The translations under genes were made by a program, and so were the position numbers. The notes beneath the pieces were generated by a model. That model had not been told where the DNA came from. It ran no database searches and worked only from the letters and a program-made list of their open reading frames with translations. Below, piece after piece: positions 1 to 64,000 of a stretch of 64,000 nucleotides of DNA (the stretch's first letter is position 1; every line of letters starts with the position of its first letter). This DNA is from Microvirga soli (lineage in GTDB: Bacteria > Pseudomonadota > Alphaproteobacteria > Rhizobiales > Beijerinckiaceae): positions 1 to 64,000 of the forward strand of contig NZ_JAERQE010000018.1 in assembly GCF_016734765.1 (NCBI RefSeq), in the 5' to 3' direction.

Positions 1-2
1 CG

Positions 3-107
3 GCTTCGCTCATGGAGCGCATGGAGCAGGAGGGCATCGTCGGTCCCGCAAACCACGCCGGGAAAAGAGAGATTCTGCTTGAATCTCATGGGGCGGGAGA
101 GGATTAA
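3..107 (+). CDS. ftsK: DNA translocase FtsK, C-terminal end (partial)
   Basis: Only the last 34 codons are present; the gene starts outside the window. The visible peptide ([20 protein letters not shown] and flanks) matches the end of the FtsK gamma winged-helix domain, which reads KOPS/FRS sequences and directs the translocase toward dif. FtsK is a septal membrane DNA pump that clears chromosome termini during division. The following LolA-family gene and then exonuclease III reproduce a gene order common in Rhizobiales, which supports the call. The fragment is short, so the identification rests on this motif and on context. Confidence 0.8.
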
Positions 108-208
108 CGTCTCGTATCCGGAACCTTGGCCACGCCCCTGCGTCATTGTTGAGCCCTATGCAATGGCCAAGCCGCGGTCATAATCGTTCCGGTCAGGAGA
201 TTCTTCGG

Positions 209-1135
209 ATGCGTCCCCTCCCTGTTGTCGCTTTGGCCTCGGCCTTGTCCGCGTGTGCGGGTATCCTGCCGGCCATGGGGCAGATGCTTCCGATCGAGAT
301 GATCCTCCCACCCGTGCGGCCCGCCGCTCAAGGCTTCAGCCGCACGGCCGCGCCCCTGCCGACCGCCTCCTTCCGTCACGCGGGATCCTCGCACCATGCG
401 GCTCAGCCGGCCCGGCCGCTGATCCCCAGGCCCGCCAACGCGGAGCAGGTTCTCGCCATGACGGCCCCCCTGCCCCCGAGCCGTCCGGTCATGGAGGAGC
501 CCGAAGCGGCTCTTGAGCCCATCGCGATCACGCCGAAGCCCATCGTGACCGCCTCGGCGATTCCGGTGGCCCTCAACCAGCCGCTGCCCAACAGCGTCGT
601 GGTGGAGCGGGCCAATGCGTTCTTCACCAACTTGAGCACCATGGTGGCGGACTTCACGCAGGTCGGCGGCGACGGGCGCCGGCAGGGCGGCACGCTCTAT
701 CTGCAGCGGCCCGGCAAGGTGCGCTTCGAGTACGATCCGCCCGCCACCCTGCAGGTGGTCGCCGACGGCCGCTCGGTGGCGGTGCGCGACCGCAAGCTCG
801 CCACCCAGGACCTCTATTCCATTTCGCAGACGCCCCTGAAATTCCTCCTGCGCGAGCGGGTCAATCTCGGCCAGGACATCAAGATCACCGGCATCACCAA
901 CGACGGCAACGCGGTGCGGATCAACCTGGAGGATACGTCGACGCTGGGCGGCACCTCGCGGATCACACTCTACTTCGACCCGCAGGTGGAGAGCCTGAAC
1001 CAGTGGCGCATCATCGACGCGCAAGGGTTCCAGACCGTGGTGGTGCTGGGCAAGGTCGAGCGCGACCGACGCATCGACCAGGACCTGTTCAAGATCCAGT
1101 ACGAGGTCGTCATCGGCGCGGGCAACAACCGGTAG
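209..1135 (+). CDS. lolA: LolA-family outer-membrane lipoprotein carrier protein
   Basis: A 308-residue protein, longer than typical LolA (about 200). The N-terminus is a hydrophobic export signal (PVVALASALSACAG). A Pro/Ala-rich stretch of roughly 100 residues follows, then the LolA domain at about 125-300, with the FTQVGGDGRRQGGTLYLQRP and GKVRFEYDPP signatures of the carrier fold. LolA shuttles lipoproteins across the periplasm to the outer membrane. The ATG at 209 is chosen over the ATG at 146 because CAGGAGA lies 9 bases upstream and the signal peptide then begins at residue 1. The signal region contains LSAC, which also fits a lipobox, so it may be membrane-anchored rather than soluble. 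The gene lies just after ftsK, as in related genomes. Confidence 0.85.
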   Translation: MRPLPVVALASALSACAGILPAMGQMLPIEMILPPVRPAAQGFSRTAAPLPTASFRHAGSSHHAAQPARPLIPRPANAEQVLAMTAPLPPSRPVMEEPEAALEPIAITPKPIVTASAIPVALNQPLPNSVVVERANAFFTNLSTMVADFTQVGGDGRRQGGTLYLQRPGKVRFEYDPPATLQVVADGRSVAVRDRKLATQDLYSISQTPLKFLLRERVNLGQDIKITGITNDGNAVRINLEDTSTLGGTSRITLYFDPQVESLNQWRIIDAQGFQTVVVLGKVERDRRIDQDLFKIQYEVVIGAGNNR

Positions 1136-1165
1136 CCACCGTTTGAAGCGTTATACTTTCTTGTC

Positions 1166-1247
1166 ATGGCCGGGCTTGTCCCGGCCATCTCGATGAGACG
1201 AGTGTTGCGCTTGAAGCAGTCGGGATCACCGGCACAAGGCCGGTGAT
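1166..1247. repeat. Pair of short intergenic palindromes (REP-like)
   Basis: Two perfect hairpins sit between lolA and xth. The first, at 1166-1188, has arms ATGGCCGGG/CCCGGCCAT. The second, at 1225-1247, has arms ATCACCGGC/GCCGGTGAT. Similar palindromes recur at 7783-7805, 7964-7986 and 57747-57769, always outside genes. They look like dispersed REP-type repeats; they could also act as weak terminators or mRNA 3' protectors. Confidence 0.65.
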
Positions 1248-1374
1248 GACGTGAGAAGACTGTATTAATGGATCCTCTTCCCGGTTCTCAGGAACGCCCG
1301 GGATGACACGGGGTACCCTTCCCTCCGGGCCGAATCTGTCGTAGCCGAACAGGGTCTTCCAAGGGGCCTATCTC

Positions 1375-2190
1375 GTGCAACTGACCGTCTCGACCTGGAA
1401 CATCAATTCCGTTCGCCTACGCATCGATCAGGTGGGCCGCTTCCTGAAGGAGCGCCGCCCCGACATCCTGTGCCTGCAGGAGACCAAATGCCCGAACGAC
1501 AAGCTGCCCCTGAAGGACCTCCAGGCCTTCGGCTATCCCTTCGTGGTCCATATGGGCCAGAAGGGCTATAACGGCGTCGCCATACTGTCCCGCTATCCAT
1601 TTGCCGAGACCAGCGTGATGGAGATGTGCGGCCGCCAGGATGCCCGCCACATCACCGTGACCCTGAGCCGCGAGGCCAAGGCCGCCGCGGGGCTGACCAT
1701 CCATAACTTCTACGTCCCTGCCGGCGGCGACATCCCGGATCCCGAGATCAACGAGAAATTCCGCCACAAGCTCGATTTCATGGCCGAGATGCGCGCATGG
1801 GGCAGCAAGGCGAAGCCGACCTTAGGGCCGTCGATCCTCGTCGGCGACCTCAACGTGGCGCCCCTCGAACACGACGTGTGGAGCCACAAGCAGCTCCTCG
1901 ACGTGGTAAGCCACACCCCGGTGGAAACCGAGATGTTCGAGGAGCTGCGCCAGGAGGCGGAGTGGATCGACGCCATGCGGATCCTGCGCCCCGAGCCCGA
2001 AAAGATCTATTCCTGGTGGAGCTACCGCTCGCCGGACTGGGCCGCCGCCGACAAGGGCCGCCGGCTCGACCACATCTGGGTGTCGAAAGGCCTGAAGGAT
2101 ACCTTGCGCACCATCGACGTCACCCGCGACACCCGCGGCTGGGAGCGCCCCTCGGACCATGCCCCCGTGACGGCGGTGCTGGAGCTGTAG
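1375..2190 (+). CDS. xth: Exodeoxyribonuclease III / AP endonuclease
   Basis: A 271-residue member of the exonuclease III (EEP) family, which cuts DNA 5' of abasic sites in base-excision repair and degrades 3' ends of duplex DNA. Family motifs occur in order: ILCLQETKCP (metal-binding Glu, about residue 36), [17 protein letters not shown] (Asp/Asn), LDHIWVSKGL and the C-terminal SDHAPV with the catalytic Asp-His. The start is a GTG; no better in-frame ATG precedes the conserved LTVSTWNINSVR. Length is normal for the family. It lies about 240 bases after lolA, separated by palindromic repeats, so it is probably transcribed on its own. Confidence 0.93.
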   Translation: MQLTVSTWNINSVRLRIDQVGRFLKERRPDILCLQETKCPNDKLPLKDLQAFGYPFVVHMGQKGYNGVAILSRYPFAETSVMEMCGRQDARHITVTLSREAKAAAGLTIHNFYVPAGGDIPDPEINEKFRHKLDFMAEMRAWGSKAKPTLGPSILVGDLNVAPLEHDVWSHKQLLDVVSHTPVETEMFEELRQEAEWIDAMRILRPEPEKIYSWWSYRSPDWAAADKGRRLDHIWVSKGLKDTLRTIDVTRDTRGWERPSDHAPVTAVLEL

Positions 2191-2233
2191 GCCACGCGTC
2201 CAAACCTCACACCCTCCTGGCGGATTCTTGAAT

Positions 2234-3133
2234 ATGTACGGCATTGGAATTGTCGGCCTCGGCACGATGGGGCGGCGCCTCGCGGAAAGCATCAGGGCCA
2301 ATCCCGCCTTCAGGATCGTGGCCGCCTACGATCCGGCGGCAACGGACATGATAATCCCGATGGCAGGCAGCGTCGCCGAACTCGTCGGCAACCCGTCCGT
2401 CGGCTGCGTCTATGTGGCGACGCCTCCCGCGACTCACGAAGAGATCGTCAGGTTAGTAGCGGATGCCGGCAAGGCGCTCCTGTGCGAGAAGCCGCTCGCC
2501 GCCTCGCCGGAAGCGGCCCGGGCCTGTGTCGATGCGGTTGCGCGGGCGGGCATTCCGGCCGCCGTCAACTTTCCCTTCGCCACCGCTCCAGCGGCTCTCC
2601 GCCTCAAGGAATTGGTCGACACCGGGGCTTTTGGCGAAAACCTGTCGGCCCATCTGACCCTGCGCTTCCGCCAATGGCCCAGGGAGTGGCAGCAGGGCGC
2701 CGCCTCATGGCTTGCCGGCCCCGAGCAGGGCGGGTTCACCCGGGAGGTCGTCTCCCATTTTGCTTTTCTGGCCGTGCGCCTGTTCGGCCCGGGGCGCCTC
2801 GCGGAATGCACCGTCGAGCGCGGACCCGTGGGCACGGAAACACGGGTCCATGCCGTGCTCCGGTTTGCCTCCGCGACCATGACCATCGACGCCGCCGTGG
2901 ACGGCGACCAGGACGAGTTCAACCGCTTCGAGGTGAAGGGCTCGAAAAGCGCGGCCGTCATGAGCGAGTGGTACCGCCTGACTCACGAGAGCGGCGACAT
3001 CGCGCCCGCGCGGGCCGATGCCAACCAGATCGCGGAGCTTGCCCTGCTTCTGGAAGGCCGGCCCCATCGGCTGGCGACGTTTGAGGAAGCAGCCCAGGTC
3101 GTTGCGCTCATCGAAGAGATCCTGGGATCGTAG
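2234..3133 (+). CDS. Gfo/Idh/MocA-family NAD(P)-dependent oxidoreductase
   Basis: About 300 residues. An N-terminal Rossmann fold (GIVGLGTMGRR, the GxGxxG dinucleotide motif near residues 6-12) is followed by the LLCEKPLA motif typical of the family, then a C-terminal alpha/beta substrate domain. Members oxidise or reduce sugars, inositols or related polyols; nothing here fixes the substrate. An in-frame TTG lies at 2228, but the ATG at 2234 is the more natural start. No good Shine-Dalgarno is visible for either. There is no operon partner in the same pathway, and the gene follows xth after 43 bases. Confidence 0.85.
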   Translation: MYGIGIVGLGTMGRRLAESIRANPAFRIVAAYDPAATDMIIPMAGSVAELVGNPSVGCVYVATPPATHEEIVRLVADAGKALLCEKPLAASPEAARACVDAVARAGIPAAVNFPFATAPAALRLKELVDTGAFGENLSAHLTLRFRQWPREWQQGAASWLAGPEQGGFTREVVSHFAFLAVRLFGPGRLAECTVERGPVGTETRVHAVLRFASATMTIDAAVDGDQDEFNRFEVKGSKSAAVMSEWYRLTHESGDIAPARADANQIAELALLLEGRPHRLATFEEAAQVVALIEEILGS

Positions 3134-3216
3134 GGTTTCGCGTGCGGTCGCCTTTGACAGGTTATTAACCTTCATTTGCGAAACACGCTGCACAACTTTC
3201 CCTAAGGTCAATAGTC

Positions 3217-4929
3217 GTGCAGTTCCTCGCCAACCGGAAGCTTTCCCATCTCACCACCGCCGCCATGGTGGCCTTCGTCGTGATGACCGCCGCCGCTCTC
3301 TTTGCGGTCGTGTCCCTTCAGACCCGCTCTGACGTCCAGAGCAAGGCGCTGGCGCAGCTGCAATCCAATGTGCGGACTTTCGTCGGCATCCTGCGCGGCT
3401 CCATCGACAGCCTGACGGTCAAGAAGGACGCCACCGGCGCCGTCACCGGGATCACGGTGAAGGACGATGCGGTGTTCTACAGCGATGAGCTCGCCGACCG
3501 GATCGCCGAAGCGACCCAGGCGCCCGCGACCCTGTTCGTGAAGGACAAGGCGAGCGGAGACTTCATCCGCCGCGCCACGAACATGCGCAACCCCGATGGA
3601 ACGCGCGCGGTCGGCACAGCCATGGACCGCAAGGGCGTGGTCTTCCCCATCGTGTCGGGCGGCGGCACCTATGTGGGCCAAGCCAAGATCCTCGGCGGCG
3701 ATTACCTCCTGGTGAACCTGCCGGTCTTCGGTCAGAGCGGACAGGTTCTGGGCGTGCTCGGCAGCGGGTTCCAGGTCACGGCGCTCGAGGCTTCGGCCAA
3801 CCGCCTCATGTGGCAGATGGGCATGGTGTCGCTCGCGGCCGTTCTCGTGCTGACCCTGGCGGCGATCCTCTCGGCCCGGATGCTGTTCCGGCCGATCCCG
3901 AAGCTCGCCGCGGCCATGAACGATCTGGCCCATGGCGATACCGCCGTGACGGTGCCCTACCTCGCCTCGAAGAACGAGATCGGCGAAATGGCTCGCGCGG
4001 TGGAGGTTTTCCGCGAGAACACGGTCGAGCGTCAGCGGCTTGCGGTTGAGCAGGCCGCCGAGAGCGATGCCAAGATGCAGCGCGCTTTGAGGCTCGATGG
4101 CCTGACCCGTCAGTTCGAATCCAATGTGTCGGCCCTGACGCAGGGGCTTGCCGCCGCCGCCTCGCAGATGGAGGCCACTGCCCAGACCATGACGGCCACG
4201 GCCGAGCGGACCAACCAGCAATCGGTCAGCGTCGCGGCCGCGGCCGAGCAGACCTCGGGCAGCGTGCAGACGGTGGCGGCCGCCACCGAGGAGATGTCGA
4301 TCTCGATCCGGGAGATCGCCCGGCAGGTCACCCAGTCGTCGCAGATCTCATTCGAGGCCGTGGAGAGCGCCAAGCGCACCAACGGCATCGTGCAGGCGCT
4401 CGCCGACGGCGCGCAGAAGATCGGCGAGGTCGTCGCCCTCATCAACACGATCGCGAGCCAGACCAACCTCCTGGCCCTCAACGCCACCATCGAGGCGGCG
4501 CGCGCCGGCGAGGCCGGCAAGGGCTTCGCGGTCGTGGCCTCCGAGGTGAAGAACCTCGCCACCCAGACCGCCAAGGCCACCGAGGAGATCGGCTCGCAGA
4601 TCGCCCAGATCCAGGGCGCCACGCAGGAAGCCGTGGATGCCATCCACGGGATCCAGACGGTCATCGATCAGATCTCCAACATCTCCACCGGCATCGCCGC
4701 CGCCATGGAGCAGCAGGGCGCGACCACAAGCGAGATCTCACGCAGCGTCCAGGAGGCGGCTCATGGCACCGGCCAGGTGACGCAGAGCATCGATAGCGTG
4801 AAGCACGGTGCAGGCGAAACCGGCGCTGCGGCGGTTCAGGTGCTGGACGCGGCGCAGGAATTGGCCCGCTACGCCGATAAGCTGAGCCGGGAAGTCGACG
4901 TCTTCCTGTCCGACGTCAAGGCGGCGTGA
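3217..4929 (+). CDS. Methyl-accepting chemotaxis protein
   Basis: A 570-residue transmembrane chemoreceptor. One membrane helix lies at about residues 11-34, followed by a periplasmic Cache-like sensor region to about 197. A second helix (about 200-222), a HAMP linker (to about 272) and a cytoplasmic signalling domain come next. The signalling hairpin tip [20 protein letters not shown] at about 416-436 is the invariant CheA/CheW contact region. The C-terminus lacks a CheR-tethering pentapeptide, so adaptation enzymes must bind elsewhere. The start is GTG. Its ligand cannot be told from sequence. No che genes are nearby, so it is an orphan receptor. Confidence 0.95.
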
Positions 4930-4944
4930 GGGGGGATAAACCCC

Positions 4945-5442
4945 TTACGCCTCGTCCGGCTGCTCTGGCGGGGTGTTGTCCCCGCCGTCGATGGCGAGAA
5001 GCTGCTGGCGCACGCGCTCCAGGCCTTCCGTGAGGCGTGTCAGCTCGTCGGCCATGGCCTCGTGGATCGCCGCGGCGGCGTCCGGGAACTCCTCGAGCAC
5101 CCGGCGCATGAGGCTGGGCGTCACGCGGACGATCGTGGAGGGCTCCTGCGCGGTGGCGGTGGCGCGGCGCTCGATGCGGGCGAACAGGGCCGCCTGCCCG
5201 ACCAGCGCGCCGGGTCCGGCCACGAAGGCTGCCGGCGAGCCATCCTCGGCGGCATCGAGCGCGATGGCTCCACGCGTCACCACATAGCCGCCGTCGGAGC
5301 GGTCGCCCTTCTTGAACAGCACATCGCCCTCGCGATAGCTGCGGGTTTCCGACGCGAAGGCCACAAGGCGCAGGGCATCCTTCTCCAGCAGGTTGAACAG
5401 CGGAGCCTGGCTTAAGATCGCGATGTCGTCTTCGAGCGCCAT
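4945..5442 (-). CDS. Cyclic nucleotide-binding domain protein
   Basis: A 165-residue protein consisting essentially of one Crp-type cNMP-binding beta-barrel (about residues 10-125; YREGDVLFKKGDRSDGGYVV and a following GALVGQAALF). A short helical tail follows and there is no DNA-binding helix-turn-helix. The domain could bind cAMP or cGMP or act as a ligand-free module. It lies 10 bases downstream of the response regulator on the same strand, so the two are probably co-transcribed and the protein may feed a second signal into that system. A cyclase gene exists in this window at 50 kb, but any link is inference. Confidence 0.85.
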   Translation of the reverse strand: MALEDDIAILSQAPLFNLLEKDALRLVAFASETRSYREGDVLFKKGDRSDGGYVVTRGAIALDAAEDGSPAAFVAGPGALVGQAALFARIERRATATAQEPSTIVRVTPSLMRRVLEEFPDAAAAIHEAMADELTRLTEGLERVRQQLLAIDGGDNTPPEQPDEA

Positions 5443-5452
5443 GGTGGTTGTT

Positions 5453-6139
5453 TTACGGGATCAGCTTATAGCCGCCCGGCTCCGTCACCAGGATGCTGGC
5501 ATTCGAGGGATCGGTCTCGATCTTCTGGCGCAGGCGGTAGATATGGGTTTCGAGCGTGTGGGTGGTGACGTTGGAGTTATAGCCCCACACCTCGGTCAGC
5601 AGGGTGTCGCGCCCGACCACCGCCTGGCCGGCGCGGTAGAGATAGCGTAGGATCGCCGTCTCCTTTTCCGTCAGCTTGAGCTTGGAGCCCTTCTCGGTGG
5701 TGAGCATCTTGGAGCCGGGGCGGAAGATGTAGGGCCCGATCTGGAACACCGCATCCTCGCTCGCCTCGTACTGGCGCAGCTGCGCGCGGATGCGGGCGAG
5801 CAGCACGGCGAACTTGAAGGGTTTCACCACATAATCGTTGGCGCCCGCCTCCAGGCCCATCACGGTATCGGTTTCGGAGCCTTGCGCGGTGAGCATGATG
5901 ATCGGGCTGCGGAAGCCGTTCTGACGCATGAGCTTGACGGCCTCGCGGCCATCCATGTCGGGCAGGCCCACATCCATGATAGCGAGATCGATCCGGTCGC
6001 CCTTCACGGCCTCGATGGCGCCATTGGCCGTCTCGGCGATGGTGATCTGGAACTCGTCATGGAATCCGAGCTGTTCGGCTAGGGTGTCGCGCAGATCCTG
6101 ATCGTCATCGACGACGAGGAGGCGGCTGGCATTCGACAT
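5453..6139 (-). CDS. OmpR/PhoB-type two-component response regulator
   Basis: A 228-residue response regulator. The receiver domain has the acidic pocket D11/D12, phospho-acceptor D56 (in IMDVGLPD) and K106 (in VVKPFKF). A winged-helix DNA-binding domain runs from about 130 to 225 (WGYNSNVTTHTLETHIYRLR). The start at 6139 is preferred over an upstream ATG because it has AAGGG at proper spacing and begins at the conserved receiver. No histidine kinase gene is adjacent, so the partner lies elsewhere. The co-directional cNMP-binding gene follows closely. The genes on either side do not reveal the regulon. Confidence 0.92.
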   Translation of the reverse strand: MSNASRLLVVDDDQDLRDTLAEQLGFHDEFQITIAETANGAIEAVKGDRIDLAIMDVGLPDMDGREAVKLMRQNGFRSPIIMLTAQGSETDTVMGLEAGANDYVVKPFKFAVLLARIRAQLRQYEASEDAVFQIGPYIFRPGSKMLTTEKGSKLKLTEKETAILRYLYRAGQAVVGRDTLLTEVWGYNSNVTTHTLETHIYRLRQKIETDPSNASILVTEPGGYKLIP

Positions 6140-6372
6140 CTGAAACCCTTCACACGATGAACCGCAAAATGGCAGAAGCGGCCTTCCGAAGACGAAAACC
6201 CTCAAGCCTGAAGCCGGTTCGTTCGCCCCCTGTCGCCGCTCATGATCCGGATCGAATATCGCCGCCTTGGCTGAATGCCGGCGCGAGCCTTGAGCTGCGG
6301 ATCATGCTCGACGCATAAGAGTAGTCATTCCCAGCTTGACAACAAGGGGCGTCCGAGGCCCTTCCACTGCCG

Positions 6373-6906
6373 ATGAAACACTCTCGCGTCAATGTTATCC
6401 GTGTTTTCCGCTCCCCGCTCGACCACCGGCGCGGACGCCTGCAGGCGGGCAACCTCGCGATTCCTTGCGCGCTCGGCCGCTCCGGCACGCGCCATGCAAA
6501 GCGCGAGGGCGACGGCGCCTCGCCGGTGGGACGGTTCAAAATCCTCCAAGCCTTCTACCGGGCCGATCACGGCCCCCGCCCCCGCACCGGCCTGCCCCTG
6601 AAGGCGATCCGGCCCGGTGACGGCTGGTCCGACGACGTGCGGGACCGCCGCTACAACCGCCTCGTCCCCCTGCCCTGCCCGACGAGCCACGAAAAGATGT
6701 GGCGGGACGACCACCTCTACGACGTGGTGCTCGACATCGCCTGGAACCGCCGCCCCAACATCAAGGGCCGCGGCAGCGCCATCTTCCTGCACCTCGCCCG
6801 CCCGGGCTTCCTGCCCACGGAAGGCTGCGTGGCCGTGGAGCGCCGCATGATCTGGCGACTTCTGGAGCGGATCGGGCCGAACACGCGCATCGAGATCGTG
6901 GGCTGA
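6373..6906 (+). CDS. L,D-transpeptidase (YkuD) family protein
   Basis: A 177-residue YkuD-domain protein. The catalytic signature is clear: H140 in FLHLARPGF and C152 in PTEGCVAV, the active-site Cys/His of L,D-transpeptidases. These enzymes form 3-3 peptidoglycan cross-links or attach proteins to peptidoglycan. No signal peptide or membrane segment is visible at this start, which is odd for a periplasmic enzyme; the short N-terminus may be a real cytosolic variant. It is followed after 4 bases by an ATP-grasp gene, suggesting translational coupling and a shared pathway. Confidence 0.85.
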   Translation: MKHSRVNVIRVFRSPLDHRRGRLQAGNLAIPCALGRSGTRHAKREGDGASPVGRFKILQAFYRADHGPRPRTGLPLKAIRPGDGWSDDVRDRRYNRLVPLPCPTSHEKMWRDDHLYDVVLDIAWNRRPNIKGRGSAIFLHLARPGFLPTEGCVAVERRMIWRLLERIGPNTRIEIVG

Positions 6907-6910
6907 CCGC

Positions 6911-7759
6911 ATGATACTGGTCGCCACCTGTTCCGAGTACCCGCATCCGACGCCAAACCTTGAGGCCCTGGTGAACAGCTTGAAGGCACAAGGCATGGAC
7001 GCGGCCTATCTGCCCTGGAAGACGACGCCACTGGAGACCTTCATCGCAACCGACGCGGTGCTTCCCCTGTGCTGCTGGGATTATTACGGCGATCCCGGGC
7101 GCTTCCTTGCCTGGATCGATGCGCTGGAGGCCGAGGGCGCCAGGCTGCTCAATCCTCCCGAACTCCTGCGCTGGAATTTCCGCAAGACCTATCTGCTTGA
7201 GCTGGCTGCGGCGGGGTTGGCCGTGCCGAAGACCTTCCACTTAGCCGACGCCAGCCGTGAGACGATCGCGCAGCGGATGGAGTCTGAGGGCTGGGGCACC
7301 GCCGTGCTCAAACCGGTCTCCAGCCAGAACGGACACGGCATCCAGAAACTGGATCATGCGGAGCGGGCCCAATGGTCGCTCGAGAGCATGCCCGGCGAAG
7401 TTCTGCTGCAGGAATTTCAAGCCGATATCGGGGCGCTCGGCGAGACGACCATGACCTTCATCGATGGCGCGTTCTCCCACGCGGTGCGTCGCGTGCTTAA
7501 AGCCGGCGAATGGCGGGCCAATCCGCAATACGGCATCACCTATGAGCGCGTCGCGGTAAGCCGCGAGGTGATCGACGCGGCACAGGCCTATATCGATTTT
7601 CTGCCGCAAACGCCGCTTTACGCCCGCGTCGACGGGCTTGTTCGATCCAGCGGTTTCACACTGATGGAATTGGAGCTGATCGATCCGTATCTCTACCTCG
7701 AATTCGAGCCCGGCAGCGCGGATGTGATGGGGCGGGCAATCCTGCGGCGACTTCGATAG
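6911..7759 (+). CDS. ATP-grasp domain protein (glutathione-synthetase-like)
   Basis: A 282-residue protein with the ATP-grasp fold of prokaryotic glutathione synthetase/RimK relatives. It has a lysine-containing nucleotide-binding strand (VLKPVSSQNGHGIQKL, about 135-150), a hinge region LLQEFQ, and the C-terminal metal-binding segment ARVDGLV...MELELIDPYLYLE. Such enzymes ligate an acyl-phosphate to an amine, usually forming a peptide-like bond. The substrate is unknown. Spacing of 4 bases after the L,D-transpeptidase gene indicates one transcript; a role in modifying a cell-wall or peptide substrate is possible but inferred only from that. Confidence 0.8.
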   Translation: MILVATCSEYPHPTPNLEALVNSLKAQGMDAAYLPWKTTPLETFIATDAVLPLCCWDYYGDPGRFLAWIDALEAEGARLLNPPELLRWNFRKTYLLELAAAGLAVPKTFHLADASRETIAQRMESEGWGTAVLKPVSSQNGHGIQKLDHAERAQWSLESMPGEVLLQEFQADIGALGETTMTFIDGAFSHAVRRVLKAGEWRANPQYGITYERVAVSREVIDAAQAYIDFLPQTPLYARVDGLVRSSGFTLMELELIDPYLYLEFEPGSADVMGRAILRRLR

Positions 7760-7782
7760 ATACCGCATTTCGGTTCGCCATA

Positions 7783-7986
7783 ATGGCCGGACTCGTTCCG
7801 GCCATCCACGTTTTAGGAAACACTCACCTGATCCTGAGGAGCCGCTGTAAGCGGCATCTTGAAGGAGGCTTCAGTACACCCTGGATGCTCCTTCGAGACG
7901 GATTGCTCACGCAATCCTCCTCAGGATGAGGCCAGAGGGAGACTTGATGGATCCAAGACGTGAATGCCCGGCGCAGGGCCGGGCAT
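7783..7986. repeat. Repeat cluster: 106-bp inverted-end repeat flanked by small palindromes
   Basis: The core at about 7826-7932 has complementary ends (CCTGATCCTGAGGAG and CTCCTCAGGATGAGG) with internal small hairpins. The same element lies in opposite orientation at 15606-15711; the reverse complement of this copy aligns with that one over most of its length. Flanking palindromes are 7783-7805 (ATGGCCGG/CCGGCCAT) and 7964-7986 (ATGCCCGGC/GCCGGGCAT). It occupies the gap between two converging genes. No ORF is present, so it appears to be a non-autonomous dispersed repeat. Confidence 0.75.
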
Positions 7987-8012
7987 AACGGGTTGTGTTC
8001 AGTCGCCGTCGA

Positions 8013-9527
8013 TCACCCCTGCATGCTCTCGTAAAACGCCGCCGGCCCGTCGATTTCCCGCAGTCTCCCCTTGTCGATGAGCAGGAAGCGGGTGCCGATG
8101 GCGTTGACGAAGCTGCGGTCGTGAGAGACCACGATGCAGGTGGCTTCCGCGTCGAGGATCTCGGCCTCCAGCTGCTCGCGCCCTGGAATGTCCACGTGGT
8201 TGGTGGGTTCGTCCATAAGGTAGAAATTCGGCTCGGACAACCGCAGCGCCAGGAGCCCGAGCCGCGCCTTCTGGCCCGGCGACAATCTGGCGATCGGCAG
8301 CCCCTGCCGCTCGATGGAAAAGCCCGCCTCCGCCAGAACCGCGCGGCTGCGCTGATCGCCCAGGCGAAACCGCGACAGGATAAAGTCGTGCGCCGTCGCC
8401 TTGTCGGGCAATTGCCGCATGTCCTGATCCACGTAGCCGAGAGCGAGGCTCGGGCTCACCCGAATGCCGGGCGAGCCGTCGGGCAACCGCATCGCCCGGT
8501 GCAGCAGGCCGATCAGCTGCGACTTGCCGGCGCCGTTGCGGCCCAGCACCACGATGCGGTCGCCCTGCGCCACCTCGAGCTTGGGGATCGTGAAGAGCTT
8601 GCGCGCATCGGGCGTGTGCACCGTCACGTTCTCCAGCGCCATGAGCACCCGCGCATGGGTGCCGCGATTGCCGAGCCGGATCTCGCCCGACCGTTCCCTG
8701 TGCAGGGAACGCGCGGTTTGCTCCAAAGCGTCGGCCCGGCGCTTGATCTGCGCTGACTTGATCTGCGCAGCATCGCTGCCGCTGTTGATGCCGACATTGC
8801 GCAGTTCTTGCGCGCTCTGGCGCAGGCGCTTGACCTCGCGCAGGGTCTTCTCCCGCTGCGCCTGCGCTGCCGCATCGTGCGCCTCCAGCAGATCGCGGGC
8901 GCGTCGGTAGGGATGCGCGAAAGCAATGGATTCCTCCGGCCGCACGAAGAGCGTCTTGCTCGTGCAGGCATCGAGAAAGTCGCGGTCGTGGCTCGCCACC
9001 ACGATGGGCGCGGTATAGCCCGCATTGTTGATCCAGGATTCGAGCTTGAACAGCTTCTCGAGGTCGAGGTGGTTTGTCGGCTCGTCGAGCAGCAGCATGT
9101 CGGGCTGGGTGATCCAGGCCCTGGCAATGAGCGCGAGCCGCTGCCAGCCGCCGCTGAGCGCCCGCATGGGGAGGCTGCGCAGATCGGCCGGCGTATCGAA
9201 CTCGTCGAGCACCATGTCGACGCGCCATTCCTGGGTGACACGCTCATCCGCTGGAAGCGCGGTGAGCAGCATATCGTGCAGCGACAGGTCGAGCAGAGCG
9301 GCGGGAACGTCCTGTTCCACCAGCGCGACGCGCAGGCCCCGGGAGCCGATGATGTCTCCCTCGGTCGGCTCCATGTGGCCGGCGAGACATTTGAGAAGCG
9401 TGGATTTTCCGGCGCCGTTGGCGGCGACCAGCCCAAGGCGGTCGCCCTCGCCGATGACGAGGTTCAGGTTCTGGAACAGGGGCGTGTGGGCAACGACGCC
9501 GACATTGCGAAGGTTCAGGGAAGTCAT
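8013..9527 (-). CDS. ABC-F family ATPase
   Basis: A 504-residue protein with two ABC ATPase domains in one chain and no membrane segments, the hallmark of ABC-F ribosome-associated factors. Domain 1 has Walker A ANGAGKST, signature LSGGW and Walker B LLLDEPTNHLD. Domain 2 has GRNGAGKS, a variant signature LSPGQ and MDEPTNHVD. A charged linker of about 80 residues separates them. ABC-F proteins bind the ribosomal E site and relieve stalls or give antibiotic protection; which applies here is not evident. The start at 9527 (MTSLNLRNVGV) matches the conserved domain beginning. A strong hairpin lies just upstream of the start. Confidence 0.88.
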   Translation of the reverse strand: MTSLNLRNVGVVAHTPLFQNLNLVIGEGDRLGLVAANGAGKSTLLKCLAGHMEPTEGDIIGSRGLRVALVEQDVPAALLDLSLHDMLLTALPADERVTQEWRVDMVLDEFDTPADLRSLPMRALSGGWQRLALIARAWITQPDMLLLDEPTNHLDLEKLFKLESWINNAGYTAPIVVASHDRDFLDACTSKTLFVRPEESIAFAHPYRRARDLLEAHDAAAQAQREKTLREVKRLRQSAQELRNVGINSGSDAAQIKSAQIKRRADALEQTARSLHRERSGEIRLGNRGTHARVLMALENVTVHTPDARKLFTIPKLEVAQGDRIVVLGRNGAGKSQLIGLLHRAMRLPDGSPGIRVSPSLALGYVDQDMRQLPDKATAHDFILSRFRLGDQRSRAVLAEAGFSIERQGLPIARLSPGQKARLGLLALRLSEPNFYLMDEPTNHVDIPGREQLEAEILDAEATCIVVSHDRSFVNAIGTRFLLIDKGRLREIDGPAAFYESMQG

Positions 9528-9949
9528 GGATGGGGTCTCTGGTGCAGCGCGCTCGGGCCTTGGCCTCAAGGAGCGCGAAAATCGTGAACGTGTCAGACGC
9601 GCCGGATCCTTGCGGATGTTAGGCACGGAAAGCCGTTCAGAGCTGACCAGAAGAGATGGAGGCGGTGGTTTGAGAGACCGTCAGATCCGTTCGATGGCCG
9701 GCCCTGCAACAAGCTGCTGCAGGGCGTGCCCAGGGCCGAACGTGCGTTGATGCATCGCTTCAATCATGCAGCCCTCCCTGGTTCGAACGCGGATCAGTAC
9801 GTGAGGCTTAATCGGAAAAGGCCGCGGATGCAACGGGAAGCCACCGACTATGCTTTCAGTCCGGTCGGGTTGTGCGCCATCTCACGCATGCCTCCATGTT
9901 GGTCGTCTATATTACTGGATAGATTCCTATCAGAGGCTCTGTCCTGATC
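9528..9949. other. Non-coding gap between ABC-F gene and exported-protein gene
   Basis: A 422-base divergent intergenic region. It contains a GC-rich hairpin at 9548-9577 (arms CGCGCTC/GAGCGCG with inner CCTTG/CAAGG), 20 bases upstream of the ABC-F start codon. A second palindrome lies at 9702-9722 (CCCTGCA/TGCAGGG). Short ORFs here have no recognisable features. No tRNA fold was found although one T-loop-like string occurs near 9780. It presumably holds the promoters of both divergent genes; I cannot place them. Confidence 0.5.
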
Positions 9950-10459
9950 ATGAAACCTCGCACCTTATGTCTGCACGCGTTCCTGAGCATCGGTGCTTTG
10001 GGAATGGATGGCTCGGCAGCCCTGGCCCAGAACCTGGGGAATTGGCGCGCACTGACGGCCGAGGAGGAGAAGGCCCGTATTGCGAATGTATCTCCTGAAT
10101 CGGTCGATCCCGCGATGATCGAAGCCGACTTCGATGGCGATGGACGGAAGGACAAGGCTTTGATCGCTGTCAGGAAATCCGACGGGGTTTTTGGTCTGAT
10201 CGCAATCCTGAAGGGCCGAATTCATGTGCTCGACACAGATTTGGTGGAGGCATCGGACGGCCTTAGATATGCCGAACCACGCACTTGGGATACCATTTGC
10301 GGCATGCCTGCTAGTGCCAACGATGCAAGTTGCGACGAATATCCCAGTCGCGTGATATTGAAAAATCCGGGAATTTTGTGGATCGGCAATGGCCGAACGT
10401 CCCTCTATTTCTGGAGCAGGAAAACAAAAAGCTTCGACGTCGTCTTGATGGTTGACTAG
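9950..10459 (+). CDS. Small exported protein of unknown function (FG-GAP-like)
   Basis: A 169-residue protein I do not recognise. It begins with an export signal (LHAFLSIGALGMDGSAALAQ), probably cleaved after ALA near residue 26. A DFDGDGRKDKALI segment (about 64-76) resembles the calcium-binding loop of FG-GAP/VCBS or dockerin-type repeats. Two cysteines (in TICGM and ASCDEY) could form a disulphide. Base composition is visibly less GC-rich than neighbouring genes, which may indicate acquisition. It stands alone between the divergent ABC-F gene and the convergent YggS gene. A function cannot be assigned. Confidence 0.65.
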   Translation: MKPRTLCLHAFLSIGALGMDGSAALAQNLGNWRALTAEEEKARIANVSPESVDPAMIEADFDGDGRKDKALIAVRKSDGVFGLIAILKGRIHVLDTDLVEASDGLRYAEPRTWDTICGMPASANDASCDEYPSRVILKNPGILWIGNGRTSLYFWSRKTKSFDVVLMVD

Positions 10460-10466
10460 CGCCGCC

Positions 10467-11144
10467 TCAAAGCCCCGGCCGACTCCCGAAAATCGCGCTG
10501 CCCACCCGCACATGGGTGGCTCCTAACTGGATCGCCGCGTCGAAGTCCGCGCTCATGCCCATGGACAACAACTTCAAGCCATGACGCTGGGCGATGGTGT
10601 TGAGGAGGGCGAAGTGGGGTGACGGCGGGTCCTCGGCCGGCGGGATGCACATGAGGCCCTCGATCGCTAGGCCGTATTTCGTGCGGCAGGCCTCGAGGAA
10701 GGCATCGACCTGGGTGGGGATCACCCCGCCCTTCTGCGGCTCCTCGCCGGTATTCACCTGCACGAAGAGGCGCGGCTTCTTCCCCTGCTTGGCGATTTCC
10801 TTGGCCAGTGCCTCCGCCAGCGATGGGCGGTCGAGGGTGTGGATCGCGTCGAAGAGCTCCACCGCTTCCCTGGCCTTGTTGGACTGGAGCGGACCGATCA
10901 TGTGGAGCTCCACGTCCGGGTAACGCTCACGCAGAGCGGGCCACTTGGCTTTGGCTTCCTGCACGTAGTTCTCGCCGAACACCCGCTGGCCTGCGGCAAG
11001 CACCGGCTCGATAGCCTCGGCTGGAAAGATTTTTGAAACAGCCACGAGGGTGATGGAGGATGGGTCGCGGTCGTAATCGGAGGCGGAGCGCCGGATGCTC
11101 TCCTGCACCTGCTTTAAGCCTTCGACTGCGTCGTTCTCGCTCAT
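10467..11144 (-). CDS. YggS-family pyridoxal-phosphate homeostasis protein
   Basis: A 225-residue single-domain PLP-binding protein of the YggS/PROSC (PLPBP) family, which buffers pyridoxal 5'-phosphate and affects amino-acid and keto-acid pools. The PLP lysine is K38 in LVAVSKIFPAE. Other signatures are FGENYVQEA, LHMIGPLQSNK and the C-terminal phosphate-binding MGMSADFDAAI...VRVGSAIFG. Length is normal. It is transcribed away from leuS across a repeat-bearing intergenic region, and is convergent with the exported-protein gene. No enzymatic activity is known for the family. Confidence 0.92.
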   Translation of the reverse strand: MSENDAVEGLKQVQESIRRSASDYDRDPSSITLVAVSKIFPAEAIEPVLAAGQRVFGENYVQEAKAKWPALRERYPDVELHMIGPLQSNKAREAVELFDAIHTLDRPSLAEALAKEIAKQGKKPRLFVQVNTGEEPQKGGVIPTQVDAFLEACRTKYGLAIEGLMCIPPAEDPPSPHFALLNTIAQRHGLKLLSMGMSADFDAAIQLGATHVRVGSAIFGSRPGL

Positions 11145-11167
11145 GGGACCCTCTCTCGTTCTGCCCT

Positions 11168-11275
11168 GTCATCCCCGGCCGGAGATGGCGATAGCCATGG
11201 CAGGGGAAGGGAATCCACGGTCAGGCGCCGCGCTATGGATCCCCTTCCCGGCCCTTTCGGGCCGCCGGAGATGAC
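11168..11275. repeat. Long imperfect palindrome between yggS and leuS
   Basis: The ends are complementary (GTCATC near 11168 and GATGAC ending 11275). Internal arms GGGGAAGGGAATCCA and TGGATCCCCTTCCC also pair, giving a long cruciform-capable element of about 108 bases. It belongs to the same general class of intergenic palindromes seen elsewhere in the window (for example 37873-37968 and 56196-56289), sharing GTCATCCC/CCGGA-type ends. No coding potential. Confidence 0.6.
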
Positions 11276-11403
11276 ACCAGAGCAAAACCTGATCGTCTCC
11301 TACACGCGAAACCGTTGACCGCGCGGGAGAGCTGTGTCCTAGTCCGCCGCAACGTGGCGGCGCAAGCCGCTTGAATCCCTAAACGACGGATGATTTGAGA
11401 AAA

Positions 11404-14025
11404 ATGAGGCCCGAGCGCTACAACGCCAAGGAAGCCGAGCTGAAATGGCGGAAGGTCTGGAACGACCGCGACCTGTTCAAGACCAACAACGACGATCCGC
11501 GTCCGAAATACTACGTGCTCGAGATGTTCCCCTATCCGTCGGGGCGCATCCACATGGGCCACGTGCGCAACTACACCATGGGCGACGTGGTGGCGCGCTA
11601 CAAGCGCGCCCGCGGCTTCAACGTGCTCCACCCAATGGGCTGGGACGCCTTCGGCATGCCGGCCGAGAACGCCGCTATGCAGAACAAGGTCCACCCCAAG
11701 GAATGGACCTATGCCAATATCGCCACCATGCGCGCCCAACTGCAGAGCATGGGCCTGGCCATCGACTGGAGCCGCGAGATCGCCACCTGCGATCCGAGCT
11801 ATTACCGGCACCAGCAGCGCATGTTCCTGGATTTCCTGGAAGCCGGCCTCGTCGACCGCAAGACCGCGAAGGTCAACTGGGATCCGGTGGACCATACGGT
11901 GCTCGCCAACGAGCAGGTGATCGACGGGCGCGGCTGGCGCTCGGGCGCCCTGGTGGAGCAGCGCGAGCTGACCCAGTGGTTTTTGAAGATCACCGATTTC
12001 GCCCAGGATCTCGACGAGCGGCTCGACACGCTCGACCGCTGGCCCGAGAAGGTGCGCCTGATGCAGCGCAACTGGATCGGTCGCTCCGAGGGCTTGCTGG
12101 TGCGCTTCGCGTTGAAGCCCGACACCGTGCCGAACAACGAGACCGAGCTGCAGATCTATACGACGCGCCCCGACACCCTGTTCGGCGCGAAGTTCATGGC
12201 GGTGGCACCCGACCATCCGCTGGCCCGGGCTGCGGCCGAGAAGAACCCGGAGCTTGCCGCCTTCATCGAGGAGTGCAAGCGCGTCGGCACGGCCCAGGAG
12301 GCCATCGACAAGGCCGAGAAGCTGGGCTTCGACACCGGCATCCGGGCTGAGCATCCGTTCGACCCGAATTGGACCCTGCCGGTTTACGTCGCGAACTTCA
12401 TCCTGATGGAATACGGCACCGGCGCCATCTTCGGCTGCCCGGCGCATGACCAGCGCGACCTGGATTTCGTCAACAAATATGGCCTGGGCAACACCCCGGT
12501 GGTGTGCCCGCCGGACCAGGACCCGGCTGCCTTCGTGATCACCGACGTGGCCTATGACGGCGAAGGCCGGATGATCAATTCCCGCTTCCTCGATGGCATG
12601 ACCATCGCCGAAGCCAAGGAGGAGGTCGCCCGTCGCCTGGAAGCCGAGACCCGCGGCAACCGTTCCGTGGCTGAGCGCAAGGTGAATTTCCGCCTGCGCG
12701 ACTGGGGCATCTCGCGCCAGCGCTACTGGGGCTGCCCGATCCCGGTGATCCATTGCGATGCCTGCGGCGTCGTGCCGGTGCCGAAGGATCAGCTGCCGGT
12801 GGTGCTGCCGGAGGACGTGTCCTTCGACGTGCCGGGCAATCCGCTCGACCGTCACGCCAGCTGGAAGAACGTGAGTTGCCCGCAATGCGGCGCCAAGGCC
12901 CGGCGCGAGACGGACACCATGGACACCTTCGTGGATTCGTCCTGGTACTTCGCGCGCTTTACCGACCCGACCCTAACCGATCAGCCGACGGATCGCGCGA
13001 CCGTCGATTCCTGGCTGCCGGTCGATCAGTATATCGGCGGCATCGAGCATGCGATCCTGCACCTGCTCTATTCGCGCTTCTTCACCCGCGCCATGAAGAA
13101 GACGGGCCATGCCGGCCTCGACGAGCCCTTCGCCGGCCTGTTCACGCAGGGCATGGTGGTGCACGAGACCTATAAGGACCAGAGCGGCGCTTGGGTGCTG
13201 CCCTCCGACGTGCGCTTCGAGACTGAAGGCGGCACGCGCAAGGCCTTCCATGTGGAGACCGGCGCCCCGATCGAAATCGGCTCGATCGAGAAGATGTCGA
13301 AGTCGAAGAAGAACACGGTCGATCCCGACGAGATCATCGCGTCCTATGGGGCCGACACGGCCCGCTGGTTCATGCTGTCCGACTCCCCGCCGGAGCGCGA
13401 CGTGATCTGGACCGAGGAGGGCGTGCAGGGTGCAGGCCGCTTCATCCAGCGCGTGTGGCGCCTGATCGGCGAGATCGCGGACCGTATGGGCAGCGGTAAG
13501 GGTGCTGCGGCCGAGGGGCCGATTGCGCTCGCCGTGCGCAAGGCCGCCCACAAGGCGCTCGCCGCCGTGGAAGAAGATGTGGAGCGCTTGCGCTTCAACC
13601 GCTGCGTCGCGCATCTCTATGAGCTGGCCAACGCGCTGCAGGATCTGGCGAACCAGGCCAAGAGTGCCGACGAGCCGGGCGTCGGCGCAGCCTTTGTCGA
13701 AGCCGGGCGCATCTTCGTGCAGCTGCTCGCTCCCATGATGCCGCATCTGGCGGAGGAATGCTGGGAGGGCTTAGGTCAATCCGGCCTCGTGGCCGATGCC
13801 CCCTGGCCGCAGGTGGATCGCTCGCTGCTGGTCGAGGACACGGTCACCCTGCCGGTGCAGGTGAACGGCAAGAAGCGGGCCGACGTGACGGTTGCCCGCG
13901 ACGCGGATCAGGCTACAGTCGAGGCTGCCGTGCTTGCTCTCGAGGCCGTTCAGAAGGCCATGGAGGGCAAGCCCGCCCGCAAGATTATCGTCGTTCCCCA
14001 GAGGATCGTGAATGTCGTCGCTTAA
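11404..14025 (+). CDS. leuS: Leucyl-tRNA synthetase
   Basis: An 873-residue class I aminoacyl-tRNA synthetase that charges tRNA-Leu. It has the HIGH-type motif ([16 protein letters not shown], about residues 45-60), an inserted CP1 editing domain with TTRPDTLFG, and the [14 protein letters not shown] loop in the C-terminal half, followed by the anticodon-binding domain. The ATG at 11404 is preferred; an in-frame TTG lies 9 bases upstream. The 3' end overlaps the start of lptE by 14 bases, and holA follows, giving a leuS-lptE-holA operon that is standard in proteobacteria. Confidence 0.98.
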
Positions 14026-14548
14026 CCTGAAGGGCCTTGCCCACTTCGTTGTCGTGGCAGGCCTCTCTCTGGGCCTGTCCGCCTGCTTTCGGCCTCTCCA
14101 CGGCCCGACGGCGTCCGGGCAATCGCTCCAGACGGAGCTTGCCTCCATCGACGTGCCGGAGGTGGAATGGCCGCCTCAGCTGGCCAATGCGGGCCATTAC
14201 CTGCGCAGCGAGCTGATCTATGCCCTGAATGGCTCGGGCTCGGCGACACCGAAGCGCTACAACCTGCGTCTTGCCTTCACCAAATCGCAGACGAGCCCGG
14301 TTGTCGACACGCAGTACGGCACGGCAAGCTCGGTGATTGTCGGCGGAACGTTGACCTATACGCTCACCAGCCTCGACGGTGCCACGGTGATCACCCAGGG
14401 CACCGCCACCTCCAGCGCGAGCTTCGACCGCTTCCCGCAGCGTTTCGCCAATATCCGGGCGGCGCGCGATGCCGAGATCAGGCTGACCAAGGACTTGGCC
14501 GATCAGGTGAGAACCCGGCTGTCGGCGGTGCTCGCCACCCGAACCTGA
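14012..14548 (+). CDS. lptE: LPS-assembly lipoprotein LptE
   Basis: A 178-residue lipoprotein. The signal ends in a lipobox, LSAC, with C25 as the lipidated residue. The remainder is the alpha/beta LptE fold ([40 protein letters not shown]). LptE plugs the LptD barrel and delivers lipopolysaccharide to the outer leaflet. Sequence conservation in this family is low; the assignment leans on the lipobox, size and position between leuS and holA, which is its usual place. It overlaps leuS by 14 bases, implying translational coupling. Confidence 0.9.
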
Positions 14549-14552
14549 CGTC

Positions 14553-15572
14553 ATGGTGGCGGTGAAAGCCGGCGACGTGGAAGGGGCGCTACGGCGTCCC
14601 GATCCGCGCATCGGCGTCTTCCTGTTCTACGGGCCCGACATGGGCCTCATCAACGAGCGCGCCCGGATGGTGGCCGAGCGCTCCGTGGACGACGCGTCCG
14701 ATCCGTTCCAGATGATCCGCATCGACGGCGATGACATCGCGGCCGATCCCGGACGTCTGGCGGACGAAGCCGGCACCATGGGGCTGTTCGGGGGCAAGCG
14801 CGCCATCTGGGTGAAATCCACCTCGCGCAACATCGCGCCGGCCGTCGACGCGGTTCTCAAAGGCGAGTTGCAGGACACGGTGATCGTCATTGAAGGCGGC
14901 GATCTGCAGAAATCGTCCCCTCTGCGCACCCTTTGCGAGCGCTCTCAGAAGGCACTCGCCCTGCCCTGCTATGCGGACGAGGCGAGAAATCTCGGCGCGG
15001 TCGTCGACGAGGCCTTGAAGGCAGGCGGCTTTTCGATCCAGCGCGACGCACGCACGGCCCTGATCGCGAGCCTCGGCGGCGACCGCCTCGCCACCCGCGG
15101 CGAACTCAACAAGCTGATGCTCTATGCCCATGGCCAGCGGGAGATTACGCTGGCCGATGTGGACGCCATCATGAGCGACGTGTCGAGCCTTGCCATGGAT
15201 GCGGTGATCGACGCCGCCTTTGCCGGTGAAGGCACAGGCCTCGAGACCGGCTCCCGTCGTCTCGCGGCCGAAGGCGTGAACGCGAGCGTGCTGCTCGGCG
15301 CGGCGCTCCGCCATGCCATGATGCTGCTCACGGCCCGCCTCTCCGTCGAGGAAGGACGCCCGATCCCGGCCGTCATGGAGACCATGCGCAGCCTGCATTT
15401 TCGGCGAAAGCCCCTGGTCGAGCGTCATCTCCAGCGGTGGACTGGCGACAGCCTGAAGAACGCGATCACGCTTCTGCAGGCCAATCTGCTCCAGACCCGC
15501 CGCATGGCCGATCTCGGCGACACGATCGCGGCCAAGACCCTGCTCGACATCGCCCGAACGGCGCGGCGGTAG
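14553..15572 (+). CDS. holA: DNA polymerase III delta subunit
   Basis: A 339-residue clamp-loader delta subunit, which opens the beta sliding clamp during replication. It shows the family N-terminal region (FLFYGPDMGLINERARMVAE), an AAA+-like fold without a functional P-loop, and the C-terminal helical domain (ALRHAMMLLTARLSVEEGR; RRKPLVERHLQRW). It follows lptE after 4 bases and closes the leuS operon. The gene ends just before a dispersed repeat. Confidence 0.92.
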   Translation: MVAVKAGDVEGALRRPDPRIGVFLFYGPDMGLINERARMVAERSVDDASDPFQMIRIDGDDIAADPGRLADEAGTMGLFGGKRAIWVKSTSRNIAPAVDAVLKGELQDTVIVIEGGDLQKSSPLRTLCERSQKALALPCYADEARNLGAVVDEALKAGGFSIQRDARTALIASLGGDRLATRGELNKLMLYAHGQREITLADVDAIMSDVSSLAMDAVIDAAFAGEGTGLETGSRRLAAEGVNASVLLGAALRHAMMLLTARLSVEEGRPIPAVMETMRSLHFRRKPLVERHLQRWTGDSLKNAITLLQANLLQTRRMADLGDTIAAKTLLDIARTARR

Positions 15573-15605
15573 ATCTGAGCGACTTCTCTTTACAGAAAGT
15601 ATTGT

Positions 15606-15711
15606 CCTCATCCTGAGGAGGATTGCGCTAGCAATTCGTCTCGAAGGAGCGTCCAGAGTACACTGGAACCTCGTTCGAGAAGCAGACTGATGTCTGCTCC
15701 TCAGGTTGAGG
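15606..15711. repeat. 106-bp dispersed repeat, second copy (inverted relative to the 7.8-kb copy)
   Basis: Ends CCTCATCCTGAGGAG and GCTCCTCAGGTTGAGG are near-perfect inverted repeats, with internal hairpins around GATTGC/GCAATTC and AGAC/GTCT. It aligns with the reverse complement of 7826-7932. It sits between the converging holA and parB genes. No ORF; no obvious target-site duplication was identified. Confidence 0.75.
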
Positions 15712-15737
15712 TTGTGCGAGAGAAGGCCGTGTAACAA

Positions 15738-16619
15738 TTACGGATTCAACCGACGGCACAGACCGTCGAGCTGGTCCAAGGTCTTGTACTTGATGCGCAA
15801 TTCGCCGCCCTGGCCTTTGTGATCGATGCTGACGGTCAGACCGAGCACGTCCTGCAGGGCCTTTTCGAGAGCGCGAGTGTCGGGGTCCTTCTCCGTCGGG
15901 CCGGGCTTGGCCGCCTTCGCGGCAGCCTTCGACGCGTTGCCTGAATCTGCCTGAGCGATCTCCTCGACTTGGCGCACGCTCATGCCCTCGTCGACGACGC
16001 GCTTGGCCACTTGGACCGGGTCGTTGACGGAGAGCAGGGCGCGGCCGTGGCCGGCGGTGATCTGCCGGTCGATCAGCAGCTTGCGCACGGTCACCGGCAG
16101 CTCGGCGAGGCGTAGCATGTTGGCGATGTGGCTGCGGCTCTTGCCGATGATCTTGGAGAGGTTTTCCTGCGTGTAGGAGAACTCGGCCATCAGGCGCGAA
16201 TAGCCTTCCGCCTCCTCGATGGGGTTGAGGTCGGCGCGCTGGACGTTCTCAAGAATCGCGTATTCGAGCGAGGTCTTGTCGTCGATATGGACGACAACCA
16301 CCGGAACCCGGTGCAATCCAGCCTTCTGGGCCGCGCGCCAGCGGCGTTCGCCGGCGACGATCTCGTATTGGTCGATGCTGTTGGGGATCGGTCGCACGAC
16401 GATGGGCTGGATGATGCCGCGATCCTTGATCGACTGGGTCAGCTCGCTCAGATCCGTATCGTCGAAGACCTTGCGCGGGTTGCGCGGGTTTGCGCGCAGG
16501 AATTCCACGGGCACGGATTTCGGCACGAAGCCCTTGCGCTCGAGATTGCCCATCTCCTCCCCGACTTCGCCGATGAGGGCAGCCAATCCACGGCCCAGCG
16601 ATTTCGTCTCTTTAGCCAT
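15738..16619 (-). CDS. parB: Chromosome-partitioning protein ParB
   Basis: A 293-residue ParB CTPase clamp that loads on parS and spreads. The N-terminal nuclease-like domain has GERRWRAAQKAG (CTP-binding) and the partner motif KTSLEYAILENVQRADLNP. The central helix-turn-helix has YTQENLSKIIGKSRSHIANM and contacts parS. The C-terminal dimerisation domain ends the protein. It is the last gene of the leftward parA-parB unit, 17 bases after parA. Two perfect parS sites lie 1.4 and 3.4 kb away (18049 and 20038), so the whole segregation module is here, about 10-13 kb from the predicted origin. Confidence 0.97.
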   Translation of the reverse strand: MAKETKSLGRGLAALIGEVGEEMGNLERKGFVPKSVPVEFLRANPRNPRKVFDDTDLSELTQSIKDRGIIQPIVVRPIPNSIDQYEIVAGERRWRAAQKAGLHRVPVVVVHIDDKTSLEYAILENVQRADLNPIEEAEGYSRLMAEFSYTQENLSKIIGKSRSHIANMLRLAELPVTVRKLLIDRQITAGHGRALLSVNDPVQVAKRVVDEGMSVRQVEEIAQADSGNASKAAAKAAKPGPTEKDPDTRALEKALQDVLGLTVSIDHKGQGGELRIKYKTLDQLDGLCRRLNP

Positions 16620-16636
16620 TGTGGTCTCTCAAGCTC

Positions 16637-17476
16637 TCAAGCGGCGCGCAGCGCGCGTTCGCGCTGGATGACTTCGGAGGCCAGACGCAGATAAGCCTGC
16701 GAGCCGGCGCATTTCAGATCGTAAAGCAGAACCGGCTTGCCGTGGGATGGCGCCTCGGACACGCGCACGTTGCGCGGGATCATGGTCTCGTAGACCTTGG
16801 CACCCATGAACTGGCGCACGTCGGCTACGACTTGGCCCGACAGGTTGTTGCGCGGGTCGAACATGGTCAGCACCACCCCGTGAATCGTCAGCTCCGGGTT
16901 GAGGGCTGAACGGACCTGTTCAACCGTCTTGAGCAGCTGGCTGAGGCCTTCCAGAGCAAAAAATTCGCATTGCAACGGCACTAGAACTGCGTCAGCAGCG
17001 GTCAAGGCGTTGATGGTCAGAAGATTAAGCGATGGCGGGCAATCGATCAAAACATAGGTAAAAGGTTCGCTTACCTCAGAGGCTGAAAGTTCCTGAATGG
17101 CCGAGCGGAGGCGGTGAGCCCGGTTCCGCTCGTTGGCGATCTCCAGTTCGATGCCGAGGAGGTCGAGAGTCGACGGTGCGACCGACAATCCGGGCACCAC
17201 TGTCTCGGTGATGCTCTCCTCTAGGGAGGCTTCGCCGGCAAGCACATGATAGGTCGAGGTCTGCCGGTTCTTCCGGTCAATGCCGAGGCCCGTCGAGGCG
17301 TTGCCCTGCGGATCGAGATCGATGATCAGCACCCGCTCGCCGATGGCGGCGAGCGCCGTGCCGAGATTGATCGCCGTCGTGGTCTTGCCGACGCCGCCCT
17401 TCTGGTTGGCGAGCACGAGAACGCGCGGCTTCACCCCACGCGCGCCTGCTTCGGGTCCGTTGCGGTCGGTCATCAT
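16637..17476 (-). CDS. parA: Chromosome-partitioning ATPase ParA (Soj-like)
   Basis: A 279-residue deviant-Walker ATPase. The KGGVGKTTTAINLGTAL P-loop near residue 25 carries the signature lysine of the MinD/ParA family, and VLIDCPPSLNLL is the Walker B region. ParA forms nucleoid-bound dimers that pull ParB-parS complexes apart after origin duplication. It overlaps the end of rsmG by 4 bases (ATGA) and precedes parB, so mnmG-rsmG-parA-parB probably form one transcript. Length is normal for chromosomal ParA. Confidence 0.97.
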   Translation of the reverse strand: MMTDRNGPEAGARGVKPRVLVLANQKGGVGKTTTAINLGTALAAIGERVLIIDLDPQGNASTGLGIDRKNRQTSTYHVLAGEASLEESITETVVPGLSVAPSTLDLLGIELEIANERNRAHRLRSAIQELSASEVSEPFTYVLIDCPPSLNLLTINALTAADAVLVPLQCEFFALEGLSQLLKTVEQVRSALNPELTIHGVVLTMFDPRNNLSGQVVADVRQFMGAKVYETMIPRNVRVSEAPSHGKPVLLYDLKCAGSQAYLRLASEVIQRERALRAA

Positions 17477-18096
17477 GAATGGCTCTCAATGGAGGTTATG
17501 CGAAGAATCCTGGCGCTGGAATCGGTCGAGCTCGGCAAGGTCTCCGCCTCGAATGTCCACTTTTTCCTGGCCTCGGTCAATTCGATCTCGGCGTCGCGAC
17601 CCTTGGGAAAGAGGCCGATTGTCCCCGCTTTCAACAACGGCGCGGTCCAATCCAGAAGCTGATCGAGCGCGGCCAGGGCGCGGGCCGAGACCACATCGGC
17701 CTTGCCGACGAAGCCTGGAATGACGGTCTCCAGCCGCGCTTCGTGCACCGTCACGGCAGAGCCAGTCAGGCGCGCAATCTGGCGAAGGAAGGCACATTTG
17801 CGCGAATTGCTCTCGACGAGATGCACCTTCAGGCCCCTCTCCACCCCCGCAATGGCAAGGACGAGACCCGGGAATCCAGCCCCGGAACCGAGGTCGAGCC
17901 ATGTCTTCGCCTCAGGGGCGAGGTCAAGAAGCTGGAGCGAATCGACGATGTGACGCTCCCAGATCTGATCGAGCGTGGCTGGGCCGACAAGGTTCTTGAT
18001 CCCCTGCCAGCGGCGAAGCTCCCGCTCCAGCAGCTCAAGCTTCTCGAATGTTTCACGTGAAACATTCAGGTCAGATGCCGATATCCGGGATGTCAT
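17473..18096 (-). CDS. rsmG: 16S rRNA (guanine-527-N7)-methyltransferase RsmG
   Basis: A 207-residue SAM-dependent methyltransferase (GidB) modifying G527 of 16S rRNA. The SAM-binding loop LDLGSGAGFPGLVLA lies at about residues 66-80. The N-terminal NVSRETFEKLE is encoded by a perfect parS sequence (18049-18064), so this stretch of protein is constrained by DNA function, as known for other bacteria. It lies 2 bases from the end of mnmG and overlaps parA by 4 bases. Confidence 0.96.
   Translation of the reverse strand: MTSRISASDLNVSRETFEKLELLERELRRWQGIKNLVGPATLDQIWERHIVDSLQLLDLAPEAKTWLDLGSGAGFPGLVLAIAGVERGLKVHLVESNSRKCAFLRQIARLTGSAVTVHEARLETVIPGFVGKADVVSARALAALDQLLDWTAPLLKAGTIGLFPKGRDAEIELTEARKKWTFEAETLPSSTDSSARILRITSIESHS
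18049..18064. other. parS: parS centromere site 1 (inside rsmG)
   Basis: A perfect 16-bp palindrome TGTTTCACGTGAAACA, identical to the universal chromosomal parS consensus bound by ParB. It lies within codons 12-17 of rsmG. Flanking AA/TT extends the symmetry to 20 bp. Confidence 0.97.
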
Positions 18097-18098
18097 GC

Positions 18099-19979
18099 CT
18101 ACACCGGATTGGAAGAACGGGCCGCACGGCCGGGTGCCTTGCGGGCATGGGCAGCCAGGAGAGTCAGAGCTGCGGGCGTGATCCCCTCGATGCGGGCTGC
18201 CTGCCCGATGGTTCTGGGACGAACCCGGTCAAGCTTGGCCTTGATCTCGTTCGACAGGCCGGGGAGACCCTGAAAATCGATGCTTTCCTCCAGCACTACA
18301 CTTTCATCGCGCCGATAAGCGGCAATATCCGCCTGCTGCCGGTCGAGATAGACCGCATAGGTGGCGTCCGTCTCCAGGCGATCGCGAACGGGAGCGCTCA
18401 CCGCAGCCAGATCCGGCCAGATCCGCCCCAGGTCGGACCAGCCGATGCTGGGATAGGACAGGAGCTGATAAGCTGAGCGGCGGATGCCATCCTGGTTCAA
18501 CTCCAGCCCATGCCGCGCCGCCTCCTTGGGGGTGAGGGCGAGGGTCTGAAGCTGCTGCCGGGTCTCCCGGATCTCCTCCTGCCCGTTCCGGAAATGCGCC
18601 TCGCGTCCTGAGCCGACGCAGCCGATCTCCAGGCCCTTGCCGGTCAGGCGCTCGTCCACATTGTCGATGCGCAGGCTCAACCGATACTCGGACCGGGACG
18701 TGAACATGCGGTAGGGCTCGCTCACGCCACGGGTGATCAGGTCGTCGACGAGCACGCCGATATAGGATTCGGCCCGGTCGAATATGATGCCGTCCTGGTC
18801 GCAAGCCCGGCGGGCGGCGTTGAGGCCGGCCACCAGCCCTTGAGCGGCCGCTTCCTCATAACCCGTAGTGCCGTTGATCTGGCCGGCGAGAAAGAGCCCC
18901 TGCACGGCCTTGGTCTCAAGCCCGGCCGTGAGATTGCGCGGGTCGACATAGTCATATTCGATGGCATAGGCCGGCTGGAGCATGTGCACCTTCTCCAGGC
19001 CGGGGATGTGCTTGAGGAATTCAAGCTGCACATCCTCCGGCAGAGAGGTGGAGATGCCATTGGGATAGACGGTGATGTCGTCGAGACCTTCCGGCTCCAG
19101 GAAGATCTGGTGGCCATCCCGGTCGCCGAATCGCACCACCTTGTCCTCGATGGAGGGGCAATAGCGCGGCCCGATCCCCTGGATCTCACCCGAATACATG
19201 GCCGAGCGGTGCAGATTATCGCGGATTAGGGCGTGCACCTTGGCGGTGGTGCGGGTAACGCCGCATTCGATCTGCGCGTTGGTGATGCGTGTGGTGAGCA
19301 GGGAGAACGGCACCGGCTCGTCATCGGCGGCCTGCTTGTCGACACCGGCCCAGTCGATGGTGCGGCCATCGAGGCGGGGCGGGGTTCCGGTCTTCAGGCG
19401 GCCAAGCGTGAAACCGAGCCGGGCGAAGGTTTTTGGCAGGCCTAGTGACGGGCGCTCGCCCATCCGTCCGGCCGGGATCTTCTTCTCGCCAATATGAATC
19501 AAGCCGGACAGGAAGGTGCCGGTGGTGATGACCACGGCGCCGGCCCCGAGCTGCCGCCCGTCGGTGAGCAGCAGGCCGGCGATCCGGCCCTCCTGAACGA
19601 CAAGGTCGTCGGCCTCACCTTCAACAATCGTGAGGTTCGGGGTGTTCAGAAGCTCCGCCTGCATGGCGCGGGCATAGAGCTTGCGGTCGGCCTGGGTGCG
19701 AGGGCCACGCACGGCTGGGCCCTTGCGGCGGTTGAGAAGACGGAACTGAATTCCGGCCCGGTCGGCGATACGGCCCATGATGCCGTCGAGGGCATCGATC
19801 TCACGGACAAGATGACCTTTACCGAGGCCGCCGATGGCCGGGTTGCAGGACATGGCGCCAACGGTCGAGACCTTGTGCGTGACAAGAGCCGTGCGCGCGC
19901 CGATACGCGCTGCAGCCGCGGCCGCCTCGGCGCCAGCATGGCCGCCGCCCACGACGATCACATCGAACGAAGAACTCAT
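18099..19979 (-). CDS. mnmG: tRNA uridine-5-carboxymethylaminomethyl modification enzyme MnmG
   Basis: A 626-residue FAD enzyme (GidA). The N-terminal Rossmann motif [19 protein letters not shown] binds FAD. Further signatures are [23 protein letters not shown] and [14 protein letters not shown]. With MnmE it makes the wobble U34 modification in several tRNAs. The start at 19979 ([12 protein letters not shown]) is chosen because it begins at the conserved fold and has GGA at suitable spacing; an in-frame ATG at 19991 is possible. The partner gene mnmE lies just upstream on the same strand, with a parS site between them. Confidence 0.97.
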
Positions 19980-20037
19980 GATGGTTTCCATGACAAGGGG
20001 TCTACGCAGCGCCGGGCACAAGGTCAAAAGGGCAAAA

Positions 20038-20053
20038 TGTTTCACGTGAAACA
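20038..20053. other. parS: parS centromere site 2 (between mnmE and mnmG)
   Basis: A second perfect TGTTTCACGTGAAACA, 59 bases upstream of the mnmG start. Symmetry extends to 24 bp with AAAA/TTTT flanks. It is intergenic, unlike site 1, and lies about 2 kb from it. Confidence 0.97.
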
Positions 20054-20196
20054 TTTTGAGCGATCCCCAGTCCTGCACAGCTGGTCCACAGCCTGTGCAG
20101 GGCGGATTCAGCACCCTTCCACCGATTCGTGAACAGCCGAAATCGGAGGTCTCACAGATTCGCGAAAAGGTTACCGCGCCGGATTACTTGGAGATT

Positions 20197-21507
20197 TTAC
20201 TTGCCGATGCAGAAGCTGGAGAAAAGGCGGTCGAGCACATCCTCCACATCCACCCGTCCAGTAATCTCCCCAATGGCACGGACGGCGAGCCTGGCCTCTT
20301 CCGCGGCAAGCTCCAGAGGTCCCCGGCTCGTCAGCATATCCCGTGCGCGGATCAGGCATCCTTGGGCGCGGTCCAAGGCTTTTCGATGACGCTCGCGGGT
20401 GATCACCGCATCCCCCTGTCCCATCAGGCTCGCGGCTTCCGTCTCAAGGCGTGCGATCAATTCCGGCAGTCCCTCCCCGGTCGCGGCCGCGATCATCACG
20501 TCGCAGTCGCTCCGGGCGCCGCCCATATCCGCCTTGGTCCCGACCCTCACGAGGCGCCGCGCCGGAGGAGGTGCACTCTCCTCCCCGTCCGGCGGCACGA
20601 GCCACAGCACGAGATCAGCGTCATGTGCGCGGGCGCGGGCGCGGAACACGCCCTCCTGCTCGATCAGGTCGGCGCTTTCCCGCAGGCCCGCCGTGTCGAC
20701 GATAATCACCGGCAGGCCGCCGAGATCGCAATGGACCTCGATCACGTCCCGGGTGGTGCCGGCGATCGGCGACACGATGGCGACATCCCGTTGGGCGAGC
20801 GCATTGAGGAGCGTCGACTTACCGGCATTGGGCGGGCCGGCGAGCACCACGGTGAGACCCTCACGCAAACGCTCGCCGCTCCGGTTGGCCAAGGCCCGGC
20901 TGATCTCCCCCTGGATCCGGTCGATCATCCGCAGGATGTCGGCCTCCAGATCCTCCGGAACATCGCCTTCGTCCGAAAAGTCGAGGCTGGCTTCCAGCAG
21001 CGCCAGAACCTGCAGGATGTTCTCGCGCCACCCCTCGGCGGCATTGCCGAGACGCCCGCCGAGCTGGAGCATAGCCTGACGGCGCTGGGCCTCCGTCTCG
21101 GCATCGATGATGTCGGCGAGCCCCTCCACCTGGGAGAGGTCCATACGCCCATTGAGGAAGGCCCGGCGGGTGAACTCGCCGGCCTCGGCCGCACGACAGT
21201 TCTCGATCGAAGAGAGGGCCCGCAGCACGGCGGCCCGGGTGGCGAGACCGCCATGGATGTGCAGCTCGGCCTGGTCTTCGCCGGTAAAGCTCCCCGGCGC
21301 CGGCATCCAGAGCACGAGAGCCTGATCGAGAGGATCGCCGGTCCTTGGATCGCGCAGGGTTCTCACCACGGCGCGCCGGGGCTCCGGCAACCCGCCTGTC
21401 ACCTGCTCAAGGAGGTTACGGCTCTCAGGTCCGCTGATCCGGATCAGGCACACGGCGGACCGGCCGTGACCGGAAGCGATGGCGAAGATCGTATCGTCGG
21501 AACGCAT
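20197..21507 (-). CDS. mnmE: tRNA modification GTPase MnmE
   Basis: A 436-residue protein (TrmE). It has an N-terminal tetrahydrofolate-binding domain (DDTIFAIASGHGRSAVCLIR), a helical domain, and an inserted G domain with P-loop GPPNAGKSTLLN and DTAGLRE. It ends in the diagnostic CIGK with the catalytic C-terminal cysteine. It acts with MnmG in wobble-uridine modification. The ATG at 21507 is used because GAGG lies 9 bases upstream and the protein then begins at the conserved domain. It heads the mnmE-mnmG-rsmG-parAB cluster. Confidence 0.97.
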   Translation of the reverse strand: MRSDDTIFAIASGHGRSAVCLIRISGPESRNLLEQVTGGLPEPRRAVVRTLRDPRTGDPLDQALVLWMPAPGSFTGEDQAELHIHGGLATRAAVLRALSSIENCRAAEAGEFTRRAFLNGRMDLSQVEGLADIIDAETEAQRRQAMLQLGGRLGNAAEGWRENILQVLALLEASLDFSDEGDVPEDLEADILRMIDRIQGEISRALANRSGERLREGLTVVLAGPPNAGKSTLLNALAQRDVAIVSPIAGTTRDVIEVHCDLGGLPVIIVDTAGLRESADLIEQEGVFRARARAHDADLVLWLVPPDGEESAPPPARRLVRVGTKADMGGARSDCDVMIAAATGEGLPELIARLETEAASLMGQGDAVITRERHRKALDRAQGCLIRARDMLTSRGPLELAAEEARLAVRAIGEITGRVDVEDVLDRLFSSFCIGK

Positions 21508-21627
21508 GGGCGTGAACCTCGTGAGGAGAACAGGACTTAACTCCGGCAAAGCCCTAACAACAAACAGGCATCCGGAACACGGATCGATCAGCCCGGCCGA
21601 GTTACCCCGGAATCAGGAGCAGGATTC

Positions 21628-23652
<2,025 letters not shown>

Positions 23653-23662
23653 GAGCCCTGCC

Positions 23663-24172
23663 TCAGCAATCCGGCTCCGGCTTTGCCCCTTCCCGCCTCA
23701 GATGAGTGAGCGGCAGGGCCGCGTCGGATTTCACCCGGGTCAGGGCAAAGTTGGAGCGGATGTCGCCGATCATCGGCAGGGTCAGGAGCTTCTCGGTGAG
23801 CAGGCGTTCATAGGCCTTGAGGTTCGGCACCACGATCTCGGCCATGAAGTCGGCGCTGCCGGACACCATGTGGCAGGCGACCACCTCCGGCAGGGCGGTG
23901 AGCGCCTCCTGCAAGCCTTTCGCATTCTCGCGGGAATGCTTTTCAACCTTGATGTCCACGAAGACGGTCAGCCCGAGACCGACGGATTCCCGGTCGAGCA
24001 CCGCCCGGTAGGTACGGATGAAGCCATCGCGTTCGAGGCGTCGCACCCGGCGCAGGCACGGTGAGGGCGAGAGGCCGACCTGATCGGCCAGTTCCTGATT
24101 CGTCAGCCTGCCATCGGCCTGCAGGGCCGAGAGGATCCGCAGATCGATACCGTCGAGATCGATATAGGGCAT
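23663..24172 (-). CDS. Lrp/AsnC-family transcriptional regulator
   Basis: A 169-residue regulator. An N-terminal helix-turn-helix (DLRILSALQADGRLTNQELA...GLSPSPCLRRVRRLERDGFI, about 8-50) is followed by the RAM/AsnC ligand domain (EVVACHMVSGSADFMAEIV). Such proteins form octamers that respond to amino acids. It is divergent from an EamA-type exporter gene with about 125 bases between their starts, a classical arrangement in which the regulator controls the exporter; the specific amino acid is unknown. Confidence 0.92.
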   Translation of the reverse strand: MPYIDLDGIDLRILSALQADGRLTNQELADQVGLSPSPCLRRVRRLERDGFIRTYRAVLDRESVGLGLTVFVDIKVEKHSRENAKGLQEALTALPEVVACHMVSGSADFMAEIVVPNLKAYERLLTEKLLTLPMIGDIRSNFALTRVKSDAALPLTHLRREGAKPEPDC

Positions 24173-24296
24173 GGACTCACCACAGGGTTACTCTCGCGCA
24201 ATCTTCTGCCAAGAACAGGCCTCAAGCAAGCTGAACTTCGCAAGGACATGCCCTGCCCCGCAAGCCTATGCTCAAAGGCATCGAAGGAAGCTTGCC

Positions 24297-25226
24297 ATGT
24301 CCGATCTCGCCTGCGCATCAGCACGTCCCTCCGCCCGTCCCGCTCTCGTCGACTGGCTGGCGGCGCTCGCCACCGTGACGATCTGGGCCCTGTGGGCCGT
24401 CGCCACCCGTCATGCGGTCACGCACGATCTGCCGCCCGCAGCCGTGGGCCTGCTGCGCTTCGGGGTCCCGGCCCTAGTGCTGGCGCCGGTGGTCTGGCGC
24501 ATCGGTTTCTTCCCGAAAGGCTTGAGTCTGCTGAAGGGCCTTAGCCTTCTCGGCTCCGGTGCTCCGTTCTTTCTCATCGTCGCATTCGGCATGCAGTTTG
24601 CGCCTGCGGCGGAGATCGGTCCGCTCCTGCCGGGCACCATGCCGCTTTTCGTGGCCCTCATCGGCTGGCTGGTTTTCGGAGAGCGGCTTGCGGGCGTCCG
24701 GATCCTCGGCTTCGCCCTGATCCTGATCGGCATCCTGTCGATCACTGGCTACGGCGTGCTGCTTGCGGGCAATGGTGCCTGGCGCGGCCATCTAATGCTG
24801 CTCACCGGCGCTTGTCTGTGGGGTGTCTACACCCATGCCTACCGCCGCTCCGGCTTGTCGGCCCTGCAGGCCGCTGCCCTGATCGGTATGTGGTCGTTCC
24901 TCATCCTCCTGCCCCTCGGTGTACCGCCTCTAGTCCACGCGTTCGGCAAAGGTCTGGCGGGGCCGATCATTCTGCAGGCGCTTCTTCAGGGCCTCCTGTC
25001 CGGGGTGGCGGGGATCGTCCTCTATGGCATCGCCATCGATCGCCTTGGCGCCTCGCGTGCGGCGGCCGTGTCGCCCCTGTCCATCGTGCTTGCGGCCCTT
25101 CTCGCCATCCCGGCTCTGAACGAAACCCCCAGTCCCGCCGCCTGGATCGGTATCATTCTGGCGACCTCAGGCGTTGTGCTGGCGAGCGGCATTCTCAAGC
25201 AGGGCGGATCCACCGTCGTGAGATGA
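24297..25226 (+). CDS. EamA/DMT-family metabolite exporter
   Basis: A 309-residue integral membrane protein with about ten hydrophobic helices in two EamA repeats (WLAALATVTIWALWAVATRHAV at the start; a second half from about 160). Members of the drug/metabolite transporter superfamily export amino acids, nucleobases or drugs. The ATG at 24297 has GAAGGA upstream and follows a reasonable gap from the divergent Lrp gene; a longer in-frame ORF from 24171 would overlap the regulator start and is unlikely. Substrate unknown, possibly an amino acid given the Lrp neighbour. Confidence 0.88.
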   Translation: MSDLACASARPSARPALVDWLAALATVTIWALWAVATRHAVTHDLPPAAVGLLRFGVPALVLAPVVWRIGFFPKGLSLLKGLSLLGSGAPFFLIVAFGMQFAPAAEIGPLLPGTMPLFVALIGWLVFGERLAGVRILGFALILIGILSITGYGVLLAGNGAWRGHLMLLTGACLWGVYTHAYRRSGLSALQAAALIGMWSFLILLPLGVPPLVHAFGKGLAGPIILQALLQGLLSGVAGIVLYGIAIDRLGASRAAAVSPLSIVLAALLAIPALNETPSPAAWIGIILATSGVVLASGILKQGGSTVVR

Positions 25227-25260
25227 GCATGCACGGGTTTCCGTCTGCACAGGAGCGTGG

Positions 25261-25359
25261 ATGTTCTTTTTCTTCTCGAACCGCCTGGGCTGCGGGGGCT
25301 CGCTTCTGATTTCCGCCGTGCTGACCGTAATCGTACTGGCGCTCATGGGGGTGTTCTGA
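25261..25359 (+). CDS. 32-residue hydrophobic small membrane peptide
   Basis: A very short gene. The ATG is preceded by AGGAG at 5-base spacing. The product begins MFFFFSNRLGCGGSLL and continues as one hydrophobic helix (VLTVIVLALMGVF). I recall similarly sized Phe-rich single-helix peptides annotated in other Rhizobiales, but cannot verify this here. It lies 34 bases after the exporter gene and before the rho terminator. The good ribosome site and clean membrane helix support it being real; function unknown. Confidence 0.6.
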   Translation: MFFFFSNRLGCGGSLLISAVLTVIVLALMGVF

Positions 25360-25413
25360 GCACAAACAAAAACCCCACCCTCTAGGCCGCAAAGCGGCAC
25401 CGAGAGGATGGGG
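25360..25413 (-). terminator. Intrinsic terminator of rho
   Basis: On the minus strand a GC-rich hairpin (25373-25413, outer arms CCCCATCCTCT/AGAGGGTGGGG, inner CCGC/GCGG) is followed by TTTTTGTTTGTG. It lies 28 bases beyond the rho stop codon. The plus-strand gene for the 32-residue peptide ends against it. Confidence 0.8.
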
Positions 25414-25440
25414 CTGATGTGAGAGGCTGCAGACCAGCGA

Positions 25441-26706
25441 CTACGTGTTCATCGAATCGAAGAAGTCGCCGTTCGACTTGGTCTGACGCAGCTTGTCGAG
25501 CAGGAACTCGATGGCGTCCACCGTGCCCATCGGGTTGAGGATGCGGCGCAGCACGTACATCTTCTTGAGCGTGTCGGCCGGAACCAGCAGCTCTTCCTTG
25601 CGGGTGCCCGAGCGCGTGATGTCGATAGCCGGGAAGGTGCGCTTGTCGGCGACCTTGCGGTCCAGGATGATTTCCGAGTTGCCGGTGCCCTTGAACTCCT
25701 CGAAGATCACCTCGTCCATGCGCGATCCGGTGTCGATCAGCGCGGTGGCGATGATGGTGAGCGAACCGCCCTCCTCGATGTTACGCGCCGCACCGAAGAA
25801 GCGCTTCGGGCGCTGCAGGGCGTTGGCATCGACACCGCCGGTGAGCACCTTGCCAGAAGACGGCACCACCGTGTTGTAGGCGCGGCCGAGGCGGGTGATC
25901 GAATCGAGCAGGATGACCACGTCGCGGCCATGCTCCACGAGGCGCTTGGCCTTCTCGATCACCATCTCGGCCACCTGCACGTGGCGGGTCGCCGGCTCGT
26001 CGAAGGTGGAGGCCACGACCTCTCCCTTCACGGAGCGCTGCATGTCGGTGACTTCCTCCGGGCGCTCGTCGATGAGCAGCACGATGAGGTAGCACTCGGG
26101 GTGGTTGGTGGTGATCGACTGCGCCACGTTCTGCATCAGCACGGTCTTACCCGTGCGCGGCGGCGCCACGATCAGGGCGCGCTGGCCTTTGCCGATGGGC
26201 GACACGATGTCGATGATGCGCGGCGAGAAATCTTTGCGCGTGGGATCGGCGATTTCGAGGTTGAAGCGCTCGTGCGGGAAGAGCGGCGTCAGGTTGTCGA
26301 AGTGAACCTTGTGCCGGATCTTCTCGGGATCCTCGAAATTGATCGTGTTGACCTTGAGCAGCGCGAAGTAGCGCTCGCCCTCTTTCGGCCCACGGATCGG
26401 GCCGTCCACCGTGTCGCCGGTGCGCAGGCCGAACTTCCTGATCTGCGAGGGCGACACGTAGATGTCGTCGGGACCGGGCAGGTAGTTCGAATCGGCCGAG
26501 CGCAGGAAGCCGAAGCCGTCCTGCAGCACCTCGACGACGCCGGCGCCGATGATCTCGACCTCGCGCGCCGCCAGCTGCTTGAGGATCGCGAACATGAGCT
26601 CCTGCTTACGCATGGTGCTGGCGTTCTCGACCTCGAGCTCCTCGGCGAAGGCGATGAGTTCGGTCGGCGTCTTGGATTTCAGGTCTTGAAGTTTGATTTC
26701 CCTCAT
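25441..26706 (-). CDS. rho: Transcription termination factor Rho
   Basis: A 421-residue hexameric RNA helicase. The N-terminal Rho-N and cold-shock RNA-binding domains ([20 protein letters not shown]) lie at about 5-125. The ATPase domain has P-loop [20 protein letters not shown] near 170-190 and [16 protein letters not shown]. The start at 26706 ([14 protein letters not shown]) agrees with the usual alphaproteobacterial N-terminus; an upstream in-frame ATG is rejected. Rho sits between mnmE-side genes and hemJ-hemE as in related genomes. It has its own intrinsic terminator. Confidence 0.98.
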
Positions 26707-26965
26707 CGGGGAACACTCTCGGGGTAAGGTCGCGGGCAGGTTGGGCTGTACGCGGGAGGAGACAGGGAAAACGTTCGACAGGGCCGCCGGGTTCACGAAC
26801 CGTGACTGAAGAGCCCTGAGGGCCCGTGCAGCGCACCTGACTTGGAGGAAGGAGAATTCTTATTTAGCCGTTTTCTCCGGCGATCACAAGAGCCTTCGTC
26901 CCCTGTCTCTGGAACGGAAGGTTCCGGAGGGAGGTTATTGCTGGCCGATTAAGGAGAAAACCGCT

Positions 26966-27400
26966 GTGAGCCAGCTGACCCTCGCCGACCTGTCCGACAA
27001 GATGCGCGACATCGACTTCGCCATGCTCTCCACCCATGCCGAAGGCGGCGAGATCGCGGGCCGGCCCATGAGCAACAACGGCGATGTTGCCTACGAGGGC
27101 GATTCGTTTTTCTTCTCCTACGAAGACACGCGGACCGTCGACGACATCAAGCGGGATCCGAAGGTGTCACTGGCCTTCCAGGGCAGCAAGAGCCTCCTCG
27201 GCAAACCCCCGATCTTCATTGCCGTCGAAGGGCGCGCCGAGCTGATCCGCGACAGGGGGACCTTCGAGCGGCATTGGACGAAGGATCTCGAAATCTGGTT
27301 CAAGGACGGTGTCGACACACCGGGCCTCGTCCTGATCAAGGTTCACGCAACCCGCATCCATTACTGGCACGGCATGGATGAGGGTGAGATCAAGCTCTGA
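26966..27400 (+). CDS. Pyridoxamine-5'-phosphate-oxidase-like flavin-binding protein
   Basis: A 144-residue split-barrel protein of the general stress protein 26 type (residues 5-140; FAMLSTHAEGGEIAGRPMSN, TVDDIKRDPKVSLAF). Such proteins bind FMN, F420 or related cofactors. The start is GTG with an AAGGAG-type ribosome site 10 bases upstream. It is divergent from rho and convergent with hemJ. Exact reaction unknown. Confidence 0.87.
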   Translation: MSQLTLADLSDKMRDIDFAMLSTHAEGGEIAGRPMSNNGDVAYEGDSFFFSYEDTRTVDDIKRDPKVSLAFQGSKSLLGKPPIFIAVEGRAELIRDRGTFERHWTKDLEIWFKDGVDTPGLVLIKVHATRIHYWHGMDEGEIKL

Positions 27401-27406
27401 CCGGCG

Positions 27407-27832
27407 TCAGAACGGCTTCACGATCACCAGGATCACGATGCCGATCATCAGCAATGTCGGCACCTCGTTGAGGATGCGATAATATTTCGCCGGGCGCGTG
27501 TTCTTGTCGGCGGCGAAGTCCTTCAACCGGCTCACGTAGACGCCGTGCAGGCCCGACATGATCAGCACGAGGGCGAACTTGGCGTGCATCCAGCCGGAGG
27601 TGTACCAGCCGCCGTCCCAGACGAGGTAGAGGCCGAGCACCCAGGTGACGATCATGGCCGGGTTGATGATCGCCTTGAGCAGGCGCCGCTCCATGATCTT
27701 GAACGTCTCGGACTGGATCGAGCCCTTGGGGGTCTCGCTGTGATAGACGAAGAGACGCGGCAGGTAGAGCATGCCGGCCATCCAGGCGATGACGGCGATG
27801 ACGTGGAACGCCTTGAGCCACAGATACAACAT
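27407..27832 (-). CDS. hemJ: Protoporphyrinogen IX oxidase HemJ
   Basis: A 141-residue four-helix membrane protein (UPF0093). Signatures include LKAFHVIAVIAWMAGMLYLPRLFVYH and HAKFALVLIMSGLHG, with conserved histidines that bind heme in characterised HemJ proteins. It oxidises protoporphyrinogen IX, the penultimate step of heme synthesis. It follows hemE after 5 bases on the same strand, forming a two-gene heme operon next to the origin. Confidence 0.93.
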   Translation of the reverse strand: MLYLWLKAFHVIAVIAWMAGMLYLPRLFVYHSETPKGSIQSETFKIMERRLLKAIINPAMIVTWVLGLYLVWDGGWYTSGWMHAKFALVLIMSGLHGVYVSRLKDFAADKNTRPAKYYRILNEVPTLLMIGIVILVIVKPF

Positions 27833-27837
27833 GTCGT

Positions 27838-28875
27838 TTAAGCCCCCCGCACGCGGGCGATCATCTGCGCCACGTGCTCGACCGGCGTCTCCGGCAGGAT
27901 GCCGTGCCCGAGATTGAAGATATGCGGGCGGCCGCGCACCGCGTTCAGGATGTGATCGATCCCCTGCTCCAGCGGAGCACCGCCGGCGATCAGGGCCAGC
28001 GGATCGAGGTTGCCCTGCGTGGCAAGCGTATTCGGCAAGGTCGGGAGCACGAGGGCCGGATCGAGGGTCCAGTCGAGCGCCAGCCCGTCGCCGATCCCGG
28101 CGGACGCGAAACGGTGGAGATTGGCACCGCCGCCGCGCACGAAGACGATCACCTTGGCGTCGGGCCGCGCCGCTTTGAGACCTTCCACCATGCGGCGGAT
28201 CGGATTGAGCGACAGCCGGTCGAAGAGAGCGGGCGGCAGGGCGGAGCCGAAGCTCTCGAAAATCTGCACGGCTTCGGCGCCGGCATCGATCTGGCGGATG
28301 AGATAGGCCGTGGAGGCCCGCACCAGCCGGTCGATGAGGGCGTCCATGAAAACAGGATCGCGATAGGCGGTGATCCGGGCGGGCGCCTGATCCGGCGTGC
28401 CCTTGCCGGCAATCATGTAGCTCGCCACCGTCCAGGGCGCGCCGCAGAAGCCCAGCAGCGTGGTCTCCTTCGGCAGGCTCTTGCTCAGACGATCGAGCGT
28501 TTCGAAAACCGGATCGAGCCGCTCCAGGGGCAGCTCGTCGGCAAGCCTGGAAAAATCCTTGTCTGACGTGATCGGCTCGAGCTTGGGTCCCTCGTTCTCG
28601 ACGAAGCGCACATCCTGGCCGAGCGCGTGGGGAATGACCAGGATGTCGGAGAACAGGATCGAGGCATCGAACCCGAAGCGGCGGATCGGCTGAAGCGTCA
28701 CCTCCTCGGCGAGCTTCGGGTTGTAGCAGAGGTCGAGGAAGGAGCCCGCCTGCTTGCGGGTCTCCCGGTATTCCGGCAGGTAGCGGCCGGCCTGACGCAT
28801 GATCCAGATCGGCAGAGGCCAGACCGGCTCGCCATTCAGCACGCGCAAAATCGCCTTGGTGGAACGTGTGCTCAC
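27838..28875 (-). CDS. hemE: Uroporphyrinogen decarboxylase
   Basis: A 345-residue TIM-barrel enzyme converting uroporphyrinogen III to coproporphyrinogen III in heme synthesis. The N-terminal signature PIWIMRQAGRYLPEYRE and the internal GFCGAPWTVASYMI are diagnostic. The start is GTG at 28875. It is the first gene left of the predicted oriC; hemE beside the origin is well established in Caulobacter, Rickettsia and rhizobia. Confidence 0.97.
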   Translation of the reverse strand: MSTRSTKAILRVLNGEPVWPLPIWIMRQAGRYLPEYRETRKQAGSFLDLCYNPKLAEEVTLQPIRRFGFDASILFSDILVIPHALGQDVRFVENEGPKLEPITSDKDFSRLADELPLERLDPVFETLDRLSKSLPKETTLLGFCGAPWTVASYMIAGKGTPDQAPARITAYRDPVFMDALIDRLVRASTAYLIRQIDAGAEAVQIFESFGSALPPALFDRLSLNPIRRMVEGLKAARPDAKVIVFVRGGGANLHRFASAGIGDGLALDWTLDPALVLPTLPNTLATQGNLDPLALIAGGAPLEQGIDHILNAVRGRPHIFNLGHGILPETPVEHVAQMIARVRGA

Positions 28876-28986
28876 AGGCCCTCTCTTAAAAGAAGAATCT
28901 TTGAATCTTAGAATCTGATGTTTCTCTTGGGCCGTGAATCACGAAGCCGCAACCCCGTCCACAGACGGTCCACACACCTCAAGGCT

Positions 28987-29001
28987 TTAAGGGTTCATTA
29001 A
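28987..29001. promoter_or_regulatory. CtrA-binding box 1
   Basis: TTAA, seven bases, TTAA: the full CtrA consensus. In Caulobacter CtrA binding to such boxes in the origin blocks replication initiation. Confidence 0.75.
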
Positions 29002-29045
29002 GGGATGGGGCGGGGGCGCCACAATCCTTTCCGAAATCTTAAAGC

Positions 29046-29060
29046 TTAACAGCCCGTTAA
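29046..29060. promoter_or_regulatory. CtrA-binding box 2
   Basis: TTAACAGCCCGTTAAC contains TTAA-N7-TTAAC, an exact match to the extended CtrA consensus. A further TTAA lies 6 bases on (29067-29070) and another just before (29039-29042), so several half-sites are stacked. Confidence 0.8.
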
Positions 29061-29213
29061 CGAAGGTTAACCAAACCTGAATCAAATCCTTGGCCCTGAT
29101 TCGTGCCTGATTCTCCCAGAAGGCTGATTCCAAGCTCACACAACCGGGAGCCCTGTTGATGGTTCGGCCTGAATCCCACAGGGGCTTTTGCTGGACCTCT
29201 GACTCCAGGCGTT

Positions 29214-29222
29214 TTATCCACA
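29214..29222 (+). promoter_or_regulatory. DnaA box
   Basis: TTATCCACA, a perfect match to the strong DnaA-binding consensus. Weaker partial matches (CCGTCCACA at 28955, CGGTCCACA at 28966) lie on the hemE side. Confidence 0.85.
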
Positions 29223-29237
29223 CTCATCGACTCCCCG

Positions 29238-29343
29238 TGCATCGGACCCAAAAGTGGTTTCCACTTTTGGGATCCATTCGATGCACTACTCTTAAACGGC
29301 ACATCGTTCGGAGCGGAAAACCGGGTCCACTTTTCCGCACGAT
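29238..29343. repeat. Two AAAGTGG-type palindromes inside the origin region
   Basis: The first (29238-29285) has a perfect 11-bp inner stem CCCAAAAGTGG/CCACTTTTGGG and outer arms TGCATCG/CGATGCA. The second (29303-29343) has arms ATCGT/ACGAT and GCGGAAAA/TTTTCCGC. Related elements occur at 36749-36771 and 49177-49225. They lie immediately upstream of ppsR and could affect its promoter or origin structure. Confidence 0.7.
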
Positions 29344-29368
29344 GGGCCAGACGTGGAGACATCGGGCC

Positions 29369-30199
29369 GTGGGACGCAGCTATTTTCATCTCCATCTCGT
29401 CTCCGACTCGACGGGTGAAACCCTGATCACCGTCGCCCGCGCGGTGGTGGCGCAATACGAGGGCGTGGCTGCCATCGAGCATGTCTATCCGCTCGTGCGC
29501 TCCAACACCCAGTTGGAGCGGGTGATCCACGAGATCGAGACCGCGCCCGGCATCGTGCTCTACACCCTGGTGGAGCAGGACCTCGCCAGCCGCCTGGAAG
29601 AGGTCTGCCGCGCCACCGGCTCGCCGCATCTCTCCGTGCTCGAGCCGGTCCACGCCCTGCTCTCCTCCTATCTCGGCACGCACTCGACCGCGCGGCCCGG
29701 CGCCCAGCACATGCTGAACGCCGAGTATTTCAAGCGCATCGACGCCATGAACTTCACGCTCCTGCACGATGACGGACATTTGCCGCACGATCTCGACGAC
29801 GCGGACGTGATTCTGGTGGGCGTGAGCCGCACCTCGAAGACGCCGACCTCCATCTATCTCGCCAATCGCGGTCTCAAGACCGCCAACATCCCCCTCGTGC
29901 CCGGCGTGCCGCCACCGGCGATCCTGGAGACGGCCAAGACCGCGCTGATCGTCGGCCTCGTAGCGACGCCCGAGCGCATCGTGCAGATCCGGCAGAACCG
30001 GCTGCTCAGCCTGAACGCCGACGACGACACCTCTTACGTGGACCGCGAGGCCGTGGCCGAGGAGCTGGCGGCCTCCCGGCGGCTCTTTGCCCGCAACGGC
30101 TGGCCGGTGATCGACGTGACCCGCCGCTCCATCGAGGAGACGGCGGCCGCGATCATCGATCACTACCGCGACCGCCGCCAGCGCCTGAACGCGAGTTGA
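29369..30199 (+). CDS. Pyruvate, phosphate dikinase regulatory protein (PPSR/DUF299)
   Basis: A 276-residue bifunctional serine/threonine kinase and phosphorylase that inactivates and reactivates pyruvate phosphate dikinase or PEP synthase. It starts with [14 protein letters not shown] and has the P-loop [16 protein letters not shown] near 150. The GTG at 29369 is favoured: GGAG lies upstream and the length fits the family; ATGs further upstream run through the origin repeats. It is the first rightward gene from oriC and leads a ppsR-maf-aroE-coaE-dnaQ cluster conserved in rhizobia. Confidence 0.92.
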
Positions 30200-30202
30200 G
30201 CC

Positions 30203-30820
30203 ATGCCCGCCCTCTGGACCCACTCGGACAAGCTGCTGCTGGCCTCCACCAGCGCCACCCGGCTGACCCTGCTCGTGAGTGCGGGGCTTTTCGTCGAAAC
30301 GCAGAATTCCAGCATCGATGAGCGGGCGGTCGAGGAGGCCGCCGCGCACGAGGGCCTCGACCCGCCGTCGCTCGCCGCACGGCTTGCGGCCGAGAAGGCC
30401 CTGGCGGTCAGCCGCCGCCATCCGGACAGGGTGGTGCTCGGGGCCGACCAGGTGCTTTCCTGCGACGCGCAAGTGTTTCACAAGCCGGCTGATCGCGACG
30501 CCGCGCATGCCAAGCTCAAGCGCCTCGCCGGACGGCGGCATTCTCTTCATTCCGCCGGGGCGCTCGCCATCGGCGGGCAGGTGGTCGAGCGCTTCTCAGG
30601 CACCGCCCATCTCACCCTGCGGCCCCTGACGGACGAGGCCATTGCGCTCTATCTCGACCTCGCCGGTCCCGATGCGCTCAAAAGCGTCGGCGTTTACCAG
30701 CTCGAAGGGTTTGGCATCCATCTGTTCGAAGCGGTCGAGGGAGATCACTCGACGATCCTGGGACTCCCCCTGCTGCCGCTTCTCGCCGCCCTGCGCCGTC
30801 TCGGCTGCCTGGCTCTTTAG
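30203..30820 (+). CDS. maf: Maf-family nucleotide pyrophosphatase
   Basis: A 205-residue Maf protein that hydrolyses non-canonical or excess nucleoside triphosphates (house-cleaning) and has been linked to division arrest. It has LLLASTSATRLTLL at the N-terminus, the core VVLGADQVLSCD, and KSVGVYQLEGFG near the C-terminus. Three bases separate it from ppsR, so it is in the same operon. Substrate preference (dTTP/UTP or m7GTP) cannot be settled by eye. Confidence 0.92.
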   Translation: MPALWTHSDKLLLASTSATRLTLLVSAGLFVETQNSSIDERAVEEAAAHEGLDPPSLAARLAAEKALAVSRRHPDRVVLGADQVLSCDAQVFHKPADRDAAHAKLKRLAGRRHSLHSAGALAIGGQVVERFSGTAHLTLRPLTDEAIALYLDLAGPDALKSVGVYQLEGFGIHLFEAVEGDHSTILGLPLLPLLAALRRLGCLAL

Positions 30821-30833
30821 GACTTGAGAATTC

Positions 30834-31682
30834 ATGACGAAGGCCTTCGTCGTCGGCCACCCGATCAAGCATTCGCGTTCGCCCCTGATCCACGGCCACT
30901 GGCTTAAAGCCTACGGTCTCGACGGATCCTATGAGCGCATCGATGTGGCGCCTGTGGATTTCGGGGATTTTTTGACAGGCTTCCACGCGCAGGGCTTCGC
31001 GGGCGGGAACGTGACGCTGCCGCACAAAGAGGCAGCCTTCCTCGGCGTCGCCCGCAGGACCGAGCGGGCGCAGCGCGTCGGCGCGGTCAACACCCTCTGG
31101 GTTGAGGATGGCGTGCTCTGGGGCGACAACACCGATGCCCTCGGGTTCATCGGCAATCTCGATGCCAGTCTGGGGACAGGCTGGGAACAGGATGTGGAGA
31201 CCGCCCTCGTGCTCGGCGCCGGCGGTGCCGCCCGCGCCGTGGTGGCGGGCCTTCAGGACCGGCCCCTCAAGCGCATCTTCGTGGCCAACCGCACTGGGTC
31301 GAAAGCGGAGGACCTCGCCCGCGATCTCAGGCCGGGCAGCTCGGTGTTGATCGAGACCGCCGCATGGGAAGCGCTCGGGCGCGTAGTCCCCCATGCCCAA
31401 CTCATCGTCAACACCACGTCGCTCGGCATGGCCGGCCAGCCGCCGCTGGCCATCGACCTGTCCCGCGCGCCCCGCAATGCCGTGGTGACGGACATCGTCT
31501 ACGTGCCCCTGGAAACCCCTCTCCTGGCTGCCGCTGCAGCACAGAACCTGCGAACCGTCGACGGTCTCGGCATGCTGCTGCACCAGGCCGCCCCCGGCTT
31601 CCGGCGCTGGTTCGGCGTCACGCCGGAGGTCACGCCTGCCTTAAGGGCCCTAATCCTCGCCGATATCGAGGGCGCCCGATGA
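30834..31682 (+). CDS. aroE: Shikimate dehydrogenase
   Basis: A 282-residue NADP-dependent enzyme reducing 3-dehydroshikimate in aromatic amino-acid synthesis. Substrate-binding motifs [12 protein letters not shown] (residues 9-20) and [11 protein letters not shown] (catalytic Lys) are intact, and [10 protein letters not shown] marks the nucleotide-binding loop. It overlaps coaE by 4 bases (ATGA). Confidence 0.96.
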
Positions 31683-32281
31683 CCTTCGTGATCGGGCTCA
31701 CCGGCTCCATCGGCATGGGCAAGTCGGCCACGGCCGATCTCTTTCGGACACTGGGTGTTCCGGTCCACGATGCCGACGCCACCGTGCACAGGCTCTATCG
31801 CGGCCGGGCCGTGCCCCTCATCGGGAAGGCGTTTCCCGGCACGGTGGCGGACGGTGCCGTCGATCGCACCAAGCTCGGAGCGGCGGTTCTCAACAGCCCG
31901 GAGCGCATGAAGCAGCTCGAAGCCATCGTGCATCCGCTGGTGCGGGAGGAAGAGGAGAATTTTCTCGCGCGCGTTTCGGCTTCGCCCATCGCCGTGCTCG
32001 ACATTCCCCTGCTGTTCGAGACCGGAGGTGAAACGCGCTGCGACACCGTCCTCGTGGTCACGGCACCGGCCGAGGTTCAGCGCGAGCGCGTGCTTGCCCG
32101 ACCTGGCATGACGGCGGAGAAATTTTCTGCCATCCTGGCCAAGCAGATGCCCGACGCGGAAAAGCGTCGGCGCGCACATTTCCTGGTCGACACCAGCCGC
32201 GGCTTTTCTTCCGCCGAGGTCCAGGTGCGTTCCATCCTTGCATGCCTCGCCGGCCGTCCCGGACGGCGGCACCGTTTTTGA
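31679..32281 (+). CDS. coaE: Dephospho-CoA kinase
   Basis: A 200-residue kinase catalysing the final step of coenzyme A synthesis. The P-loop [17 protein letters not shown] lies at the N-terminus, followed by [12 protein letters not shown] and the conserved [20 protein letters not shown] lid region. The start overlaps the aroE stop. The upstream CoA enzyme coaA is 8 kb away in this window. Length is normal. Confidence 0.96.
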
Positions 32282-32294
32282 TGAAGAGTTTTTG

Positions 32295-33017
32295 ATGTCA
32301 CGTGAAATCGTTCTCGATACCGAAACCACCGGCACCAGTCATGCAAGCGGCGACCGGGTGATCGAAATCGGCTGCGTGGAGATGCTCAACCACATCCCGA
32401 CAGGCAAGAGCTATCACGTCTACATCAACCCGGAACGCCCGGTCTCGGCCGGCGCTTTCGCGGTGCACGGGCTCTCGGACGAGTTCCTGACCGACAAGCC
32501 GGTCTTTGCCACGATTGCGGATGAGTTCATGGATTTCGTCGCCGATGCCCGGCTCGTCATCCACAATGCGGCCTTCGATGTCGGCTTCCTGAATGCGGAA
32601 CTCGCCCGCACCGGGCACCCGCAGTTCAACCTCGCCGACGCAATCGATACGCTCTCGATGGCTCGGCGCAGGCATCCGGGCGCGGCCAATAACCTCGATG
32701 CGCTGTGCACCCGCTATGGGATCGACAATTCCCGGCGCACCAAGCACGGGGCGCTCCTCGACGCCGAGATCCTGGCCGAAGTCTATATCGAGCTGATCGG
32801 CGGTCGGCAGGTGGGCTTCGACCTGTCGCTACAGCCCTCGGCCCGCCGCAGTGCCGCGGCGGCGGAACGGGCCGCCCGCAATGCTCAGCCACGCACCCTC
32901 ATCTCCCGCCTGACGGAGGCCGAGCGCGCCGCTCACGACGCCTTCATCCAGTCCATCGGGCCGAGCGCGATCTGGCGCGAGTACCTCGGCGAGACGAAGC
33001 CGGAAGCTTCCTCCTAA
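32295..33017 (+). CDS. dnaQ: DNA polymerase III epsilon subunit (proofreading exonuclease)
   Basis: A 240-residue DEDDh 3'-5' exonuclease. Exo I is IVLDTETTG (D8, E10), Exo II is VIHNAAFDVGFLNAEL, and Exo III is HGALLDAEILAEVYIEL with the catalytic His and Asp. It proofreads within the replicative polymerase. The ATG at 32295 starts at the conserved domain, 13 bases after the coaE stop, so it ends the ppsR operon. Length is typical. Confidence 0.96.
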   Translation: MSREIVLDTETTGTSHASGDRVIEIGCVEMLNHIPTGKSYHVYINPERPVSAGAFAVHGLSDEFLTDKPVFATIADEFMDFVADARLVIHNAAFDVGFLNAELARTGHPQFNLADAIDTLSMARRRHPGAANNLDALCTRYGIDNSRRTKHGALLDAEILAEVYIELIGGRQVGFDLSLQPSARRSAAAAERAARNAQPRTLISRLTEAERAAHDAFIQSIGPSAIWREYLGETKPEASS

Positions 33018-33052
33018 GAGGATAAAAATCTCACGGCGTAGAGTCACAAAAA

Positions 33053-33080
33053 ATCGGGCGAAGCTTTCGCCTCGCCCGAT
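33053..33080 (-). terminator. Intrinsic terminator of secB
   Basis: Hairpin arms ATCGGGCGA/TCGCCCGAT. On the minus strand it is followed by TTTTTTGTG, so it terminates secB. It also stands after dnaQ on the plus strand but with a weaker T-tract. Confidence 0.75.
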
Positions 33081-33107
33081 CTGAAAAACCAATGCTCGCG
33101 CGTCAGC

Positions 33108-33590
33108 TTACGACAGCGTCTGACCGGCGCCGTTCTCCTGGCCCTGCACCTCGGCGGCGCGCTGGCGGTAGAGGGCCACGAAATCGATCGGGTCGATGTA
33201 GAGGGGCGGGAAGCCGCCGTTGCGCACCGCATCGGCCACCATCTGGCGGGCGAAGGGGAACAGCAGGCGCGGGCACTCGATCATCACCACCGGGTGCAGC
33301 TGCTCCTGCGGGATGTTCTGGATGCGGAACACGCCCGAATAGGTGAGCTCGAAGGCGAACAGCACGTCCTTGCCGCCGATCTTGGCATCGCCCTCGAGGG
33401 TGAGGTCGATCTCGAAATCCGCCTCAGCGAGCTGCTTGGCGTTCACGTTGACCTGCAGGTTGATCTGCGGGCCTTCCGTCTGCTGCTGCAGGGAGCGGGG
33501 GGCGTTGGGGTTCTCGAAGGAGAAATCCTTGCAGTATTGCGCAAGGGCGTTCAGCAAAGGCGCTGCGTTGTTTGCCGCATTGTCGGCCAT
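33108..33590 (-). CDS. secB: Protein-export chaperone SecB
   Basis: A 160-residue tetrameric chaperone that holds preproteins unfolded and delivers them to SecA. Family features include [30 protein letters not shown] and the C-terminal [32 protein letters not shown]. The start at 33590 (MADNAANNA) is chosen over an upstream Arg-rich extension. It converges on dnaQ, as in many rhizobia. Confidence 0.95.
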
Positions 33591-33852
33591 GGTGTGGTGC
33601 TCCCTAGGGGTGTCTCGTCGGGCCCGGGCGGAACGCCTCGTCAAGCGGAGCGTCTGCGGCGGCGGGCCATGGATCTTCGCGCTACCATGCTTCTCATGAG
33701 GGAAGCAAGATTTTGAGCCAACTCATTCGCTTGTCGGGGGCAGAGGTGGATGTTACGACCTCAAGACCCCATATGCGAAGGATGACACCTTCACCTCCTC
33801 GACACAACGTCCGGCAGCAACCGGGCGCGGGCAGGCTCACAACGGATCGACG

Positions 33853-34575
33853 ATGCAGGATTCCTTCGACATCACGACCCTCATTTTCATTGTTCTTGCC
33901 GTATTCGTAATCTGGCGTCTCCGCTCGGTGCTGGGACAGAAAACCGGAAGCGAACAGCCGCCCTTCGATCCCATGTCACGCCGGGATGCCCCCTTACGCC
34001 CAGGCAATGCGCCGGCCGAGCCCGATCACAATGTGGTGCGCCTTCCCGGAGCCAATGGCCCCCGTCCCGCCGCCGAGGTTCCTCCAGCCGAGCGCTGGAA
34101 GGGCATTGCCGAGCCCGGCACGCCCACGGCCCAGGCGCTTGACGGCATCGCTCGTATCGAGCCGGCGTTCGATGCCGCCGAATTTTTGGAGGGGGCCAAA
34201 TCCGCCTACGAGATGATCGTCACGGCTTTCGCCCAGGGCGACCGCAACACCCTCAAGGATCTCCTCTCCCGGGAGGTCTATGAGGGCTTCGAGCGGGCGA
34301 TCACCGAGCGCGAGCGCCGGGGCGAGACGGTGGAGACCACCTTCGTGTCCATCGACAAGGCCGAGATGGCCGGGGCCGAGCTCCAGGGCAAGAACGCCCA
34401 GGTGGTGGTGCGTTTCCTGTCCAAGCTGATCACCGCCACCCGCGATACCTCCGGCGCTGTCGTGGATGGCAGCCTCGAGACCGTGGCCGACGTCACCGAC
34501 GTGTGGACCTTTGCCCGTACGCTGGGCAGCCGCGACCCGAACTGGCTGCTTGTTGCGACCGAAGCGGGGCAATGA
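33853..34575 (+). CDS. Tim44-like domain protein
   Basis: A 240-residue protein with one N-terminal membrane helix (TLIFIVLAVFVIWRLRSVLG), a Pro-rich linker, and a C-terminal Tim44/TimA domain from about 105 (EFLEGAKSAYEMIVTAFAQG; DLLSREVYEGFERAI). The bacterial homologues of mitochondrial Tim44 are inner-membrane proteins of uncertain role. The stop codon overlaps the start of mltA (ATGA), and smr follows, a conserved rhizobial operon divergent from secB. Confidence 0.9.
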   Translation: MQDSFDITTLIFIVLAVFVIWRLRSVLGQKTGSEQPPFDPMSRRDAPLRPGNAPAEPDHNVVRLPGANGPRPAAEVPPAERWKGIAEPGTPTAQALDGIARIEPAFDAAEFLEGAKSAYEMIVTAFAQGDRNTLKDLLSREVYEGFERAITERERRGETVETTFVSIDKAEMAGAELQGKNAQVVVRFLSKLITATRDTSGAVVDGSLETVADVTDVWTFARTLGSRDPNWLLVATEAGQ

Positions 34576-35756
34576 GGGATGCCGGGCGGGTCCTTGTCGC
34601 CTGTCTTGCTGCCAGTCTCCTCACCTGGACGCTGAGCATGTCCGATGCCGTGGCCGGACCGTCCCTGAAGGATCACGCGCGCCTGGAGCCCCTCGCCTTC
34701 CAGGATCTCTCCGGCTGGGAGGCGGACGATCACGCCGCCGCCTTTCAGGCCTTCCTGCGCTCCTGCCGGGCCCTTGAGGCCGCGTCCGCCGAACTGCGGC
34801 CGGCGCAATCGCCTCAAAGGGACCTTCTCGCAGTCTGCCGCGAAGCCCTGAAGACGCCCGAGGCCGGAAAGGCCGAGGCGAAACGCTTCTTCGAGACCTA
34901 CTTCAGGCCCCATGCGGTGGTGCCCCATACCGGTCAGGGCTTTCTCACCGGCTATTACGAACCCGAGTTTCAGGGCTCGCGCACCCCGGATGCCACCTAC
35001 CGGGTTCCCCTCCTCGACCGGCCGCAGGATCTCGTCACCATCCCGCAGGGCGAGACCCTACCGGGGATCGAGAAAGGCCTCCAGGCGGCACGGCGCAAGG
35101 CCAAGGGCTACGAGCCCTATCCGGACCGCGCCGCCATCGAGGATGGTGCTCTGGGCGATCTCGCCAAACCCATCGTGTACCTTCGCGAGCCGGGCGAAGC
35201 CTTCATCATCCATGTGCAGGGCTCGGCCCGCATCCGCCTCACGGACGGCTCCGTGATGCGCGTGGCCTATGCCGGGCGCAATGGACGGCCCTACACGTCC
35301 ATCGGCCGGGTGCTGGTGCAGCAGGGCGCGATGGACCTGGAATCCATGACGCTCGCAAAGCTCATGGGCTGGCTGAAGGACCATCCGGAGCCGGCCAAGG
35401 CCCTGATGCGGCAGAATCGATCCTACATCTTCTTCCGCGAGGCCACGGAGCTGGCGCTCGAAGATGGCCCCATCGGCGGGGCAGGCCACCCGCTCGTGCC
35501 CGGCCGGAGCCTTGCCGTCGACCGCTCACTCTGGGCCTATGGTCTGCCGGTCTGGCTCGACGGACAATTGCCCATGACCCTCGACGAGGCGGAGCCGCTT
35601 CAACGGCTCATGATCGCCCAGGATACAGGCTCGGCCATCGTCGGGCCGGCCAGGGGTGATTTCTTCTTTGGCAGCGGCGAGGAGGCGGGTCGCCGCGCTG
35701 GGCTTCTGCGCCATTCCGTGCGCTTCGTGGTCCTGCAGCCCAAACCCCGTTCATGA
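34572..35756 (+). CDS. mltA: Membrane-bound lytic murein transglycosylase A
   Basis: A 394-residue MltA/3D-domain enzyme that cleaves peptidoglycan, leaving anhydromuropeptides. It has an N-terminal signal peptide (VLVACLAASLLTWTLSM), GFLTGYYEPEFQGS, and the C-terminal 3D motif IAQDTGSAIVGPARGDFFFG with conserved acids. The start at 34572 overlaps the previous stop; an upstream in-frame ATG lies inside the Tim44-like gene. No lipobox cysteine stands out, so it may be soluble periplasmic here. Confidence 0.93.
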   Translation: MRDAGRVLVACLAASLLTWTLSMSDAVAGPSLKDHARLEPLAFQDLSGWEADDHAAAFQAFLRSCRALEAASAELRPAQSPQRDLLAVCREALKTPEAGKAEAKRFFETYFRPHAVVPHTGQGFLTGYYEPEFQGSRTPDATYRVPLLDRPQDLVTIPQGETLPGIEKGLQAARRKAKGYEPYPDRAAIEDGALGDLAKPIVYLREPGEAFIIHVQGSARIRLTDGSVMRVAYAGRNGRPYTSIGRVLVQQGAMDLESMTLAKLMGWLKDHPEPAKALMRQNRSYIFFREATELALEDGPIGGAGHPLVPGRSLAVDRSLWAYGLPVWLDGQLPMTLDEAEPLQRLMIAQDTGSAIVGPARGDFFFGSGEEAGRRAGLLRHSVRFVVLQPKPRS

Positions 35757-36319
35757 CCCGCAAAAGCCGCACCCGCCAGCTCAGCCCCGAGGAGAAGCGG
35801 CTCTGGTCCCATGTGGCCCGGCATGTGAAGCCCATGCAGGGCAAGGCCCTGCCGCCGGAGCCGGAGCCTGAGGCAGCGCCCGCTCAGCCCCCTGCCCCGC
35901 CGAAGACGAAACTCCCACCGGCTCTGCCCCCTCTTCCCCCATCGAAACCTGCCGTGCCGCCCATGGCTCCGGTGGAGCGCAAGACGCTTCAGGCCCTGCG
36001 CCGGGGCCGCAAGGATGTGGACAGCGTCATCGATCTGCACGGAATGCGCCAGGAAGAGGCGCATTTCGCCCTGCTGAGCTTCCTGCATCGCGCGCAGGGC
36101 TCCGGCCATGCTCTCGTTCTGGTGATCACCGGCAAAGGGGGTGCTGCGGTAAGCAATGGTTTATTCGAGGAGCGCGGCGTGCTGCGGCGCATGGTGCCGC
36201 ACTGGCTGCGCCTGCCCGATCTGCGCCATCTCGTGATCGGCTTCGAGGAGGCCTCTCCTCAGCATGGCGGATCCGGTGCACTCTATGTCAGGCTCCGCCG
36301 GCGGCGGAGTGTGGGGTAA
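35753..36319 (+). CDS. Smr-domain protein (DUF2027/MutS2-type endonuclease domain)
   Basis: A 188-residue protein with a Pro-rich, basic N-terminal half (35-70) and a C-terminal Smr domain (VIDLHGMRQEEAHFALLSFL; VLVITGKGG; SPQHGGSGALYVRLRR). Smr domains nick DNA or RNA and appear alone or fused to MutS2. Start overlaps the mltA stop by 4 bases. Specific role unknown. Confidence 0.9.
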   Translation: MTRKSRTRQLSPEEKRLWSHVARHVKPMQGKALPPEPEPEAAPAQPPAPPKTKLPPALPPLPPSKPAVPPMAPVERKTLQALRRGRKDVDSVIDLHGMRQEEAHFALLSFLHRAQGSGHALVLVITGKGGAAVSNGLFEERGVLRRMVPHWLRLPDLRHLVIGFEEASPQHGGSGALYVRLRRRRSVG

Positions 36320-36323
36320 ACCA

Positions 36324-36737
36324 ATGACTCCCTTCGGTGAACGGGTGCGGCAGCTGCGCCAGGAGCGCGGACGCATGTTGAAGGACATGGCCGCGCATCT
36401 CGGCGTGTCGAGCGCCTATCTCTCGGCGCTGGAGCGCGGCGAGCGCGGCAAGCCCACCTGGACGCTCATCCAGGGCGTGCTGCAGTACTTCCACATCATC
36501 TGGGACGAGGCCGACGAGCTCACGCGGCTGGCCGACCTCTCCGATCCCCGGGTAAAGATCGACACGGCCAACACGGATCCCAAGGCCACGCTCCTGGCCA
36601 ATCGTCTTGCGCGGGAGATCCGGGGCCTGACCCCCGATGAGCTTGATGAGATGCTCGCCGTTCTCGATCGGGTGCAGGAGGGAAAAGTCGCTTGCGCTGT
36701 GCCGAGCGATGCCCAGGCACCCGTCTCGCCGCGGTAG
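36324..36737 (+). CDS. XRE-family helix-turn-helix regulator
   Basis: A 137-residue DNA-binding protein. A Cro/C1-type HTH fills residues about 4-65 (GERVRQLRQERGRMLKDMAAHLGVSSAYLSALERGER, split by helices), followed by a short acidic helical tail (GLTPDELDEMLAVLDRVQEG). It is 4 bases after the Smr gene and so probably belongs to the same operon. Target genes unknown. Confidence 0.88.
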   Translation: MTPFGERVRQLRQERGRMLKDMAAHLGVSSAYLSALERGERGKPTWTLIQGVLQYFHIIWDEADELTRLADLSDPRVKIDTANTDPKATLLANRLAREIRGLTPDELDEMLAVLDRVQEGKVACAVPSDAQAPVSPR

Positions 36738-36748
36738 GAATCCCATCT

Positions 36749-36771
36749 CTGAAAGTGGACGGCACTTTCAG
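36749..36771. repeat. AAAGTG-type palindrome
   Basis: Arms CTGAAAGTG/CACTTTCAG, followed by GGATCCATTTGATGC, which resembles the right flank of the 29238-29285 palindrome at the origin. It lies between the XRE regulator and the PfkB kinase. Confidence 0.55.
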
Positions 36772-36859
36772 GATCCATTTGATGCTCAAAGCCCTAAGAG
36801 CTTGACCTCCCCTGCCCCGGATGCGAAAGCGCCCCGTCATTTCATAACCCCGGTGGCTC

Positions 36860-37861
36860 ATGTCCCAGACCCGCATCGACGTTCTTACCCTCGGCAACGC
36901 CATCGTTGACGTGCTCGCCCATACGGACGAGGCCTTCCTGCTGCAGAAGAAGGTCCACAAGGGCGCCATGCAGCTCATCGACGAGGCGCGGGCGGAAGAG
37001 CTTTACGGCGACATGGGCCCGGCCATCATCGTGTCGGGAGGCTCCGGCGCCAACACGGCTGCGGGCGCGGCTTCCTTCGGGGTAAAGGCGGGCTTCATCG
37101 GCAAGGTGAAGAACGACGAGACGGGCCGGCTCTTCGCCCACGACCTCAAGGCCATCGACGTCCATTACGACGTGACACCGGCACAAGAGGGACCGGCCAC
37201 GGCGCGCAGCTTCATCCTGGTGACGCCGGACGGCGAGCGCACCATGAACACCTATCTCGGCGCCTGCCAGAACCTCACCCCCGACGACGTGAACCCGGAC
37301 ACGGTGCGCGCCTCTCAAATCGTCTATCTCGAAGGCTATCTCTGGGATCCGCCGGCCGCCAAGGAAGCCTTCCGCAAGGCCGTGAAGATTGCCCATGAGG
37401 CGGGAAACAAGGTGGCGCTCACCTTGTCCGACGCCTTCTGCGTCGACCGCTACCGCGACGAGTTCCTCGGCCTCATGCGCGACGGCAGCCTCGACATCCT
37501 CTTCGCCAACATCCACGAGCTGCAGAGCCTCTACGGCACATCGGATGCCGACACGGCACTGGCGGCGCTGCGTGAGGAAAACGTGCTCGGGGCCATCACC
37601 CGCTCAGCCGACGGCGCGCTGATCGTCAGCCGCGGCGAGACGAAGGCCGTGCCGGCCTTCCCCGTGGAGCGCGTGGTCGACACCACCGGCGCCGGCGACC
37701 TCTTCGCTTCGGGCTTCCTGGCAGGCCTCGTGAAGAACCTGGATCTCACCGACTGCGCCCGCCTCGGCGGCCTGGCCGCTGCCGAGATCATCAGCCATCT
37801 CGGCGCCCGCCCGCAGGTGAGCCTCAAGGAGATGGCTGAGCAGCAGGGACTGTTGGGCTGA
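36860..37861 (+). CDS. PfkB-family sugar/nucleoside kinase (adenosine-kinase-like)
   Basis: A 333-residue ribokinase-fold enzyme. It has the N-terminal LTLGNAIVDVLAH, the glycine-rich IIVSGGSGANTAAGAASFG, and the C-terminal VVDTTGAGDLFASGFLAG with the catalytic Asp and anion hole (PfkB signature 2). Length and the early-motif spacing resemble alphaproteobacterial adenosine kinases, so adenosine is the likeliest substrate, but other nucleosides or sugars cannot be excluded. It is transcribed alone before a repeat block. Confidence 0.88.
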   Translation: MSQTRIDVLTLGNAIVDVLAHTDEAFLLQKKVHKGAMQLIDEARAEELYGDMGPAIIVSGGSGANTAAGAASFGVKAGFIGKVKNDETGRLFAHDLKAIDVHYDVTPAQEGPATARSFILVTPDGERTMNTYLGACQNLTPDDVNPDTVRASQIVYLEGYLWDPPAAKEAFRKAVKIAHEAGNKVALTLSDAFCVDRYRDEFLGLMRDGSLDILFANIHELQSLYGTSDADTALAALREENVLGAITRSADGALIVSRGETKAVPAFPVERVVDTTGAGDLFASGFLAGLVKNLDLTDCARLGGLAAAEIISHLGARPQVSLKEMAEQQGLLG

Positions 37862-37872
37862 TACTCACCATC

Positions 37873-37968
37873 ATTCCGGGGCCGCGTAGCGGAGCCCGGA
37901 ATCCATAAACACGCCAGTCCCGGAAGACGTGAAACTCTGGTCACCTCTTTCGGGACTGGTGTGTTTAT
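37873..37968. repeat. Two consecutive intergenic palindromes
   Basis: The first, 37873-37902, has arms ATTCCGGG/CCCGGAAT. The second, 37905-37968, has arms ATAAACAC-CCAGTCCCG and CGGGACTGG-GTGTTTAT around a 26-base loop. A smaller hairpin with CCCCGC/GCGGGG follows near 37973-37990. They lie between converging genes. Confidence 0.65.
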
Positions 37969-38014
37969 GGATCCCCGCCTTCGCGGGGATGACACCGGAG
38001 GATAGCGTTGCGGC

Positions 38015-38536
38015 TCAACCTCCCCCCGTCTGCCCGAACCACAGCCCGAACAGAGCCGCGAGCGAGACGAGGGCGAGAAACCCGTTGAACAGCACGAGCA
38101 GGAACGGCGGGATGCGCTGCACGTCCGGGTGCGGCGGCTGGGAGCCGGTGAAGATCTGACGCCAGACGGCGGATGCGAAGCAGAAGGCGCTGAACAGGAT
38201 CAGCACCGAGCCGGTGGAGATGATCATCCAACCCGGCACCACACCCGCGAGCAGCTTCTGCGCGCCGATGCCCGAGGCAAGCGAGGCTAGCCCCGTACGT
38301 ACCCAAGCCGCATAGGTGCGCTCGGCGGCAAAGACCGTGCGGTTGGCAGCCAGTTCCGTGCGCCGGTCGGCGCTGTCCTTCAGCTGAACGGTGGCCTTGG
38401 CGGTTGTCCTGGCTGCGGTTTGCGTGTGCTCTGCCGCTTCCTGCGTGCTCTCCGCAGCCTCTTGGGTCTGCTCGGCCGCTTCCTTCGCGTGCTCGGCGCT
38501 CGCTTTCAGTTTCTCGTCGACGGGCTGCGTGGCCAT
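38015..38536 (-). CDS. DUF202-like membrane protein with N-terminal heptad repeats
   Basis: A 173-residue protein. Residues about 10-50 form near-exact seven-residue repeats (KEAAEQT, QEAAEST, QEAAEHT, QTAARTT), predicting a coiled coil. This is followed by the DUF202/YidH-type motif FAAERTYAAWVRTGLASLA and three membrane helices. The ATG at 38536 has GGAGG just upstream; an ATG at 38563 is less likely. It lies downstream of another small membrane protein and coaA on the same strand. Function unknown. Confidence 0.78.
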   Translation of the reverse strand: MATQPVDEKLKASAEHAKEAAEQTQEAAESTQEAAEHTQTAARTTAKATVQLKDSADRRTELAANRTVFAAERTYAAWVRTGLASLASGIGAQKLLAGVVPGWMIISTGSVLILFSAFCFASAVWRQIFTGSQPPHPDVQRIPPFLLVLFNGFLALVSLAALFGLWFGQTGGG

Positions 38537-38589
38537 ACATCCTCCGATCATCCGGAGGTTCAACGCTCAAGATTGCGAAATGGTTGGCT

Positions 38590-38943
38590 TTAGGTGTCTG
38601 TGCCGACCAGCAGGGCCAGCGGCCACGCGATTGCGAGCCAGGTAAGACCAGCGAGGACGAACAGGGCACCCGTCGAGATGCCTGAGGCCCTGTCACCCCA
38701 GAGCGCGTCCATGATCCGGCTCGGCTGATCCGAGGCACTGGCAGCGATAGCTGTCGATGCGCTCGAGCGGGAGGTCGAGCCAAGGAACATGAGGGATCCG
38801 AGTGCACCCATGCCCAATCCCACATAAGTGGCGATATCGAACATCTCGACGGAAGAGCGCCGGTCGAGGAGCCAGACGGTCACGGCCGTTACGACGAAGG
38901 CCGTTAGGTTGAGAACGACAAGTCCCTTGGCAAAGCGTTTCAC
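38590..38943 (-). CDS. Small membrane protein of unknown function
   Basis: A 117-residue protein with about three hydrophobic helices (LVVLNLTAFVVTAVTVWLL; YVGLGMGALGSLMFLG; GALFVLAGLTWLAIAWPLALLVG). I recognise no family. It starts 8 bases after coaA and precedes the DUF202-like gene, so it is probably in a transcript with both. Confidence 0.6.
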   Translation of the reverse strand: MKRFAKGLVVLNLTAFVVTAVTVWLLDRRSSVEMFDIATYVGLGMGALGSLMFLGSTSRSSASTAIAASASDQPSRIMDALWGDRASGISTGALFVLAGLTWLAIAWPLALLVGTDT

Positions 38944-38950
38944 GCCGGAC

Positions 38951-39928
38951 TCACAGCCGCCGCAAAGCCACCGTCTCGATCCGGTGGCTCGCGCCCTTCT
39001 TCAGGATCAGGCTCGCGCGCTGGCGGGTCGGGATGATGTTCTCCTGCAGGTTCAGGAGGTTGATGCGGTTCCACAGGCCTTCGGCAATGCCAATCGCCTC
39101 GGCCTCCGGCAGCTCCGCATAGCGGCGGAAATAGGAAAGCGGATCGCGGAAGGCCGTGTGGCGCAGGCGCAGGAATCGGTTCACGTACCAGCGGTGCAGG
39201 TCCGCCTCGTCGGCATCGATATAGACCGAGAAGTCGAAGAAGTCGGACACGAAGGGAATGGCCGTGCCGTCCTTGGGCATGCGCGCGGGCTGGAGCACGT
39301 TGAGGCCCTCGACGATGAGGATGTCCGGCCGGTCGACGTTGGTCTCCTCACCGGGCACTACATCGTAGACGAGGTGGGAATAGAGCGGCGCCTTCACGTT
39401 GCGCTTGCCGGCCTTGATGTCGGCGAGGAAGTGCAGCAGCTTGCCGGTGTCATAGCTCTCCGGAAAACCCTTTTTCTCCATCAGGCCAAGCCGCGTCAGC
39501 TCCGCATTGGGCAGGAGAAAGCCGTCCGTGGTGACGAGGTCCACCTTCGGGGTGTTGGGCCAGCGGGCGAGGAGCGCCTTGAGCACGCGGGCCGTCGTGG
39601 ACTTGCCCACCGCCACCGAGCCCGCCACGCCGATGATATAGGGCACCTTCTCCTGATGCTCGGCCAGCAGGAAGCGCTGGGTCGCCTTGAACAGGCCCTG
39701 GGTGGCTGCAACGTAGAGGGAGAGCAGGCGCGAGAGCGGCAGGTAGATTGCCGCCACCTCGTCGAGCGAGATCGGATCGTTGCGGGATTGCAGCTGCACC
39801 ACCTCGTCGGCGGTGAGCGTCATGGGCGCGTCGGCGCGCAGCTTGGCCCATTCGTCGCGGGAGAAGACCCGGTAGGGCGACAACCCGTCATCGTTCTCTG
39901 GCGGGGAAACCACGTTGGGCCGGTCCAT
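38951..39928 (-). CDS. coaA: Pantothenate kinase, type I
   Basis: A 325-residue prokaryotic type I (CoaA) kinase catalysing the first committed step of coenzyme A synthesis. The P-loop is [17 protein letters not shown]; further signatures are [13 protein letters not shown] and [13 protein letters not shown], and [10 protein letters not shown]. The start at 39928 (MDRPNVV) has GGTGG upstream. It follows hisE by 16 bases at the end of the histidine genes, as in many rhizobia. CoA usually feedback-inhibits this type. Confidence 0.95.
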
Positions 39929-39944
39929 GCGAACCACCTTTTGT

Positions 39945-40265
39945 TTAGAGCTTGCGCGCGGCCTTCTCCGCAAGCCCCGACTGCGCCGTGCGGCGCTCCA
40001 GTTCGGCCATGACGTCACTTAGAGGAATATCCGCGCCCTGCAACACGACCAAAAGATGATAAAGCACGTCGGCCGCTTCCGCCGTGAGATTCTGCCGGTC
40101 CCCCTGCACAGCCGCGATGGCTGCTTCCACTGCCTCCTCGCCGAGCTTCTTGGCGGCTTTCGCCGGGCCGCCGCGGATGAGCTTGGCCGTATAGGACTCG
40201 GCCTCAGGCGCGGCGGCGCGCTCAGAGATAATACGGGCGAGATCGTCGAGGTTGAAGGTGGTCAT
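39945..40265 (-). CDS. hisE: Phosphoribosyl-ATP pyrophosphatase
   Basis: A 106-residue enzyme hydrolysing PR-ATP to PR-AMP, step two of histidine synthesis. The MazG-like helical fold shows [20 protein letters not shown] and [13 protein letters not shown] with the metal-binding acidic residues. Directly follows map and precedes coaA on the same strand. Length is normal. Confidence 0.95.
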
Positions 40266-40271
40266 GGATAA

Positions 40272-41021
40272 CTAGCCCGGCAGCGTGACGACAAGGGGAC
40301 CGTTGCGGGTGGCAACGACGGTGTGTTCGTACTGGACGGTGGGTGCGCGGGGCTCGCTGAACAGGGTCCAGGGATCGTCGCCGTCCTCGGCCCATTCCGC
40401 CCCCAGGGACAGGAAGGGCTCGACCGTGAAGACGAGGCCTTCGTTCATGATCCGGCGCTCCGAACGGTCGGGCCACGTCGAAATTTCCTTCGGCTCCTCG
40501 TGCAGGGAATGGCCGATGCCGTGGCTCGCGAGATTCCGCACCAGGGTATAGCCGTTCTTCTCGGCAAATTGTCCGATAGCCTGGCCGATCCCCGCAATCG
40601 GCTTGTTGGCCCCAACCTGGCGCAACCCGATCCACATGGCGCGCTTGCCATCCCGGCACAGGCGCTTGGTGGCGTTCGTGATCGGCGGAACCGCGAAGGA
40701 AGCGCCGGTATCGGCGAACAGGCCGTTCTTTTCCGCCGAAATATCGATGTTGACGAGATCGCCCGCCTCGATCCGCCGGGAGCCCGGAATGCCGTGGGCG
40801 ACCTCCTCGTTCACGCTGATGCAGGTCGCGCCGGGAAAATCGTAGACGAGCTCCGGGCCGGAGCGAGCCCCAGCCCTTTCGAGAAGCCAGCGCCCGATCT
40901 GGTCGAGTTCCGCAGTCGTCATGCCCGGCTCGAGCGCCGCAGCCATAGCCTCAAGAGTATTGGCCACGATCCGGCCGATCTCCTGAAGCTTGTTCAGATC
41001 GTCCTCGTTGGAGACCGTCAT
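40272..41021 (-). CDS. map: Methionine aminopeptidase, type I
   Basis: A 249-residue pita-bread-fold metalloprotease removing N-terminal Met. Metal ligands are visible: Asp in DLVNIDISAEKNGLFADTG, His in LASHGIGHSLHEEPKE, Glu in LVFTVEPFLSLG, and the final Glu in YEHTVV. The start at 41021 (MTVSNEDDL) begins 14 bases after the hisF stop. Its position between hisF and hisE is unusual and implies co-transcription with histidine genes. Confidence 0.93.
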   Translation of the reverse strand: MTVSNEDDLNKLQEIGRIVANTLEAMAAALEPGMTTAELDQIGRWLLERAGARSGPELVYDFPGATCISVNEEVAHGIPGSRRIEAGDLVNIDISAEKNGLFADTGASFAVPPITNATKRLCRDGKRAMWIGLRQVGANKPIAGIGQAIGQFAEKNGYTLVRNLASHGIGHSLHEEPKEISTWPDRSERRIMNEGLVFTVEPFLSLGAEWAEDGDDPWTLFSEPRAPTVQYEHTVVATRNGPLVVTLPG

Positions 41022-41034
41022 GGGCTGCGTTCTT

Positions 41035-41841
41035 TCATACTGTGCGGTTTGAAGCGCCGTGCGCCGGCTCATCCAGCCGCATCTTCAATCCTGCCTTCGC
41101 CATGTAGCCCTTGGCTTCCGAGATCGTATGCGTGCCGAAGTGGAAGATCGAGGCAGCCAGCACCGCGCTGGCATGGCCTTGCTCGACGCCATCAACGAGG
41201 TGATCGAGGTTGCCGACGCCGCCGGACGCGATGACCGGCACGGAGACAGCGTCCGCGATGGCGCGCACGAGCGCGAGGTCATAGCCGCCCTTGGTGCCGT
41301 CCCGGTCCATGGAGGTGACGAGCAGCTCCCCTGCCCCGAGCGCTGCCACCTGCTTGGCGAAGGCGATGGCATCGATGCCGGTGGCGTTGCGCCCGCCATG
41401 GGTGAAGATCTCCCAAGCCGTGGGCTCGCCCTCCCCTGAGACTTTCTTCGCATCGATGGCCACGACGATGCATTGCGCGCCGAACTTTTCCGATGCCTCG
41501 CGCACGAAATCCGGGTTCTTCACCGCAGCCGTGTTGATCGACACCTTGTCGGCGCCGGCGAGCAGCAAATTGCGTATGTCTTCGACGGTTCGCACACCAC
41601 CGCCGACGGTCAGGGGCATGAAACAGGCCTCAGCCGTGCGCTGCACGACATCGAGCAGGATCCCCCTAGCCTCGTGGCTGGCGGTGATGTCGAGGAAGCA
41701 GAGTTCGTCGGCGCCCGCCGCGTCATAGGCCTTCGCCGCTTCCACCGGATCACCCGCGTCGACAAGATCGACGAACTGCACGCCCTTCACGACGCGCCCG
41801 TCCTTGACATCCAAGCAAGGAATAAGGCGAACTTTTAACAT
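41035..41841 (-). CDS. hisF: Imidazole glycerol phosphate synthase, cyclase subunit
   Basis: A 268-residue (beta/alpha)8 barrel forming IGP and AICAR with HisH. The N-terminal [20 protein letters not shown] holds the catalytic Asp; later come [12 protein letters not shown] and [13 protein letters not shown] phosphate-binding loops. The start at 41841 begins with the conserved motif. It is separated from hisA by a DUF3800 gene on the other strand and a terminator-bearing mini-unit, so its transcription must restart here. Confidence 0.97.
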
Positions 41842-41873
41842 AACATAACAACCTGCCCGTGAATGGGAATCGA

Positions 41874-42617
41874 ATGCCATTGTTTTCCGATTATGTCATC
41901 TACGTTGATGAGAGTGGTGATCATGATCTCACTTCGATCAATGAAGATTTTCCGCTCTTCGTCCTAGCATTCTGCATATTTAAGAAATCGGATTACGTTA
42001 GGGAGATCGTGCCAGCCATTCAAGAATTCAAATTTCGGTGGTTCGGACATGACATGGTCATTCTCCATGAACGGGAAATCAGGAAGCAACAGGCACCTTT
42101 TAAATTTCTGCAGAACCAAGAGAACAGACAGAAATTCATGGATGAATTATCAGTGATCATCCAAGGGGCAAACGTTACCCTTATTGCCAGCGTAATCGAT
42201 AAGAGAAGTCTTACACGCCGGTATGCTTCTCCTGATAATCCTTATCACATCGGGCTGCAGTTTTGCATGGAACGTACGCACGCTTTCCTGCTCGAAAACG
42301 GACAGAGCGGCAAGATTGCTCACTGCATGTTCGAGAAGCGAGGAGCAAAAGAAGACAATATGCTGGAACTTGAGTTCAGGCGTATCAAAGATCGTGGAAA
42401 TTATAACCGCATCAGTATGGGGGAGCTTAATATCTGCTTTGCAGACAAGAAGGCGAACTCATCTGGCCTACAGTTGGCAGATCTGTTTGCTAGGCCGATT
42501 GGTCTGGGTGTTTTAAGGCCTGGGCAACCTAACCGAACACGAGAAATCATTGCTGAAAAGTTTCGACGAAGCCCAACTGGTAAGACCTTGGGATGGGGCC
42601 TGAAAATCTTCCCCTAA
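41874..42617 (+). CDS. DUF3800-domain protein, probable horizontal insertion
   Basis: A 247-residue protein with the hallmark N-terminal YVDESGDHD (acidic residues at 12, 13 and 16 in an RNase H-like setting). An LHEREIRKQ motif follows, and [15 protein letters not shown] lies near the C-terminus; the spacing resembles a catalytic acidic cluster. DUF3800 proteins have no settled function; nuclease activity and defence roles are conjectured. The gene is visibly A+T-rich compared with all neighbours and sits in opposite orientation inside the histidine operon, between hisA and hisF, which suggests acquisition. A GTG at 41859 is an alternative start; the ATG at 41874 has GGGA upstream. Confidence 0.85.
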
Positions 42618-42648
42618 AAAGCGAAAAGCCCCGGACAAAGCCGAGGCT
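42615..42648 (-). terminator. Intrinsic terminator after hisA and the SOS mini-unit
   Basis: On the minus strand the stem AGCCTCGG/CCGGGGCT (42627-42648, one G-U pair in RNA, six-base loop) is followed by TTTTCGCTTTTT. The strand bias of the wobble and the T-tract shows it acts leftward, ending both hisBHA transcripts and the SOS-promoter transcript. It abuts the 3' end of the DUF3800 gene. Confidence 0.8.
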
Positions 42649-42682
42649 AGACGCCGACCGAGAACATCCCCCAGTCCATTTG
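42618..42682 (-). ncRNA. Predicted short SOS-controlled transcript of about 65 nt
   Basis: Bounded on the right by a consensus promoter (42689-42718) and on the left by an intrinsic terminator. The only ORF is a 10-codon one starting about 2-3 nt from the expected transcript end, so it would be nearly leaderless. If termination fails, the RNA extends antisense to the DUF3800 gene. Not a known RNA family to me. Confidence 0.45.
42647..42679 (-). CDS. Ten-codon ORF downstream of the SOS promoter
   Basis: Encodes MDWGMFSVGV followed by TAG; the stop codon is inside the terminator stem. No ribosome site is visible because the expected transcript begins only a few bases before the ATG, so translation would be leaderless. 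It may be a remnant 5' end, a leader peptide or spurious. Confidence 0.25.
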   Translation of the reverse strand: MDWGMFSVGV

Positions 42683-42688
42683 CGAATC

Positions 42689-42718
42689 ACTATATGTGAA
42701 CAAAATGCGAACTGTCAA
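42689..42718 (-). promoter_or_regulatory. Sigma-70 promoter overlapped by a LexA (SOS) box
   Basis: On the minus strand: -35 TTGACA (42713-42718, overlapping the hisA stop codon), an 18-base spacer, and -10 TATAGT (42689-42694). The spacer contains GTTCGCATTTTGTTC (42698-42712), an exact GTTC-N7-GTTC direct repeat, which is the alphaproteobacterial LexA operator. Binding between -35 and -10 should repress; DNA damage should induce. Confidence 0.7.
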
Positions 42719-43491
42719 GAGGAAGACTTGACAGAACCTTCTACGTGAGTCCGTCGAATCGTTTTCAGCAGCGTCAGCGCCTCGACTGGATCGATGCGTC
42801 CGTCATACAGCGCACGGCCGGAGATGGCGCCATTGAGGACGGCGCAGTCTGGTGCCGTGAGGCGCTCGATATCGGCCATGGAGGCGAGGCCGCCGGACGC
42901 GATGACCGGGATGGAGACGGCGCGGGCGAGGCCTAGAGTCATCGGGAAGTTGAGGCCCTTGAGGATGCCGTCGCGGGCGATGTCCGTGTAGATGATGGCC
43001 GCGACGCCCGCATCCTCGAAGCGGCGCCCGAGCTCTTCCGCCGATAGGGTCGAGGTCTGGGCCCAGCCCTCCACGGCCACAAGACCGTCCTTGGCGTCGA
43101 TGCCCACCGCGATCTTGCCCGGATGGAGGCGGGCGGCCTCGCGCACGAAATCCGGGTCGCGCACGGCTGCCGTGCCGATGATCACGCGGGACACACCCTT
43201 CGCCAGCCAGCCCTCGACGGTCTTCATGTCACGAATGCCGCCGCCGAGCTGCACGGGAATTTTGACGCGCTTGAGGATGTTTTCGACCGCTGCCGCATTC
43301 ATCGGCTTGCCGGCGAACGCTCCGTCGAGATCGACTACGTGCAGCCACTCAAAACCCTGAGCCTCGAAGGTGGCGGCCTGGTCGGCGGGATCGTCGTTGA
43401 ACACGGTCGCCTGATCCATGTCGCCCTGGATCAGGCGGACGCACAGGCCCTCTTTGAGGTCGATGGCAGGATAGAGGATCACGGGCGCCAC
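42715..43491 (-). CDS. hisA: Phosphoribosylformimino-AICAR ribotide isomerase
   Basis: A 258-residue (beta/alpha)8 barrel, step four of histidine synthesis. N-terminal [21 protein letters not shown] has the catalytic Asp; [17 protein letters not shown] and [16 protein letters not shown] are the paired phosphate loops. It overlaps the 3' end of hisH by 13 bases. The last codons contain the -35 box of a leftward SOS-type promoter. Confidence 0.97.
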
Positions 43492-44129
43492 CTTAGGAAA
43501 TTGGCGATGAGCTTGAGGCCGAGGGCCTGGCTCTTCTCGGGATGAAACTGGGCGCCGACGAGGTTGTCGCGCCCGACGATAGCCGTCACCGGCCCGCCGT
43601 AATCGGTGGTGGCGACCACGTCGGCCGGATCCGCCGGGGTCAGGGCATAGGAATGCACGAAATAGGCGTGCAGCCCGTCCGGCCCTGTGGGAATGCCGTC
43701 GAGCAGCGGATGCGGCTTGGCCAGCTCAAGCGTGTTCCAGCCCATATGCGGGATCTTGAGAGACGGATCGCTCGGTGTGATCGCCTTCACGTCGCCCTTG
43801 ATCCAGTCGAGGCCATAGCTGGTCGTATGTTCGAGGCCGCGCGTGGCCATGAGCTGCATGCCGACGCAGATGCCGAAGAACGGACGCTTGTCCTCATGGA
43901 CGCGCCGCTGCAGCGCCTCCACCATGCCGGGCACGGAATCGAGGCCGCGACGGCAATCGGCGAAGGCGCCGACGCCTGGCAGCACGATCCGGTCGGCTTT
44001 GGCGACCACATTCGGATTGGACGAGACCGTGATGGGAAGATCAAGCTCCGCCTCGCGCGCCGCCCGCTCGAAGGCCTTGGCGGCGGAGTGCAGGTTGCCG
44101 GACCCGTAATCGATGATGACGACGCTCAC
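43479..44129 (-). CDS. hisH: Imidazole glycerol phosphate synthase, glutaminase subunit
   Basis: A 216-residue class I glutamine amidotransferase supplying ammonia to HisF. The nucleophile Cys lies in [15 protein letters not shown], and the His-Glu pair near the C-terminus in [27 protein letters not shown] starts the protein. It overlaps DUF2628 by 4 bases upstream and hisA by 13 downstream. Confidence 0.97.
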
Positions 44130-44620
44130 CGCGGACGCTCCGCATCGGGAAAGAGGCCGATCACCGGCTCGGCGGATCGTCTCGGGGTGGACAGGATCGG
44201 CGACGGCGACGAACTGCGGGGCAGGGGTGCCGACCTCGCGTCGAGCCAGCGGGCGAAGGCCTTGGCCTCCGCTTCATCCTGGTCGGCGGCCGTCACCGCA
44301 TCGACCGCCGGGCGGCCGCGGCGCGCGAGCGTCCAGCGGCGCAGGCTGTTGGCCTCAAGGCCGATCAGGCTCTGCAGCAGGAGCTGGGCGATGGAGCCGG
44401 CCAGCGGATGCACGTCCAGCACGGCCATGAGGCCGCCGAAGGCGAGGACGATCAGCAGAATGCCAAGGCCGGCGAGCCACAGGCGATGGACGAAGAACCA
44501 CAGGAAGGTGAAGAAGAAGGCTCCCCAGGAGAAGCCGTCCTTCACGAGTTCTGATTCGTCCAAAGCGCTCGGATCACCCGGCCGCGCATCGCGCGGGAGG
44601 TGCAGGGTATAGGTGGTCAT
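44126..44620 (-). CDS. DUF2628-domain membrane protein in the histidine operon
   Basis: A 164-residue protein with a soluble start ([20 protein letters not shown]), then [17 protein letters not shown] and two or three hydrophobic helices, and an Ala/Arg-rich tail. The DUF2628 family has no known function. It overlaps hisH by 4 bases, and lies between hisB and hisH, a placement I recall from other Rhizobiales, so it is translationally coupled to histidine synthesis without an evident enzymatic role. Confidence 0.82.
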
Positions 44621-44695
44621 GGCGACGTTTCCTCAGGCCTTGCCCAATGAGGTGACGACAATGATCTCGCCAGGCAAGGTGCCTCTTGAATAGAT

Positions 44696-45286
44696 CTAGA
44701 GCGTACCCTTGGTGGAGGGAACGCGGCCCTCTTCCCTTGGGTCCAGTGCCACGGCCTGACGCAAGGCCCGTGCCAAGCCCTTGAAGCAGCTCTCGGCGAT
44801 ATGGTGGCTGTTCTCGCCGTAGAGCGTTTCCACGTGGAGCGTCAGCCCCGACTGGATGGCGAAGGCCTGGAAGAACTCGCGCACCAGCTCGGTGTCGAAG
44901 ACGCCGATCTTCTCCGTCGGGAAGGTGGTCCGGAACACCAGGAAGGGACGGCCCGAGATGTCGAGGGCGATGCGCGTCAAGGTCTCGTCCATCGGCAGAT
45001 GGATGTCGGCATAGCGCGTGATGCCCTTTTTATCGCCAAGCGCCTTCAGGATGGCTTGGCCCAGCGCAATCCCGGTGTCCTCGGTGGTATGATGCTGGTC
45101 CACATGCAGGTCGCCGGTCACCTTCACGGAGAGGTCGAAGTGACCATGTCGGGCGAACAGTTCGAGCATATGGTCCAGGAAGCCGACGCCGGTGGAGATC
45201 TCGGCCTTGCCGGTGCCATCGAGGGCGATCGACAGGACGATATCGGTCTCGGCGGTACGACGGCTGACGCTCGCGGAGCGCATCAT
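44696..45286 (-). CDS. hisB: Imidazoleglycerol-phosphate dehydratase
   Basis: A 196-residue monofunctional HisB, a manganese enzyme in step six of histidine synthesis. Metal-binding histidine motifs are VDQHHTTED and [10 protein letters not shown]; the N-terminus has [20 protein letters not shown]. No phosphatase domain is fused. The ATG at 45286 has AAGGA five bases upstream; GTG 45289 and ATG 45283 are close alternatives. It is the first of the leftward his genes, divergent from hslV. Confidence 0.96.
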
Positions 45287-45395
45287 CACAATCCTTTGCG
45301 GAACAAGAGACGGGGCGTTCTAGCAAGGAGTGCGGAGAAATGCCACCCGCGTTGCTTTTGGGCGATCAATGATTAAGTCAGCCGGATAACGGCCC

Positions 45396-45983
45396 ATGGC
45401 CGCCCAGTTCTTTCCCGCCGGAGCCCTTGCCTTGTCCGATGACGCCACCCCTCGCATGCATGCCACCACCATCCTCATGGTCCGAAAGGGCGGCCGCACC
45501 GTCATCGGCGGCGACGGGCAGGTGAGCCTCGGCCAGACCGTGGTAAAGGGCAATGCGAAAAAAGTCCGGCGCCTCGCCAAGGGTGGAGTGATCGGCGGCT
45601 TTGCCGGCTCGACGGCTGATGCCTTCACCCTGTTCGAGCGCCTCGAGGCCAAGCTCGAGCAATATCCCGGCCAGCTCACCCGCGCCTGCGTCGAGCTCAC
45701 CAAGGATTGGCGCACGGACCGGTATCTGCGCCGCCTTGAGGCCATGATGCTGGTGGCTGACAAGGAGGTGGGCCTGCTGCTCTCCGGCGCCGGCGACGTG
45801 CTGGAGCCGGAAAACGGCATCATGGCCATCGGGTCCGGCGGCAATTACGCGCTCGCAGCCGCCCGCGCTCTGGCCGAATACGAGACGGATCCGGAGACCA
45901 TCGTGCGCCGCTCGCTCGGCATTGCGGCCGAGATCTGCGTCTACACGAATTCGAATATCGTCATTGAGACCCTGGACAGCTGA
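45396..45983 (+). CDS. hslV: ATP-dependent protease subunit HslV
   Basis: A 195-residue proteasome-like peptidase. After a propeptide of 23 residues the catalytic Thr24-Thr25 pair appears ([12 protein letters not shown]); [23 protein letters not shown] and [13 protein letters not shown] follow. The long propeptide resembles that of Bradyrhizobium-type HslV. Twelve such subunits pair with HslU hexamers to degrade misfolded and regulatory proteins after heat stress. Its stop overlaps the hslU start by one base. Confidence 0.96.
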
Positions 45984-47293
45984 TGACCACCTTTTCTCCC
46001 CGCGAAATCGTTTCCGAACTCGACCGCTACATCGTCGGCCAGAACGACGCCAAGCGCGCGGTCGCCATTGCGCTGCGCAACCGCTGGCGGCGTCAGCAGC
46101 TCGAAGGTGCCTTACGCGAAGAAGTGGCGCCCAAGAACATTCTGATGATCGGCCCAACCGGCTGCGGCAAAACCGAGATCTCGCGCCGTCTCGCCAAGCT
46201 CGCGGGCGCGCCGTTCCTCAAGGTCGAGGCGACGAAGTTCACGGAAGTGGGCTATGTCGGCCGTGACGTGGAGCAGATCGTGCGCGATCTCATGGAGATC
46301 GGCATCGGCCTCGTGAAGGAGGAGCGCCGCCGACAGGTGCAGGCCAAAGCCCATGTGGCGGCAGAAGAGCGCGTGCTCGATGCGCTGGTGGGCAACACCG
46401 CGAGTGCCGTGACCCGCGATTCCTTCCGCCGCAAGCTGCGCGCCAACGAACTCGACGACAAGGAGATCGAGATCGAGCTGCAATCTGTGGGCGGGCAGGG
46501 GATGCCTATGTTCGAGATCCCCGGGATGCCGGGCGCATCGATGGGCGCGATCAATCTCTCCGACATGTTCGGCAAGGCTTTCGGCGGAAAGCCGAAGACG
46601 CGCCGCACCACCGTGCGCGAGGCCTATGACCCGCTCGTCACCGAAGAGGCCGACAAGATGCTCGATCAGGACGCCATCGTGCAGGAGGCCCTGCGCCAGG
46701 TGGAGAACAACGGCATCGTGTTCCTCGACGAGATCGACAAGATCGCCGGCCGCGAGGGCCGCACCGGCGCGGATGTTTCACGCGAGGGCGTGCAGCGCGA
46801 TCTCCTGCCGCTGATCGAGGGCACGACGGTGTCGACGAAATACGGATCGGTGAAGACGGACCACATCCTGTTCATCGCGTCGGGCGCGTTCCACGTGTCG
46901 AAGCCGTCGGATCTCTTGCCCGAGCTGCAGGGCCGCCTGCCGATTCGCGTGGAACTCTCGCCGCTCACCGTCGAGGATTTTCGCCGCATCCTCACGGAAA
47001 CGGAAGCAAGCCTCATCAAGCAATCCGTCGCGCTGATGAAGACGGAAGGTGTCGATCTCGTCTTCACCGACGATGCCATCGACGCGCTGGCTGAAGTCGC
47101 CGTCGAGGTGAACAACACCGTCGAGAACATCGGCGCGCGCCGCCTGCAGACAGTCCTGGAGCGCGTGCTCGACGACGTGTCCTACACGGCGCCCGACCGC
47201 TCCGGCGAAACGGTGAAAATCGACTCAGCTTATGTGCGTGGCGAGGTGGAGGAACTGGCGAAGAATACGGATCTGAGCCGGTTTATTTTGTAG
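45983..47293 (+). CDS. hslU: ATP-dependent protease ATPase subunit HslU
   Basis: A 436-residue AAA+ unfoldase. It begins [25 protein letters not shown]; the P-loop is [16 protein letters not shown] near residue 55-70, the pore-motif region is [21 protein letters not shown], and Walker B is [13 protein letters not shown]. The C-terminus ends DLSRFIL, the tail that inserts into HslV. Directly coupled to hslV. Confidence 0.97.
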
Positions 47294-47300
47294 TTCAACG

Positions 47301-47342
47301 CTGTCATTCCGGGCTCGTCCTATGGCCGCCCCGGAATGACAG
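47301..47342. repeat. Intergenic palindrome after hslU
   Basis: Arms CTGTCATTCCGGG/CCCGGAATGACAG around a 16-base loop. It falls between hslU and the endonuclease gene, and resembles the palindromes at 37873-37902. Confidence 0.65.
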
Positions 47343-47390
47343 TGCGAGCGGCGTATGGAACCACCCTGCCGATTCGCGACTTGCCTCGGG

Positions 47391-48161
47391 ATGAATCCGG
47401 ACCTGCAGGATCTGAAAGCGAAGGCGCTCGTCATTCATGAGCGTCTCTGCGCGGTCTATGGCTGTCCAATTCCGTATTTCCATACCCTCGATCCGGTGAG
47501 CGAGCTGATCTCCTCGCTCCTGTCGCACCGCACCCGCAACGCGGATTCCGGCCGCGCCTTCAAGGCACTGCGCGCGCGCTATCCCGATTGGCACGCGATG
47601 ATGCATGCGCCGACAGAGGAGGTCGAGGCGACGATTGAAGGCGTGACCTGGCCCGAGCAGAAGGCACCGCGCCTGCAGGCGGTGCTGCACGCCATCGAAG
47701 AACGCCATGGCAGCCTGTCGCTCGACTTCTTGAAGGATATGCCGGTCGAGGAGGCGCGGGCCTGGCTCGAGAGCATTCCGGGCATCGGCCCGAAGACGAG
47801 TGCCGCGGTGCTGTCCTTCTCGGTTTTGCGCAAAGCGGCGCTACCGGTGGACAGCCACCATCACCGGGTCGCCCAGCGCACGGCTCTCATCCCGCAATCG
47901 ACAGCCGTTGGACCATCCCATGCGGTGCTCGCCGCCCTTCTGCCGGAGGATTGGGACGCGCAACAGGTCTACGACAATCATGAAGTCATGATGCTGCATG
48001 GCCAGCGCTGCTGCTTCTTCAAGAACCCGGCCTGCGAGCGCTGCGCGGTGCTGGATCTCTGTCCGACCGGGCAGGGGAGGCTTGAGGGAAGGCGGGTTTC
48101 GCCGGTCAGATCCGAGGCTGCGTCCGACGAGTTGCGCTCCTCACGTTCCCGCGAGAGATAG
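47391..48161 (+). CDS. Endonuclease III-like DNA glycosylase
   Basis: A 256-residue HhH-GPD protein. The helix-hairpin-helix SIPGIGPKTSAAVL has the lysine expected for a bifunctional glycosylase/lyase (K135), and PVDSHHHRV carries the catalytic Asp (D154). Cysteines 208, 215, 218 and 224 form the C-x6-C-x2-C-x5-C set that binds a 4Fe-4S cluster. It probably removes oxidised pyrimidines. The ATG at 47391 is used; an in-frame ATG at 47355 lies against the preceding repeat. The genomic neighbourhood does not say whether this is the main Nth or a paralogue. Confidence 0.87.
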   Translation: MNPDLQDLKAKALVIHERLCAVYGCPIPYFHTLDPVSELISSLLSHRTRNADSGRAFKALRARYPDWHAMMHAPTEEVEATIEGVTWPEQKAPRLQAVLHAIEERHGSLSLDFLKDMPVEEARAWLESIPGIGPKTSAAVLSFSVLRKAALPVDSHHHRVAQRTALIPQSTAVGPSHAVLAALLPEDWDAQQVYDNHEVMMLHGQRCCFFKNPACERCAVLDLCPTGQGRLEGRRVSPVRSEAASDELRSSRSRER

Positions 48162-48232
48162 TCCGGAATTCCCAAAATAGGGAACGATCTTGCGTCTTTT
48201 TGCGTTCGCCTCCCAACCTCGGAGGAGATCCT

Positions 48233-48697
48233 ATGCGTAAATTCTTCATGGCTGTGGCTGCCACGGCCGCTCTTGGCGCCTTCGGTCTTGCTGCTCCGGC
48301 TTCCGCAGCCGAGACGCAGACCGCGCCGGTCAATGAACTCGTCGCCGGCATCCAGAACGGCAATGTGAACAGCGACTATGTGCAGTATCGCCGCTATTAC
48401 GGCGGCAGCCCACGTTATGTGCAGCGGCGCCATTATGTCGATCGCCGATACTACGGGGATCGTCGCTATTATGGTGACCGTCGTTACTATCGCCGTGATT
48501 ACGGCTCGGCTGCGGCTGCTGGCGCCATCGGTCTCGCCACCGGCGCCATCATCGGCGGCGCGATCGCCCAGTCGCAGGCTCAGGCCGCTCCGGTCTATGC
48601 CGGGAACGCGGCTTACTGCGCCCAGCGCTACAAGTCCTACGATCCGCGTTCGGGCACCTATCTCGGCTACGATGGCATGCGCCATCCCTGCCCATAA
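48233..48697 (+). CDS. BA14K-family exported protein with Arg/Tyr repeats
   Basis: A 154-residue protein with a clear signal peptide (FFMAVAATAALGAFGLAAPASA), a tandem region RRYYGDRRYYGDRRYYRR (about 72-92), a hydrophobic AAAGAIGLATGAIIGGAIA segment, and a C-terminal BA14K domain with two cysteines (AYCAQRYKSYDPRSGTY...HPCP). The family was named for a Brucella immunoreactive lectin-like protein; its role in free-living bacteria is unclear. A strong GGAGGAG ribosome site precedes the ATG at 48233, and a strong terminator follows. Confidence 0.88.
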   Translation: MRKFFMAVAATAALGAFGLAAPASAAETQTAPVNELVAGIQNGNVNSDYVQYRRYYGGSPRYVQRRHYVDRRYYGDRRYYGDRRYYRRDYGSAAAAGAIGLATGAIIGGAIAQSQAQAAPVYAGNAAYCAQRYKSYDPRSGTYLGYDGMRHPCP

Positions 48698-48720
48698 GCG
48701 CAACGCAGCTTAAGATGAAC

Positions 48721-48750
48721 GAAGCGGGCCAACTGGCCCGCTTCTTTTTT
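48721..48750 (+). terminator. Intrinsic terminator of the BA14K gene
   Basis: Perfect 10-bp stem GAAGCGGGCC/GGCCCGCTTC, four-base loop, then TTTTTT. It lies 23 bases past the BA14K stop codon. Confidence 0.92.
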
Positions 48751-48757
48751 GCAGAAT

Positions 48758-49108
48758 TTACTTCGCCGCAATGACGGCGATTTCGACCTTGAAGGCGGGT
48801 GTCGCGAGCTTTGCCTCGACGGTTGCGCGGGCAGGGGTGTTGCCGGGGGACACCCAGGCATCCCACACGGCGTTCATCTCCTGGAACGTGCCCATGTCGG
48901 TGATCCAGATATTGGCCATCAGGATCTTCGACTTGTCGCTGCCGGCTTCCGCCAGCAGGCTGTCGATGATCGAGAGGATTTCCTTCGTCTGCTCGGTGAC
49001 GCTCTTGCCTGCGCTCTCCTGAGCGACCTGGCCTGCGAGATAGACGGTGTTGCCGTGAACGACGGCGCCGCTCATGCGCGGGCCGGGCTTGATGCGCTGG
49101 ATCGTCAT
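48758..49108 (-). CDS. RidA-family enamine/imine deaminase
   Basis: A 116-residue member of the RidA/YjgF family. Signatures include TVYLAGQVAQ and the C-terminal TPARATVEAKLATPAFKVEIAVIA with the conserved Arg that binds the substrate carboxylate. RidA proteins destroy reactive 2-aminoacrylate formed by PLP enzymes. It is transcribed alone, facing the BA14K terminator. Confidence 0.92.
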   Translation of the reverse strand: MTIQRIKPGPRMSGAVVHGNTVYLAGQVAQESAGKSVTEQTKEILSIIDSLLAEAGSDKSKILMANIWITDMGTFQEMNAVWDAWVSPGNTPARATVEAKLATPAFKVEIAVIAAK

Positions 49109-49176
49109 GGATTGTCCTTGAGCCTCACTGGTGAAAACAAGACATGCCTTTTCGGGGGCAGGGGGCCGAAGGTCAA

Positions 49177-49225
49177 GCGCATCGTGCGCAAAAGTGGTCC
49201 CGGTTCTGCGCTCCCAACGATGCGC
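49177..49225. repeat. AAAAGTGG-type palindrome
   Basis: Outer arms GCGCATCGT/ACGATGCGC, inner arms GCGCA/TGCGC, with AAAAGTGG in the loop. The ends resemble the TGCATCG/CGATGCA arms of the palindrome in the origin region. It lies between ridA and the next gene. Confidence 0.65.
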
Positions 49226-49240
49226 TCAACAAGGAGACCA

Positions 49241-49855
49241 TCAATAAAGCGTGGTGCGCTGCCGCTCGGGCAGAGCCTTGTCGTAGGCCTCGCCGCCCGC
49301 CTCGTTGTTGGTAAGCGCCGCCAGCATCTGCCCGGCGCTCGGCAGGCTCTCGCGCGGCACGTGACGCGCCGGGTTCCACAGCTCCGAGCGCAGGATTGCG
49401 CGGGCGCATTGGAAGAACACCGAATCGACTGTGATCACGATCACAGACTTTGGCACCTTGCCGTCGACGGAAAAGCTCTCGAGCAGGTCCGGCTCGGTGG
49501 AAACCACCGCGCGCCCGTTGACCCTTAAGGTCTCGCCGACCCCGGGAATCAGGAAGAGCAGGGCGACGCTCGGGTCCTGCACGATGTTGCGCAGCGAATC
49601 GATCCGGTTGTTGCCGCGCCGGTCGGGCAGGAGCAGTGTCCTGTCGTCCCGGATGCGCACGAAGCCCGGACCGTCGCCGCGGGGGGAGCAATCGAGCCCC
49701 TCCGGCCCGCGTGTGGCGAGCGCCGCGAAGGGCGAGGCCTCGATCAGGGCACGGTATTCCGGCACGATGCGGTCCGCCTCCTTGAGGAGCGAGGCCTTGT
49801 TGACCTCGCCATAGAGCGCTTCGAGTTCGGACAGGCTGGTGATGGTGTGCGCCAT
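49241..49855 (-). CDS. PPOX-type FMN-binding flavoprotein (MSMEG_1061-like)
   Basis: A 204-residue split-barrel protein. ASPFAALATRGPEGLDCSPRGD and LLPDRRGNNRIDSLRNI are typical of a PPOX subfamily with FMN; IPGVGETLRVNGRAV and ARAILRSELW follow. The exact substrate is not known. The ATG at 49855 (MAHTITSLSEL) is used because an in-frame extension runs into the divergent cyclase gene. Confidence 0.85.
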   Translation of the reverse strand: MAHTITSLSELEALYGEVNKASLLKEADRIVPEYRALIEASPFAALATRGPEGLDCSPRGDGPGFVRIRDDRTLLLPDRRGNNRIDSLRNIVQDPSVALLFLIPGVGETLRVNGRAVVSTEPDLLESFSVDGKVPKSVIVITVDSVFFQCARAILRSELWNPARHVPRESLPSAGQMLAALTNNEAGGEAYDKALPERQRTTLY

Positions 49856-50001
49856 GATTCGGGTTCCGCCGGTGTGGCGCTTAGGAATATACGGTTCGCG
49901 GCCCGGGTCCAGGGAAGGTGATTTGACATTGGCCCGTGCGGCTGCACCTCCATAGCTTGAGCCAAACCCCTGAGAGCAGGATCGAAACCGGTCGCCCGCC
50001 C

Positions 50002-51684
50002 ATGAAGCAAACCGAGACAAGACCTGCTGCCGAGGCGGCATTAGTCGGCTCCCGCCCTCCCTGGCGGGAGATCCGCCTCGTCTCGGGCCTCGTGCTTGCA
50101 ACCTTTCTCCTCACCCATTTCGGCAATCACGCCCTGGGCCTCGTCTCCATCGACGCGATGGAAGCGGGCCGCGCCTGGTTCAACCGCTTGTGGCGCAATC
50201 CGGTCGGCACAATTCTCCTCTACGGCTCCCTGCTCCTGCACTTCCTGCTCGCCCTGCAGGCCCTCTACCGCCGCCGCACCCTGCGTATGCCTGTCCGCGA
50301 GGCGGCACAGCTGACCTTGGGCCTAAGCCTGCCTTTTCTCCTGATCGGGCATGTGACGGGAACCCGCATCGAATGGGCCCTGACCGGCCATGATTCCGGC
50401 TATCCCGAAGTGGTCAGGAGCATTTGGCTGCTGAGCCCGGAGATCGGCGCGCGTCAGGCAATCGCGCTCATCATCGCGTGGCTGCACGGCTGTCTCGGCA
50501 TCTATTTCTGGCTGCGGCCGAAACCCTGGTTTCCGGCCTACGCGCTGCTGCTCTACACGGGAGCCATTCTGGTTCCCATTCTGGCCTTGCTCGGCTTTGC
50601 GGAAGCGGGCCGGGAGATCGCCGAGGCGCCGGCGCGGTTTGCCCTGCGGGCACCACCCGCGTCCGATCTCCTGCCCCTGGTCGGCCCGAGCTTGTATGCC
50701 TTCTTCGGCGGCCTTCTGGCCCTGACGATTGCCGGCCGCATATTGCGCAGCGCCAATCTGTGGTCGCGCCGGGTCCGCATTCGCTACCCCAGCGATCAGG
50801 TCGTGACCGTGCCGGCCGGGTTCAGCGTGCTGGAGGCCAGCCGCACGGCCGGGATCCCGCACATTTCGGTCTGCGGCGGGCGCGGCCGCTGCTCCACATG
50901 CCGGGTGAGGGTGATCGACGGCCTGCAGGACCAGCCGGCGCCAACGGCCCAGGAGCGCGGGACACTGGCGCGCATCAAGGCGGGCCCCAATGTGAGGCTC
51001 GCCTGCCAGTTCAGGCCGGTCGGCGAGATCGCCGTCGTGCCGATCCTGTCCACCGGGCGCAACGGCGTGACCGCCCTGGTGCGCGGCGGCCGAGCCCAGG
51101 GGCAGGAGAGGGAGGTCGCGGTGCTGTTCTGCGACCTGCGCGGCTTCACGAGCCTCACCGAGAAGCGCCTGCCCTTCGACACGGTGTTCATCCTCAACCG
51201 CTATTTCGAGGCGGTGGGCGAGGCGGTGGAGGATGCAGGCGGCTATATCGACAAGTTCATCGGCGACGGGGTTCTGGCTCTCTTCGGCCTGCACACGACG
51301 CCTCAGGAAGCAGCCCGTCAGGCGCTCGATGCGGCGCTCAGGATCAAGGCGGGGCTCGCCCGCCTCAACGAGGATTACGCCAGCGAGTTCGAGCATCCCT
51401 TGCGCATCGCCATGAGCCTTCATGCGGGCCCGGCCATCGTGGGCCAGATGGGCTATGGCCAGGCCACCAGCCTCACAGCGGTGGGCGACACCATCAACGC
51501 GGCAAGCCGCCTGGAGGGGCTCGCCAAGGAGCTCGACGTGGAGCTGGTGATCTCCGAGGACCTCGCCACCCGGGCTGGTCTCGACCTCTCCGACCGCAAC
51601 CGCCAGATCGTCACCATCCGCGGCCGCGCGGCGCCGTTGGGCAGCTGGATCATTCCGGAGGCCGGGAGCCTGGTGCGGTCGTAA
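50002..51684 (+). CDS. Membrane redox-sensing class III nucleotide cyclase (CyaC-like)
   Basis: A 560-residue fusion. Residues 1-250 hold about six membrane helices resembling the diheme cytochrome b anchor of succinate dehydrogenase, with candidate heme-ligand His39/43, His80, His117 and His162. A 2Fe-2S ferredoxin domain (255-350) has C291, C297, C300 and C335. The class III cyclase domain (370-555) keeps metal-binding D378 and D422, base-selecting K418 and transition-state N499/R503. This layout matches CyaC of Sinorhizobium meliloti, a quinone-responsive adenylate cyclase, so cAMP is the likely product. A longer in-frame start at 49936 is possible. It stands between unrelated genes. Confidence 0.85.
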   Translation: MKQTETRPAAEAALVGSRPPWREIRLVSGLVLATFLLTHFGNHALGLVSIDAMEAGRAWFNRLWRNPVGTILLYGSLLLHFLLALQALYRRRTLRMPVREAAQLTLGLSLPFLLIGHVTGTRIEWALTGHDSGYPEVVRSIWLLSPEIGARQAIALIIAWLHGCLGIYFWLRPKPWFPAYALLLYTGAILVPILALLGFAEAGREIAEAPARFALRAPPASDLLPLVGPSLYAFFGGLLALTIAGRILRSANLWSRRVRIRYPSDQVVTVPAGFSVLEASRTAGIPHISVCGGRGRCSTCRVRVIDGLQDQPAPTAQERGTLARIKAGPNVRLACQFRPVGEIAVVPILSTGRNGVTALVRGGRAQGQEREVAVLFCDLRGFTSLTEKRLPFDTVFILNRYFEAVGEAVEDAGGYIDKFIGDGVLALFGLHTTPQEAARQALDAALRIKAGLARLNEDYASEFEHPLRIAMSLHAGPAIVGQMGYGQATSLTAVGDTINAASRLEGLAKELDVELVISEDLATRAGLDLSDRNRQIVTIRGRAAPLGSWIIPEAGSLVRS

Positions 51685-51744
51685 AGAATCGCAGGATTTG
51701 TCAAAGGCACTCCGCTTAAGGTTGGATCAACAGCCGAAAGACGG

Positions 51745-52602
51745 ATGCCCACGATGGAACAAGCCACCGCAGAGACCTACGCCAGCCGCCTCACGCGGGT
51801 CTCCTCCTACATCCACGATCATCTGGACGAGGAACTCAGCCTCGATGTGCTGGCCGGGATCGCGTGCCTGTCGCCCTATCACTGGCATCGCATCTACCAC
51901 GCCCATTTCGGCGAGACCGTTGCGGCCACCGTCCGGCGTCTGAGGTTGCAGCGGGCCGCTGCCCATCTGGCCCATACCAGCATGCCAATCACAAAAGTGG
52001 CGGAACGGGCTGGGTACGACAGTCAAGCCTCGTTCACCCGCGCCTTCAGCGCCGCCTTCGGGCTCCCTCCCGCCACCTACCGCGAGGTCGGCAGCCACTC
52101 CGTCTTCAAGGCCCCCACTCACCAAGGAGTTCTCACCATGTATGACGTTGGCATTGATACCATTTCGCCGAAGACCCTGATCGCTGTTGACCATCGCGGT
52201 CCCTACATGAACATCGGCAAGAGCTTCGATCTGCTGTTCACGACGTTGGCGCAACGGGGCCTCATTCGGCCGGACCTGCCAATGGTTGGAGTCTATCTCG
52301 ACGATCCGACGAGCGTTCCCGAGGACGAACTGAGATCGAAGGCCTGTGTTGCCGTCAATGAACCCGTGACGGTCGATGCGCCTCTCGTCAGCACGCAGGT
52401 TCGGGGCGGCGATCATGCTGTTCTGAAATATAAAGGGCCCTACGGCGACATGCATGCAGCCTATAGCTGGCTCTATGGTCAGTGGCTCCCCTCGTCCGGG
52501 CGGGAGGCCGCCGATGCGCCTGTCTTCGAAGACTATCTCAACAGCCCGCGCGATACGCCTCCCACTGAGTTGCGGACCGACATCTATCTTCCACTGAAGT
52601 AA
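51745..52602 (+). CDS. AraC-family regulator with GyrI-like effector domain
   Basis: A 285-residue Rob-type regulator. The double helix-turn-helix DNA-binding domain is N-terminal (about 14-115; LSLDVLAGIACLSPYHWHRIYHAHFG and AERAGYDSQASFTRAFSAAFG). A GyrI-like domain follows (YDVGIDTISPKTLIAVDHRG; LKYKGPYGDMHAAYSWLYGQW) that binds small hydrophobic or cationic molecules. Such regulators often control drug efflux. It follows the cyclase after 60 bases and ends at a shared terminator. Confidence 0.93.
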   Translation: MPTMEQATAETYASRLTRVSSYIHDHLDEELSLDVLAGIACLSPYHWHRIYHAHFGETVAATVRRLRLQRAAAHLAHTSMPITKVAERAGYDSQASFTRAFSAAFGLPPATYREVGSHSVFKAPTHQGVLTMYDVGIDTISPKTLIAVDHRGPYMNIGKSFDLLFTTLAQRGLIRPDLPMVGVYLDDPTSVPEDELRSKACVAVNEPVTVDAPLVSTQVRGGDHAVLKYKGPYGDMHAAYSWLYGQWLPSSGREAADAPVFEDYLNSPRDTPPTELRTDIYLPLK

Positions 52603-52623
52603 AGTCTTTCATGGAGCCAAAGA

Positions 52624-52652
52624 AAAAGGCGCGGTTCAAAACCGCGCCTTTT
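52624..52652. terminator. Bidirectional terminator between the AraC gene and pnp
   Basis: Stem GGCGCGGTT/AACCGCGCC with AAAA before and TTTT after. It is symmetric and serves both converging genes. Confidence 0.9.
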
Positions 52653-52675
52653 GTTATTCGTCAGGCTTACCGATC

Positions 52676-54850
<2,175 letters not shown>

Positions 54851-55030
54851 GCTTTTTCGTCTTTCATGACAGCAGGAGCGGGGGCTCGATGCCATGAGCA
54901 AGACGGCAAGAGACTTGCGAGATACGGCTTAAGGCCGCGCCATCAAGTCCCTTGCGATCCTGCCATGGTCATCGCGTCAACCGCCTCCTCAGAGGACACC
55001 GGGACCTCGTGGTCTGAACCGGTGTAGAAA

Positions 55031-55055
55031 CCGTCCGGAGCCGGGCTCCGGACGG
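55031..55055 (-). terminator. Hairpin between rpsO and pnp
   Basis: A perfect 12-bp stem CCGTCCGGAGCC/GGCTCCGGACGG with a one-base centre, followed on the minus strand by TTTCTAC. It is either the rpsO terminator or the RNase III processing hairpin of the pnp leader. Confidence 0.7.
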
Positions 55056-55072
55056 AAGTCTTTTGAAGAAGC

Positions 55073-55342
55073 TTAGCGGCGGATGCCGAGCTTCTCGATC
55101 AGCGTGCGGTAGCGGCTCTCGTCCTTCTTCTTCAGATAGTCGAGAAGCGAACGGCGCGACGACACCATCTTCAGGAGGCCACGACGGGAGTGGTTGTCCT
55201 TGTTGTGGCTCTTGAAGTGACCGGTCAGGTTGTTGATCCGCTCGGTCAGAATAGCGACCTGCACCTCGGGGGAGCCGGTATCGCCAGCCTTCTGGGCGAA
55301 TTCCTTTACAAGCGCGTTCTTGCGCTCAGCCGTAATCGACAT
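55073..55342 (-). CDS. rpsO: 30S ribosomal protein S15
   Basis: An 89-residue ribosomal protein binding the central domain of 16S rRNA. The sequence [40 protein letters not shown] and [20 protein letters not shown] is diagnostic. It precedes pnp as in most proteobacteria, and in many species S15 represses its own translation through a leader fold. Confidence 0.98.
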
Positions 55343-55638
55343 CGTGTGTCCTTTCAGGTTGGTTTTATAAGGAGACCTTGGCCTTCAGGGCTTCGGGTCC
55401 GGGGCATCCGGAAGGGCCGGGCCGGGATGTCGTCCAGCGCGGTCCGAACTCGGACGCGTCTTTCGGGGCATGACCCTCGAAAAGATGGCGCACCATACAC
55501 GAAATGCCGTGAAGTGCCAGAGAAATCGTTTTTCCCAAGCGGAGCAATAAGATGCGCCGATTCGGCTATTCCTGGCGGAACAAGTTTTCCAGGTCACGGT
55601 TGGTGAACAGGACACCCCCAAGATAGGAAATCAGCATC

Positions 55639-56181
55639 ATGACTGCCACGACTGGCATGGCCGACCTTACGTCATCTGAAGACATTCGGAACATCTTCAT
55701 CACCGGCCTCGAAAACGCCCACGCCCTTGAGAAGCAGGCTATTCAGCTCATGGAGCGGCAGGTCGAGCGGTTCGAGAATTATCCGGAAATGTCGGACCTT
55801 CTGCGCCGGCACATCGTGGAAACCGAAGGCCAGATCCGCCGCCTCGACGAGGCCCTGCACAGCTTCGGTGCCGATCGCTCGATCCTGAAGGATATGGCCA
55901 CCCAGTTCATGGCCAATCTGGCGGCGGCCGGCCACATGCCGATGGCCGACGAGGTTCTGAAGAACACCTTCGCCAATCACGCCTTCGAGAATTTCGAGAT
56001 TGCGTCCTACAAGTCCCTGATCGCCATGGCTGAAGCCTCTGGAAACCAGAAGTTCATTCCGGCTCTTCAGGAGAGCCTGCGTGAAGAGGAAAAGACCGCC
56101 CAGGCGGTTTACGACATGATCGTGCCGATCACCCAGAAGTTCCTGTCGCGCTCGGCGCAGGGGCTGAAGGCCGACCGGTAA
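55639..56181 (+). CDS. Ferritin-like DUF892 (YciE-type) protein
   Basis: A 180-residue four-helix bundle of the YciE/DUF892 family. Features include SEDIRNIFITGLENAHALEKQ and the paired carboxylate motifs RRHIVETEGQIRRLDEAL and ALQESLREEEKTAQAVYDM that suggest a di-iron site. Family members are stress-induced. It lies between the oppositely oriented rpsO and truB. The 296 bases upstream contain no recognisable gene. Confidence 0.9.
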   Translation: MTATTGMADLTSSEDIRNIFITGLENAHALEKQAIQLMERQVERFENYPEMSDLLRRHIVETEGQIRRLDEALHSFGADRSILKDMATQFMANLAAAGHMPMADEVLKNTFANHAFENFEIASYKSLIAMAEASGNQKFIPALQESLREEEKTAQAVYDMIVPITQKFLSRSAQGLKADR

Positions 56182-56195
56182 AGTCCGATGCGGTC

Positions 56196-56289
56196 ATCCC
56201 GGATGGCGCAAGCCGATCCGGGATCGTGGGACGAGACTGGCACTGTATTCGTAAAACGATCCCGGGTTCCGCTGACGCGGCCCCGGGAT
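56196..56289. repeat. Two intergenic palindromes between the DUF892 gene and truB
   Basis: The first, 56196-56224, has arms ATCCCGGAT/ATCCGGGAT. The second, 56259-56289, has arms ATCCCGGG/CCCGGGGAT-like with CCGC/GCGG inside. They separate converging genes and resemble the other dispersed palindromes. Confidence 0.6.
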
Positions 56290-56297
56290 AACGCATG

Positions 56298-57218
56298 TCA
56301 GACACCCAGGTTGAACACCCGGTGCGGCACGAGTTCGCCGCGTTCCACGTCGCCCACGGCGATGAGCACGCCGTTGCAGGTGGCGTAGACCTTCCCCGAC
56401 AGGGGCGCCTCGCGCCCGCGCAGGATGATGGACTGGCCGCGCATCAGGCGCCCGGCCATGTCGCGGCTCACCGCGATCGACGGGATCTCGCTGAGCGCCG
56501 TTTCCACGGGCCGCAGGGCCGCCGGGTCGGTGGCGACATCATCCACGGTCACAGCATCGTGCTCCGTGAAGGGGCCGACGCGGGTGCGCCTGAGCGCCGC
56601 GATGTGGCCCAGGCAGCCGAGGGTCCGGCCCAGATCGCGGGCGATGGCCCGCACATAGGTGCCCTTGCCGCAATCAGCCTCGATGATCGAGCGGTTGCCG
56701 TCGTGATGCACGAGCGCAAGCCGGTCGATCTCCACGGTGCGCGCCTGCAGCTCCACCACCTCGCCGTCGCGGGCAAGGTCATAGGCGCGCTCGCCGGCGA
56801 TCTTGATGGCGGAAAAGCGCGGCGGCACCTGCTGCACCTGACCGGTGAAGCGGGGCAGAAGCGCCTCGATGTCGGCTGGATCGGGCAGCCTGTCGGTCCG
56901 CTCGACGATTTCGCCCTCGGTGTCGTCCGTATTCGTTTCCGCACCCCAGGCCACGGTGAACACGTAGGATTTGCGCCCGTCCATGACGAAGGGCACGGTC
57001 TTGGTGGCCTCGCCCAGCGCGATCGGCAGGATGCCTGAAGCGAGCGGATCGAGGGTGCCGGCGTGCCCGGCCTTCTTGGCCGAGAGGCCGCGCTTGACCA
57101 CCGCGACCGCATGGGTCGAGGTCATGCCGACGCCCTTGTCGAGGATGATCCAGCCATTGACGTCGCGCTTCTTCGGTCGGTCCCCGTGGGGCCTCCGCTG
57201 CGGGCGTTCTTCGCTCAT
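56298..57218 (-). CDS. truB: tRNA pseudouridine-55 synthase
   Basis: A 306-residue TruB that makes pseudouridine 55 in the tRNA T-loop. It has [20 protein letters not shown], the catalytic [15 protein letters not shown] with the nucleophilic Asp, and a C-terminal PUA-like region. It overlaps rbfA by 4 bases and closes the rimP-nusA-infB operon. Confidence 0.97.
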
Positions 57219-57652
57219 GAACCCTGCTCGTCGTTCTCGTCGTCGGACACGGCGGGGCCGGCCCTGCCCGTATCGCGGGCCACCCGCTCGGTGCGCAGGA
57301 GCGCGTCGATGCGGGCCGCCTCGTCGAAGCTCTCGTCGCGGCGGAAGCGCAGGTCGGGGGCGAATTTCAGGTTCACCCGGCGGGCTACCTCCTGGCGCAG
57401 GTGCTTCTTGTTTTTCTCGAGCGCTTTCAGCACCGCGTCCTCATCCTTGCCGCCCAGCGGCATGATGTAGGCGGTGGCGAGCTTGAGATCCGGCGACATG
57501 CGCACTTCGGGAATCGTGATGACATTCCGCGTCAGCACGTCATCCTGAAGATCGCCGCGGGAGAGAACTTCTGCGAGCGCATGGCGAATAAGCTCGGCCA
57601 CGCGCTGCTGGCGCTGGGAGGGTCCAGTGGTTTGTTCGAAACGTTTGGCCAT
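57215..57652 (-). CDS. rbfA: Ribosome-binding factor A
   Basis: A 145-residue KH-fold factor required for 30S maturation. Conserved segments are [28 protein letters not shown] and [21 protein letters not shown]. The start at 57652 (MAKRFEQTT) replaces a longer in-frame ORF. It is upstream of truB by overlap, and 153 bases downstream of infB; a palindrome lies in that gap. Confidence 0.96.
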
Positions 57653-57746
57653 TGTTGAATCTCCGGGGTTGGACCGGACCATTGCGAGAGAGGTGGCCGG
57701 ATCAACCGACCTTTCGCGAGGGTAAACTTGCGTGCCTCAAAGCGAG

Positions 57747-57769
57747 ATCACCGGGACAAGCCCGGTGAT
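57747..57769. repeat. Palindrome between infB and rbfA
   Basis: Arms ATCACCGGG/CCCGGTGAT with ACAAG loop, almost identical to the hairpin at 1225-1247. It lies inside the rimP-truB transcription unit. Confidence 0.7.
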
Positions 57770-57805
57770 GACGCAATGTTCAGGGACTAAAAGGAGCGAA
57801 GCGGC

Positions 57806-60694
57806 TTACAGCGACCGCTTCACCTCTTCCACGCGGTAGCACTCGATCTGGTCGCCGACGCGCATGTCCTGGTAGTTCTCGAAGGACATACCGCATTCCT
57901 GACCCGAGGTGACCTCGCGGGCATCGTCCTTGAAGCGCTTGAGCTGCGAGAGCCTGCCTTCGTGGATGACCACGTTGTCGCGGATCAGGCGGACATGAGC
58001 GCCGCGCTGGACCACGCCGTCGAGGACGCGGCAGCCGGCGATCTTGCCGACCTTGGACACGTTGAACACCTCGAGGATCTGCGCCTCGCCGAGCCGCTCC
58101 TCGCGGAGTGTCGGAGCGAGCAGACCGGACATAGCCGCCTTCACGTCATCCACGAGGTCGTAGATGATGTTGTAGTAGCGGATCTCGATGCCGGCACGCT
58201 CGGCCGCCTCGCGCGCTTCCTTGTGGGCACGCACGTTGAAGGCCAAGATGATGGCGTTCGAGGCTTCCGCCAGGGTGACGTCCGATTCCGAGATGCCGCC
58301 AACACCGGCCTGGATGATGCGGGCGGAAACTTCCTCGTTGCCGACCTTCTCGAGAGCGCCCACGATGGCTTCCGCCGAGCCCTGCACGTCGGCCCTGACC
58401 ACGAGCGGGAATTCCTTGCGGCCCGCTCCGGCCTTGAGGTCTTGCATCATGTCGGCCAGCGTGCGACCGGCCGAGCCCATGCGGGCCGCCTGACGCTCGC
58501 GCTTCTGGCGGGTACGGTACTCGGTGACCTCGCGGGCGCGGGCCTCGGACTCGACCACCGCAACGCGGTCGCCGGCCTCAGGCGTGCCGTTGAAGCCCAG
58601 CACCTCGACCGGGACGGAGGGACCAGCCTCCTTCACGTTGGCGCCGAGATCGTTGATCAGGGCACGCACGCGGCCCCATTCGGCGCCGGCCACGACGATG
58701 TCGCCGGTGCGGAGCGTTCCGCGCTGCACGAGCACGGTCGCCACGGGACCGCGGCCGCGATCGAGCTTCGCCTCGATGACGGTGCCTTCCGCCGAGCGCT
58801 CGGTATTGGCCTTGAGATCGAGGATTTCAGCCTGGAGCTGAAGACCTTCGAGCAGGGTCTCGAGGCCGTCGCCGGTTTTGGCCGAGACCTCGAATTCGAG
58901 GGTCTCTCCGCCCATCGACTCGACGACGATGGAGTGCTGCAACAGCTCAGTGCGCACCCGCTGCGGGTTCGCGTTCGGCTTGTCGATCTTGTTGATCGCC
59001 ACGATCAGGGGCACGCTGGCGGCTTGCGCGTGGTTGATCGCCTCGATGGTCTGCGGCATGACGCCGTCGTCAGCCGCCACCACCAGCACGACGATGTCCG
59101 TCACCTTGGCGCCGCGGGCACGCATGGCCGTGAAGGCCGCGTGGCCTGGCGTATCGATGAAGGTGATCTTGCCGCCGAGCGGCGAGGTCACCTGATAGGC
59201 GCCGATATGCTGGGTGATGCCGCCGGCTTCGCCGGACACCACGTTGGTCTTGCGGATCGCGTCGAGCAGCGAGGTCTTGCCGTGGTCTACGTGGCCCATG
59301 ATGGTCACGACCGGCGGACGGGTGACGAGGTTGTCATCCACGTCCGGGGTGTCGAACAGGCCTTCCTCGACGTCGGATTCCGCGACGCGCTTCACCGTGT
59401 GGCCGAGCTCTTCCGCGATCAGCTGGGCTGAGTCGGAATCGATCACGTCGGTGATCTTGTGCATCTGGCCTTGCTTCATCAGCATCTTGATCACGTCCAC
59501 GGCGCGTTCCGACATGCGGTTCGCCAGTTCCTGGATCGTGATCGTCTCGGGAATGATCACCTCGCGGGCGATCTTTTCCTTCTGCTCCACCTGGCGGTGG
59601 CCCATGAGACGCTGATTGCGGCGACGGAAGGCGGCGAGCGAGCGTGTCCGCTCGTCTTCGCCCGAGGTCGCGTTCGCGAGCGTCAGACGACCGCGGCGCT
59701 TCTCCTCGCCGGGAGCCGTCTTGGGGGTCTTGGGCAGGGCTGCGGGCTTGGCCGGGACGCCGGGACGCCGGATGGTGCGTGCACCCTCCTCGTCATCCGC
59801 CACGGCAGCGCGGGCTGCGACGGGAGGAGCCGAACGGACATTCGGCTTCGCGGTTTCCGGATCGGGCGCAACGGGTGCGGCCGGACGGGCCATGTGGTTC
59901 AGGCTCGGCGGACGGCCACCCATGGTGCCGCCACCGCTGCGCGGGCCACCGAAACCACCCGGACGGGGACCGTCCTGACGCGGGCCGGAGGGACGCGGGC
60001 CATCGAAACGGCCGGCTGGACGAGGTCCATCCTGGCGAGGCCGGTCAGAGCGCGGAGCATCGGAGCGCGGGGCCGGTCCACGCCCGGCCGGAGCCGTTGC
60101 GGATGCCTGACGCGGGGCTTCCTCCCCGAGACGGCGGCGAGCTTCGTCCTCGGCGCGGCGCTTGCGCTCCTCATCCTGGCGACGGCGATCGTCTTCCTCG
60201 CGCTTGCGGGCTTCGGCGGCTTCGCGCTCCTGGGCCTCGGCGGCTTCGCGCTCGGAGCGGCGTGCTGCCTCCTCGGCCTGTCTCTTGCGGTCTTCCTCGT
60301 CACGGCGGCGCGCGTCGACGAGCGCGTTCATGCGCGCATCGCGCTCCTGCTCGGAGAGCGTCTGCAGCACCATGCCGCCGGACCGGGGCGTATTGGGAGT
60401 GGACCGCGGCGGGCGGGCGCCCTGGGCGGGCGCGGCCGGCTTCGGGGTCGGAGCCGGTGCGGCAGGCTTGGGCGCAGGAACGGGGGCCGCTGCCTGTTGC
60501 GGCGCGGGCCTGTCTTCCTTGCCCCCGGTGGGGCCAACGGCAGGGCGACGCTTCACCGTCTCGACCACAACCGACTTGGACCGGCCATGGGAGAAGCTTT
60601 GGCGCACCACGCCCTGTTCGACGGGGCGCTTCAGAGAAAGCGTCTTGGACGACACATGAAGAGTCTTGTCGCCCTGGTTTTTCGTATCGGTCAT
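57806..60694 (-). CDS. infB: Translation initiation factor IF-2
   Basis: A 962-residue GTPase that brings fMet-tRNA to the 30S subunit. The N-terminal third (about 30-340) is a low-complexity Pro/Ala/Arg/Glu region with a helical charged stretch, typical of alphaproteobacterial IF-2. The G domain has [15 protein letters not shown] near 465, DTPGHAAF and NKIDKP. The C-terminal domains end [11 protein letters not shown]. It overlaps the upstream RNA-binding protein gene by 4 bases (ATGA). Confidence 0.98.
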
Positions 60695-61362
60695 TCCGCC
60701 TCAGTTCCTGCGGGTTTCATAGTCGTGGGTTCGCCGGTCTCGTTTCCGAGGCCAGTTTGATCGGCGTCGATGCCGCGAAAGACGCGGTACCGATGCCAGC
60801 GGTTCAGAAAGCCGTCGCTCCCAGCGCCCGCGACGAGGGCAGCATGTATCACATTTGACCGGCCTAATGCCAAATCCAATTCGTCGTTCGACAGTTCTTG
60901 GATGACCGGAAAGCTAGATATTGCCTCGCCGAAGCGTTTTCGCAACTGGTTTGCCAATTTTCTTCGCCCATCTTCGGCCGCTTCTGCGGCATGAATAAGG
61001 GCAACGATGGGCTTATCCGTGATGGTCGACTCGACCTTATGGAAGCCGGTGATCACGGATCCGGCCTTGTTGGCGAGAGCCAGGCCCTGCCGGAGATCGT
61101 CCCGGAGAAGACGCTCGATATCCTGGCCTAAGGTCTCCGGAACCTTGGCCTCGGCCTTGAAGGCGCGGGCGAAGAGGCGACGTTTGGCCGCCTCTTCCAC
61201 CATGCTGGCGCGGGCCGTGACCCAGACGCCGCGGCCCGGCAGCTTCTGTCTGAGATCGGGCACGACCTGGTGGTCGGGCCCGAGGACAAAGCGGATTAGT
61301 CCCGCGGGGCCTTTCGCCTCGCGGGTGACGATGCAGGTGCGCTCCGGTTCATGCCGCGGCAC
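60691..61362 (-). CDS. YlxR-type RNA-binding protein (DUF448 plus L7Ae-like)
   Basis: About 223 residues. The N-terminal DUF448/YlxR domain has [13 protein letters not shown] and [10 protein letters not shown]; the C-terminal half (about 85-180) resembles an L7Ae/L30e RNA-binding fold ([19 protein letters not shown]). It lies between nusA and infB, the usual ylxR place. The GTG at 61362 has GAGG upstream and starts after the nusA stop; an ATG at 61443 would overlap nusA by 53 bases and is an alternative. Confidence 0.85.
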
Positions 61363-61390
61363 GAATGCTGACCTCGCTTTGCCATTGCCG

Positions 61391-63010
<1,620 letters not shown>

Positions 63011-63022
63011 CGAGGGCGCTCC

Positions 63023-63652
63023 TTAGTTCGGTTTCGTCTGATCGGAGGGGTCCTGCGCCTCATCGGGCGCTTCGACCATATCCGTGTCTTCATCAAGATC
63101 GTCCGTGGTCGGCGCGGTTCCGCGGCGCAGCGATTCACGGATGAGGTCATCGGTCAGAACGAGGTGAGCCTCGCCCAGATCCGTCAGGGGCAGACGCGCG
63201 ATGGGGTCGAGGCCCTCCTTCACGTCAGGCAACTCGACAACGAGCTTCCCGTTCTCGACGCCCCGGAGAAAACCCCGGAAACGCTTGCGGCCTTCGAGCG
63301 GCACGGCCATCTCGATTTTCGCGTCATAGCCGGTCCAGCGCGCGAAATCGCTCTCGCGCACGAGCGGCCGGTCGATCCCCGGGGAGGAGATCTCGAGGTA
63401 ATAGGCGGTGTCGATGGGATCTTCGAGATCGAGCACCGGCGAAATCGCCCGGCTCACCGTCTCGCAATCGCTCACTGACATGGTGCCGTCCGGCCTCTCG
63501 GCCATGATCTGCACCGTGCATCCGTTCTGGCCGGTGACCCGCACCCGCACGAGGTTGAAGCCCAGATCCTCGATCACGGGCTCGACGATCGCCGCCACTC
63601 GGGCGGCCACGCCGTTTTCGGTAATCAGCCGCTTGTCGCGTTCGTTTGTCAT
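63023..63652 (-). CDS. rimP: Ribosome maturation factor RimP
   Basis: A 209-residue RimP for 30S assembly. [36 protein letters not shown] and [20 protein letters not shown] are family motifs. The C-terminus adds an acidic tail ([18 protein letters not shown]). The start at 63652 (MTNERDKR) is preferred over a longer in-frame ORF that would read through the upstream terminator hairpin. First gene of the leftward nusA-infB operon. Confidence 0.95.
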
Positions 63653-63680
63653 GGCTCTCCGCACGCTCCGGCATTCAGGC

Positions 63681-63715
63681 AATAAAAAAGAGCGGACCCG
63701 GCGGGGCCCACTCTT
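63681..63715 (-). terminator. Intrinsic terminator upstream of rimP
   Basis: Hairpin 63688-63715 (outer arms AAGAG/CTCTT, inner GGGCCC/GGGTCC with some mismatch), followed on the minus strand by TTTTTTATT. It ends transcription arriving from trmB, so rimP most likely has its own promoter or depends on read-through. Confidence 0.7.
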
Positions 63716-63899
63716 GACCAGCAGCTTAACGCTGCAACCAGAGCTGACATCGGCTTTATAGCGATTCAAGCCCAAAAAAGCAAGGGTCCTGCATAAGAGC
63801 TGTCGGATCGCGCCATTCGCCGGCTCAGGTCACTTACGGGAAGTTACCTCGGGAGTCATGTCGTGAGGCCGCCACGTCTCGGCGTTCTGCGGCCCGATG

Positions 63900-64000
63900 T
63901 CAGACCCGCACGAAGGTCAGATAGCTCGGCACACGGCCTTCGCGGATGGCTTTGGCCTCGTAGCGGGTGCCCGGCCAGCCCTCATAAGGAACTCGCCAAT
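63900..64000 (-). CDS. trmB: tRNA (guanine-N7)-methyltransferase, C-terminal end (partial)
   Basis: The last 33 codons only. The peptide [20 protein letters not shown] and then [12 protein letters not shown] is the conserved TrmB C-terminus. TrmB methylates G46 of tRNA. The gene continues beyond the window. Its position upstream of rimP-nusA agrees with rhizobial gene order. Confidence 0.85.

Follow-up and report, generated by a model that had tools for sequence, protein, structure and literature searches.

DUF3800 proteins are widespread and have been linked to retrons; in the literature searched, no paper was found that treats DUF3800 and a retron together. They are present in some CRISPR loci (PMC10910872, PMC12669027), and no tested function for them was found in the sections of the DUF3800 literature available to us. 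Weinberg et al. 2017 is the founding paper on DUF3800-associated RNAs (cited in PMC10910872), and Rfam holds such RNAs as DUF3800-I (RF02969) and DUF3800-IX (RF02968) (PMC11701678), with DUF3800-V as RF02964. A protein with a cognate structured RNA is also known from a C. difficile prophage, where the RNA of the AbiF-RCd22 pair neutralises the toxic protein by direct binding (PMC12373285). In Caulobacter, DNA-damage small RNAs such as ChvR are raised by mitomycin C, and the available part of that study reports that the start sites of the induced sRNAs have no SOS box nearby (PMC6237742). GTTCN7GTTC is the published LexA motif of Caulobacter (PMC12700426, PMC6237742).

We examined a compact transcription unit between hisA and a convergent DUF3800 gene in the window, the 64,000-nucleotide stretch of Microvirga soli DNA analysed here (Table 1). 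The unit is most likely a small folded RNA rather than a tiny peptide gene, which agrees with one of the readings offered by the first-pass annotation, and the RNA recurs beside DUF3800 genes far from the his locus. A methionine aminopeptidase-like frame was also seen by eye between hisF and hisE (window 40272-41072).

Table 1. Features of the hisA-DUF3800-hisF region (window coordinates).
Feature	Position	Strand	Remark
hisF	41035-41841	minus	window gene
DUF3800 gene (PF12686)	41874..42617	plus	convergent partner; predicted RNase HII-like fold
Predicted small RNA, ~65 nt	42616..42682	minus	start inferred from the -10
Outer stem enclosing hairpin 2	42652-42655 with 42620-42623	minus	
Hairpin 2, terminator-like	42627..42648	minus	covarying; T-rich tail
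10-codon ORF (MDWGMFSVGV)	42647..42679	minus	ATG at 42679, TAG ending 42647; considered non-coding
Hairpin 1	42656..42676	minus	covarying
Sigma-70-type promoter	42689..42718	minus	hexamers kept in 5/5 his-locus copies
-10 TATAGT	42689-42694	minus	18-nt spacer from the -35
LexA-type operator GTTC-N7-GTTC, GTTCGCATTTTGTTC	42698..42712	minus	between -35 and -10
-35 TTGACA	42713-42718	minus	contains the hisA stop
hisA	42715-43491	minus	window gene

Like the DUF3800 RNAs of Rfam, the window RNA is a structured RNA tied to DUF3800 genes, and it stands constantly beside such a gene. It differs from them in being about 70 nt long with two hairpins, in nearly abutting the DUF3800 stop, and in carrying a LexA box in some copies. 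The Rfam DUF3800 models (DUF3800-I to -XI) gave no match in window positions 42480-42850 at E values up to 10, none at 19 loci (18 of them RNA-bearing) at E up to 0.05, and none at 11 further loci at E up to 0.1. A search with the Rfam DUF3800-I model found 0 of 150 genomes, with the controls likewise without signal. Among viral DUF3800 loci without this RNA, the Rfam scan covered 8 of 10, and L166 alone gave DUF3800-V, above the cut-off (L166:3913-4058), convergent and 168 nt past the end of a distant DUF3800 match, indicating that known DUF3800 RNAs can share the convergent layout. RNAs of this kind are already known, but Rfam has no entry for the present family, the 2017 motifs having been compared as far as they are included there; a description of this RNA was not found in the available sections of the DUF3800 literature searched.

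BjrC68 (RF02353) resembles the window RNA family in having two hairpins. Identity with it was rejected, as its scores on four of these RNAs (24.6-31.8 bits) lie below the gathering cut-off of 39 and none of the 30 BjrC68 loci examined has a DUF3800 match. It also differs in having 16 full matches in one other family, and it gave no match in the window genome. The DUF3800-RNA pair shares with AbiF-RCd22 a prophage-borne protein and a cognate structured RNA with its own promoter and terminator. However, according to the available sections of PMC12373285, RCd22 lies upstream of its partner in the same direction, the protein belongs to another family, and RCd22 has been shown to bind and neutralise the toxin, whereas the DUF3800-RNA pair is known here from sequence.

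The conservation of the unit is the strongest support that it is real. The first-pass annotation had named conservation outside this strain as a test; of 48 genus genomes, 5 (G000, G012, G002, G016, and G062) proved to hold the segment when searched with a 106-base query. The five copies keep the box, both hexamers, 27 consecutive transcript bases, and both hairpins. The earlier suggestion of a remnant promoter found no support. All five are ordered hisA, RNA unit, reverse DUF3800 gene, and hisF; in G010, the one genome in which the empty site was looked at, hisF follows hisA without an insert (L007).

The promoter was found on the minus strand as described earlier, with GTTC-N7-GTTC exactly between its hexamers, which match 11 of 12 consensus letters. 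The annotated overlap of the -35 with the end of hisA also proved correct: TTGACA contains the hisA TGA, by position in all five related copies. An inverted repeat, CTGTCAAG-N7-CTTGACAG (window 42714-42736), spans the hisA stop and the -35, and a repeat resembling it precedes the RNA promoter at L062. Promoter-like sites numbered 2 in positions 40000-45500, against a shuffle mean of 1.0, and GTTC-N7-GTTC alone is not unusual, with 2 in the window against 1.6 expected; the second lies at 61907-61921 on the plus strand. TTGAC-N followed directly by the box occurred once in the window and in 0 of 100 shuffles. A looser TTGAC/box form occurred 8 times in the whole genome, compared to 5 for the reversed control pattern, and only the match between hisA and DUF3800 continues to TATNNT at the right spacing. 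When the 45-nt promoter region was shuffled, a box on either strand arose in 262 of 200000 cases. The half-sites are invariant in the five his-locus copies, with 4 of the 7 spacer columns variable. All five genomes also carry the motif in front of lexA, some 60-75 bp before its start. These observations agree with the alphaproteobacterial LexA operator proposed earlier. The promoter carries the GTTC-N7-GTTC that characterises the alphaproteobacterial LexA regulon, and both LexA binding and damage induction are predicted from it. In contrast to the Caulobacter sRNAs, the Microvirga RNA has a consensus LexA box in its promoter spacer, and its damage induction would follow from that box.

We additionally examined 73 RNA promoters, a set that omits near-identical viral copies and is not quite identical to the 73 sources used for alignment. 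An alphaproteobacterial LexA box in either orientation was found in six, namely the five his-locus copies and L036 of G237 (1380-1432), where GAAC-N7-GAAC is found immediately before the -35 of the RNA promoter. Gamma-type or Gram-positive LexA boxes were found in 0 of the 73. Since the five copies are of one lineage, they count as one event. The L036 box is a doubtful sixth case and a possible second independent LexA-type box; under a uniform base model, the chance expectation for a box among the remaining promoters is about 0.09. LexA control looks like a local addition gained once in the his-locus lineage rather than the core of the module. Elsewhere, in contig C129 of G000 (L200, ~4182-4202), TTGACTGTTCTGGCTATGTTC lies about 50 bp before a frame that by eye resembles an IS200/IS605 OrfB and is a possible LexA-type site. 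Control of the RNA by phage repressors in prophages was rejected, as none of the five palindromes searched for recurs in its own locus. Palindromes with arms of at least 6 overlap 9 of the 73 promoters, with a mean best arm of 4.2 against 3.9 in shuffled sequences, and among 21 promoters compared with their own loci, none shares more than the best of six shuffles.

The annotated terminator-like hairpin with its T-rich tail is present. Its score alone proves nothing, because 4 terminator-like sites were found in the scanned stretch against 3.9 expected in shuffles. As a whole, the window RNA has a better fold than shuffled versions of it (z -3.58, with 1 of 200 shuffles as good). A sequence-only alignment, A3, was made of 21 RNAs taken from 27 matches; it omits L055 (identical to L054), L046 and L053 (21 bits, without a DUF3800 match), and three low matches from the opposite strand. 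A3 supports the two hairpins as well as the outer stem GGCG/CGCU, which is invariant among the 21. In A3, 99.0% of the cells are paired, compared to 39-66% when the partners were slid, and double changes occur in 6 of 20 pairs versus 2.1 in shuffles (0 of 500 had as many). Among 72 RNAs fitted to the model, double changes occur in 15 of 20 pairs versus 9.7 in shuffles, in an alignment that leans towards the structure because it was model-fitted. Of the 73 sources given to the model, from which near-identical viral copies were omitted, 72 matched and L139 was missed. Hairpin 1 has a length of 18, 21, or 39 in 65 of the 72 RNAs and of 17, 19, or 20 in the other 7. The 39-base hairpin 1 at L138:3740-3826 carries an insertion of some 20 bases around its loop, compared with the usual 18 or 21.

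The pairing of the RNA with DUF3800 is not incidental: the same convergent layout occurs in prophages, plasmids, and other chromosomes. On the RNA side, a first covariance model was built from the five his-locus copies. A covariance search of 298 family genomes gave 13 matching genomes at E 7e-8 or better, followed by a long weak tail (108 of 298 at E 0.1). An open DUF3800 gene adjoins the RNA in 10 of the 13 genomes. In G041 (L060) the gene is reduced to its last codons, in G563 (L064) a displaced fragment lies near a contig end, and in G470 (L066) no DUF3800 was found beside the RNA at E 1e-3. The L064 fragment (L064:2630-3049) starts with a peptide that resembles a translated sequencing adapter, so that the gene may have been broken in assembly. 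Model R2, searched across the class, matched 4 of 337 genomes, which are our own, L108 and L109 with an open DUF3800 gene beside the RNA, and L107 with a decayed remnant. Intact RNAs were also found beside DUF3800 genes interrupted by stops at L033 and L035. A pattern scan of genome contigs gave 16 stretches, comprising two from Microvirga, L048 (a Rhodospirillales MAG with DUF3800), and 13 without a DUF3800 match, and the same scan of viral contigs gave two further stretches.

On the protein side, DUF3800 relatives were found in 9 of the 48 genus genomes. The RNA is at the gene end in all eight of those with at least 52% identity; in the ninth (L034, 33% identity) it was not found at the DUF3800 gene end. 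Among 397 genomes of the order, three match the protein at E 1e-30, and the two besides our own both carry the RNA (L035 and L036, the latter with its DUF3800 gene split over two contigs). A relative is encoded at 69 loci of IMG/VR, a redundant locus set, and the RNA lies convergent within 40 nt of the DUF3800 match end in 59 of them. With at least 40% identity, the RNA was present at 54 of 54 loci; below 40%, it was present at 5 of 15 and absent from 10. Weak RNA matches among the 59 are those of L152 (E 0.004), L161 (0.016), and L139 (0.026). The gap between DUF3800 and the RNA has a median of 5 nt, with overlap in places. Seven of the 47 matching plasmid records were examined for the RNA, and all seven have it beside DUF3800 (M. 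extorquens DM4, B. elkanii USDA 94, P. fungorum, S. meliloti SM11, A. baumannii, Novosphingobium, and Shinella). Three phage records were examined. The RNA match scores 51.7 bits in P. aeruginosa phage JBD68; that in Paracoccus phage Pkon1 is correctly positioned but weak (16.4 bits, E 0.012), and the RNA was not found with the DUF3800 of a Latilactobacillus phage (28% identity). In JBD68 (L185:3306-4780), the DUF3800 gene gp43 stands between the CI-like repressor gene gp44, immediately upstream, and the convergent RNA, and this position just downstream of the repressor suggests expression in lysogeny. Relatives of the L125 gene were also sought in E. coli, where megablast gave no match.

The RNA persists with a decayed or interrupted DUF3800 gene at L060, L107, L033, and L035, and the reverse was never seen at 40% identity or above. 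An RNA without a working protein but not the reverse is the asymmetry expected of an antidote and a toxin, an asymmetry that is partly a sampling effect, as the RNA-first matches contain the RNA by construction.

The DUF3800 protein of the window matches PF12686 with 67.8 bits (cut-off 21, E 2.2e-18). AlphaFold2 run on 15 aligned relatives gave a model with a pLDDT of 91.6 and a pTM of 0.89, for which the best solved Foldseek match is RNase HII (2dff, E 2.1e-4). In a structural comparison restricted to chains ranked high by Foldseek, RNase HII 1eke_B gave Z 11.0 (rmsd 3.4, 164 residues aligned), followed by RNase H2 and H3 near Z 9 and by Argonaute/Piwi chains with Z up to 8.6. Five acidic residues (D11, E12, D59, E153, and D202) are invariant among the 15 DUF3800 sequences; they are suggestive, and only suggestive, of metal-dependent cleavage. 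In the predicted model the protein has an RNase HII-like fold, and it probably acts as a metal-dependent nuclease. PADLOC gave no match for the window protein, and only L140 matched its DUF3800_VII (E 3e-4); neither PHROGs nor NCBIfam yielded a match for the four DUF3800 proteins submitted.

Several readings of the unit have to be weighed against these results: an antidote or regulator comes first, a cofactor second, an antisense RNA third, and a peptide or a bare terminator last. The 10-codon frame was present as annotated, and its stop lies in the terminator stem of the window genome as claimed, but not in the other four copies; its reading as a peptide was not supported. Only the window genome has the TAG, the other copies having TGG, GGG, or a shifted frame, and G016 has GTG in place of the ATG. 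Among the 72 homologues, a stop within the RNA ends the frame in just 20, the frame runs open through the RNA end in 52, a start-like AUG, GUG, or UUG is present in 62, and 10 have no start. The conserved frame with a stop that would be expected of an SOS peptide was found neither in the five copies nor in the homologues. The compensatory base changes alter amino acids, for example from GAC-TGG to GGT-TGC. The peptide is unsupported because its stop is not conserved, the frame is mostly open, and the two hairpins covary. The start-like triplets and the hairpin-1 lengths lend a reading frame some small probability, and the lengths are explained well enough by the two common ones in related sequences. 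An SOS-induced small peptide, be it MDWGMFSVGV or a longer frame, is highly improbable. We give scarcely any credence to the idea that the unit is the terminator of hisA preceded by a promoter that arose by chance. Some 70 nt separate the hisA stop from hairpin 2, which does have a terminator-like form, but the RNA stands beside DUF3800 at many loci without his genes, and the promoter and hairpin 1 are conserved too. A terminator or remnant promoter only is ruled out by the pairing with DUF3800 at many loci.

Antisense action on DUF3800, a possibility named in the first-pass annotation, would have read-through of the RNA pair with the 3' end of the DUF3800 mRNA, or that 3' end pair with the RNA. 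The convergent genes, nearly abutting and in places overlapping, are what it would predict, but purely antisense action would not call for compensatory changes or for bases that distant carriers have in common, a terminator-like hairpin closes the RNA, and the conserved RNA structure is left unexplained; we regard it as improbable. The RNA might instead be an obligate cofactor or scaffold that DUF3800 needs to recognise or cut nucleic acid, such as that of an incoming phage. This would account for the strict pairing and for the conservation of bases as well as structure. It is consistent with an RNase H-type fold for which Argonaute/Piwi chains come second to RNase HII and with the DUF3800 proteins of some CRISPR loci (PMC10910872, PMC12669027). 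LexA control would then arm the system upon damage, more RNA making sense for an activator. However, the RNA alignments contain no variable guide-like segment, and RNAs persist beside decayed DUF3800 genes; we consider a cofactor rather unlikely.

The reading towards which we lean is that the RNA is the antidote or regulator partner of a mobile DUF3800 nuclease and is wired to the SOS response in the Microvirga lineage. A sigma-70-type promoter would produce the two-hairpin RNA of about 65 nt, ending beside the convergent DUF3800 stop, and this RNA would bind the DUF3800 protein, a predicted metal-dependent nuclease of RNase HII-like fold, and restrain or regulate it, by analogy with RCd22 and AbiF. 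Toxicity of DUF3800 and its neutralisation by the RNA are suggested by the pairing and the pattern of decay. In Microvirga, where hisA and hisF flank the module, the promoter of the RNA has gained a LexA operator, by which DNA damage should increase the RNA and tilt the balance between the two partners. We tentatively propose, as a wider picture, a group of uncatalogued proteobacterial mobile modules, each pairing an RNase HII-like DUF3800 nuclease with a two-hairpin RNA that controls or arms it, with the Microvirga branch under LexA control.

As a compact and constantly paired RNA-protein module with named carriers, including M. extorquens DM4, S. meliloti SM11, and P. aeruginosa phage JBD68, the unit makes the role of a DUF3800 RNA directly testable. 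Through the consensus LexA box of its promoter, the RNA would also be placed under a DNA-damage switch. If true, this would be an SOS-controlled alphaproteobacterial small RNA, which the Caulobacter study, in its available part, did not find (PMC6237742). On the wider picture proposed above, the module would represent a new RNA-antidote or RNA-dependent nuclease system, in which the pair is switched by DNA damage in Microvirga.
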